From the NCBI GenBank assembly GCA_030038125.1, contig JASHPL010000254.1, positions 1 to 38,186 on the forward strand: 38,186 nt of DNA, read 5' to 3'. Under the pieces are notes generated by a model that was not told where the DNA came from, did not search any database, and saw only the letters and a program-made list of their open reading frames with translations. Position 1 is the stretch's first letter, and the number at the start of each line of letters is the position of its first letter. The translations under genes and the position numbers were made by a program. This document shows positions 1 to 38,186 of this stretch, in pieces. This DNA comes from Candidatus Sulfotelmatobacter sp. GTDB lineage: Bacteria; Acidobacteriota; Terriglobia; Terriglobales; Acidobacteriaceae.

Positions 1-205
1 TCTGCGCAGGACATTTCAGCTGCGCGATATTGACGGCCTATCGATCCGGGAAACCGCACAGATTTTGGGAGTGCCCACAGGTACTGTCAAGGCTCAATCA
101 GCACGGGCTCGCAAAAGACTCAAAGAATTGATGCGGCGTACCCTCAGGCCGCGGTCCTTCAAACTGCCAAATCAATTGTTGCGTTTCGCAGATTCGGCAA
201 GCTAA
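1..205 (+). CDS. ECF-type RNA polymerase sigma factor, C-terminal fragment (5' end outside window)
   Basis: The reading frame is open from the left edge (codons begin at base 2) to TAA at 203-205, giving 67 residues. They contain a typical sigma region 4 helix-turn-helix: a helix with FQLRDIDGLSIRETAQILGV, a turn, then PTGTVKAQSARARKRLKEL. This region contacts the -35 element in sigma70-family factors, so the complete protein most likely directs RNA polymerase to a small regulon. Regions 2 and any anti-sigma gene lie outside the window. The next gene begins 24 bp downstream and looks like a degenerate sigma protein, so the two may be co-transcribed. Family assignment is confident; the regulon is unknown. 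Confidence 0.85.
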   Translation, partial: LRRTFQLRDIDGLSIRETAQILGVPTGTVKAQSARARKRLKELMRRTLRPRSFKLPNQLLRFADSAS

Positions 206-229
206 ACCGGCGCGTCTGGAGGCGAAAAC

Positions 230-790
230 GTGGCTAAAGGGGGCATCAGTCTAGTTGGTGAGAGAGAAGCTGATCGATACGCGACTCAGGAGGATTTTTA
301 CACAATTTTTAATGATTATCTGATGGAGTTCTTTCAGCTTGCGTTTTTGCTCACGCGGGACCACGAAAAGGCGGAACGATGCATTGTAAAGGGCCTTGAA
401 GGTTGTGTCGCCCGAAACCGCATTTTTCGTGAATGGGCGCGTTCATGGGCGAGGCGAACAATCATCCAAGACGCAATCCTTGAATTGAGGCCCCGGCCCA
501 GTCAGTCCAATTCACCCCTGTCGGGAGCCATCTTTCCCTATGTTGGCCACATCTCGAATGGTCCAAGCGAACCTTTCTCAATGGACCTTGTGTTGGGCCT
601 TGAAGATTTCGAGCGATTTGTGTTCGTGATGTCCGTCCTGGAGCGGCACTCTGAGCACGACTGTAGTCTGCTCCTCGGCTGCTCGGTTAGAGAAATTCGG
701 GAGGCTCGTAATCATGCAATGAAGGAGCTGATGAACCCAAGCGAGCGGGATGTTTCGGAAAATCAACATTTTATTCACGAGACACAATAA
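230..790 (+). CDS. Sigma-factor-like protein of acidobacterial type, function unknown
   Basis: A 186-residue protein starting at GTG 230, with GGAGG at 218-222 placed 7 nt upstream. Residues about 23-80 resemble a worn sigma region 2 (FNDYLMEFFQLAFLLTRDHE, then a stretch around EWARSWARRTII). Residues about 140-170 resemble a region 4 helix-turn-helix (CSLLLGCSVREIREARNHAM). Proteins of this shape are common in Terriglobia, often beside ECF sigma genes. It may be a divergent sigma factor or a regulator that has kept the fold but lost promoter contacts. It follows the sigma fragment by 24 bp and is probably in the same transcript. Family impression is from memory; function is not established. 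Confidence 0.6.
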   Translation: MAKGGISLVGEREADRYATQEDFYTIFNDYLMEFFQLAFLLTRDHEKAERCIVKGLEGCVARNRIFREWARSWARRTIIQDAILELRPRPSQSNSPLSGAIFPYVGHISNGPSEPFSMDLVLGLEDFERFVFVMSVLERHSEHDCSLLLGCSVREIREARNHAMKELMNPSERDVSENQHFIHETQ

Positions 791-1101
791 AATGGACTTA
801 ATTCTGCGCAATCAGTCCTGACTGCTTTGTCTTCACACCCTTCATTTGGACAGATCCTTTGAGCGGGCCTTGACACACAACGCCAAAGTTTCTGGGCATG
901 TCTTTAGCGTCGAGTGTCGGCCTGAACAATAGATATTACCTAGACTGTCACTGACAGAGTCTTGACACCTTCGACAGTTCAACACCGGCCGCGATTCATT
1001 TTCCCAAGAGAACCCCAAGGTTGGAGCCAATCACAAAGATGCTCCACTCCAGTCCGTTTTGGCATTTCAGTTGCCCTTCGCGTTCGTGAGGCGATAGAAA
1101 C
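791..1101. other. Gene-free stretch upstream of the pagL-like gene
   Basis: No convincing coding region. Two short inverted repeats are visible: CAGTC-CT-GACTG near 811-822 and CTGTC-ACT-GACAG at 945-957. A TTGACA hexamer lies at 962-967 but has no matching -10 at the usual distance, so no promoter is called. If the true pagL-like start is later than 1102, the gap extends towards about 1240. Confidence 0.4.
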
Positions 1102-1830
1102 ATGGCTCCCCAATCCGGTCAGGCAGCATACCCGAAGCACCAAACCAAACGTGATCATCGCACTGATTTTTCGAATCTGCGATCACTCCCTTGCATACTT
1201 GCGGTACGAGATCAAACAAGGCAATGCACATTCCGGAATCGAGTATCGGTCTTATTGGCTGCGATTGTCATTGGCATGTTTTTTGTCACATCTGCCCCCG
1301 CACAGGAACAGCAACACGGTTATAGCGAATACACGGATTGGTTCGGCGGTGCATTTGAAAACGGCCATGCTTTCTCGAGCACTGTCGGCGGAAGAAATTA
1401 TCAGATCGAAAGCCGATACGAACGGCTTATGTATTGGAATGAGCCCTTTGCGGTACGCTGGGTTTTCGATTTAGTCCCTGTGGCACTGATCGGCGATCGA
1501 TATACTTACGATGGTCACCGAGCCTACGCCTACGGGGTCGGTGGCAGTCCTGTCGGCGCACAAGTAAATTTCGTGCATTTCCACCGGGTCGAACCTTTTC
1601 TTACAAGCGGTGGCGGCTTCCTGTACTTCAACCATCGAATGTTTGGAACCACTCAACAGTTCAACTTTACGGCTCAACTCGGTGGTGGTGTACAGTTATT
1701 CACACCCAACCGCCACTCCGCGATTGACATTGGTTACAAATATCACCACATTTCGAACGCAAATCTGGGCAATCGAAATCCTGGTTTGGACTCGCAGATG
1801 TTGTTCGTCGGCGTGTCTTTATTCCGGTGA
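1102..1830 (+). CDS. Lipid A 3-O-deacylase, PagL / acyloxyacyl hydrolase family
   Basis: An outer-membrane beta-barrel enzyme that would remove the 3-O-linked acyl chain of lipid A. The open frame gives 242 residues, but the first 45 or so are polar and unlike a signal peptide. The signal proper is RVSVLLAAIVIGMFF at about 47-61 followed by TSAPAQ, so translation may begin downstream of 1102 at a codon I cannot identify. The diagnostic active-site block is at 216-230: HISNAN, then NRNPGLD. In Pseudomonas PagL the triad is His126, Ser128, Glu140. Aligned without gaps, His216 and Ser218 match and the Glu position is Asp230. The protein ends in Phe-Arg, with a strand-like VGVSLFR, as expected for a barrel. 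Neighbours do not suggest an operon. Confidence 0.8.
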   Translation: MAPQSGQAAYPKHQTKRDHRTDFSNLRSLPCILAVRDQTRQCTFRNRVSVLLAAIVIGMFFVTSAPAQEQQHGYSEYTDWFGGAFENGHAFSSTVGGRNYQIESRYERLMYWNEPFAVRWVFDLVPVALIGDRYTYDGHRAYAYGVGGSPVGAQVNFVHFHRVEPFLTSGGGFLYFNHRMFGTTQQFNFTAQLGGGVQLFTPNRHSAIDIGYKYHHISNANLGNRNPGLDSQMLFVGVSLFR

Positions 1831-2436
1831 GCCTGGTTGCAGAGGATGTGGTCACGTACCAAAGACGGTGTCAAGCAATTTAACACATTCGCTCTAATGC
1901 TGGCTCTTTCATGCGGCAGAACTTGACGGTAAACACACGGTTCGCGGCAACTGTTCTAGTTCGACTTCCTCAACGGAAAGCGATCTCAGCCTTCCGGTCT
2001 CCATGGTTCCTCGACACGGCTTCGACCCCACAATACATTTGCCTCCTCAGTGGAATTGGTTCCTGCCCTGTGTTCTCAAGCGATTAGCTGAATATTGTCG
2101 GTTTCTCATAATTGTCGAGTTTGGCGCCTCGGTAATCGTCTCTCTCGACACTTTTGACCTCTTTGACACTCGCCCGTGGCTACAACTGCCTGAAAGTCAT
2201 TCATTCGGCGAGATCTAGCGTGCTCTCGGCTATGGCACGCGATTTGCGCTTGCGGAGGATGAAGTGATTGTTGTAGTGATTGAGGCCCACCAGTAAAGCA
2301 ATCGCGTAACTCACGCGCCCGGTCGACGGGATGACTCCGAGGGCAGATTTTCCCACGACCGAGCAGCGTCGTGATTCAGGCGCGCCAGTGACGCGATCAA
2401 GCGAAAACTCAGAAGCCAAGATTGAGGGGAAATATG
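1831..2436. other. Gene-free stretch upstream of the RND efflux operon
   Basis: About 600 bp with no coding region I can support. Short open frames exist on both strands but lack ribosome-binding sites and recognisable motifs. The RND operon promoter and any repressor operator should lie in the last 150 bp; no clear -35/-10 pair or strong palindrome was found there. Confidence 0.4.
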
Positions 2437-3576
2437 ATGAAGCAATTGTGGATAAGTTTAGCCAGCGCGGTGCTCCTTTTGAATGCAGTTGGCTGCAGCA
2501 ACGATAAGGTGCGGGCTGCGGCCACCCCTCCACCGCCGGTGGTCGAAGTGGCGCCGGTCATTCAAAAGGATGTGCCGGTTCAGGGCGAGTGGGTCGGAAC
2601 GCTCGAAGGCTACGTTAATGCGCAGATTTCGCCGCAAGTGAGCGGTTACTTGATTCGCCAGGACTATCAGGAAGGGGCTCTTGTCAGGAAGGGTCAAGTG
2701 CTGTTTGACATCGATCCGCGCCCATTTCAAGCCGTGCTTGATCAAGCCAAAGGGCAGTTAGCGCAGGCTGAGGCGCAGATGGCGAACGCCCAAATTAACG
2801 TGAAACGCGACATACCCGAAGCCGAGGCACACGCAATTCCGCAGAGCCAACTTGACAACGACACGCAGTCACTCCTAGCGGCGAAGGCCGCAGTCGAGGC
2901 CGACCAGGCGGCCGTCGAACAAGCCAGCATAAATCTTGGCTACACCAAAGTTCTTTCGCTTATCGACGGGATCGCCGGAATTAACACTGTGCAGGTAGGC
3001 AACCTGGTGGGACCGTCAACGGTGCTCACCGCGGTTTCGCAACTAAGTCCGATTAAAGTTTATTTCCCGATCAGCGAACAAGAGTATTTGCGCATGGCCG
3101 ATGGCGGCGGCCCGGGGAGCGTTGACTTTATGACACACGCTTCCCGAATCCCTTTGAAGTTGACTTTAGCCGACGGCAGTACCTACCCGCATCCCGGCAA
3201 AATCATCTTCGCAGACCGCCAGGTAAACACGCAGACCGGAACTATTCAGATCGTGGGCGAGTTTCAGAACTCCAGAAATCTATTGCGACCCGGCCAATAC
3301 GCACGCATACAGGCGCTAACCGGAAATATGGAGGGAGCGCTGCTCGTACCGCAGGCTGCGATGAATCAGGAGCAAGGCAGCTACCAAGTCACGGTTATCG
3401 GTGCTGACAATCGGGCACATCTCCGTACCGTACAGGTCGGACCGACAGTGGGCACGCTCTGGGTGGTCACTTCGGGGCTGAAGCCGGGAGAACGCGTTGC
3501 GGTTGTTGGCGGAGAGAAAACCAAAGACGGCCAACCGGTGAATCCCACACCGTACAAGGAAACGGAGGTCCGATAA
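2437..3576 (+). CDS. RND efflux periplasmic adaptor lipoprotein (HlyD/AcrA family)
   Basis: The membrane-fusion subunit that links the inner-membrane pump to the outer-membrane channel. It has 379 residues from ATG 2437. Tandem ATGs occur at 2434 and 2437; the AGGGG at 2425-2429 is better spaced (7 nt) for 2437. The N-terminus is a lipoprotein signal with AVGC, making Cys20 the lipidated residue. After it come a lipoyl-type strand block ([20 protein letters not shown], about residues 63-82), an alpha-hairpin rich in Ala and Gln (about 95-170), then the beta-barrel and membrane-proximal domains. The hairpin is short, as in MexA/AcrA relatives. The stop codon is 2 bp before the pump gene, so the genes are translationally linked. 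Confidence 0.93.
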
Positions 3577-3578
3577 TC

Positions 3579-6500
3579 ATGGCGCACTTTTTTATTCGAC
3601 GGCCCATCGTCGCGATCGTGATTGCGATCCTTACAGTTATCGTCGGGGCAATCTCGATCGCAACCTTGCCGGTAGCGCAGTTCCCGCAGATTGCTCCGCC
3701 CGAAATCAGGTTGCAAGCCAACTATCCGGGCGCAGACGCGCTAACTCTGGAGCAAGCGGTTGCCACACCCATCGAACAGCAGGTCAACGGTGTAGACAAC
3801 ATGTCCTACATGTACTCCCTAAACGTCACCGCCAACCAGTCTACGACGTTGTTCGCCGATTTCGACGTCAAGACCGATCCCAACATGGATCTGCTGCTCA
3901 CCCAGTCGCGCCAGCAACTGGCTAACGGTCAGTTGCCGCCCGTGGTGAACAATTACGGAATCAGCCTGAAAAAGTCGACCACCGCTCCGCTAATGCTGAT
4001 CGCGTTGTACTCGCCGCATGGGTCTCGCGATGCGACCTACTTGGCGAACTACGCCTATATCAACCTCAACGATCCGATTGCTCGCTTGTACGGGGTTGGT
4101 CAAACGCAGATCTTTGGCGCCGGACAGTATGCCATCAGGTTATGGGTGAAGCCTGACCAAATGGCCAAGCTTGGCATCACCGTCACAGACATTTATAACG
4201 CGTTGCAGGCACAGAACACGGTGAATCCGGCTGGACAGGTGGGGGGCGAGCCAGCTCAGAGCAACCAGCAATTCACCTATGCTGTGTTGGCTCAAGGTCG
4301 CCTGACGACGCCAGAACAGTTCGGCAACGTGATCGTGCGCGAAGCTTCGAATGGTGGAACGGTTCGAGTCAGAGATGTAGCCCGAGTCGAGTTGGGCACA
4401 CAGGACTACAGTTTGAGCGGTCGCCTGAATGGCCAGCCCAGCGCCGTCATTGCCGTCTACCAGTTACCCGGGACCAATGCTGTTCAAACGGTTGCGGGTG
4501 TGCGGAAGCTCATGGAGCAAATGAAGCGACGCTTCCCGCAGGACATTGACTACGCCGTTTCGCTCGACCAGACACTCCCCGTTACGGCCGGTATGAAAGA
4601 GATCTTTTGGACTCTCGTGATTGCGATCGTGCTGGTGATTTTTGTCGTCTATCTCTTCCTGCAAGACTGGCGGGCCACGCTTATCCCGATGCTTGCCGTG
4701 CCCGTCTCGCTGATCGGTACATTCGTTGTTTTTCCATTGTTCGGCTTCTCGATCAACACGCTATCGATGTTCGGGTTGGTGCTCGCAATTGGATTGGTGG
4801 TCGACGACGCTATCGTGGTCGTGGAGGGAGTACAACATCATATCGAAGAAGGGCTGGCCCCCAAAGACGCCGCCCGCAAAGCGATGGATGAGCTTTCCGG
4901 CCCTGTTGTCGGTATCGCTCTAGTCTTGGCCTCGGTTTTCGTGCCGACGGCTTTCATTCCAGGCATCACCGGCAGACTATATCAGCAGTTTGCCGTCACC
5001 ATCGCGATCTCTGTGATCCTTTCAGCATTTAACGCCCTGACGCTCAGTCCGGCGCTGGCGTCGCTGCTGCTCAAGCCAAAGAGGGAGACCCGTGGTCCGC
5101 TCGGAAAATTCTTTGGCTGGTTCAACCACTATTGGGATGAATCCACCGACAGCTTTGTGCGCTGGTCGGGCAACCTGATTCGGAAGGCTGCGGTGGTGAT
5201 GGTGCTGCTTGTCGTTGCCGGCGCTGCGGCGTGGCTCTTCAGCAGCCATCTGCCGACCAGTTTCATGCCGGATGAAGACCAGGGCTACCTCTATATCAAT
5301 ATGCAATTGCCGAATGCGGCGTCCATGGAACGCACCAGCGAGGCTGCGAAACAGGTAGAAGCGATGCTCGCAAAGACTCCGGGAGTTCAGTACACCACAA
5401 GCGTCATTGGTTTCAGTTTGCTTAGCTTCACCCGGACTTCGTATAACGCCTTCTTCTTTGTAACTCTCAAGCCGTGGGAGAAGCGCAAAACCCAGGCCGA
5501 ACAATATCAGGCCATTAAGGCGCATTTGAATCAGGAACTTCACGGCCTGCCTGAAGGGACAGTTTTCAGTTTCTCGCCCCCGGCGATTCCCGGCGTCGGC
5601 ACAGCCGGCGGCGTCACGTTTGTTCTTGAGGACCGCGCTGGAAAGGATGTCCAGTTTCTTTCAAATAACCTGGCCAAGTTCCTGGCGGCCGCTCGCAAGC
5701 GCCCAGAACTCGCCTCAGTCTTCACCACGTTTATCCCCAGCGTGCCGCAAGAATTCATCAATGTAGACAAGGACAAAGTGTTGAAGCAAGGCGTGAGTTT
5801 GACGGATGTCTATAACACTATTCAAGCCTACATGGGAGGGTTATTCGTCAACTACTACAACGATTTCGGCCGCACCTGGCAGGTATATGTGGAGGCCGAA
5901 GCTCCTTACCGTGCGACGACCTACGATCTCGGACAATTCTATGTCCGAAACGCCCAGGGGCAGCCAGTACCTCTGACCGCCCTGGCAAACTTCGAGACCC
6001 GTCACGGCCCCGAGTTCACGATGCGCTACAACGAGTACCGTTCCGCGCAAATCAATGCCAGCGCGGCTCCCGGTTATAGCTCCGATCAGGCAACGGCGGC
6101 GCTGGAGGATGTTTTCAAGAAAACCATGCCCAGCGAAATGGGCTTCGACTACATCGGGATGTCTTACCAGGAGCAAAAGGCACGTCAAGGAGTGCCTTCT
6201 TCCGTCATCTTCGGATTTTCCCTGTTGTTCGTTTTTCTGATTCTGGCGGCGCTCTATGAAAGCTGGACAGTGCCTTTTAGCGTGTTGCTAAGTACGCCAG
6301 TCGCGGTTTTCGGCGCTCTCGCTACGCTCTGGTTGCGTCGAGTCGTGCTTGGCTGGTTTTCGCCAGCGTACATGGTTCAAATCGAGAACGACGTCTACGC
6401 CCAGATCGGGCTAGTGATGCTGATCGGCTTGGCTGCCAAGAATTCGATTCTGATCGTGGCCTTTGCCAAGGAGGACTATGAGCGCGGCATGTCCATCGCC

Positions 6501-6779
6501 GATGCGGCACTTTCAGCGGCGAGGCTTCGTTTCCGGCCTCTCATGATGACCGCGCTCGCCTTTATTCTCGGCTGCGTGCCGCTTTGGACAGCCTCAGGAG
6601 CAGGCTCCGTAGCGCGCCAGATCATGGGCACGGCGGTAATTGGAGGGATGATCGCGGAGACGTTCATCGGCAGATTCTTTGTGCCTGCGATTTTCTACGT
6701 AGTTGAGAAATTGTCAGGCGCTGAGAAAAGACCAGCTTTACCGCTCACTGCCGCCGAAGCACCCAGTCAGGGGGATTGA
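3579..6779 (+). CDS. RND multidrug efflux permease, HAE1 (AcrB/MexB) family
   Basis: A 1066-residue inner-membrane proton/drug antiporter, full length for the HAE1 family. Start ATG 3579 follows GGAGG at 3564-3568. It opens with the standard [16 protein letters not shown] first helix and the [12 protein letters not shown] segment. The proton relay is intact: the paired acidic residues are in [14 protein letters not shown] (AcrB Asp407/Asp408) and the lysine in [18 protein letters not shown] (AcrB Lys940). Two periplasmic loops are seen, each after TM1 and TM7. The HAE1 family exports hydrophobic compounds rather than metals, so this is a drug or solvent pump by sequence; the substrate is unknown. 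Middle gene of a three-gene operon. Confidence 0.95.
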
Positions 6780-6781
6780 TT

Positions 6782-8179
6782 ATGAAGACGACTGCACTAT
6801 TGGGAATTGTTGCCGTGCTGGTTCTGGAGGCGGGCTGCCTGATGGGGCCAAAATACAAACGGCCGGCTGTGGATGTGCCTCAGGGATACCGTGCACCTGC
6901 CCCACAACAGGCCGCGGTGGCTTCGTCGCTGGGCAATGAAGGATGGTGGCAGGTCTACCAGGATCCAGTTCTGGCACAACTGATCCACACGGCCATTGCG
7001 GACAACTACGACGTGCGTATCGCAGCCGCTCGTGTACTCGAGGCCCAAGCGCAAGTCGGCATTACTCGAGCCAACCAGCTACCTTCCGCCAGCGTTGGCG
7101 CGGACGTTTTCAGTGAGCAGAACGCCAAAGTTACAAGTCTATTTCCCGCTTACCAGGTCAATGGCGGCGAACTCAACCTGTCGGTGATCTGGAATCTGGA
7201 CTTCTGGGGGAAGTATCGCCGACAAACCGAGGCGGCTCGCGCCCAGTTACTCGCAACTGAGTGGGGGCAACGAGCTGTCATGTCATCGCTGGTTGCTAAT
7301 GTGGCGACGGCTTATTTTCAGCTTCGTGCGCTCGACAGTGAGCTTGACATCACGAAACGAACGCTCGCATCCAGGCAGCAGTCGCTGCATCTGACTAACG
7401 TGCTTGAAAGCCATGGCGGGGCCTCGGGACTTGACGTGAGTCAATCCGAGCAACTCGTCTACACTGCCTCGGAAACGATTCCTGATCTCGAGCGGCAAAT
7501 TCAGCAGCAGGAAAACGTACTTAGCGTTCTGCTCGGCGAAAATCCCCAATCCGTTCCCCGCGGACGCGCGCTGACCGAACAGCCCGTCCCCCAGAACGTC
7601 CCGGCCGGCTTGCCGTCGGAATTACTCGAGCGCCGGCCGGACGTTCGTCAAGCCGAGGAAATCATCGTCGCAGCCAACGCCCAAATCGGTGTCGCGAAGG
7701 CCTCGTTCTTTCCTAACTTGTCTCTCACTGGATTGGGAGGCTTGGAGAGCAACGCATTGCACCAGTTCATCACACAGCCCTCAGAGACCTGGAACGGGGC
7801 GTTCAGCGTAAGTCAGCCCGTCTTCCAAGGTGGAGCGCTCAGCTCGGGACTCCGGCTTGCCCGAGCGAACTGGCAGGAAGCAGTGCTCTCTTACCAACAA
7901 ACGGTTCAGGACGCCCTTGAACAGGTTTCCAATTCACTTGTCGCTTCGCAAAAGAATCGCGAATTCCGCGAACAACAGGACCTGCTCACCGGCGCGGCGC
8001 AGCGAACCGATCAACTGTCTGAAGTGCTTTATCAGAACGGCGGAACGAGTTACCTGCAAGTGCTGACCGCCGAAACGAATTACCTTTCAGCGGAACTCAA
8101 CCTGGTGCAAGCCCAACTGAACGAGAGGTTAGCGTTGGTGCAGCTTTATCAGTCCCTGGGAGGTGGGTGGCAGCAATAG
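6782..8179 (+). CDS. RND efflux outer-membrane factor, NodT/OprM-type lipoprotein
   Basis: The outer-membrane and periplasmic tunnel of the preceding pump. 465 residues from ATG 6782, 2 bp after the permease stop, with a GGGGGA ribosome-binding site at 6770-6775. The signal ends in LEAGC (lipidated Cys19), followed by the family opening GPKYKRP. Two homologous OEP repeats are present: one with NYDVRIAAARVLEAQAQVG near residues 78-96, and one with ERRPDVRQAEEIIVAANAQI near 285-304. The length is normal. With the adaptor and permease this completes a MexAB-OprM-like assembly. The gene is convergent with the sigma54 activator whose stop is 120 bp away. Confidence 0.93.
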   Translation: MKTTALLGIVAVLVLEAGCLMGPKYKRPAVDVPQGYRAPAPQQAAVASSLGNEGWWQVYQDPVLAQLIHTAIADNYDVRIAAARVLEAQAQVGITRANQLPSASVGADVFSEQNAKVTSLFPAYQVNGGELNLSVIWNLDFWGKYRRQTEAARAQLLATEWGQRAVMSSLVANVATAYFQLRALDSELDITKRTLASRQQSLHLTNVLESHGGASGLDVSQSEQLVYTASETIPDLERQIQQQENVLSVLLGENPQSVPRGRALTEQPVPQNVPAGLPSELLERRPDVRQAEEIIVAANAQIGVAKASFFPNLSLTGLGGLESNALHQFITQPSETWNGAFSVSQPVFQGGALSSGLRLARANWQEAVLSYQQTVQDALEQVSNSLVASQKNREFREQQDLLTGAAQRTDQLSEVLYQNGGTSYLQVLTAETNYLSAELNLVQAQLNERLALVQLYQSLGGGWQQ

Positions 8180-8298
8180 GATAGGGAAAAGATCTTTGAC
8201 AGAATTCTAGTTAGGTTCAACTGGCCGCGAAGCCCCGGAGGGTCCGTTATCCGAGTGCCCCGAATCGCGAGATTCCAGTTGCCCGAGGGTGCTTCCCT

Positions 8299-10464
8299 TC
8301 AGCTGTAATCTGCGGGATCAATGCCGAACCTTCTGATGCGCGATAGAAGCGTCGTCCGATTAACGCCCAGGAGTGCGGCGGCTCCCTCGGCGCCGCCAAC
8401 GCGCCCCCGGCTTTCGGTAAGAGCCCGCTCAATTTCTTCACGTTTCTTCTGAGCGCGTTCCTCGCGTTTCTTCTGCGCGCCCTCGTATCCGGGCGTCTTG
8501 TTCCCAGTGAGGGCATCAAGGGTTTCCTTCACAATGCGCGCGATGTCTTGCTGTCCTGAGTCCTTCACAACCGTACCGGTTTCCTGAGCGCCCGCTCTGC
8601 GAAGTTCTCCGAGCGGGGCTTCGAGCGACTTGCCCCGCGTCAGGATCACGGCGCGCTCGATAAAGTTTTCCAGTTCACGGATGTTGCCTGGCCATTCCGA
8701 TGCGACGAGTCCTTTCATCACGGCCGGAGAAATCGCCTCAATCCTCTTCTGCATCTGCTTCGCGAATTTCTGGACGAAGTAGCTCACCAGCAGAGGAATG
8801 TCTTCCTTGCGTTCGCGCAGAGGCGGTATGCGAATGGGAAATACGTTGAGGCGATAGTACAAATCGCTGCGGAATTCTTTCTTAGCAATCATCTCTTCCA
8901 GGTCGCGATTTGTTGCAGCTACCAGCCGTATATTCACTTTGCGGGTATGAGTGCTGCCCAAACGCTCGAACTCTCGTTCCTGCAGTGCTCGCAGCAGCTT
9001 CGGCTGAATCTCGATCGGAATGTCGCCCACTTCATCCAAAAAGAGCGTTCCCTGGTCCGCCAGTTCGAGTCGCCCGACTTTCTGCGCGATGGCACCGGTG
9101 AACGCGCCCTTTTCATGTCCGAATAATTCGCTTTCCAGAAGACCGGTGGGGATCGCGGCACAGTTCATCTTGACGAAGGTGCGGTCTTCGCGACGACTGC
9201 GATCGTGAATCGCGCGTGCAATCAGTTCTTTCCCGGTACCGGTCTCGCCCAGCAGCAGTACCGTCGAGTCGTTTGGAGCTACAGTCTCAACCAACTCGAG
9301 AACATGCCTTAGTGTTGGACTATTTCCGACGATGTTCTCAAAGTTCATGTCGCTCCGGATCTCTTCTTCGAGATAAAGCTTTTCTTGGGCAAGCTTGTCT
9401 TTGAGCTCCGAAATCTCTTTATATGCCAAAGCGTTTTCAATGGCGATGGCGATCTGGCCGGCTGCACGGGTAAGGAATTCAAGCTCCTCTGGCGTAAAGA
9501 GAGTCTCGGTGGTGCGCGCAATTGTTAAGAATCCGAGCGCGCGACCTCGATTCACCAGGGGAATCAAGCCCTGGCTCGTGAAACCTTCCGCGACTACTTT
9601 CTCGTATGTTTCAGGACTGTAATCGCCCGGGTCTAGCGGGTTCACGATAGTCGGCCTCAAGGTTTCTAGAACGCGCTTAGCTGCCCCGCCGATTGTGAGG
9701 ATGTCTTCTTCATTAATGAAGCCTTTGCCACGAGGAAAGTCGACTGTACATATTTTCGTTTTGTCCGAACCAGGTTGCAAGATTGAAACACCAACCGCGT
9801 CACATTGCATGACCTCGCGAATATTTGCTGCGATCGCTCGTAACAGATCCCGAAACTGAAGATTCGATGTAATTCGATTGGTCAGGTCGAGAAGCAACTG
9901 CAGCCGGTCGTTCTGACTTTGTAAGCGCGCCTGCGCCACCTGCGCGCGCTTCAGATTCAACCCGTCATCCAGTGCGAATGCGACGACACGCGCGATCAAC
10001 CCGAGAAAGCCCAAGTCTTCATCGCTGAATGGTGAGGCTGTGTCGCGAGCGATTCCCAAAGTACCCAATCGCCGATTAGGGGTCGTCATGGGTATACTGA
10101 CTCCCGAGCCGAAACCCATTTCCCTCACCCACCGCTTGAATCGTGGAGAACGCTCTTCGGCATCCCAATAGACGATACGGACGCCATCCGGGCTGCCGAT
10201 AGCTTCCCAAATCGGAAGCTCTTCCATAGGCAGATCCGGCAAAGGCACACCGCCCCTACCGCGCACCCGATATTCAATCTCTTTGGAATTCTCCTTTAAT
10301 ACAACCATGTACAGATGGTCGAAATACAGGAACTGGTCCAGTTCATTTGCGAGGCTTTTCGCTAATTCCTCAGGCTCGCAGCTCGTGCAAAGGGCTTCAC
10401 TAATTCGCACGATGGCGTCGTAGCGTTCGCTGTTGCTTTGACGCAGGATGGTATCGGTGCTCAT
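8299..10464 (-). CDS. Sigma54-dependent transcriptional activator with two GAF domains (FhlA/NorR-like)
   Basis: An enhancer-binding activator that would remodel sigma54 RNA polymerase when its GAF sensors are engaged. From ATG 10464 it has 721 residues; a GTG at 10578 would add 38. GAF domains lie at about 9-167 and 190-350, followed by a coiled coil. The AAA+ domain has Walker A GETGTGKE (about 406), the sigma54-contacting GAFTGA loop (about 453) and Walker [10 protein letters not shown] (about 473). A Fis-type HTH ends the protein ([16 protein letters not shown]). Between AAA+ and HTH a charged linker carries a tandem 8-residue duplication, AQKKREER then AQKKREEI. The effector is unknown. 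It is divergent from the copper-type cassette, a possible but unproven target. Confidence 0.9.
8431..8478 (-). repeat. 24-bp tandem duplication inside the sigma54 activator linker
   Basis: Two adjacent 24-bp units encode AQKKREER and AQKKREEI. They share CGTTTCTTCTG on the plus strand at 8441-8451 and 8465-8475 and differ at only a few bases. The duplication keeps frame and lengthens the basic/acidic linker between the AAA+ and DNA-binding domains. Confidence 0.8.
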
Positions 10465-10813
10465 ACGGTTATCACCTGGATCCTGGCGCGAGAACTGTTT
10501 TGAAAGTACTTGATGATTCAGACCGCTAAAGGTCGCAATATCCTTCGAAGGGGCCCCGGGCACTTTGAAGCGTACCACGTGCCCTGGACTGGCAATAAAG
10601 CGCCAGGAGACTGATAGATATTCTCATCGCCGGTTCGCAGCCGGAGAAATAACCCTTGCACACTGTATTCCCAGTAACTACAGCCTACACCCCTTCTGGT
10701 GCGGTTTCCATTGCGGCACGACATCATCAAAAGTCGCTTCATACACTTTATCTACCCGGACGTTGTCTGGAAGGTTTTTCTTGACAGGATTGCTTATACT
10801 AAACGACTGAAAA
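10465..10813. promoter_or_regulatory. Divergent intergenic region between the sigma54 activator and the copper-type cassette
   Basis: About 350 bp with no supported gene. It must hold promoters for both directions. On the plus strand TATACT at 10795-10800 is a plausible -10 only 13 bp before the ATG at 10814, which would give a leader of only a few bases. A TTGACA at 10781-10786 is too close (8 bp) to act as its -35. I looked for a GG-N10-GC sigma54 element and found none with both parts conserved. Confidence 0.4.
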
Positions 10814-11263
10814 ATGCGTGCAGCGATTGCCTTCGTAGTGTTGTTTTCGGTTCTGTGGGCCCCTATCGCTTCTGCGATGTGCAGGGACTGTTGCAACCGA
10901 TCTGTTGACAATCGGGTACCCCTCTGTCACGACAAGGCACACGCGCATCTCGGTCCACATGTGCATCACATGAATCACGAGCACATGGTCACGCAAGACT
11001 CAGATGCCAACATTTCGGTCCAACGATGTGAACAACAATTCGAGGCCCGTCGTCTGAGCTGTCATAGCAACGCGTGTTTGAGTGCTAAGCCGGTCCAGGC
11101 GTTTGTTGCTGCTGTTTCTCAGTATCAGCTAGAGTTTTCTCCATCCTTGCTTGCGGCCACGCTCTGTGGTTCTCCTACCATCTCTGTTCCGCTTCGCCCG
11201 TTCGATTTCTGTCGAATAGCAAGTAGCTCCTCTCAGTCTGCCTCCGTACCTCTTCGCGTCTAG
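10814..11263 (+). CDS. Secreted His/Cys-rich small protein, possible metal binder
   Basis: 149 residues with a clear signal peptide, AAIAFVVLFSVLWAPIASA, cleaved near residue 21. The mature protein begins with a cysteine cluster (MCRDCC) and carries a dense His/Met stretch at about 38-58 (CHDKAHAHLGPHVHHMNHEH). More Cys and His follow (RCEQQ, SCHSNAC). Such spacing is typical of copper or zinc binding but is not a named family to me. It lies 111 bp upstream of the multicopper oxidase on the same strand. Because oxidase, TolC channel and this protein are all Met/His rich, a role in periplasmic copper handling is inferred. No strong ribosome-binding site is visible before ATG 10814. Confidence 0.6.
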   Translation: MRAAIAFVVLFSVLWAPIASAMCRDCCNRSVDNRVPLCHDKAHAHLGPHVHHMNHEHMVTQDSDANISVQRCEQQFEARRLSCHSNACLSAKPVQAFVAAVSQYQLEFSPSLLAATLCGSPTISVPLRPFDFCRIASSSSQSASVPLRV

Positions 11264-11374
11264 CCTTTCCTTTCTCGTTTCTTACTGAACGCAATAACGT
11301 GAGCCACTGCTGCGCGGATTTTTCATTCGCAGATGTTGGCTGCTTTCCGAAGCAATCAACTGGAAGGACCAAAT

Positions 11375-12856
11375 ATGAGTAGCAGGCGTAGATTTCTTCA
11401 GCGAGCACTCGCGATCGGGGCCGGCTTTCTCCGTGCGCCGGAATTAATTGCCCAAAGCACTCAGCCCGGTGTCGGTCGCGTCAACAAAAACCATCAGCCG
11501 TGCGACTTCGATTCGGCGAAGGTCGTGCACACCCCGGACGTTCCAGACCTGCCTTTCACTCTCGACAACGGCACAAAGGTCTTTCACCTCACAGCCGAAC
11601 CACTAAAACAGCAGATTGCACCGAACAAAAGCCTGATCCTCTGGGGATTCAACGGAAGCGCACCTGGGCCAACCATTCAGGTCAATCAAGGCGACCACGT
11701 TCGGGTCATTCTTGAGAACCACCTGCCGGAACCGACCTCGATGCACTGGCACGGCTTCGAAATCCCGAACGACGTAGATGGCGGTCCCGGCGTGAGTCAA
11801 TCACCGATCAAGCCGGGTGAACGGTATGTCTACGACTTCACTCTCCATCAGGCAGGAACCTTCTTTTATCACTCGCACATGGCGATGCAGGAAATGATGG
11901 GAATGCTGGGTGCGTTCATTATGCACCCGAAGGAGTCCTATCGGCCGGCAGTCGATAAGGATTTTGTGATTCTGCTGCAAGAGTATGCCGTCCTGCCAAA
12001 CAACGTCGTGCCTAACTCTATGAACATGGAATTCAACTGGCTCACGATGAATGGCAAAGTCGGCCCCGCGATCACACCTTTAATTGTTCGACTTGGCGAT
12101 CGCGTACGCATTCGACTAATCAATCTCGGAATGGACCATCACCCGATCCATTTACACGGCCACACGTTCCAGGTAACGGGAACCGAGGGTGGACGGATTC
12201 CTGAGAGCGCCTGGTATCCGGGCAACACGGTGCTCGTAGGCGTCGCGCAGGCGCGAGATATCGAGTTTGTGGCGAACAACCCGGGGAGCTGGATGCTGCA
12301 TTGTCACCTGCCCCACCACATGATGAACCAGATGTCGTCCAACGTTGGCGTGATGACACGACTGCCGCGTGGAAACATGCCGACAGGAGTGAGCATGGAA
12401 AACGGCATGGGCATGCTGACCGGAGAGCCAGGCGTTCCCGCGGGGGACGACTATGGCCCAAGCCTGGGTCGTGGCATGGGTGTCGGTTCCACGAATGATC
12501 AACCCACAAGTAATGGTCCCGCTGGCGGCCAAAAGGCAATGGCTGACATGCCCGGGATGCAACGCATGCAAATGAGCAATGAGAGCGGCAATATTGCGCC
12601 GAATGCGGATTCCGTTCCTGGGTTTCCGCAAGACGCCTACATGGAAGGCCCAATGATGGCGATGGACGAGATGGTCGACAAGCCAGAGAACTACGGGCTA
12701 CCCGCGGGCTGGAGCGGATTCATGCAAGGAATGATGACCTTCGTTCGCGTGCTGACTCCCGACCGCTACGACGAAGTCCTGCGCCGAATCAGGCAAGACG
12801 AAAAACAATCGATGCCGAGCATGCCAGGAATGGACGTGCACGGCAGGAAGCACTAG
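11375..12856 (+). CDS. Two-domain multicopper oxidase with Met-rich C-terminal extension, Tat-exported
   Basis: A periplasmic copper oxidase of 493 residues from ATG 11375; GGAAGGA at 11362-11368 fixes this start. The Tat signal is SSRRRFLQRALAIGAG. Copper motifs are HWHG (124-127), HSH (166-168), HPIHLHGH (256-263) and HCHLPHHMMNQM (309-320). The last supplies a complete type 1 site (Cys310, His315, Met320) and the HCH pair for the trinuclear centre. Only about 85 residues separate HSH from HPIHLHGH, so there are two cupredoxin domains, not the three of CueO or CopA. Domain 1 has no type 1 Cys. Residues about 330-493 form a Met/Gly/Pro-rich tail with several MxxM motifs, ending in a conserved-looking helical segment near WSGFMQGMMTFVRVL. 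The TolC-like gene follows by 15 bp. Confidence 0.88.
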   Translation: MSSRRRFLQRALAIGAGFLRAPELIAQSTQPGVGRVNKNHQPCDFDSAKVVHTPDVPDLPFTLDNGTKVFHLTAEPLKQQIAPNKSLILWGFNGSAPGPTIQVNQGDHVRVILENHLPEPTSMHWHGFEIPNDVDGGPGVSQSPIKPGERYVYDFTLHQAGTFFYHSHMAMQEMMGMLGAFIMHPKESYRPAVDKDFVILLQEYAVLPNNVVPNSMNMEFNWLTMNGKVGPAITPLIVRLGDRVRIRLINLGMDHHPIHLHGHTFQVTGTEGGRIPESAWYPGNTVLVGVAQARDIEFVANNPGSWMLHCHLPHHMMNQMSSNVGVMTRLPRGNMPTGVSMENGMGMLTGEPGVPAGDDYGPSLGRGMGVGSTNDQPTSNGPAGGQKAMADMPGMQRMQMSNESGNIAPNADSVPGFPQDAYMEGPMMAMDEMVDKPENYGLPAGWSGFMQGMMTFVRVLTPDRYDEVLRRIRQDEKQSMPSMPGMDVHGRKH

Positions 12857-12871
12857 CCCAAGGAGAAGCGA

Positions 12872-14386
12872 ATGAAAAGAACCATAACAACCGCAATCGT
12901 TGTGCTGCTCCTTGGGATCGGCGCTCTTGCGCAAACTTACGCGCGGCAGAGCATGCCTGGCATTCAAAAATCGTCTCAATCGCACCCAGACGATCAGTGT
13001 GGTATGGGGCAGATGGAAATGCATAGTCCCCAGCACATCACGACCGGCGTATCGAGAGTACAGGAGCCAGAGAACCCCGATCAGAAGACAGGATCAAATC
13101 TCCCAGTACCGGATCTGCTCGAAGCGGCCAAAACCCTGCCGGTCCAGAGCCTCGATGATTTCGAGGCGCTGGCGTTGAAGAATAATCCGACTCTGAAGCA
13201 GGCTGAGGCAATTGCCCGTCTCTCCGCGGGTTTGGCCCGCCAAGCCGGTCTCTGGCCGAACCCGTCACTTGGTTATCAGGGTGAGCAAATTCGGGGCGGT
13301 TCTTTTGGTGGCGGGGAGCAAGGCGGGTTTGTGCAGCAGAACATCGTGCTGGGAGGCAAATTGGGACGGCGGCGCAACGTCTTTGAACAGCAAATGAAAG
13401 AGGACGAAATTGGGGTCCGGGAACAGGAGTTAAGTGTTCGCGGAGCAGTTCAGCTCCAGTTCTACTCTGCGCTCGCACAGCTTCGCGCCGTTGAAGTTCA
13501 GCAGAAGTTGATGGTTATTGCGATCGATGCGGCGACGACTGCTCATCAACTGGCCAATGTCGGACAGGCGGATGCGCCAGACGTATTGCAGGCTGAAGTC
13601 GAAGCCGAGCAGGCGAAGCTGGAATTCGCCAAGTCGCAGCGCGTCTACCTTCAATCGTACGAGGAACTGGCAGCCATCGCAGGCGAGCCGCATATGCCCA
13701 TTGCATTGTTGAATGGCGATCTGGATCACCCTCCTGACATTGATACGGACCGTTATCTCGACGACCTGCTCCAGAACAGTCCAAGCATAAAGCGCGTCCA
13801 ACAGAAGGTTCGTCGTGCTGAAGCGGAATTGGCGCGTGACAAGCGCGAGGCGATCCCTGATCTCACCCTTCGAGCTGGTGTTCAGCAGAATCAGGAGATT
13901 CTGGAACCTGCCATGAAACCGGTCGGAGTGCAATCTTTCGCTACAGCAGGCATTCAGATTCCGATCTTCAATCGCAACCAAGGCAATGTTCAGGCAGCAA
14001 AAGCGCAGGTTGAGCGTGAGCGCGAAGAAGTCGCAAGAGTAAATCTTCAACTCGTTCAAACAGCCCAGCCGCTGTTGCAGCAGTATCTGACTAGCAAGCT
14101 GGAAGCGGAAAGATACCGGACCGAGCTTATCCCTCGCGCACAGCGCGCTTACGAACTATATCTGGGCAAATACCGCAATATGGCGGCCGCTTATCCCGAA
14201 GTGATTGTGTCGCAACGCACGCTTTTCCAGCTGGAAGACAGTTACGCCCGGGTTCTCGGTGAACTCTGGACTTCCGCTGTCCAGTTGCAGAACTACCTGC
14301 TCGCCGATGGCATGAGCCCTCCGCAAACTAGTGGGACCACAAGCACGCAAGTCAACCAGCCGACTGGCAGCGGAGGCTCTGAGTGA
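12872..14386 (+). CDS. TolC-family outer-membrane efflux protein (CzcC/CusC-like)
   Basis: 504 residues from ATG 12872, with AAGGAG at 12860-12865. A signal peptide (TTAIVVLLLGIGALAQ) is followed by a Met/His/Cys-containing segment (CGMGQMEMHSPQHI, about 48-61), then a low-complexity linker. Two OEP repeats follow: the first opens with LDDFEALALKNNPTLKQAEA (about 91-110) and has WPNPSLGYQGE; the second has SIKRVQQKVRRAEAELARDK and DLTLRAGV. There is no lipobox. The arrangement and the metal-binding segment resemble the outer-membrane part of metal efflux systems. No cognate pump or adaptor gene lies alongside, since the next genes run on the other strand. It probably forms a copper-related operon with the oxidase. 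Confidence 0.88.
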   Translation: MKRTITTAIVVLLLGIGALAQTYARQSMPGIQKSSQSHPDDQCGMGQMEMHSPQHITTGVSRVQEPENPDQKTGSNLPVPDLLEAAKTLPVQSLDDFEALALKNNPTLKQAEAIARLSAGLARQAGLWPNPSLGYQGEQIRGGSFGGGEQGGFVQQNIVLGGKLGRRRNVFEQQMKEDEIGVREQELSVRGAVQLQFYSALAQLRAVEVQQKLMVIAIDAATTAHQLANVGQADAPDVLQAEVEAEQAKLEFAKSQRVYLQSYEELAAIAGEPHMPIALLNGDLDHPPDIDTDRYLDDLLQNSPSIKRVQQKVRRAEAELARDKREAIPDLTLRAGVQQNQEILEPAMKPVGVQSFATAGIQIPIFNRNQGNVQAAKAQVEREREEVARVNLQLVQTAQPLLQQYLTSKLEAERYRTELIPRAQRAYELYLGKYRNMAAAYPEVIVSQRTLFQLEDSYARVLGELWTSAVQLQNYLLADGMSPPQTSGTTSTQVNQPTGSGGSE

Positions 14387-14475
14387 GAGCCAACACAGTC
14401 GCACGTACGGTGCAGGTTCGGTTTTGCGAAGCCCGCCGCCGTCTCTCAAAGAACAGGACCTTGGAGGAGGGAGGC

Positions 14476-15267
14476 TCATCTGAGTCCGTTTGCTTGCACG
14501 ATCATGAACAAACCTGCCCCGAGGATGACCGCTCCGATCGCCCACATCACGCGTTCACCAGCAGGCGCAAGACGCTCGGCCGTGACAGCCACAGTCACCA
14601 GCGCCATAGCGCGCAGGTCCATGACTCCAATCACGAGAAGAATCACTGTCAGATTGGCGCAACTGATCCCGCAGTGAAACCCGAATCGCACGCCCTCGGT
14701 CCACGCCGTCCCGGCATCTGCTGCGAACGTACGACCGTATCCCGGCAGTTCTCGGCAGCTGGCAAGGTGATGTTGTTTCCATGCGCTGAACTGCAGTGCG
14801 CCCGCGATCACGACGACCAGTCCAGCCGCGATGGGAACGGCTCGAGCCAGCGTTGCCTGCCGCATCTCGATTTCTGTCAGCACGCTGCCCACGACAAAGA
14901 CGGCCACCCCGAACACAGTCCACACAAAGAAGTACCCCAGGCCCACGAGCGCGGTCAGGCAGCCCAGCCATGTTTCGCTCGTCCTGCGGATGGCCAAGCG
15001 GAATCGCCACAACATGGGAAGCAAGGATGGCAGCATCATTGCTGTCATCATCACGATCCACATGCCCAGGAACGAGGCCGCGGCGCCCGGCCACGACTCT
15101 CCGGGCATCCGCATCCACGTCATTGACATCCTCCAACCGCCGGGCATCGGCATTCCGCCCATGGCCGACATCGAACCGCACCAGGTTGTCGTCAGCGCTG
15201 CGCTCGCGGCAAAAAGCAGCGCTGATGCACCGAAGAATGTGTGCTGTGAAGCTCGCTCGGAAACCAT
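14476..15267 (-). CDS. DUF2182 multi-pass membrane protein
   Basis: 263 residues from ATG 15267, preceded on the minus strand by GGAGG about 8 nt upstream. The frame opens further upstream but the leading residues are polar and overlap the preceding gene. Features of the DUF2182 family, described as predicted metal-binding integral membrane proteins, include the MWIVMMTAMMLPSLLPML helix (Met-rich), LGYFFVWTVFGVAVFVVGSV, and the late HCGISCANLTVILLVIGVMD segment with Cys and His. About six membrane segments are visible. The biochemical role is unknown. It follows the DUF899 gene by 49 bp on the same strand and is likely co-transcribed; it converges on the TolC-like gene. Confidence 0.8.
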   Translation of the reverse strand: MVSERASQHTFFGASALLFAASAALTTTWCGSMSAMGGMPMPGGWRMSMTWMRMPGESWPGAAASFLGMWIVMMTAMMLPSLLPMLWRFRLAIRRTSETWLGCLTALVGLGYFFVWTVFGVAVFVVGSVLTEIEMRQATLARAVPIAAGLVVVIAGALQFSAWKQHHLASCRELPGYGRTFAADAGTAWTEGVRFGFHCGISCANLTVILLVIGVMDLRAMALVTVAVTAERLAPAGERVMWAIGAVILGAGLFMIVQANGLR

Positions 15268-15316
15268 AGCTCCAGACCTCCCCTGCTGCAGTTGCGTCGA
15301 TAGACCACGGCCCCGC

Positions 15317-16090
15317 TCACTTCCCGTACTCGTCGTGGCGCTTCCACCAAACGCCCGTCTCGTTGCGCCCTTTCGGAGCGCGATCCAACCACTGGTACAT
15401 TCCCCAAATGCCATCCACTCCGCGCGCATACGCGGAATAGGTGCGGTAGACAATTCCATTTTCCAGCGCGAACGCACTCACTCCCGGCCGCTCGCGTTCA
15501 TAGGTAGCCGCGTCCGTTCCACAGGTGGCCGCGAACTGCTTCTCCGCTGTCTCGCCGCCTCCCGCCTGTTCCGGGCGCCAGTGAAAGAGCTTCTCGCGCC
15601 GGTAGTTATACTCAATGCCCTTCGCCTGCTGTTCCTCCTCAGTGAACGACACGCTGAAGTCGAAGTTGAAATCGCCCCCCACCGAAGATGCCCACGGGAA
15701 CGTCCAGGCCATGCGCTGCTTGTATGCCTGCAACTTCGCGAGCGGCGCGCGCGAAACAGCCCACAGCATTACGTCGTGATTCGCCAGGTGGACGGCGATT
15801 CCGTTGAAGCCGTCCGCGATCGACGAGCAGGAAGGACACCCAGCTTTGTAGTCGGGACCAAACATAAAGTGGTAAACGAGAAGCTGAGATCGCCCGCGAA
15901 ACAGATCTGCCAGTGATGCGCTCCCTTCGTCGGTGTCGAAGCGATATCCTTTATTGATCGCGATCCACGGCAGTTCCTGCCGCAGGCGCGCTAACTCGTC
16001 GCCGCGCCGCGTGTGTTCCTTCTCCGCTTTGAGCAGCTCGATTCGTGCTTTCAACCATTCTTCCTGTGTTCCAGTCTTGTGCGTGGTCAT
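15317..16090 (-). CDS. DUF899 thioredoxin-like protein
   Basis: 257 residues from ATG 16090, with AAGGAG placed 8 nt upstream on the minus strand; earlier in-frame ATGs would add a Lys/Arg-rich leader. It matches the DUF899 family, distant thioredoxin-fold proteins: EWLKARIELLKAEKEHTRRG and DELARLRQELPW near the start, LLVYHFMFGPD, and a CPSCSS motif (about residues 87-92) where a redox CxxC would be. The C-terminus keeps GIWGMYQWLDRAPKGRNE. The catalytic activity of the family is not established. No signal peptide is seen, so it is probably cytoplasmic. It is divergent from a regulator gene with a palindrome in the shared promoter, which suggests that regulator controls it. Confidence 0.85.
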   Translation of the reverse strand: MTTHKTGTQEEWLKARIELLKAEKEHTRRGDELARLRQELPWIAINKGYRFDTDEGSASLADLFRGRSQLLVYHFMFGPDYKAGCPSCSSIADGFNGIAVHLANHDVMLWAVSRAPLAKLQAYKQRMAWTFPWASSVGGDFNFDFSVSFTEEEQQAKGIEYNYRREKLFHWRPEQAGGGETAEKQFAATCGTDAATYERERPGVSAFALENGIVYRTYSAYARGVDGIWGMYQWLDRAPKGRNETGVWWKRHDEYGK

Positions 16091-16153
16091 TGCCTCTTCT
16101 CCTTTGGGTTTCTTTGTCATTCGTTTTCGTTTCCGATTTGACCTTGTGGCCAT

Positions 16154-16169
16154 GCGCTATATTTAGCGC
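16154..16169. promoter_or_regulatory. Palindromic candidate operator in the DUF899/regulator divergent promoter
   Basis: GCGCTA-TATT-TAGCGC, a perfect 6-bp inverted repeat with a 4-bp AT centre. It lies 63 bp upstream of the DUF899 start and 43 bp upstream of the regulator start, in a 122-bp divergent spacer. The dimeric winged-helix protein encoded alongside is the natural candidate binder, by inference. Confidence 0.5.
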
Positions 16170-16212
16170 GGGGCATCGAAGGGGTGGGAGTGACAAGTGT
16201 GGCGGGATTCCG

Positions 16213-17433
16213 ATGGACTCGCTGATCACGGCCGCAGCGCGCGCACTTGCAGGGGGTGATCCGCTCGGTGCATTGAAACGTGTGGCGCTGCGCGACGATG
16301 CATCAGCGCTCGCACTCCGCGGCATCGCGATGGCGCAGCTTGGCGATTTCCTGCGTGCAAGGGAGCTCTTACGAAGTGCTGCTCGCAAGTTCGGAGCGAA
16401 AGAAGCGGTCGCTCGCGCGCGGTGTGTCGTGGCCGAAGCAGAAATCGCCCTCGCTTCGCGCGATTTGGGCTGGCCTCCGAAAACGCTCGACGCCGCTCGC
16501 ACTACCCTCGAAGCACGCGGAGACCGGCTGAACGCGGCATTTGCCCGGTATCTCGAGGTTCGCCGGCTGCTTTTGATCGGGCGGCTCGACGAGGCCGAAC
16601 GTATGCTTGCCGATCTCGACCCCGGGGTATTCCCCCCCGCTTTGCGAACGGCTCACGAGCTTGTGGTTGCGGGAATCGCGATGCGGCGTCTCCAGACGAA
16701 AGGTGCGAGCGCTGCACTGGCTCGGGCCGCGCAGGCCGCGCACTGCGCACACATTCCTGCGCTGACGGCCGAGGTTGAAAGCGCATCCCGCATCCTCAAG
16801 ACCCCAGCGGCGCGCCTGATTGTTCACGGCGAAGAGCGACTCCTCCGGCTCGAAGAAGTTGAAGGGCTGTTCGCATCGAGAGCGCTTGTACTGGATGCCT
16901 GCCGTCATGCCGTCCGGAATGCAAATACTGTCGTTCCGCTCGCGAGGCGCCAGGTATTATTTGCGCTTACACGTGCGCTGGGCGAAGCGTGGCCCGAAGA
17001 TGTGCCGAGAGACGTTCTCCTTGCTCGTGCATTCGGTGCAAGGTTCGTCGATGAATCGCATCGCGCTCGCTTGCGAGTCGAAATCGGGCGTCTGCGTAAG
17101 AAACTTCGCATGCTTGCCGCCATTAGCGCGACCAAGCGAGGCTTTGCTCTTGTGCCCCGTGGTGCGCAGAAGGTTGTCGTGCTGGCGCGACCCGTCGAAG
17201 AGGAACATGCATCCGTTCTCGCTTTTCTCGCCGACGGTGAATCGTGGTCGAGTTCCGCCTTGGCGCTTGCCCTTGGCGCCAGCCAGCGCACGGTACAGCG
17301 AGCGCTTGAATCACTTGCAGCCGCCGGCAAGGTGCAATCCTTTGGTCAGGCTCGAGCCCGCCGATGGATCACCCCTCCCGTGCCCGGATTCACGACGATT
17401 TTGTTACTCCCCACCCCGCTGCTGGATGGCTAG
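16213..17433 (+). CDS. Helical-repeat protein with C-terminal winged helix, probable transcriptional regulator
   Basis: 406 residues from ATG 16213; the open frame starts earlier but that part overlaps the DUF899 gene. The first 190 residues are Ala/Leu/Arg-rich paired helices of TPR type (RGIAMAQLGDFLRARELLRS; LEVRRLLLIGRLDEAERMLA). Two DNA-binding-like parts follow: a segment near 285-320 resembling the response-regulator-type winged helix of bacterial transcriptional activators (RARLRVEIGRLRKKLRMLA), and a C-terminal winged helix near 345-390 (LALALGASQRTVQRALESLA, then AAGKVQSFGQARARRWI). The base composition is biased to GC-rich Arg/Ala codons. No family name is offered. It probably regulates the divergent DUF899-DUF2182 genes and itself. 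Confidence 0.65.
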   Translation: MDSLITAAARALAGGDPLGALKRVALRDDASALALRGIAMAQLGDFLRARELLRSAARKFGAKEAVARARCVVAEAEIALASRDLGWPPKTLDAARTTLEARGDRLNAAFARYLEVRRLLLIGRLDEAERMLADLDPGVFPPALRTAHELVVAGIAMRRLQTKGASAALARAAQAAHCAHIPALTAEVESASRILKTPAARLIVHGEERLLRLEEVEGLFASRALVLDACRHAVRNANTVVPLARRQVLFALTRALGEAWPEDVPRDVLLARAFGARFVDESHRARLRVEIGRLRKKLRMLAAISATKRGFALVPRGAQKVVVLARPVEEEHASVLAFLADGESWSSSALALALGASQRTVQRALESLAAAGKVQSFGQARARRWITPPVPGFTTILLLPTPLLDG

Positions 17434-17442
17434 GATGGGAAT

Positions 17443-18105
17443 ATGAATCGATCAAAAGCAGAAATCGTCCGCGAATATGGTCCCTTCCCCGGCGCCAACA
17501 GAGTACACGGAGTCAGCTATGACGGCGAGCATGTCTGGTTCGCTTCCGGGGACAAGTTGAACGCCGTCGATCCGTCAAGCGGAAACATCGAGCATTCGAT
17601 TGATGTTGCCGCCCACGCTGGAACCGCCTTCGACGGAAAGCATCTGTTTCAGATCGCGGAGAATCGCATTCACAAGATCGATCCCAAGACCGGACGAGTG
17701 CTCGCCAGCATTCCGGCGCCTGGCAACGGCGGGGACTCCGGGCTCACGTGGGCCGAAGGGTCGCTCTGGGTTGGACAGTATCGGGGCCGGAAGATCTACC
17801 AGGTCGATCCCAACACCGGCGCGATTCTTCGCACTATCGAATCCAACCGGTTCGTCACTGGGGTCACCTGGGTCGACGGCGAGTTGTGGCACGCCACCTG
17901 GGAGGGTGAGGAGAGCGATTTGCGACGCATCAACCCGCAAACCGGAGAGGTTCTGGAGCGGCTCGAGATGCCAAGCGGAGTCTACATTTCAGGCCTCGAA
18001 TCCGATGGCCGCGATCAATTCTTCTGCGGCGGGGGACCGAGCGGCAAAATCAGGACAGTCCGCAGGCCGCACCGAGATGCAAAGGGCAGCAAAGGGAAAC
18101 GTTGA
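17443..18105 (+). CDS. Beta-propeller protein of the Vgb / glutamine cyclotransferase-like type
   Basis: 220 residues from ATG 17443, 9 bp after the regulator stop, with AGGATGGGA upstream. The sequence is a series of four-stranded blade repeats: HGVSYDGEHVWFASGD, FDGKHLFQIAENRIHKIDP, LTWAEGSLWVGQYRGRKIYQ, VTWVDGELWHATW and ISGLESDGRDQFFCGG. Each carries a variant of DPxTGxIL. There is no signal peptide, so it may act in the cytoplasm. Related propellers include virginiamycin B lyase and glutaminyl cyclases, but catalytic residues of either cannot be confirmed. It is translationally close to the regulator, so a sensory or accessory role for the DUF899 module is possible. The end is basic (RRPHRDAKGSKGKR). 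Confidence 0.65.
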   Translation: MNRSKAEIVREYGPFPGANRVHGVSYDGEHVWFASGDKLNAVDPSSGNIEHSIDVAAHAGTAFDGKHLFQIAENRIHKIDPKTGRVLASIPAPGNGGDSGLTWAEGSLWVGQYRGRKIYQVDPNTGAILRTIESNRFVTGVTWVDGELWHATWEGEESDLRRINPQTGEVLERLEMPSGVYISGLESDGRDQFFCGGGPSGKIRTVRRPHRDAKGSKGKR

Positions 18106-18246
18106 ATCGCTAGGAATTGCCCCATAATCGCTATCACGGCCATCCCTAAGCGACACAATTTCGGACGCGCCCCCGCAACCTTTCTCTCCCGCCCCAGTCA
18201 ACCGCCGGCACACCGTGGCTGCAAGGTCCAGATCATCCTGGCGCTT

Positions 18247-18300
18247 GACGCTCTGATAGTCGAATATCTACCATCGAATCGGAAGTGAGGGTAGAGCGTC
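18247..18300. promoter_or_regulatory. Nested inverted repeats upstream of the PadR-ADOP operon, candidate PadR operator
   Basis: GACGCTCT at 18247-18254 pairs perfectly with AGAGCGTC at 18293-18300. Inside it, TCTACC at 18267-18272 pairs with GGTAGA at 18290-18295. The outer right arm ends 4 bp before the PadR start codon. PadR proteins commonly autorepress through inverted repeats near their own promoter, so this is a candidate operator. Confidence 0.45.
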
Positions 18301-18304
18301 TTCT

Positions 18305-18661
18305 ATGGAAAAGGGAACACAGAAACGGGCCGATCTTCTTCAAGGCACCCTTGACATGCTGATCTTGCGGACTCTTCTATATGGCCCTGCGCATGGGCAC
18401 CAAATCGGCAAACACATTCAAAGAACCACGAATGACTTCCTGCAGATGCAGCACGGCTCGCTCTACCCTGCCCTGCACAGACTGGAGCGAAGAGGATGGG
18501 TCACATCCAAATGGGAAATAGCCGCAGATCGCAATCGCGAGTTCAAATACTACCGATTGACGGAAAAAGGTAAGAAACAGCTCCTTGTCGAAGAGTCGAA
18601 ATGGAAGCGCATGGCGGAAGCTGTGGCGCGCGTAATGTGGCCGGCTGCTGAGGAGAGCTGA
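18305..18661 (+). CDS. PadR-family transcriptional regulator, acidobacterial type
   Basis: 118 residues from ATG 18305. The family opening is clear: KRADLLQGTLDMLILRTLLY, GPAHGHQIGKHIQ, then QMQHGSLYPALHRLERRGWV (winged-helix recognition region) and REFKYYRLTEKGKKQLLVEE (wing). A short C-terminal helix (WKRMAEAVARVM) should form the dimer interface. This matches the PadR subfamily that sits in front of ADOP permeases in Acidobacteria. The stop is 1 bp before the permease start, so both are made from one transcript. It most likely represses its own operon; the ligand is unknown. Confidence 0.93.
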   Translation: MEKGTQKRADLLQGTLDMLILRTLLYGPAHGHQIGKHIQRTTNDFLQMQHGSLYPALHRLERRGWVTSKWEIAADRNREFKYYRLTEKGKKQLLVEESKWKRMAEAVARVMWPAAEES

Positions 18662-18662
18662 G

Positions 18663-21290
18663 ATGCGATGGTGGCAGATCAGGAAACGCGATGCAGATGT
18701 AGAGCGGGAACTACAATCCGACCTTGATCTGGAAGAAGAAGAGCAGCGGGAACGCGGCGTGTCTCCAGACGAGGCCCGCCATGCCGCCCTACGCGCTTTC
18801 GGCAATCGCACTCTAATTTCCGAGCAAACTCAAGCCGTCTGGAGTTGGAGCGCACTGGATAATCTTTTTCGCGACATTAGGATAAGTGTCCGCACTCTCT
18901 TTCGCTCGCCTGGCTTTGCACTGATCGCCATCATCGTAATGGCGTTGTGTATCGGCGCTACTACATCGCTCTTCACCGTCGTACGCTCTGTTCTGCTCAG
19001 GCCGCTTCCCTTCCGCGATCCAGGTCGGCTGGTGATGATCTATGAGCATTTTCGCGACCCCAGCATCAATGCGCAGGGGTTCAACTACAACCCTGTTGCC
19101 CCCGCCGACTACTACGACTGGCGCGCGCAAACCCATGGCTTCGAAGATATGGCTGCCTGGCGGTATTGGCAATTCAACCTGACGGGCGAGCGCGGGGAAT
19201 TGCCGGAACTGGTGCAGGCGCGCGGAGGGAGCTGGAATCTGTTTCCCATGCTGGGCGTGAACGTCGCCATCGGACGCACGTTTACCGAAAGCGAAGATCG
19301 CCCGGATGGAGACGCCGTCATTCTTACGTGGAGTATCTTCGAGCGCCGGTTCGGTGGCAACCCGTCAATTGTCGGCAGGCAGATCCATCTCGATGGGAAG
19401 CCATACACAGTGGTCGGCGTGCTTCCCAAGTGGTTCACCTATCCCGACGCGGAGGTACAGGTATGGGTTCCATATGCATCAGGGTTGCCCCCGGAGACCC
19501 TCGCGCATCATGACTATCACTTCGGTCATGTGGTAGCGCGCCTGAGGGCCGATGTCAGCCTGTCCAGCGCTCTGAGCCAGGTGGGGGCGGTGCAGTATCA
19601 GTTGCACATGCAGAACCTGAATGCACCGGTCGCCGAGGACGTGGCATCGCGGACTCTCGTTCAGGACCTCGCACAAGATGTGCAGAAGCCATTAATCATC
19701 CTATTATGCGCTGTCTTATGCATGCTGCTGATCGGCTGTCTCAACGTCGCCAATCTGATGGTGGCGAGATCGGCGGCGCGACAGAAGGAAATCGCAATAT
19801 GCAGTGCGCTGGGAGCGCGGCGGATCACATTGATTCGCGTACAGCTCATCGAGAGCCTGCTCGTCTCGATTGCGGGCGGTGTGGTCGGAATACTCTTATC
19901 GCTTGCGGCAACGAAGTGGCTGGTAAGCACGTGGAGTGATCTTCCCAGTGCGCAGAATATCCATGTTGACGGCCTGGTACTGGGGTTTGCATGTGCGCTT
20001 GTTTTGCTAGCCGCCCTGCTCGCAGGCCTTCTGCCGGCGATCTCATCGACAAGCAAGAGCGCGATTCCGGCGCTGCAGGCTTCCTCGCGCACCGTGGCGG
20101 GCAGCCAGGCGCGCACTGCTTTGCGCAAGTCGCTGCTTACGGTAGAGATCGCCACGACCGTGGTTCTATTAATCGCCGCCGGCCTTCTGCTCAAGAGTTT
20201 CTGGCGGCTGCGCACGACCGATGTGGGCTGTGTCACGGACAGGGTGCTCACCATGGGCTACAGCCTTCCGACAAAGAAGTATGATACTCCCGAGAAGATC
20301 AATGCATTCAACGAAACCCTTCTGGAGCGGGTACGGGGCATGCCTGGAGTACGCGCCGCGGCTCTGGGATCGACGGTGCCCGGAGCAGGATACGGGGGTG
20401 ACAATGTTTTCACCGTTCCCGAGCATCCTCCGATTACGCCCGGCACGGTGCTGCCCGACGCGCTCATCCGGACCGCCGACCCCGGATACTTCAGCGCCCT
20501 CGAGATTCCACTGCTAAGCGGGCGCCTTTTTTCAAGCCACGATCGCCTCGGTCAGCCGAAGACGGTTATCATCAGCCACGATTTGGCGCAGCAATATTTC
20601 CCTGGGGAAAATCCGGTTGGCAAGCATCTCCACGTGCTGGCCTTTAATGCCGATTACGAAGTTGTCGGGGTTGTCGGCGACATGCTGTATCAAGTCGGCA
20701 AGCCAGGCAAAGCGACGATGTACTTCCCTCTTCTGAGCGGGACCAATGATATGGGCTTTACTCTGGCGGTGCACACTGCGTCCGACCCACTGGCACTTTC
20801 CGTCCCCGTCCAGAAGCTGCTTGCAGAACTCGATCCGCAGTTGCCCGTTCACGATGTACTCTCCATGCAGCAGATCATCGAACAGTCATTGGGCAATGCC
20901 AGCCTCAGCGCCAGCCTGGTGCTTGGCTTCGCAGTGCTGTCGTTGTTATTGGCGTCGGTAGGTTTATATGGAGTTCTCTCCTATTTAACGACGCAGCGCA
21001 CGAGCGAGATCGGCGTTCGCATGGCACTCGGCGCACAACGCAAGGAGGTTCTACGCCTGCTGCTGGGCGACGGCCTGCGTCCCGCGCTCTATGGGCTCAC
21101 GCTTGGCCTGGCCGCCAGCATGGGAGCGGTACGCCTGATCGAGTCGATGCTCTACGGAACCCGGCCTCTCGATCCGGCAATCTTCACGTCGGTATCCGCA
21201 TCGCTGCTAATTGTGGCGTCTCTGGCCTGCCTGGTTCCGGCATGGAGGGCGTCGCGCATCCATCCAATGCAGGCGCTGCGAACGGAATGA
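18663..21290 (+). CDS. MacB-type ABC permease without ATPase, acidobacterial duplicated orphan permease (ADOP)
   Basis: 875 residues from ATG 18663. The N-terminal cytoplasmic helix (VERELQSDLDLEEEEQRERG, then DEARHAALRAFGN) is the mark of the ADOP family. Next come TM1 (FALIAIIVMALCIGATTSLF), a first MacB periplasmic core domain, and a three-TM FtsX-like block (about 325-430). A second MacB core domain and a final FtsX block (VLGFAVLSLLLASVGLYGVL; EIGVRMALGAQRKEVLRLLL) complete the duplicated layout. No ATP-binding domain is encoded here. MacB relatives use mechanotransmission to drive efflux or lipoprotein traffic; the cargo and the partner ATPase of ADOPs are not known to me. Confidence 0.93.
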   Translation: MRWWQIRKRDADVERELQSDLDLEEEEQRERGVSPDEARHAALRAFGNRTLISEQTQAVWSWSALDNLFRDIRISVRTLFRSPGFALIAIIVMALCIGATTSLFTVVRSVLLRPLPFRDPGRLVMIYEHFRDPSINAQGFNYNPVAPADYYDWRAQTHGFEDMAAWRYWQFNLTGERGELPELVQARGGSWNLFPMLGVNVAIGRTFTESEDRPDGDAVILTWSIFERRFGGNPSIVGRQIHLDGKPYTVVGVLPKWFTYPDAEVQVWVPYASGLPPETLAHHDYHFGHVVARLRADVSLSSALSQVGAVQYQLHMQNLNAPVAEDVASRTLVQDLAQDVQKPLIILLCAVLCMLLIGCLNVANLMVARSAARQKEIAICSALGARRITLIRVQLIESLLVSIAGGVVGILLSLAATKWLVSTWSDLPSAQNIHVDGLVLGFACALVLLAALLAGLLPAISSTSKSAIPALQASSRTVAGSQARTALRKSLLTVEIATTVVLLIAAGLLLKSFWRLRTTDVGCVTDRVLTMGYSLPTKKYDTPEKINAFNETLLERVRGMPGVRAAALGSTVPGAGYGGDNVFTVPEHPPITPGTVLPDALIRTADPGYFSALEIPLLSGRLFSSHDRLGQPKTVIISHDLAQQYFPGENPVGKHLHVLAFNADYEVVGVVGDMLYQVGKPGKATMYFPLLSGTNDMGFTLAVHTASDPLALSVPVQKLLAELDPQLPVHDVLSMQQIIEQSLGNASLSASLVLGFAVLSLLLASVGLYGVLSYLTTQRTSEIGVRMALGAQRKEVLRLLLGDGLRPALYGLTLGLAASMGAVRLIESMLYGTRPLDPAIFTSVSASLLIVASLACLVPAWRASRIHPMQALRTE

Positions 21291-21314
21291 AGGGCAGCCT
21301 GCGCCGCGGTTATG

Positions 21315-21328
21315 TCACGCTAGCGTGA
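21315..21328. repeat. Perfect 14-bp palindrome after the ADOP gene
   Basis: TCACGCTAGCGTGA is fully self-complementary with no loop. It lies 24 bp past the ADOP stop codon. There is no T tract, so it is not a standard terminator; a protein-binding site is possible. The rest of 21291-21413 holds nothing recognised. Confidence 0.5.
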
Positions 21329-21413
21329 GCTTCCTCGATGACGAATTACGTGGCCGCAGAAACGGTGATTGAAGCAACAAAGCTTTTCTCAATGTTTCGA
21401 TATTCAGCGTGCA

Positions 21414-21656
21414 TCAAAACAGGATCGACGGCAAGTACGCGCCTGCCGGTTCGTTGTAAAGACTGATGGTCATCAATGTCATCGGTTGGACAACTCTAAG
21501 GCCATTTTCAAGGCACCAGCGGAATAGCGCCGCATTGCGGTCGGCACCAGAGCCCCCGGCCCGGAAAACTCCTTGGCTGCCGAGATCAGCGCTTCTATGT
21601 CCTGATTTCTCGCCGACCGCATAACCTTCGATTCCGCTGCACATCAGAACGGCATC
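21414..21656 (-). pseudogene. Remnant of a GNAT acetyltransferase gene, C-terminal part only, with two frameshifts
   Basis: The last 44 codons read NAALFRWCLENGLRVVQPMT and then LMTISLYNEPAGAYLPSILF before TGA. I recognise this as the tail of a GNAT-family N-acetyltransferase common in Acidobacteria. Upstream, the matching residues change frame: DAVLMCSGIEGYAVGE is in the same frame as the tail, but the stretch between them (DIEALISAAKEFSGPGALVP) is in another. One extra base near the AAA at about 21613-21616 and one missing base near 21551 would explain it. No start codon or N-terminal acetyl-CoA-binding half is present before the trpC promoter. It is therefore called a decayed fragment. Family assignment rests on memory. 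Confidence 0.5.
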
Positions 21657-21660
21657 CGGT

Positions 21661-21700
21661 TCTTACCGCAAGGTAAGAGCAGCTCGCTGTCCCGTATAAT
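21661..21700 (+). promoter_or_regulatory. Promoter of the trp/aromatic cluster with a palindrome over the -35 position
   Basis: A perfect TATAAT at 21695-21700 lies 13 bp before the trpC ATG. The expected -35 position 17 bp upstream (21672-21677, GGTAAG) is the right arm of TCTTACC-GCAA-GGTAAGA (21661-21678), a 7-bp inverted repeat. Initiation about 7 bp after the -10 would give a leader of about 7 nt and would split the AAGGA at 21703-21707, so the transcript could be nearly leaderless. Confidence 0.55.
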
Positions 21701-21713
21701 CTAAGGATTCTTT

Positions 21714-22565
21714 ATGGCTGCGGTTCTAGACCAGATCGTGGCGGCGACGCGGGCTCGGGTAGCCAAGGCCAAGCCTGTTACCGATTTGCGCGAGTTGGAG
21801 CGGCTGGCAGAACGGCATATCCCGCGCGGATTTCGGCGAGCGCTGGAAAACCGCCACTTCTCCCAACACCAGCGAGAATTGGGGAACCCACAGGATGGGA
21901 TCGCGGTCATCGCAGAACTGAAGAAGGCATCGCCCTCGAAGGGCGTAATTCGAAATGAGTTTCATCCTGCAGATTTGGCGCGGGAATTGGAGGATGCCGG
22001 AGCAGCGGCACTTTCCGTACTGACCGACGAGCAATTCTTTCAAGGCTCTCTGGCGAATCTGCGAGAGGCTTCGAGCGCAGCGAACATTCCTTGCCTGCGG
22101 AAGGATTTCATCGTCGACGAATTTCAGATTCTGGAAGCTCGGGCGAATTGTTCCGATGCGGTGTTGCTGATTGTGGCGGCGCTGACGTCGAAAGACTTGT
22201 GCACGCTCGCTTCCGCAGCGTGCCGGCATGGTCTGGACGTACTGTGTGAGATACATGATGGCAATGAGTTGCAGCGCGCCATCGATGCAGGCTGCGATCT
22301 GATCGGCGTGAACACGCGCGATTTGCGGACATTTCAGGTCGATCTTGAGACCGCGTTTCGCCTGGCCGAGAAATTTCCGTCAGGCGTGGTGCGCGTTGCG
22401 GAAAGTGGAATTCATTCGGGCGAAGAAATCGCACGCTTGCGAGCCGCTGGATATGATGCGGTTTTGATTGGCGAGTCGCTGATGCGGGCAGTGCATCCGG
22501 GTGAGGCATTGAGGGAGTTACTTCGAGTTGCGAGCACCGAGTACCGGGTGCCGAGTAGCACATAG
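21714..22565 (+). CDS. trpC: Indole-3-glycerol phosphate synthase
   Basis: Closes the indole ring in tryptophan synthesis, converting CdRP to indole-3-glycerol phosphate. 283 residues from ATG 21714. A TIM barrel with the family signatures: VIAELKKASPSKG (about 63-75, catalytic Glu and Lys), LRKDFIVDEFQILEARANCS (about 128-147), LCEIHDGNELQRAIDAGCDL, GVNTRDLRTFQVDL and VAESGIHSGEE. The core ends near residue 268. The last 15 or so (VASTEYRVPSST) come from a heptanucleotide repeat array that runs into the stop codon and are probably not functional. It is the first gene of the aromatic cluster and is monofunctional, not fused to trpF. Confidence 0.96.
   Translation: MAAVLDQIVAATRARVAKAKPVTDLRELERLAERHIPRGFRRALENRHFSQHQRELGNPQDGIAVIAELKKASPSKGVIRNEFHPADLARELEDAGAAALSVLTDEQFFQGSLANLREASSAANIPCLRKDFIVDEFQILEARANCSDAVLLIVAALTSKDLCTLASAACRHGLDVLCEIHDGNELQRAIDAGCDLIGVNTRDLRTFQVDLETAFRLAEKFPSGVVRVAESGIHSGEEIARLRAAGYDAVLIGESLMRAVHPGEALRELLRVASTEYRVPSST
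22524..22558 (+). repeat. Heptanucleotide array forming the 3' end of trpC
   Basis: Five consecutive 7-mers: CGAGTTG, CGAGCAC, CGAGTAC, CGGGTGC, CGAGTAG. The array ends 4 bp before the trpC stop codon and is translated as the C-terminal tail. Confidence 0.75.
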
Positions 22566-22656
22566 AAATTCTCGACTTCTCGCAAGATCGCTGGCAGCGC
22601 TCTGCATAGGAACCAAGATTTTATTGCCTACTGACAACCGGCGGCGCCACTGTTTT

Positions 22657-23313
22657 ATGACTTGGGTCAAGATTTGCGGGATAACGAATTTGGAGGATGC
22701 GCTGGTCGCGGTCGAGGCGGGCGCGGACGCCGTGGGATTCGTGTTTTATGAGAAGAGTCCGAGGTGCGTGAGCGTGGAAACCGCGCGAGACATTGTGAAG
22801 AAGCTGCCGGAGGGTGTGGAGAAGGTGGGAGTGTTCGTGGGAGGGCCCTCTGAAGGTATTGCGGACGCGATAAGGCGGTGCGGATTAACCATCGCTCAGA
22901 TTTATCCGCGAGGCTCCCTTGCATTGACGGATGAGTTCTTCAAAGATTTTCCGTTTCGAGTGATTCCGGCGATTTCAACGGGATTGATCGCTCAAGACGA
23001 AATCTCAGGCTTCCACTTGGAGAATAGCGCACACGAGAAGGTGGTGGCAGCACTCATCGACTCGGGCAATTCTGATTGTCCGGGTGGGACAGGCGAGACC
23101 TTCGACTGGCGAATGATGGCAGGACTTGCGGACGGGAAACTAGTGGTGGCTGGCGGGCTCAAGGCGGAGAATGTCGGCCAGGCGATTCGGACGTTGAACC
23201 CTTGGGGAGTGGATGTGGCTTCCGGCGTGGAGGCTTCACCGGGGAAGAAAGATCCGGAGAAGGTGCGGGCGTTTGTGCGAGCGGTGCGCGAGATAGATCT
23301 GAAGGCGGGATAG
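22657..23313 (+). CDS. trpF: Phosphoribosylanthranilate isomerase
   Basis: Catalyses the Amadori rearrangement of phosphoribosylanthranilate to CdRP, the step before TrpC. 218 residues from ATG 22657, chosen because the family begins with VKICGIT (catalytic Cys) immediately after it; the open frame extends upstream but would overlap trpC. Other signatures are [33 protein letters not shown] (catalytic Asp region) and [10 protein letters not shown]-like [14 protein letters not shown], then [16 protein letters not shown]. There is no strong ribosome-binding site, only GCGGCG-rich sequence, so translation may be coupled or weak. The gap from trpC is 91 bp; trpB begins 2 bp after the stop codon. 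Confidence 0.95.
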
Positions 23314-23315
23314 GG

Positions 23316-24671
23316 ATGAGTTCAGTCACACAAGCTACGAAAGTCAAAATTCCCACCCTAGTCTCGGCCAAAAGCGGCGAGCCTAGGATGGGGCATTCAA
23401 GGTTCCTATCCCCGCAAAGTGCGCGGGGACAAAGACGGGGCAATATAGCGCGGCCGGCGGCCAATTCGACGGTCGCTGAGGGCAACTCCACGGCACATGA
23501 GCCCGGACGGTTTGGTGTCTACGGCGGACGATATGTTCCTGAAACACTCATGGCCGCCCTCGACGAACTGGAGCGCGAGTATGAGAAGGCGCGGCGCGAC
23601 AAGAAATTTCAGGCGAGGTTGGACGGGCTGCTGAAAACCTATGCCGGTCGCCCCACGCCATTGTTTTTTGCACGGCGGCTGACGGATAAGCTGCGCGGGG
23701 CAAAGATCTATTTGAAGCGCGAGGATTTGCTGCATACCGGGGCGCACAAGATCAATAACTGCCTCGGGCAGGCGCTGCTCGTTGAGCGCATGGGCAAGCA
23801 TCGGGTCATCGCTGAGACGGGAGCGGGTCAGCACGGCGTGGCCACGGCGACGGTCTGTGCGCTGTTTGGATTCGAGTGTGTCGTCTACATGGGCACCGAA
23901 GACATGCGACGGCAGGAATTGAATGTTTTTCGTATGCGCCTCCTGGGGGCCGACGTGCGCGGTGTCCATTCGGGTTCGCGCACGTTGAAAGATGCCATCA
24001 ACGAAGCCATGCGCGACTGGGTCACGAATGTGCGAACGACACACTATTTGTTGGGCAGCGTGCTGGGAGCACATCCGTATCCCACGATGGTGCGGGATTT
24101 TCATCGCGTGATCGGGCGCGAGGCGCGGGCGCAGATACTGAAAGCCGAAGGCAAGCTTCCTGCAGCGATCATCGCCTGCGTCGGCGGGGGTTCGAATTCG
24201 ATTGGTATTTTCTACGACTTCCTTAACAACAAGAATGTTCGGCTGATTGGTGTCGAAGCCGGCGGCCGAGGCCAGGCGCTGGGGGATCATGCCGCGCGCT
24301 TTCGCGGAGGGTCTCCCGGAGTCTTGCAGGGAACGTATTCCTATGTTCTCCAGGACGCGGCTGGGCAGATTGCCACGACGCATTCGGTCTCTGCGGGACT
24401 CGACTATCCTTCGATAGGGCCGGAGCACGCGGCTTTGCGGGACTCAGGGCGGGCAGAGTATGTTCCCGCTTCGGATGCCGAGGCACTGGAAGCAACGACT
24501 TTGCTGGCGCGCACAGAGGGAGTCATTCCGGCACTGGAATCAGCGCACGCGGTCGCTGAAGTCATCAAGCGAGCGCCGCGCATGAAGAAGTCGGACATCG
24601 TCATCGTGAATGTCTCCGGACGTGGAGATAAGGATGTTGGGATTTTGCGCGAAAATTTGAAATTGCAATAA
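23316..24671 (+). CDS. trpB: Tryptophan synthase beta subunit with an N-terminal extension made partly of palindromic repeats
   Basis: PLP enzyme that joins indole and serine to make tryptophan, acting as an alpha2-beta2 complex with TrpA. From ATG 23316 it has 451 residues, about 50 more than usual. The family core starts at [19 protein letters not shown] (about residue 63). PLP lysine is in [16 protein letters not shown]; the phosphate loop is [31 protein letters not shown] is intact. Between 23388 (ATG) and the core there is no in-frame ATG, GTG or TTG, so at least 38 extension residues must be translated, and they include a palindromic element; the 23316 start includes a second one. Start choice between 23316 and 23388 is open. 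Confidence 0.94.
23352..23443 (+). repeat. Two palindromic elements inside the trpB 5' coding region
   Basis: Element 1 spans 23352-23396: CCTAG (23357-23361) pairs with CTAGG (23383-23387) around an imperfect CTCG/CGAG stem with an AAAA-containing loop, followed by ATGGGGCA. Element 2 spans about 23405-23443: TCCCCGC (23409-23415), 7-nt loop, GCGGGGA (23423-23429), followed by ACGGGGCA. Both share the right-flank sequence GGGGCA with the copies at 25711 and 31070. Confidence 0.7.
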
Positions 24672-24685
24672 AAAGAAGTCACAAA

Positions 24686-24704
24686 TGGGGTGAAAGGAAC
24701 CCCA
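24686..24704 (+). repeat. Hairpin just after trpB
   Basis: TGGGGT (24686-24691), loop of 7 nt, ACCCCA (24699-24704). It begins 14 bp after the trpB stop. No T tract follows, so a Rho-independent terminator is not supported; it could limit 3' decay or be another repeat remnant. Confidence 0.5.
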
Positions 24705-24754
24705 CACCGAGAAAAATGGAAATGGCGGAACAAGTTCAGGATTGGGCGCACGAG

Positions 24755-24793
24755 ATCCCTCGGCCCGCTGGTGAAGACGCGGGCATTTGGGAT
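24755..24793 (+). repeat. Extragenic palindrome with ATCCC/GGGAT outer arms, trpB-trpA spacer
   Basis: Outer arms ATCCC (24755-24759) and GGGAT (24789-24793) enclose a perfect inner stem GCCCGC (24763-24768) and GCGGGC (24779-24784) with a 10-nt loop. It ends in GGGATGACG. The shape, fixed ends with a variable inner stem, resembles dispersed REP-like elements. Confidence 0.6.
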
Positions 24794-24828
24794 GACGCCG
24801 CTATTTTCAGGACAGAGGGCACAGAGGG

Positions 24829-25617
24829 ATGCCCTTAGTTTTCTACAACAAGCCGGGTCTGGTTGCGTATGTCACGTGTGGCGATCCTGATCTCGCCACC
24901 ACACGTGAGATCGTCCAGGCCGCGATTGAGGCCAGCGCCGACGTCATTGAACTGGGTGTACCGTTTAGCGATCCCGTAGCTGACGGCCCGGTGATCCAGC
25001 GGGCGAGCGAGCGGGCACTGAAGAATGGAACCTCTTTAGCAGAGGTGCTGACGCTGGCAGCGGAGATTCGACAGCAGGCGCAATCCACAGGATTGATTAT
25101 TTTTTCTTATCTCAATCCCATTCTGCGCATGGGAATGGAGAAATTCTGCAAGGTCGCACGCGCTGCGGGAGTGGATGGCGCGCTGGTGACCGATTTGCCG
25201 GTAGAAGAGGCGAGCGAATATTTGTGCGCGATGCATGAACATGATCTGGCTCCGGTGTTTCTGGCTGCGCCAACGAGCCCCGACGAGCGACTAAAACGGA
25301 TTGCCAAGGCCTCGCGCGGGTTTGTCTACGCGGTGTCGCGGACCGGAGTTACCGGACAGCGGCAGCAGCTGGCCGAAGATGCTCGCAAACTGGTGAAGCG
25401 GTTGCGGCGCGTGACGAAGCTCCCCATCGCGGTGGGCTTTGGGATTTCCAACGCGGAGCAGTTTGCCGAAGTCGGTGAGTTTGCCGATGCAGTGGTTGTG
25501 GGAAGCGCGATTGTGGAGACCATCGAACGCAATCCGGGAAGCGAGGCTGCAGCGGTGGAAGCATTTGTGAGAAGGCTGACCATTGACAGCCGTCAGCTAT
25601 CAACCACTGCCGGTTAG
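24829..25617 (+). CDS. trpA: Tryptophan synthase alpha subunit
   Basis: Cleaves indole-3-glycerol phosphate to indole, which passes to TrpB. 262 residues from ATG 24829, with GAGGG-type purines just upstream. Catalytic Glu and Asp are in IELGVPFSDPVADGPVIQRA (about 40-59). Further signatures are NPILRMGMEKFCKVARAAGV, GALVTDLPVEEA, FLAAPTSPDERLKRIAK, GFVYAVSRTGVTG and VGFGISNAEQFAEV. It lacks the first helix often present before the first strand and starts right at FYNKPGLVAYVTCGDP. The last 13 residues (LTIDSRQLSTTAG) are encoded by a heptanucleotide array, so the native C-terminus is probably near FVRR. The spacer from trpB is 157 bp and holds two palindromes. Confidence 0.95.
   Translation: MPLVFYNKPGLVAYVTCGDPDLATTREIVQAAIEASADVIELGVPFSDPVADGPVIQRASERALKNGTSLAEVLTLAAEIRQQAQSTGLIIFSYLNPILRMGMEKFCKVARAAGVDGALVTDLPVEEASEYLCAMHEHDLAPVFLAAPTSPDERLKRIAKASRGFVYAVSRTGVTGQRQQLAEDARKLVKRLRRVTKLPIAVGFGISNAEQFAEVGEFADAVVVGSAIVETIERNPGSEAAAVEAFVRRLTIDSRQLSTTAG
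25582..25609 (+). repeat. Heptanucleotide array forming the 3' end of trpA
   Basis: Four 7-mers: ATTGACA, GCCGTCA, GCTATCA, ACCACTG, ending 5 bp before the trpA stop codon. TCAGCTATCA at 25593-25602 is the exact reverse complement of TGATAGCTGA at 25763-25772 in the next array. Confidence 0.7.
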
Positions 25618-25697
25618 TGTATCCGCCGTCGAGATGCCCAGTTTCTGGCAACATCGGCTAGAAGTGGAACACCCCTTGTCTTGAGGAAAGAGAAGTC

Positions 25698-25740
25698 AAA
25701 ATTCCACCCAGTCTCGCAGAAAACGCGAGACGAGGATGGA
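25698..25740 (+). repeat. Palindromic element in the trpA-chorismate mutase spacer
   Basis: GTCTCGC (25711-25717), loop AGAAAAC, GCGAGAC (25725-25731): a perfect 7-bp stem with a 7-nt loop. Left flank AAGTCAAAATTCC and right flank GAGGATGG closely match the element at 23341-23396 in trpB, so they are copies of one family. Confidence 0.7.
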
Positions 25741-25745
25741 GAGCC

Positions 25746-25794
25746 GGGATTTGAGATTTGACTGATAGCTGAAAGTGAGAGCTGACAGCTGGTG
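25746..25794 (+). repeat. Heptanucleotide array before the chorismate mutase gene
   Basis: Seven 7-mers in phase: GGGATTT, GAGATTT, GACTGAT, AGCTGAA, AGTGAGA, GCTGACA, GCTGGTG. The array runs up to the start codon region of the next gene, leaving no recognisable ribosome-binding site. Confidence 0.65.
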
Positions 25795-25797
25795 TCC

Positions 25798-26118
25798 ATG
25801 GATATCGAAGACTGGCGTAAGAAGATTGACGAGCTGGATCGAAAGCTGGTGGCTCTGCTTAGCGAGCGAGCACGGGCGGCGGTGGAGATCGGACGTCTGA
25901 AGCGTGATACATCGCTTCCGATTTATGAGCCCGATCGTGAGCGGTTGGTGTTTGAGAATGTGCAGCAGGCAAATCGAGGTCCGTTGCCCGGGCGAGATCT
26001 GGTGCGGATTTATGAGCGCATCATTGACGTCATGCGAAATATTCAGAAGGAGGAGATCGTGACAGGTATCGAGCCCTCCGAAGCCGAGACCGAAATCGAT
26101 TCGGAAGTGAATGATTAA
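25798..26118 (+). CDS. Chorismate mutase, AroQ type, free-standing
   Basis: Converts chorismate to prephenate, the entry to tyrosine and phenylalanine. 106 residues from ATG 25798; a GTG at 25792 would add two. The three-helix AroQ fold is visible: helix 1 IEDWRKKIDELDRKLVALLS (active-site Arg), then VEIGRLKRDTSLPIYEPDRE (active-site Lys and Arg), and helix 3 RIYERIIDVMRNIQKEE. The C-terminal tail (IEPSEAETEIDSEVND) is acidic and not part of the fold. It is fused neither to prephenate dehydratase nor to DAHP synthase, although the DAHP synthase gene follows by 91 bp. Such pairs can form a complex in which prephenate or chorismate regulates DAHP synthase; that is an inference here. Confidence 0.92.
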   Translation: MDIEDWRKKIDELDRKLVALLSERARAAVEIGRLKRDTSLPIYEPDRERLVFENVQQANRGPLPGRDLVRIYERIIDVMRNIQKEEIVTGIEPSEAETEIDSEVND

Positions 26119-26146
26119 TAAGTCCCGAGTTGCGAGTCCTGAGTCA
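26119..26146 (+). repeat. Heptanucleotide array after the chorismate mutase gene
   Basis: Four 7-mers starting immediately after the TAA: TAAGTCC, CGAGTTG, CGAGTCC, TGAGTCA. The CGAGTTG unit is identical to the first unit of the trpC array at 22524-22530. Confidence 0.7.
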
Positions 26147-26209
26147 AGGGCTTCAGTTTCCCTAACGCCTCTGGACTTTCGACCCCGGACTTGTCGCTGA
26201 AGGATTCTT

Positions 26210-27226
26210 ATGATTGTCGCAATGCAGGAAGGCGCGGACGAGCCACAAATTCAGCAGGTCATCGAGCACCTGGTCAAGATGGGGTTCGAGGTTCACCGCT
26301 CGACTGGAGCGCGGATGACCGTGCTCGGCGCAGTCGGATCGGGCATCGATTTCGATATTCGCATCCTGGAACTTCTTCCCGGTGTGCAGGAAGTGCATCG
26401 CATCAGTTCGCCTTACAAGTTAGCTGGGCGAAGTTTTCGTCCGGAAGGCACGATCGTGAAGCTGGCGAATGGCATCGGAGTGGGCGGCAATGAAGTGATT
26501 GTGATGGCGGGTCCGTGTTCGGTAGAATCGCGCGAGCAGTTGTTTACGACTGCCGAGGCCGTGGCCAAGGCGGGCGCAAAAGTGCTGCGGGGAGGCGCAT
26601 TCAAGCCACGGAGTTCTCCCTATTCGTTTCAGGGGCACGGCGAGGAAGCACTCAAGTTGCTGGCCGAGGCAGGCAAGAAATTCAGCCTGCTGGTGATCAG
26701 CGAAGTGATGGAGATTTCGCAGATTGCGCTGATGGCGCCCTACGTCGACATTCTGCAGGTGGGCGCTCGCAATATGCAGAATTTCAATTTGCTGCGCGAA
26801 TTAGGGAAAGTGCGCAAACCGGTACTGCTGAAGCGAGGCATCGCTGCCACCCTGGAAGAGTTGCTGCTTTCGGCGGAATATATCATGGCCGGTGGGAATT
26901 ACGATGTGATTCTATGCGAACGCGGCATTCGGACGTTCGAAACCTACACGCGAAACACCATGGACATTTCGGCGATCCCAATCATTCATAAGCTGTCGCA
27001 TTTGCCGATGACTGCCGATCCTTCGCACGGAACGGGGCGGCGCGATAAAGTTGCGCCCATGGCACGGGCGGCCGTGGCGGCGGGTGCGGATGCACTGCTG
27101 ATCGAAGTGCATTGCGATCCCGACAAAGCCCTATCCGATGGAGCGCAATCGCTCTTTCCCGAGCAGTTCGCCAAGTTGATGGATGAGCTGCGCATCATCG
27201 CGCCCGCAGTGGGAAGAAAAATCTGA
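26210..27226 (+). CDS. aroF: 3-deoxy-7-phosphoheptulonate synthase (DAHP synthase), type I-beta
   Basis: First enzyme of the shikimate pathway, condensing PEP with erythrose 4-phosphate. 338 residues from ATG 26210, with AAGGA at 26200-26204. Residues 1-70 form the ferredoxin-like regulatory domain typical of the I-beta subgroup ([20 protein letters not shown]). The barrel has [35 protein letters not shown], the metal-site cysteine and Lys-Arg in the first and fourth strands ([20 protein letters not shown]), the [17 protein letters not shown] segment and [11 protein letters not shown]. All substrate and metal residues appear intact. The upstream chorismate mutase and downstream prephenate dehydrogenase suggest feedback through the Tyr branch. 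Confidence 0.95.
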
Positions 27227-27236
27227 AAAGCTCTTA

Positions 27237-27368
27237 CCGCGGACAGCGCTGAGGACGCCGAGTCTTACCTCCCTCTATTCCTGCAAATACTAATTCGCTT
27301 CCTATCCGCCGAGCGCTCTGGATTACAATGCCCTTTCTCTGGGCTCTCTGCATTCTCGGCGGTGAAGG
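27237..27368. repeat. Degenerate inverted pair flanking the spacer before tyrA
   Basis: ACCGCGGACAGCGCTGAGG with CGCCGAG (27237-27261) is, on the opposite strand, the same kind of sequence as CTCTGGGCTCTCTGCATTCT with CGGCGGTGAAGG (27338-27368). The right copy runs into the tyrA ribosome-binding region. A related unit, CCTCTGTGCCTCCGTAGTGA, occurs at about 28345-28364 before the CoA-transferase genes. Confidence 0.5.
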
Positions 27369-27371
27369 AAA

Positions 27372-28238
27372 GTGTCCATTCGGCAAATTACGATCATCGG
27401 GACGGGCCTGGTTGGTGGGTCGCTCGGGCTGGCGCTGCGCAAGCACAAATTCCCCGGTCGGATCATCGGGTGCGATCGTGCGTCGACGATCGAGAGGGCG
27501 CGCAAGCGAGGTGCGATTGATGAAGGAACCTCCAATCCCGGAGACGCCGTGCGCGGGAGCCAGCTCGTGGTGCTGGCGACGCCTGTGCTGGCAATTATCG
27601 ATCTGATCGAACGCGTTGGACGGGTGCTGCCTGCGAAATCTCTGCTCACCGATGTTGGTAGCACGAAGTCGGGGGTGACCGAAGAAGCGGCCCGAGTATT
27701 CGGCCGAAGTGCGGGAAAACGGTTTTTGGCGGGCCATCCTATGGCTGGAAAGGAGTTAAGTGGGGTAGATTATGCGGACCCCGATTTGTTTAGGAACGCA
27801 ATTTGGTTTCTGACACCGCTGCCGGGACAAGATCTGAACGAAGGTCTTTTCGTTGAGTTCGCCGGCTGGATCGACCAGATCGGAGCGCATATCGTCATGC
27901 TGCCGGCGGCGGAACACGACCGGATTTGCGCGTGGATCAGCCATCTTCCGCAGATGATCTCGACGGCTCTGGCGGCGACGCTGGTTGAGGAGTTTGGCGC
28001 CGAGGCTCCGCTGTTGCCGGCGGGCGGCCGGGCGTTGCAGGAGATGACACGGATTTCGGCGAGTCCTTACTCAATGTGGCGCGACATCGCCCTTACCAAC
28101 AAGAAGAATCTGGAAGACGCTCTATGCAAGTTGGAGCAGCGGCTGGCACACATTCGCGAGAATCTGGCAACGCGAGGGTTGGCGGAAGAATTCGAACGGG
28201 CGCATGCGCTGCGGAGGGTGCCGACGAGAAGAAAATAA
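27372..28238 (+). CDS. tyrA: Prephenate dehydrogenase
   Basis: Oxidatively decarboxylates prephenate to 4-hydroxyphenylpyruvate on the way to tyrosine. 288 residues from GTG 27372, with GAAGGAAA just upstream. The NAD(P)-binding Rossmann motif ITIIGTGLVGGSLGLALRKH is at the start. Further signatures are VVLATPVLAI, LLTDVGSTKSGVTEEAA, the FLAGHPMAGKELSGVDYAD catalytic region with its His, and HDRICAWISHLPQM with the second conserved His. No ACT domain is present at the C-terminus, so feedback by tyrosine, if any, is not through that domain. Last gene of the aromatic run; a hairpin follows at 28299. Confidence 0.94.
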   Translation: MSIRQITIIGTGLVGGSLGLALRKHKFPGRIIGCDRASTIERARKRGAIDEGTSNPGDAVRGSQLVVLATPVLAIIDLIERVGRVLPAKSLLTDVGSTKSGVTEEAARVFGRSAGKRFLAGHPMAGKELSGVDYADPDLFRNAIWFLTPLPGQDLNEGLFVEFAGWIDQIGAHIVMLPAAEHDRICAWISHLPQMISTALAATLVEEFGAEAPLLPAGGRALQEMTRISASPYSMWRDIALTNKKNLEDALCKLEQRLAHIRENLATRGLAEEFERAHALRRVPTRRK

Positions 28239-28298
28239 CCCGACCGACCAGGGCGGCGTGCAGAATACCTTAATTCTTGATTGAACAAAACGATCCGG

Positions 28299-28319
28299 TC
28301 ACCTATAGATCCTAGGTGA
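28299..28319 (+). repeat. Hairpin between tyrA and the CoA-transferase genes
   Basis: TCACCTA (28299-28305), loop TAGATCC, TAGGTGA (28313-28319): a perfect 7-bp stem with a 7-nt loop. No T tract follows. It could be an operator or a repeat remnant; TAGAAT at 28373-28378, a possible -10, lies 9 bp before the next ATG. Confidence 0.5.
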
Positions 28320-28387
28320 GAACGAACAACAGCGATCCTCGGAACCTCTGTGCCTCCGTAGTGAAAGTCATTTAGAATTCTGAGCCG

Positions 28388-29095
28388 ATGAACAAAGTTG
28401 TGGCCAACGCGGATGACGCGATTCGCGACCTCTTCGACGGTGCGACCGTGATGATAGGTGGCTTCGGCCTGTGCGGCACGCCCGAAAACCTGATTCGGGC
28501 GCTGGTGCGCCGAGGCACAAAGAATCTGACTACCATCAGCAACAATGCTGGCGTCGACGGGGCGGGCAATGGCCTGCTGCTGGCGGCGGGGCAGATCATT
28601 CATCACATTGGCACGTATGTTGGCGAGAACAAGCTGCTGGAAGAGATGGTTCTGAAGGGAAAAATCAAACTGGATTTAGTCCCGCAAGGAACATTTTCCG
28701 AGCGAATTCGCGCGGGCGGCGCGGGAATTCCGGCGTTTTACACACCGACTGGCGTGGGCACGATTGTGGCGGAGGGGAAAGAAACGAGAGTATTCGATGG
28801 CCGCACTTACCTGATGGAGCGCGGCCTGACCGCGGATTTCGCTTTCGTCAAGGCGTGGAAAGGAGACCGCAAGGGGAATCTGATCTACCGCAAGACGGCG
28901 CGGAATTTCAATCCCATGATGGCGGCAGCAGCGAAAATTACCATCGCGGAGGTCGAGCATCTTGTGGAAATCGGCCAGTTAGAGCCCGATCAAATCCACA
29001 CGCCATCGATTTATGTGAGCCGAATTTTTCAGGGGGAAGTGTACGAGCATCGAATTGAAAAAAGGACGGTCAGGAAGGCAGCTGTTCTCCATTAG
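28388..29095 (+). CDS. scoA: 3-oxoacid CoA-transferase, subunit A
   Basis: Alpha subunit of a succinyl-CoA:3-ketoacid (SCOT/AtoDA-type) CoA-transferase, which activates acetoacetate or related acids. 235 residues from ATG 28388. Family signatures: DGATVMIGGFGLCGTPENLI (glycine-rich CoA loop), SNNAGVDGAGNGLLLAAGQI, SYVGENKL-like GTYVGENKLLEEMVLKGKI, GTFSERIRAGGAGIPAFYTP and YLMERGLTADFAFVKAWKGD. The order and length match ScoA of Bacillus and human SCOT's N-terminal half. The TAG stop (29093-29095) lies inside the first unit of a heptanucleotide array. The beta subunit follows 85 bp later. Confidence 0.94.
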   Translation: MNKVVANADDAIRDLFDGATVMIGGFGLCGTPENLIRALVRRGTKNLTTISNNAGVDGAGNGLLLAAGQIIHHIGTYVGENKLLEEMVLKGKIKLDLVPQGTFSERIRAGGAGIPAFYTPTGVGTIVAEGKETRVFDGRTYLMERGLTADFAFVKAWKGDRKGNLIYRKTARNFNPMMAAAAKITIAEVEHLVEIGQLEPDQIHTPSIYVSRIFQGEVYEHRIEKRTVRKAAVLH

Positions 29096-29180
29096 TCGTT
29101 GGTCGTTAGCAACGTAACGACATAACGACAACACATAACTAATGACCGATGACTAACCACTAACGACCTCCAACCAATCC
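29092..29180 (+). repeat. Heptanucleotide array and inverted repeat in the scoA-scoB spacer
   Basis: The spacer is almost entirely 7-mers: TTAGTCG, TTGGTCG, TTAGCAA on the left, and AATGACC, GATGACT, AACCACT, AACGACC, TCCAACC (29141-29175) on the right. The right units are the reverse-complement sense of the left ones. GGTCGTTAG (29101-29109) and CTAACGACC (29160-29168) form a perfect 9-bp inverted repeat, so the transcript could fold into a stem between the two genes. Confidence 0.7.
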
Positions 29181-29855
29181 ATGAACAAGCCCAGCAAAGA
29201 TCTCGACAAACGCGAACGCATTGTGAGGCGGATTGCCCGCGAACTGTGCGATGGATTTTACGTAAACCTTGGCATCGGTATGCCGACTCTGATCGCCAAT
29301 TATGTGCCGGCCGGGATTGAAGTTACTCTGCAATCGGAGAACGGAATGCTCGGCATGGGACCGTACCCCATCGAGGGGCAGGAGGACCCCGACCTTATCA
29401 ACGCGGGCAAGGAAACCGTGAGCGAGTTGCCGGGTACAGCTTATTTTTCCAGTGCTGATTCTTTCGCCATGATTCGCGGCGGGCACATTGATTTGAGCGT
29501 GCTGGGGGCGATGGAGGTCGACGAGACAGGCAGCATTGCGAATTGGATGATTCCCGGAAAAATGGTGAAGGGGATGGGTGGCGCTATGGACCTGGTGGCA
29601 GGAGCGCGGCGGGTGGTGGTGGCGATGGAACACACGACCCGCGAAGGTACGCCCAAGATTCTGAAGAAATGCACTCTGCCGTTGACTGGGGTTCATGTTG
29701 TCCACACGATTGCAACGGAGATGGCATACATCCGGGTCACAAAACAGGGATTGCTTCTCGAGGAAGTTGCACCTGGATTGACGGCTGAGGACGTGCAAAA
29801 GGTCACCGAGGCGGAACTTATCGTGAGCCCGGAGTTAAAGGTGATGGAGAGCTAA
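29181..29855 (+). CDS. scoB: 3-oxoacid CoA-transferase, subunit B
   Basis: Beta subunit carrying the catalytic glutamate of the SCOT-type CoA-transferase. 224 residues from ATG 29181. The signature [20 protein letters not shown] (about 52-71) contains the nucleophilic Glu in SENG. Other conserved parts are [80 protein letters not shown] and [20 protein letters not shown]. The length is normal. No strong ribosome-binding site is visible because the heptad array reaches the start codon. It converges on the zinc-ribbon gene with a 4-bp overlap. Confidence 0.94.
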
Positions 29856-30079
29856 GCAGGAAGCTTTGGCCCACCCGTGAAGAGCACTTTTTGGCTGCGC
29901 TTACGAGGGCGGGTCAGTGGAGACTTGCCAGTACCCCCACATTCCGGACACACGCCTGTTCCAGAACATTGCGGACACTTGGGAATTGCAGAATGCAGGT
30001 GAGGATTGATACCGCTACCATCACACTCCTTACATTTTCCGGAACCCTCGCAGAACCGACATTGACCCTGTATCAGCAT
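29852..30079 (-). CDS. Free-standing DnaJ-type zinc-ribbon peptide with four CxxCxGxG motifs
   Basis: 75 residues from ATG 30079. It contains [24 protein letters not shown] and CPECGGTG, the motif that binds two zinc ions in DnaJ. Here they form two tight 9-residue pairs separated by about a dozen residues, and there is neither a J domain nor a substrate-binding domain. The tail is basic (RPRKRSQK). It may be an isolated chaperone-like or protein-binding zinc domain. It begins 4 bp after the aldo/keto reductase stop on the same strand, so the two are likely co-transcribed. It is short, but the motif density makes a chance frame very unlikely. Confidence 0.8.
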
Positions 30080-30083
30080 GCCG

Positions 30084-30950
30084 TCAGGCCGCGGCGATCC
30101 GTTGAATCAAATCCTCCTGCTCCTGTTTGTTTTCGGCGCCAATGGTGAAGGCATCGAGCACACCCTGTGACAAGGCATATTTAATGGCTTCGTCCTGACG
30201 ATTGCGCAATGTGCCCTGGCCCAGGATCTTCATGCCTACAACGGCCTTTCCCGAGGCTTTCATTTCTTTCAAAACACTGAGCACGGTTGGGGGATCAGCA
30301 TCCATATATGCGCCGACGGGATTGATGCGAGCAAGATCAATTTCCACCCAAGGAGATTTCGCCGCGGCGCGCAATGCTTCGATGCTGTGGCATGAGCAGC
30401 CATGCGCGCGAATGATTCCCTTCTGCTTCGCCTCGGAGAGCACGTCCATCGCAGCGCGGTAGCGGTCGGTCCAATCGCCTTCGGTCAGGCAGTGCATGAG
30501 GCAGACGTCGAGGTAATCGGTGCCCAGTTCGCGGCGGAAGCGATCAAGATCGGTGCGCATGCCGGCAGCGTCCCGCGCCCAGGACTTTGTCAGCAAGGTG
30601 ACTTTGTCACGCGGCACATGCTTCAACGCCTCGGCGACATGAGGATGGCTTCCATAAGAATCGGCCGAGTCGAAAAAGCGCAAGCCATGATCGTATCCGT
30701 TGAGCAAGAGGTCAGAGAGGCCTTGGATGCCGAGTGCGGTCTGGTGGGAGTGGTGTCCGGAGCCAACCGTGCCCGTGCCCATGGCTAACCGGCTGGTCTT
30801 GATGCCGGTGCTGCCCAGGGAGACTGTGTCGGATGCTGCGAATTTCTTGGCGAGCGTTTGTTCGGCGAGCGCACTGAGGATCGACTTGGGGAAGAACCAG
30901 GCCGCTCCTGCGGCACTGACAGAACGAACGAGGAATTCGCGGCGACGCAT
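30084..30950 (-). CDS. Aldo/keto reductase with a Tat signal
   Basis: 288 residues from ATG 30950, which has GGAGGAACTG directly upstream. The N-terminus is a twin-arginine signal (MRRREFLVRSVSAAGAAWFF), so the enzyme is probably exported folded. The (beta/alpha)8 reductase core shows the catalytic tetrad: Asp and Tyr in FFDSADSYGSHPHVAEALK, Lys in VTLLTKSWARD and His in YLDVCLMHCL. LGSTGIKTSRLAMGTG opens the barrel. The short length and the VGMKILGQGTLR ending resemble the exported acidobacterial and planctomycete aldo/keto reductases. Substrate unknown. Exported members of this NADPH-dependent family need bound cofactor, which the Tat route would allow. Confidence 0.9.
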   Translation of the reverse strand: MRRREFLVRSVSAAGAAWFFPKSILSALAEQTLAKKFAASDTVSLGSTGIKTSRLAMGTGTVGSGHHSHQTALGIQGLSDLLLNGYDHGLRFFDSADSYGSHPHVAEALKHVPRDKVTLLTKSWARDAAGMRTDLDRFRRELGTDYLDVCLMHCLTEGDWTDRYRAAMDVLSEAKQKGIIRAHGCSCHSIEALRAAAKSPWVEIDLARINPVGAYMDADPPTVLSVLKEMKASGKAVVGMKILGQGTLRNRQDEAIKYALSQGVLDAFTIGAENKQEQEDLIQRIAAA

Positions 30951-31069
30951 CAGTTCCTCCGGCTGCAATAGTATTCTTATCAGCCTACACCTACTGGATG
31001 GGTTTTGCGCGGCGATCGAATGCTCACTTTGCTTGCGTGCGCCCTTCGACTAAGCGCGGTCGTAGATCA

Positions 31070-31093
31070 CTTCTCGCAAAAACCGGCGAGAAG
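31070..31093 (+). repeat. Palindromic element upstream of the aldo/keto reductase, same family as in trpB
   Basis: CTTCTCGC (31070-31077), 8-nt A-rich loop, GCGAGAAG (31086-31093), followed by GGGGGGCACCC. The stem core TCTCGC/GCGAGA and the GGGGCA-type right flank match the copies at 23352-23443 and 25698-25740. The rest of 30951-31163 holds nothing else recognised. Confidence 0.6.
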
Positions 31094-31163
31094 GGGGGCA
31101 CCCATTTTCATTTTAATTTAGTGGGCCGAGGCAAATCGGCACTCAGAGCAGGCTGCCGGCTGT

Positions 31164-31832
31164 TCATTCGAATTGTTTGCGAAAGGCAGCGAGTTGTTGT
31201 TGAACTTCGCTGAGCTCATGGCGCAGCTGAGCGACTTCGTTTTCCAAACGCGAGAGCCGATCATTACCTGCGGAAGTCGGAATCGCAGATACTTCCATCG
31301 CGGGCAGGAGTGCCCCTGCGACGCTGCCTTCTAGCGGCTCACCGGAAAACAGGTGCATGTAGCGCGATTCTTTTGTCCCGGGCTGGCGCGGAAGGATGCA
31401 AACGAGCGGTGTTTCGCGTTGTGCGAGTCGATCAAGAGTCGAAACAACGTCATCGAGGCCTTCGAAGTGATACATGCGGTCGGTGCGCCCACGAAGCTCG
31501 CCGGGAGTCTGCGCTCCGCGAAGCAGGAGCACGCAGACTATCGCAATTTCGCGCCGATCGAAGTTGAATACTTCCTGCAGGCGATGCTCAAATTTCGCGA
31601 CGCGGCTATCGGCGCCGCTGGCTGGACCGGCCATGCGCTTTTCCTGCAGAGTCGCCAAGGCCTGACGGACGGAGGCTTCGTCGAGAGCCATGACTGGGTC
31701 GCGATTGTTTTTCTGATTGCAAGCATTGACGAGAGCATTGAGAGAAAGCGGATAGTAATCCGGGGTGGTGATGTCCTTTTCTATCAAACAGCCGAGCACA
31801 CGGCATTCATTGTCGGTCAAGGTGAGAGACAT
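31164..31832 (-). CDS. YceH family (DUF480) protein
   Basis: 222 residues from ATG 31832. It matches the DUF480/YceH family: LTDNECRVLGCLIEKDITTP, YYPLSLNALVNACNQKNNRD, LDEASVRQALATLQEKRMAG, VCVLLLRGAQTPGELRGRTD and LVCILPRQPGTKESRYMHLF. Two tandem winged-helix domains are expected from the known fold, and a coiled coil ends the protein (RLENEVAQLRHELSEVQQQL). The molecular function of YceH is unknown; the winged helices suggest nucleic-acid or protein binding. A 14-bp GC palindrome lies upstream at 31889-31902. Confidence 0.92.
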   Translation of the reverse strand: MSLTLTDNECRVLGCLIEKDITTPDYYPLSLNALVNACNQKNNRDPVMALDEASVRQALATLQEKRMAGPASGADSRVAKFEHRLQEVFNFDRREIAIVCVLLLRGAQTPGELRGRTDRMYHFEGLDDVVSTLDRLAQRETPLVCILPRQPGTKESRYMHLFSGEPLEGSVAGALLPAMEVSAIPTSAGNDRLSRLENEVAQLRHELSEVQQQLAAFRKQFE

Positions 31833-31888
31833 GGCAGTCGTCGTTGGGCAACCCCCATTTTAGTGCAGAGTTGCGAGGCGTACGTAGA

Positions 31889-31902
31889 CCGCGGCGCCGC
31901 GG
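31889..31902. repeat. Perfect 14-bp GC palindrome before the yceH-like gene
   Basis: CCGCGGCGCCGCGG is fully self-complementary. It sits between the stop of the small membrane protein gene and the yceH-like start. No T tract accompanies it on either strand. Confidence 0.45.
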
Positions 31903-31909
31903 GCGAGGA

Positions 31910-32110
31910 TTAAATGCGAAACGGAGCAGCCAGCAGCCGGAAGGGTAGAGTGATTGCGAGATAGATGACTTCCAGGACGCCGTGGACGGCGACGCCGACA
32001 ATGCGGAAGGGCAGCAGAAGCAGCCACACAATGGGATACAGCACAAGGGCGAGCAGCGCCAGAGGCCAGCAAAGAACGAACAGAATGCACCACAGCAAAA
32101 AAGTGAACAT
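31910..32110 (-). CDS. Small hydrophobic membrane protein, unknown function
   Basis: 66 residues from ATG 32110. Almost all residues are hydrophobic: FTFLLWCILFVLCWPLALLA and VLYPIVWLLLLPFRIVGVAV form one or two membrane spans, and the end has a repeated amphipathic LPFRL/APFRI pattern (LLPFRI, LPFRLL, APFRI). The three PFR repeats may lie on the membrane surface. I do not recognise a family. Upstream purines (GGAAAGAGA) are rather far from the start. It precedes the yceH-like gene on the same strand by 77 bp. Confidence 0.55.
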   Translation of the reverse strand: MFTFLLWCILFVLCWPLALLALVLYPIVWLLLLPFRIVGVAVHGVLEVIYLAITLPFRLLAAPFRI

Positions 32111-32252
32111 ATCGAGATCTCTTTCCGCTTGATAGTACGCTCAACGCACGAAAAATGTTCCCTTCGCCAGCGACCCGTGCATATTGACTGCGAATCCCAG
32201 GAATGACAATGAGTTGCGTGAGGGATATAGTGTTCCACAACGGAGGAATGGG

Positions 32253-32606
32253 ATGCGCTTGCTGATCAGCTGGGTGCTAGGCGCACTTGCCGTGTGGATT
32301 GTGGCGCAAATCGTGCCCGGAATTTCGGTGCGCGGTCCCGTCGCCGCTCTGATTGCGGCTCTCGCGATCGGCTTCATTAATGCCACCATCGGTCTGGTTC
32401 TTAAGATCGTAACCTTCCCACTGACTTTGATCACCCTCGGTCTCTTCTGGTTTGTCATTAATGCTCTCATGCTGGAGCTTGCCTCCGCGGTAGTTCCGGG
32501 ATTTCGGGTGCGTGGATTCGTCGCAGCCTTCGTGGGAGCGATCCTGCTGAGTATTGTGAACCTCTTGCTGAAATGGCTGGTGTTGCCGCCGAAAGAGCAG
32601 CGATAG
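32253..32606 (+). CDS. Four-TM phage-holin-family (DUF360-type) membrane protein
   Basis: 117 residues from ATG 32253, with GGAGG at 32242-32246. Four membrane segments are visible: LLISWVLGALAVWIVAQIVP, VAALIAALAIGFINATIGLV, PLTLITLGLFWFVINALMLE and VAAFVGAILLSIVNLLLKWL. The PGISVRG and PGFRVRG repeats after TM1 and TM3, and the FPLTLITLGLFWFVINALML block, are typical of the family annotated as mycobacterial four-TM phage holin. These are chromosomal proteins in many bacteria without phage; no phage genes are nearby, so a lysis role is not implied. Confidence 0.9.
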   Translation: MRLLISWVLGALAVWIVAQIVPGISVRGPVAALIAALAIGFINATIGLVLKIVTFPLTLITLGLFWFVINALMLELASAVVPGFRVRGFVAAFVGAILLSIVNLLLKWLVLPPKEQR

Positions 32607-32666
32607 TCCCTCAGATGCAGCTCGGACGATAGCGACCGGGCCCATTTCACGAAAGAATAGGCGATC

Positions 32667-33509
32667 TTAGCTCGGTTGCTTGCGCGGTTTGAGCGCTTGC
32701 CAATCCTCGTCTTTGAGAATTCTTCCCAGGTTGCTGAACTCTCCGGCACCTTGCAGAAATTCGCCGCCGTCCATGCGAATGACTTCGCCGTTGATGTAGC
32801 CGGAACCGTCGCTGACGAGAAAAGCGGCGAGATTAGCCAACTCTTCGACCGTGCCGAAGCGGTGCAGTGGGTTGCGGTCGAGAGCGACGGTTTCGAGCTC
32901 AGGACGTGGCAGAACCCGCGAAAACGCTCCCTGTGTAGGAATCGGGCCGGGTGCGATGGCGTTCATTCGAATGCCACGATTCCCCCACTCTACCGCCAGA
33001 CTGCGGGTGAGGGCCTCGACACCGGCTTTCGAAATCGCCGAGGGAACCACGTACGCGGATCCCACAGGAGCATACGTAGCAGAGATGCTGAGAACCGTGC
33101 CGTGATGGCCAGATTTCAGCCATCGACGACCGCAAGCCAGGGTGCAGTGCAGAGTTCCCATGAGAACAATTCCGATGACGGATTCGAATGCGCGCGGGGA
33201 GAGATCTTCCGTGCGGGCGATGAAATTGCCGGCGGCGTTGTTGACCAGGATATCGAGCGGGCCTTCGCTCCAGATCTTCTCCATCATGTTTTCCACAGCG
33301 TCAAGACTACGCACGTCGCAGGGAAATGCATGGATTGCGCCCTTCGCCGATAGTTCTGCAGCCGTTTCCTTCAGAACCTCTTCCCGACGGCCACAAATGT
33401 AGACCGTCGCTCCGAGATCGAGGAAGCGCGCGGACATGCCTTTGCCCAGGCCAGTGCCGCCGCCGCTGATAAGGACGCGTTTATTTCGGAGGAGATCGGG
33501 ACGAAACAT
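32667..33509 (-). CDS. Short-chain dehydrogenase, 2,4-dienoyl-CoA reductase-like
   Basis: 280 residues from ATG 33509. The NAD(P) motif is VLISGGGTGLGKGMSARFLD, then FPCDVRS and ILVNNAAGNFIARTEDLSP. The usual YxxxK is replaced by SAISK in a stretch reading SAYVVPSAISKAGVEALTRS. This Ser-for-Tyr arrangement, with Tyr earlier in ISATYAPVGS, is characteristic of mitochondrial and peroxisomal 2,4-dienoyl-CoA reductases (DECR family), as are SLAVEWGNRGIRMNAIAPGP and the GGEFLQGAGEF ending. It would reduce dienoyl-CoA intermediates of unsaturated fatty acid oxidation with NADPH. Last gene of the minus-strand run. Confidence 0.88.
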   Translation of the reverse strand: MFRPDLLRNKRVLISGGGTGLGKGMSARFLDLGATVYICGRREEVLKETAAELSAKGAIHAFPCDVRSLDAVENMMEKIWSEGPLDILVNNAAGNFIARTEDLSPRAFESVIGIVLMGTLHCTLACGRRWLKSGHHGTVLSISATYAPVGSAYVVPSAISKAGVEALTRSLAVEWGNRGIRMNAIAPGPIPTQGAFSRVLPRPELETVALDRNPLHRFGTVEELANLAAFLVSDGSGYINGEVIRMDGGEFLQGAGEFSNLGRILKDEDWQALKPRKQPS

Positions 33510-33598
33510 GGGATTGATTTTGTGATCTAGAAATCGCTAATTTTGTAATTTCAAAACCGCGGCCCCGACCCGAGTTTTTCAAATTGCAAAATACACAA

Positions 33599-34336
33599 TT
33601 ACCAATCACATGCGACTCGAAATCCGTAATCGGCATATTGAAAATCCGGTGGAATGCTCGATCGCGCCGAGCATCGCGCCACTTTGATGTGGTGGCGCCA
33701 GGAGCCCCCCCGGGAAGACTTGCGCGGCGGCTTCATCGCACTGTGCTGCGGACCCCGCGGATTGCGCTCCGGCGAAACGGCGTAATAACTCGGATCGTAC
33801 CAGTCACCGCACCATTCGTGGACATTGTCGCCGATGTTGTAAATTCCGAACGCGTTGGGAGCGTAGCGTGCAACCGGCTCGGGACCAGTCTGCCATCGCG
33901 ATGAATAATCAGGCAAAGATTGCGCTGGCTCATCACCCCAGGAAAATTGTTTTTGCTCGAGGCCGGCACGCGCGGCGCGCTCCCATTCGGCTTCCGTGGG
34001 CAAGCGATAACCTCGTCCTGTTCGCGACGACAGCCATTCGCAATAGCGAATCGCTTCAAACCAGGAAACGGCCGCGACTGGCTGCTGCGGATGCTTGAAG
34101 TTCGAATCCTCCCAAAACGGAGGCGATTGCGACAATGTGGCACGAAGGAAGTGGCCGTATTCGGCATTCGTAACCTGTGTGGCAGCGAGCAAAAAGCCAT
34201 CAATCCAAACGCGGTGAAGCGGGCGTTCGCAGTCCTGACCCGTGTCTGAACCCATCAGGAACCAGCCTTCCGGAATGCGGACCAGCGTCGGCTGCACCAG
34301 CTCGACGGATGCTACTTGAGCGATCGATAAGGACAT
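33599..34336 (-). CDS. SUMF1/FGE-sulfatase-fold protein lacking the formylglycine cysteines
   Basis: 245 residues from ATG 34336. Signatures of the formylglycine-generating-enzyme fold: IPEGWFLMGSDTGQDCERPL, HRVWIDGFLLAATQVTNAEY, PVAAVSWFEAIRYCEWLS, GYRLPTEAEWERAARAG, NIGDNVHEWCGDWYD and RGGSWRHH. True FGEs read GGSWLCxxxYC, with two copper-binding catalytic Cys. Here the first Cys is His and the only nearby Cys is displaced (KVARCSARSS). So it should not make formylglycine. Related SUMF1-fold proteins include EgtB-like iron enzymes and structural members. No sulfatase gene is in the window. A palindrome lies 8 bp upstream of the start codon. Confidence 0.85.
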   Translation of the reverse strand: MSLSIAQVASVELVQPTLVRIPEGWFLMGSDTGQDCERPLHRVWIDGFLLAATQVTNAEYGHFLRATLSQSPPFWEDSNFKHPQQPVAAVSWFEAIRYCEWLSSRTGRGYRLPTEAEWERAARAGLEQKQFSWGDEPAQSLPDYSSRWQTGPEPVARYAPNAFGIYNIGDNVHEWCGDWYDPSYYAVSPERNPRGPQHSAMKPPRKSSRGGSWRHHIKVARCSARSSIPPDFQYADYGFRVACDW

Positions 34337-34343
34337 TCGCTGT

Positions 34344-34368
34344 CAGTTTAAATCACCGGCTTAAACTG
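34344..34368 (-). promoter_or_regulatory. Palindromic candidate operator upstream of the SUMF1-fold gene
   Basis: CAGTTTAA (34344-34351) and TTAAACTG (34361-34368) form a perfect 8-bp inverted repeat with a 9-bp spacer, beginning 8 bp before the ATG at 34336. The AT-rich arms and close spacing suit a dimeric DNA-binding protein; blocking initiation or translation is possible. Confidence 0.5.
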
Positions 34369-34431
34369 CAGAAGGGCGATCAAAAGCCAAACCAAGCTCC
34401 CAATCGTGGGAAGGACCGGACACTCCAACAG

Positions 34432-35121
34432 TTACATATGCCGCAGTCGGCTGACCACGTCGGCTACGTCGTGTTCCTGGAACAGGCGGATCGCGGCGAT
34501 GCCTGCGGCGCCAGCTTTAAGACAGGCTTGCACATTTTCCAGATTGACTCCTCCGAGAGCGAGCACGGGAATCGGGGCGCGGCAGGCTTGTTCGAGCCGA
34601 GCGAGGCCGGCTGGCTTGGCTTTAGGCGAATCTTTTTTTTCGAAAACAGGTGCGAAAACTGCGAAGCTGGCCCCGTAGCGGACGGTTTGCGTGACTTCGT
34701 CCGGCAAGTGACAGGACACTCCAATTACCGGTTCGCGGGCGTGGGCCTCCGCGCCACGCATACCTGCTGCGGAGCGCCACATTTTTCTGACTTCTTGCGG
34801 AGAGATGTCATCGGACCGGAGGTGGACCCCGTCTGCTCCTACGGCGAGAGCGATGTCGGTTCGCGAATTGATCAGCAGGGCAGTTATCGGTTGACGCTCA
34901 CCAGTGGCCACTTTGTTTGCTTCACGGACAATACGAACGGCTTCTTGTGCCAGGCCTTCGAGTTGGTGGGCCGGCAGGTCCTTTTCGCGGAGTTGGACGT
35001 AATCGACTCTGGCACGTGCGGCATCGGCAATTTTGTCGAGCAGCCGCTGGCGGCGGCTCGGTTCATCCGGGGCTAAAGCGGTGCGGTCGGTGATGTAGAA
35101 CAAAATGCAGGTTTCAGCCAT
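34432..35121 (-). CDS. thiE: Thiamine phosphate synthase
   Basis: Couples the pyrimidine and thiazole moieties to thiamine phosphate. 229 residues from ATG 35121. TIM-barrel signatures: ILFYITDRTALAPD, VDYVQLREKDLPAHQLEGLA (substrate-binding Arg-Glu-Lys), LLINSRTDIALAVGADGVHL (phosphate and metal region), VIGVSCHLPDEV, YGASFAVFAPVFEKKDSPKA and VLALGGVNLENVQACLKAGA. TenI paralogues share this fold but usually lack the intact QLREK and N-R/D-x-x-L-A set seen here, so ThiE is preferred. The start codon and the next three codons lie inside a heptanucleotide array, so the natural start may be just downstream or the N-terminus may have been remodelled. Confidence 0.9.
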   Translation of the reverse strand: MAETCILFYITDRTALAPDEPSRRQRLLDKIADAARARVDYVQLREKDLPAHQLEGLAQEAVRIVREANKVATGERQPITALLINSRTDIALAVGADGVHLRSDDISPQEVRKMWRSAAGMRGAEAHAREPVIGVSCHLPDEVTQTVRYGASFAVFAPVFEKKDSPKAKPAGLARLEQACRAPIPVLALGGVNLENVQACLKAGAAGIAAIRLFQEHDVADVVSRLRHM

Positions 35122-35139
35122 CAGCTTTCAGCCGCCAGC
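35112..35139 (-). repeat. Heptanucleotide array overlapping the thiE start codon
   Basis: Four 7-mers on the plus strand: TTTCAGC, CATCAGC, TTTCAGC, CGCCAGC. The CAT at 35119-35121 is the complement of the thiE start codon, so MAET is encoded by the repeat. These are the same AGCTGAA-type units as in the array before the chorismate mutase gene. Confidence 0.7.
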
Positions 35140-35201
35140 CTCTGCACCCCCGCAAGCCTGGCCGGACAACCGGACGCGGACGTTCCACGTGCTTAACACA
35201 T

Positions 35202-36080
35202 CTACGGCCTCGTCTTTGCGATCTCCGGCAGGACTTCACGTTCCTTTTTTGGAGTGCCGCCGAGATGATATTTCGTGAGGCCCTCGCGAAGGTGTTCAAA
35301 GGCGTCATCGGCCGAATCGACAACCTTAAACAGGTTCAGGTCTTCCTGCGCAACCGCCCCCGCATCGACGAAGGCTTGAAAATTGATGATGCGATGCCAG
35401 TATTCACTGCCGTAAATGATGACCAGAATTTTCTTCGCCAGCTTATCGGTTTGCGCCAGAGTCAGAATTTCAAACAGTTCATCCATGGTCCCGAAGCCGC
35501 CAGGGAAGATTACGAGCGCCTTAGCCAGATACGCGAACCAGAACTTGCGCATGAAGAAATAATGGAACTGGAAGTTCAACGACGGCGTGACGTAGGGATT
35601 CGGGTGCTGCTCGAAAGGAAGCTGAATGTTGAGCCCGATGCTCTTGCCTCCCGCTTCGTGCGCGCCGAGGTTGGCTGCTTCCATGATCCCGGGCCCTCCA
35701 CCGGTGGTAACCACGAAACGATGCCGGCGTGCGGGAATATTAATCGACCACTTGGTGAGCAGATAGGCGAGCCGGCGAGCGTCTTCGTAGTAGCGGGCCA
35801 TGTCAATGCCGGCATGGGCGCGCTTCATATCTTGTTTGAGCCTGGCTTCAGAGAGACCGGCATGGTTGTTCTCGACCTCGGTCAGAGCCTGAGCCGCATC
35901 TTTTTGTCCCTGAAAGCGCGCTGACCCGAAAAACACGACCGTGTCCTGGATCTGCTCACGGCGAAAGCGGGCGAGCGGCTCCTGGTATTCAGCGAGAATA
36001 CGCAAAATGCGGCCATCGGGGCTGTCGAGAAAAGGTTCATTCTGATAGGCGACGGGAGCGGCTTTGAGCTTGTCTGTCAT
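35202..36080 (-). CDS. LOG-family protein (TIGR00730-type nucleotide phosphoribohydrolase fold)
   Basis: 292 residues from ATG 36080. The Rossmann fold of the LOG family (often misnamed lysine decarboxylase) shows TVVFFGSARFQGQKDAAQAL, FVVTTGGGPGIMEAANLGAH, KSIGLNIQLPFEQHPNPYVT, FVYFPGG-like ALVIFPGGFGTMDELFEILT and ILVIIYGSEYW. PGGFGTMDE is the diagnostic motif with the catalytic Glu. Members cleave nucleoside monophosphates to base and ribose 5-phosphate and in some organisms release cytokinins; the substrate here is unknown. The N-terminus has an extra helical segment (about 1-45) before the fold. It precedes thiE by 80 bp. Confidence 0.92.
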   Translation of the reverse strand: MTDKLKAAPVAYQNEPFLDSPDGRILRILAEYQEPLARFRREQIQDTVVFFGSARFQGQKDAAQALTEVENNHAGLSEARLKQDMKRAHAGIDMARYYEDARRLAYLLTKWSINIPARRHRFVVTTGGGPGIMEAANLGAHEAGGKSIGLNIQLPFEQHPNPYVTPSLNFQFHYFFMRKFWFAYLAKALVIFPGGFGTMDELFEILTLAQTDKLAKKILVIIYGSEYWHRIINFQAFVDAGAVAQEDLNLFKVVDSADDAFEHLREGLTKYHLGGTPKKEREVLPEIAKTRP

Positions 36081-36206
36081 GCGAACTCACATTTCAAACG
36101 CCGGAACGCGGTGGGATGCGCCGACATGGTGCCTTCCCCCATACCCCCCGGAAAATATCAGAATACTTCAGACGCGGCTTGCGAAAAACGCATGCCCGAG
36201 CTTGAA

Positions 36207-36575
36207 CTATTGATGCTCGTGGTAGTGGAGAGCCTCCCAGAAGCCAATCCAGATATCAAGCAACCCCAGACCACTGCAGACCCCACGGAAGAAGCCACTG
36301 GAAACCACCATGCGCACGCCAGGATAAGAAAGCAGAAGGGTGTTATCGGTCCATTCCGGGGTCCACGGAAGAATGATCAGCAACACTCCGGCTACGGCGC
36401 TGATCAGAACAAAAAGAAAAACAGACAGGCGATGCGCCCACAGCTGCATCCGGCCGGATTCCACCAACGGACGGGGCTGGTCGGGGTGATCCAGCAATGC
36501 AGTGGGCCGATCCGTCTGCGGAGGCACGTTTTCGCCGCTCTTGCCAGGGACACTCATCGGGGTTGGATCGCTCAT
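36207..36575 (-). CDS. Small membrane protein with Pro-rich N-terminus, unknown function
   Basis: 122 residues from ATG 36575, with AGGGG about 10 nt upstream. The first 40 residues are polar and Pro-rich; the rest has one strong membrane span (LSVFLFVLISAVAGVLLIIL) and a second hydrophobic segment near GFFRGVCSGLGLLDIWIGFW. The tail is His-rich (ALHYHEHQ). The segment WTPEWTDNTLLLSYPGVRMV between the spans is probably outside the cytoplasm. I recognise it only as a conserved type of acidobacterial membrane protein. It lies between the TPR gene and the LOG gene on the same strand. Confidence 0.65.
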   Translation of the reverse strand: MSDPTPMSVPGKSGENVPPQTDRPTALLDHPDQPRPLVESGRMQLWAHRLSVFLFVLISAVAGVLLIILPWTPEWTDNTLLLSYPGVRMVVSSGFFRGVCSGLGLLDIWIGFWEALHYHEHQ

Positions 36576-36700
36576 TTCGGATATACCCCTGAGCCCGCGC
36601 GAACCCGCTCAATCCCTCCTGCGGATGCTGCGGTGAGGAAGCAATGCTCTCGGACAAAAGTCAGGCGAGAAAGATTCGGGGCAACGCCCATCCGGTTATT

Positions 36701-38186
36701 TTACGACTTCAGGGCTTTGATGCGCTCGGAGACGTCGCGGTAGTCGATATTGTTGCCGTAAACATCCATGAAGTGCTTGAGGGCAGACGATTTATCACCG
36801 GCCGATTCGTAGGCGGAAGCCAGTTCGTAATTGAGCGCAACCCGAGTTTCGCCATCGATGGTGGGAATGCTTAGCGCTTTGTCATACCAGCGTACTGCAG
36901 CTTCGGGAACGCCTTTCTCCAGGAAGCACTGTGCCAGCCAGGTATAAGTTTGCATGATTTGCGGGAAGGGACGCCCGCGATCGAATGATTGGCTCGCTTT
37001 CTGAAGTTCCCCAATGGCCTCGTCGAGCAGGCCCATTTCCCGGAAGGCGATTCCGAGATTGTAGTGCGTTTCAGGGTCTTCCTCGGATGCGGCGACGCCC
37101 GCCTCGAGATCCTGCTTGAGTTCGCCAAACATCTCCGCGAGGTCCACGCCCGCATCATCTCCGAAGGGAGACTCCTTGGAAACGGCAGGAGCAGGCGCGG
37201 GAGAGGCAGCGACAGGCGCGGCAGGCACGATGGGCGGCCCCATCTTCGGTGTGGCCCACGCGACCGAGGCGCTCGGCTGGGGCGAGGACGCTACATGAGA
37301 GGCCGTCGTCGCGGAGGCGGCAGCGCCAGCCGCAAGAGGCACTTCTATTTTCGGACTCTCGGCCACCGGAGCCGGCGTCGGCTTGCCCTTGCTCGGGGCT
37401 GATGCGGCATTCGGCTTGGCGCTGGCCGCGGTTGTAACGGGCGCCTCTGGCACAGGAGCGGCTTTCAGGAAATCCTCGCCCAGTGATGCTTCGATATCGG
37501 CCACGAACTCGCCCAATGCCGGAGCGCTGGTTTCGGCATGAACGACCTCTTCGGTGGGTGCAGCGGGCACAGACTTCTTCTCGGCCGCCCTTCTGCCTTG
37601 CCGGAAACCGGCGGGAGCCGCAGGCTTTGCCCCTGTTCCCGGCAGGAAAGTGTCACCTAACGCCGACTCCAGGTCGGAAACAAATTCGCTCAAAACGCCA
37701 TGCTTGCCTCGAGGCTGCGCAGAGGGGACTTCCGGCGCAGCCGGAGCTCTTTCTTCCTCTTGTTGCTCTGCGACTTGTTCCGCCACAACTGGCGTTTGCG
37801 TATCATCCGAGGCCTCTTCCACGGCTGCTTCGTCCGCAGAAACCTCCGTCAGCTGGGCGGACGGGATATCGTCAGCTGTGAGTTCCTCGACGGAGACTTC
37901 CTCAGCAGACGGTTGTTCCGACCCTGACTCCGCGGCTTTTTGCTGCGAGGCCGCCTCCACCGCAGCATCCACTTCAGCGCGAATGTCCGCCAGTTTCGCC
38001 TTGTCGCGGGTAAGGGTCTGAAGCCTGGCGAAGGTTGCCATGGCCTGCTCGGGCATTCCATGCGCGATGTAGAAACGGATCTCTTCGATGGTTTCGTCAG
38101 TCTTGTCTGTGCGGGTAGCGTGCCCAACCGAAGACGCTTCTTCAATCTTAGCCTCTTCGGTAGCAGCCCCGGGCTCCTCAGATTCG
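36701..38186 (-). CDS. TPR protein with a long Ala/Pro/Glu-rich middle, 5' end outside window
   Basis: The frame is open from the right edge of the window to the stop at 36701-36703, giving about 494 residues. It reads IEEIRFYIAHGMPEQAMATF (a first helical repeat) well before the ATG at 38056, so that ATG is internal and the gene is truncated by the window. A low-complexity Glu/Ala/Pro region follows, containing two related motifs: LSEFVSDLESALGDTFL and LGEFVADIEASLGEDFL. A third weaker one is DLAEMFGELKQDLEAGV. C-terminal TPRs are clear: ETHYNLGIAFREMGLLDEAI, QTYTWLAQCFLEKGVPEAAV and ALNYELASAYESAGDKSSAL. The role is probably as a scaffold for protein interactions; the partner is unknown. 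Confidence 0.85.
   Translation of the reverse strand, partial: ESEEPGAATEEAKIEEASSVGHATRTDKTDETIEEIRFYIAHGMPEQAMATFARLQTLTRDKAKLADIRAEVDAAVEAASQQKAAESGSEQPSAEEVSVEELTADDIPSAQLTEVSADEAAVEEASDDTQTPVVAEQVAEQQEEERAPAAPEVPSAQPRGKHGVLSEFVSDLESALGDTFLPGTGAKPAAPAGFRQGRRAAEKKSVPAAPTEEVVHAETSAPALGEFVADIEASLGEDFLKAAPVPEAPVTTAASAKPNAASAPSKGKPTPAPVAESPKIEVPLAAGAAASATTASHVASSPQPSASVAWATPKMGPPIVPAAPVAASPAPAPAVSKESPFGDDAGVDLAEMFGELKQDLEAGVAASEEDPETHYNLGIAFREMGLLDEAIGELQKASQSFDRGRPFPQIMQTYTWLAQCFLEKGVPEAAVRWYDKALSIPTIDGETRVALNYELASAYESAGDKSSALKHFMDVYGNNIDYRDVSERIKALKS

Follow-up and report, generated by a model that had tools for sequence, protein, structure and literature searches.

A palindromic repeat family, most likely of REP type, in frame within TrpB and other enzymes of an acidobacterial genus

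Introduction

Does the TrpB protein of an acidobacterium include translated repeat DNA and, if so, from what kind of element was that DNA derived? The question is raised by a window of 38,186 nt (the whole stretch of DNA analysed here, from Candidatus Sulfotelmatobacter sp., contig JASHPL010000254.1), where the trpB reading frame opens well ahead of the conserved enzyme core and the DNA in between holds palindromes. A first-pass annotation of the sequence had likened these to the Rickettsia palindromic elements (RPEs), palindromic repeats that are translated in frame in unrelated conserved proteins and also occur in intergenic DNA (PMC10969869, PMC2229807, PMC2635572). Another class of short palindromes, the REPs, has likewise been reported inside genes, and two Xanthomonas species have REPs at roughly the same place in recB (PMC3733652). 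We refer to the palindrome family of the window as F1.

The trpB leader and its palindromes

In this genome (assembly of 6.02 Mb in 494 contigs) trpC, trpF, trpB and trpA are consecutive. Palindromes were scored with a covariance model, R1, whose training set comprised ten trpB copies, all from other species, and not the window copy. The features needed below are as follows.

21852..21889, + strand: trpC loop with what may be a decayed F1 remnant (by eye; fold z only -1.6)
23311..23318, + strand: trpF stop (23311-23313) and trpB ATG (23316-23318) with 2 nt between them (from the sequence; spacing by script)
23316..24671, + strand: trpB, open from ATG 23316; a leader of 63 residues, then the conserved core
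23316..23504, + strand: coding leader (N-terminal extension), predicted to be disordered (AlphaFold2)
23342..23398, + strand: element 1, an F1 palindrome, read as 20 protein letters (R1 38.9 bits, E 6.8e-9, window search)
23402..23442, + strand: element 2, in frame, probably an F1 palindrome that has degenerated (R1 13.2 bits, E 0.13, match partial)
25694..25745, + strand: F1 copy in the spacer after trpA (R1 25.2 bits, E 5.3e-5; fold z -5.6)
31058..31103, + strand: weak F1-like hairpin in a spacer (R1 11.9 bits, E 0.31)

The NCBIfam model TIGR00263 (trpB) matched residues 64-446 (621 bits, above cut-off), and the conserved core starts at approx. 23505, so that the leader comprises 63 residues; the extension described in the first-pass annotation is real, and its size, given there as about 50 residues, was too small. 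Searched alone against NCBIfam, a library that contains RPE models, the leader matched no family at E ≤ 0.1, and AlphaFold2 returned pLDDT <50 for residues 1-63 (alignment of 26 sequences, few with the leader). Its only in-frame ATG, GTG or TTG codons are the ATGs at 23316 and 23388, which bears out the earlier observation that no such start lies between 23388 and the core. The preceding trpF gene (22528-23313) is hypervariable across the genus, with differing loop lengths.

A typical F1 copy has a head like AAAGTCAAAATC, followed by CCCACCCT, a variable inner stem with an A-rich loop, and then AGGATGGGGCACCC. The proposal that four palindromes of the window belong to one family is firm for element 1 (fold z -3.6; 0 of 200 shuffles equally good) and for the copy at 25694-25745, both by R1 and by folding, and less sure for element 2 and the hairpin at 31070-31093, for which the R1 matches are weak. 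We regard the latter two as probable degenerate F1 members. In element 2 the model matches the inner stem only, the fold is equalled by 8 of 200 shuffles (z -2.1), and the DNA of the element has no further match in its own genome better than E 0.098; the spacer hairpin (31066-31105) folds well (z -4.3). The trpC of the window possibly carries an F1 remnant, at most a decayed one, at the same place as a clear in-frame F1 copy in another species, G007 (L242:4566-4612, 33.9 bits; match of place taken from coordinates).

Abundance and range of F1

In its own genome R1 matched at least 64 places at E ≤ 0.1, a lower bound because 150 of 6517 first-look candidates were scored. Lengths range from 36 to 83 bp and are mostly 45-58 bp. 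An open reading frame in either orientation contains 21 of the 64 copies (by crude gene calls, with many of the frames unverified), and 50, 56 and 52 of 63 copies are free of stop codons in the three forward frames, compared with approx. 40 of 64 for shuffled letters. Short arrays with start-to-start distances of 63-122 bp were observed in genome G001 (C4:4816-5484 and C57:4670-4962). With 83 candidates scored per genome, matches at E ≤ 0.001 were present in all 43 genus genomes (assemblies of 3.5-8.2 Mb), at least 3-83 per genome, and in 3 of 28 genomes from outside the genus (one in G049, eight in G055 and four in G069).

The trpB site across the genus

Of 37 genus genomes surveyed for trpB, including the own genome, 28 gave loci, three gave no match and six gave partial matches only. 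R1 detected F1 in the TrpB leader at 23 of the 28 loci (13 of the 18 outside the training set; the other ten built R1), which contradicts an insertion private to this genome and, because so many loci carry the family there, makes it probable that the occupancy of the site is old and that the subtype is what differs. The possibility, raised together with the original observation, of an ancestral extension without repeat similarity is right in that the extension is common to most of the genus, but the repeat similarity is clear.

The content of the site is varied. Three loci (L016, L026 and L029) lack F1 and have a short leader, and two (L008 and L019) carry a different repeat in its place; in L025 F1 and a different repeat are both present, in L013 and L021 another repeat is nested within F1, and L031 has two F1 copies. 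By eye, the nearest candidate starts of most other loci compared are approx. 35 residues or less from the core. Unlike inner stems stand between similar flanks in L006 and L007, and the content of L008 is unlike that of its near relatives L009 and L012. We read such differences as exchange or rewriting in place, by insertion or recombination. In the trpB tree, 13 of whose 25 inner branches are unresolved, L016, L018, L026 and L029 form one clade, and within it only L018 has F1. In a further relative (L101, outside the counts) the element is visible by eye. Fifteen further trpB loci, two of them from other families and 13 from named records (of which L104 and L105, 86-88% identical, may be inside the genus), were scanned, and none has F1 in the gene. 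Alignment of relatives, as proposed at the outset, yielded filled and unfilled homologues, which are too diverged for the exact boundaries or a target duplication to be resolved.

Reading frame of the leader

The repeat DNA would, on the sequence comparisons that follow, be translated as part of TrpB. The trpF stop lies 2-3 nt ahead of an in-frame ATG at 18 of the 28 loci (by script), 16 of them among the 23 with F1. The phase and codon analysis covered 26 of the 28 loci, the other two being L007 (cut by a contig end) and L019 (GTG start). The head of F1 is in one phase in all 21 loci in which both F1 ends were recognised. The head-to-tail length is 1 mod 3 in 17 of them and 0 mod 3 in four, and the distance from F1 to the core shifts so as to compensate; the lengths of 63 F1 copies of the own genome outside trpB are spread 19/18/26 over the three residues mod 3.

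Differences at codon positions 1/2/3 ahead of the element are 0.249/0.264/0.484 (core: 0.136/0.099/0.457), while those of the element and spacer are 0.525/0.450/0.562, with little third-position excess, as expected of a recent or unconstrained peptide and equally of non-coding DNA. The reading frame of the leader has no stop in 26 of 26 loci, a figure that is partly built in because only ATGs of the open frame were considered as starts. Stops interrupt the two remaining frames in 15 and 19 of 26 leaders. The earlier suggestion of translation through the palindromes is thus supported by the trpF stop spacing, the kept frame and the codon pattern ahead of the element.

In-frame copies in other enzymes

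Further in-frame copies, which the first-pass annotation had suggested looking for, were found in genus members within genes for agmatine deiminase, MoaA, RarA and a cysteine-desulfurase-like protein. At E ≤ 0.5, the scan of 88 genus loci (28, 23, 16 and 21, respectively; L202, L234, L235 and L313 were left out as partial genes) gave 26 matches, 22 of which, in 20 of the 88 loci, lie in the stop-free frame of the gene with homology on both sides; one further match is at a gene edge and three are beyond the matched gene. The 22 copies are distributed as five in agmatine deiminase, two in MoaA, six in RarA and nine in the desulfurase-like gene (in 5, 2, 5 and 8 loci). E is <0.05 for 19 of them and 0.053, 0.093 and 0.13 for the remaining three, which belong to the desulfurase-like gene. 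Fifteen are oriented with the gene, and the seven reversed ones are all in the desulfurase-like gene. F1 occurs in at least two forward reading frames and also in reverse. Homologues without the insert exist within the genus for all four genes (MoaA being short rather than empty) and outside it for three, the desulfurase alignment having held genus members only. Among 42 further loci of the four genes and trpB (29 from other genera, 13 from named records) there was one match, downstream of trpB.

It should be noted that the in-frame rate is not a genome average, because the four genes were chosen for a copy already found. In 400 kb of genome G014, with 19 F1 places (17 looked at, 16 included in the orientation count and five reading frames compared with Pfam), at least two of the 17 copies are inside conserved enzymes, TrpB and the desulfurase-like protein. 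Eight genes in synteny around trpB were compared in up to 20 relatives. Inserts occurred in trpB and trpC and extra loop residues in the prephenate dehydrogenase of two species; no variable stretch of ≥8 columns was present in trpA, DAHP synthase or two CoA-transferase genes. Candidate copies of the own genome are in frame in MutL, between domains, and in a MutS2-like gene (L091 and L052), and others are present in UbiD and NDH2. A copy at methylmalonyl-CoA mutase is probably extragenic, because an ATG follows it and the domain begins later; copies at DoxX, ScpA and CBS genes, all ahead of the domains, were set aside.

Other repeats share these loops. A second loop of agmatine deiminase, before FRFNAWAKY (L181-L209), whose length is very species-dependent, holds other repeats, e.g. 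one translated GFARPDSRGRLSPHENREGH..., and F1 in L199. The MoaA loop RELAKL...LDIALTTNG (L211-L233) has in several species a further repeat, translated PQGLKP...GAAEAVPF.

F1 copies beside tyrosine transposase genes

Y1 transposase domains were detected in 13 of 15 genomes (53 rows), and 30 loci were scanned with R1. Eight of the 30 contained 16 matches at E ≤ 0.05, two of which are listed twice, L348 and L367 sharing two matches; L366 and L372 are halves of one place. No match was found in the other 22 loci, including the 3-kb locus around the only, weak Y1 match of the own genome (27.3 bits, above cut-off). In L368 (G003) inverted F1 copies are located beside both gene ends, at -2 and +17 nt (E 1.6e-6 and 9.7e-6), and in L360 (G007) at -39 and +56 nt (E 5e-4 and 0.04, the second being weak). 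By a rough estimate from the G014 density, chance would place approx. 0.28 neighbours within 150 bp of the 44 ends of 22 genus genes. The arrangement at L368 and L360 is a REPtron-like layout, and the proteins of L360, L363 and L368, the three tested, all scored above the cut-off of the NCBIfam model REP_Tyr_transpos. The REP-associated transposase gene L363:1153-1935 (G001) has F1 in frame in its own coding sequence. In view of these paired flanking copies at genes for REP-associated transposases of two genomes, F1 is most probably of REP type and linked to a tyrosine transposase.

Discussion

F1 resembles the REP/RAYT systems (REPtrons) in being a short, dispersed and mostly intergenic palindrome with inverted copies beside REP-associated tyrosine transposase genes. 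It differs from them in its variable inner stems and in its genus-wide recurrence in frame at the same enzyme sites, in either orientation and alongside other repeats; by eye, moreover, the F1 consensus ends carry neither the GTAG nor the CGTC foot of the REP superfamily of that name. The likeness to RPEs holds in principle, with F1 stop-free and in frame in unrelated conserved genes, namely trpB and the four others described above. However, RPEs are 105-146 bp long (PMC2229807) and F1 is shorter, although length is no criterion for RPE-4 and RPE-6 should these be REPs, and they have been counted among the short CGTC REPs (PMC3733652). Also unlike RPEs, F1 fills the same sites with different subtypes, and its host is an acidobacterial genus with assemblies of several Mb. 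It is most likely not a Rickettsia-type element by descent, but of REP type.

Two further systems are comparable in part. Acidobacterial Y1 transposases flanked by terminal inverted repeats (TIRYT, e.g. Koribacter ORF 1552), one repeat of which is a repeated family, have been described (PMC3733652), as have class 3 Y1 proteins in Acidobacteria with approx. 600 associated structures in Solibacter (PMC6006769). F1 shares with TIRYTs the inverted repeats at the flanks of acidobacterial Y1 transposases; inspection by eye did not reveal the TIRYT motif GGGGWSAS in the consensus of F1. Nematomorpha mitochondria, too, have hairpins within translated genes (PMC6649704), but these are long perfect repeats, and the accessible part of that report mentions no transposase link. 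A literature search that covered few subscription papers found no description of coding palindromes in Acidobacteriota. It is well supported that F1 copies are in-frame mobile palindromes that work like RPEs and are by association of REP type; the apparently new features are the host lineage, the genus-wide breadth, the use of both orientations, the nested repeats and the re-occupied sites.

We consider it highly probable that F1 is a REP-type palindrome, moved by RAYTs or descended from elements so moved, that is mostly intergenic and survives in frame at permissive protein sites, where it is translated. A RAYT would move F1, or would have moved elements ancestral to it. Because the sequence is often free of stop codons, a copy that arrives in a permissive place and in a fitting frame, such as the TrpB leader or loops of other enzymes, could survive as a short, probably disordered peptide, presumably near-neutral for the enzyme. 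The trpB site would have been filled early in the genus; later the inner stem may have been exchanged or rewritten, a second element may have joined, or other repeats may have been substituted, with the frame restored each time.

Two alternatives deny that the palindromes are translated. If TrpB started at or near its core, or inside element 1, the palindrome would be an ordinary extragenic REP hairpin in an untranslated leader. A published caution that REPs located at gene starts may in many cases be extragenic (PMC3733652) speaks for this, as do the ATG at 23388, within element 1, as a possible start, the scarcity of third-position excess in the element and a start codon nearer the core in several genus loci. 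Here, however, the stretch from 23388 to the core offers no ATG, GTG or TTG, the length compensation, the codon pattern ahead of the element and the trpF stop spacing all point to translation, and the family also lies deep within four other enzymes, whose copies an alternative start would not explain; we therefore hold an untranslated leader to be very unlikely. Still less credible is a transcribed insert that the ribosome skips by translational bypassing, as reported in Magnusiomyces mitochondria. Stable hairpins within coding sequence and that precedent (mentioned in PMC6649704) would suit it, but skipped inserts need neither keep frame nor avoid stops, whereas the phase is kept in all 21 trpB loci with both F1 ends recognised, the 22 copies in the four genes are in stop-free frame and no match within the matched gene span breaks it.

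The main rival to translated F1 as a near-neutral passenger, which is our first choice, accepts translation and makes the peptide a by-product: the trpB hairpin would be under selection as an RNA element between trpF and trpB, for coupling, mRNA stability or processing. F1 is indeed far commoner at trpB (23 of 28 loci) than in the other four genes (20 of 88), and in the trp region of 20 genus members (L241-L260) 51 of 52 F1 places (64 matches minus 12 opposite-strand mirror images; counts not independent) are oriented like trpB. In co-directional spacers, by crude gene calls, 16 copies have the same orientation and 13 the opposite one in the own genome, and one and three, respectively, in G014. 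The trpB hairpins also fold strongly, with a mean z of -4.9 and 20 of 21 below -2, compared with -2.9 for the other in-gene copies and -2.95 for dispersed copies of the own genome, which were trimmed unlike the trpB copies. We do not take these stronger hairpins as a sign of RNA function: the comparison mixes species, and in a further one, which omitted L012, L013 and L021, the own trpB copy, at -0.516 kcal/mol per nt, differs little from the others (means of -0.466 for 59 dispersed copies of the own genome and -0.498 for the 20 best). F1 is, moreover, absent from trpB in five of the 28 loci, two of which have another repeat, and an Rfam scan of 22500-26500 gave no match at E ≤ 1. In the alignment of ten trpB copies (A2) pairing and compensatory change were no better than in shuffles (234 of 500), so that no covariation is claimed, and RNAalifold recovered the outer stem only from the length-variable alignment A1. 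All in all, selection as an RNA element appears unlikely.

A broader reading, which we offer tentatively and hold to be possible rather than probable, is that RAYT/REP systems are a running source of loop diversity across the genus, with sites refilled in frame, and that the trpB hairpin is in addition kept as an RNA element. A few permissive sites of core enzymes would then be filled, emptied and refilled by several palindrome families in either orientation, and the loops of orthologous enzymes would be largely written by selfish DNA.

For annotation, leaders and loops of this kind are not necessarily errors of assembly or of start calling. The best-known protein-coding palindromes are those of Rickettsia, where genomes are small and shrinking and the palindromes are easily taken for decay. 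The acidobacterial genus offers tens of species, filled and unfilled sites side by side and candidate transposases for comparison, and for this reason two questions become approachable and testable: how REPs insert, and whether palindromes regularly give rise to new protein segments.
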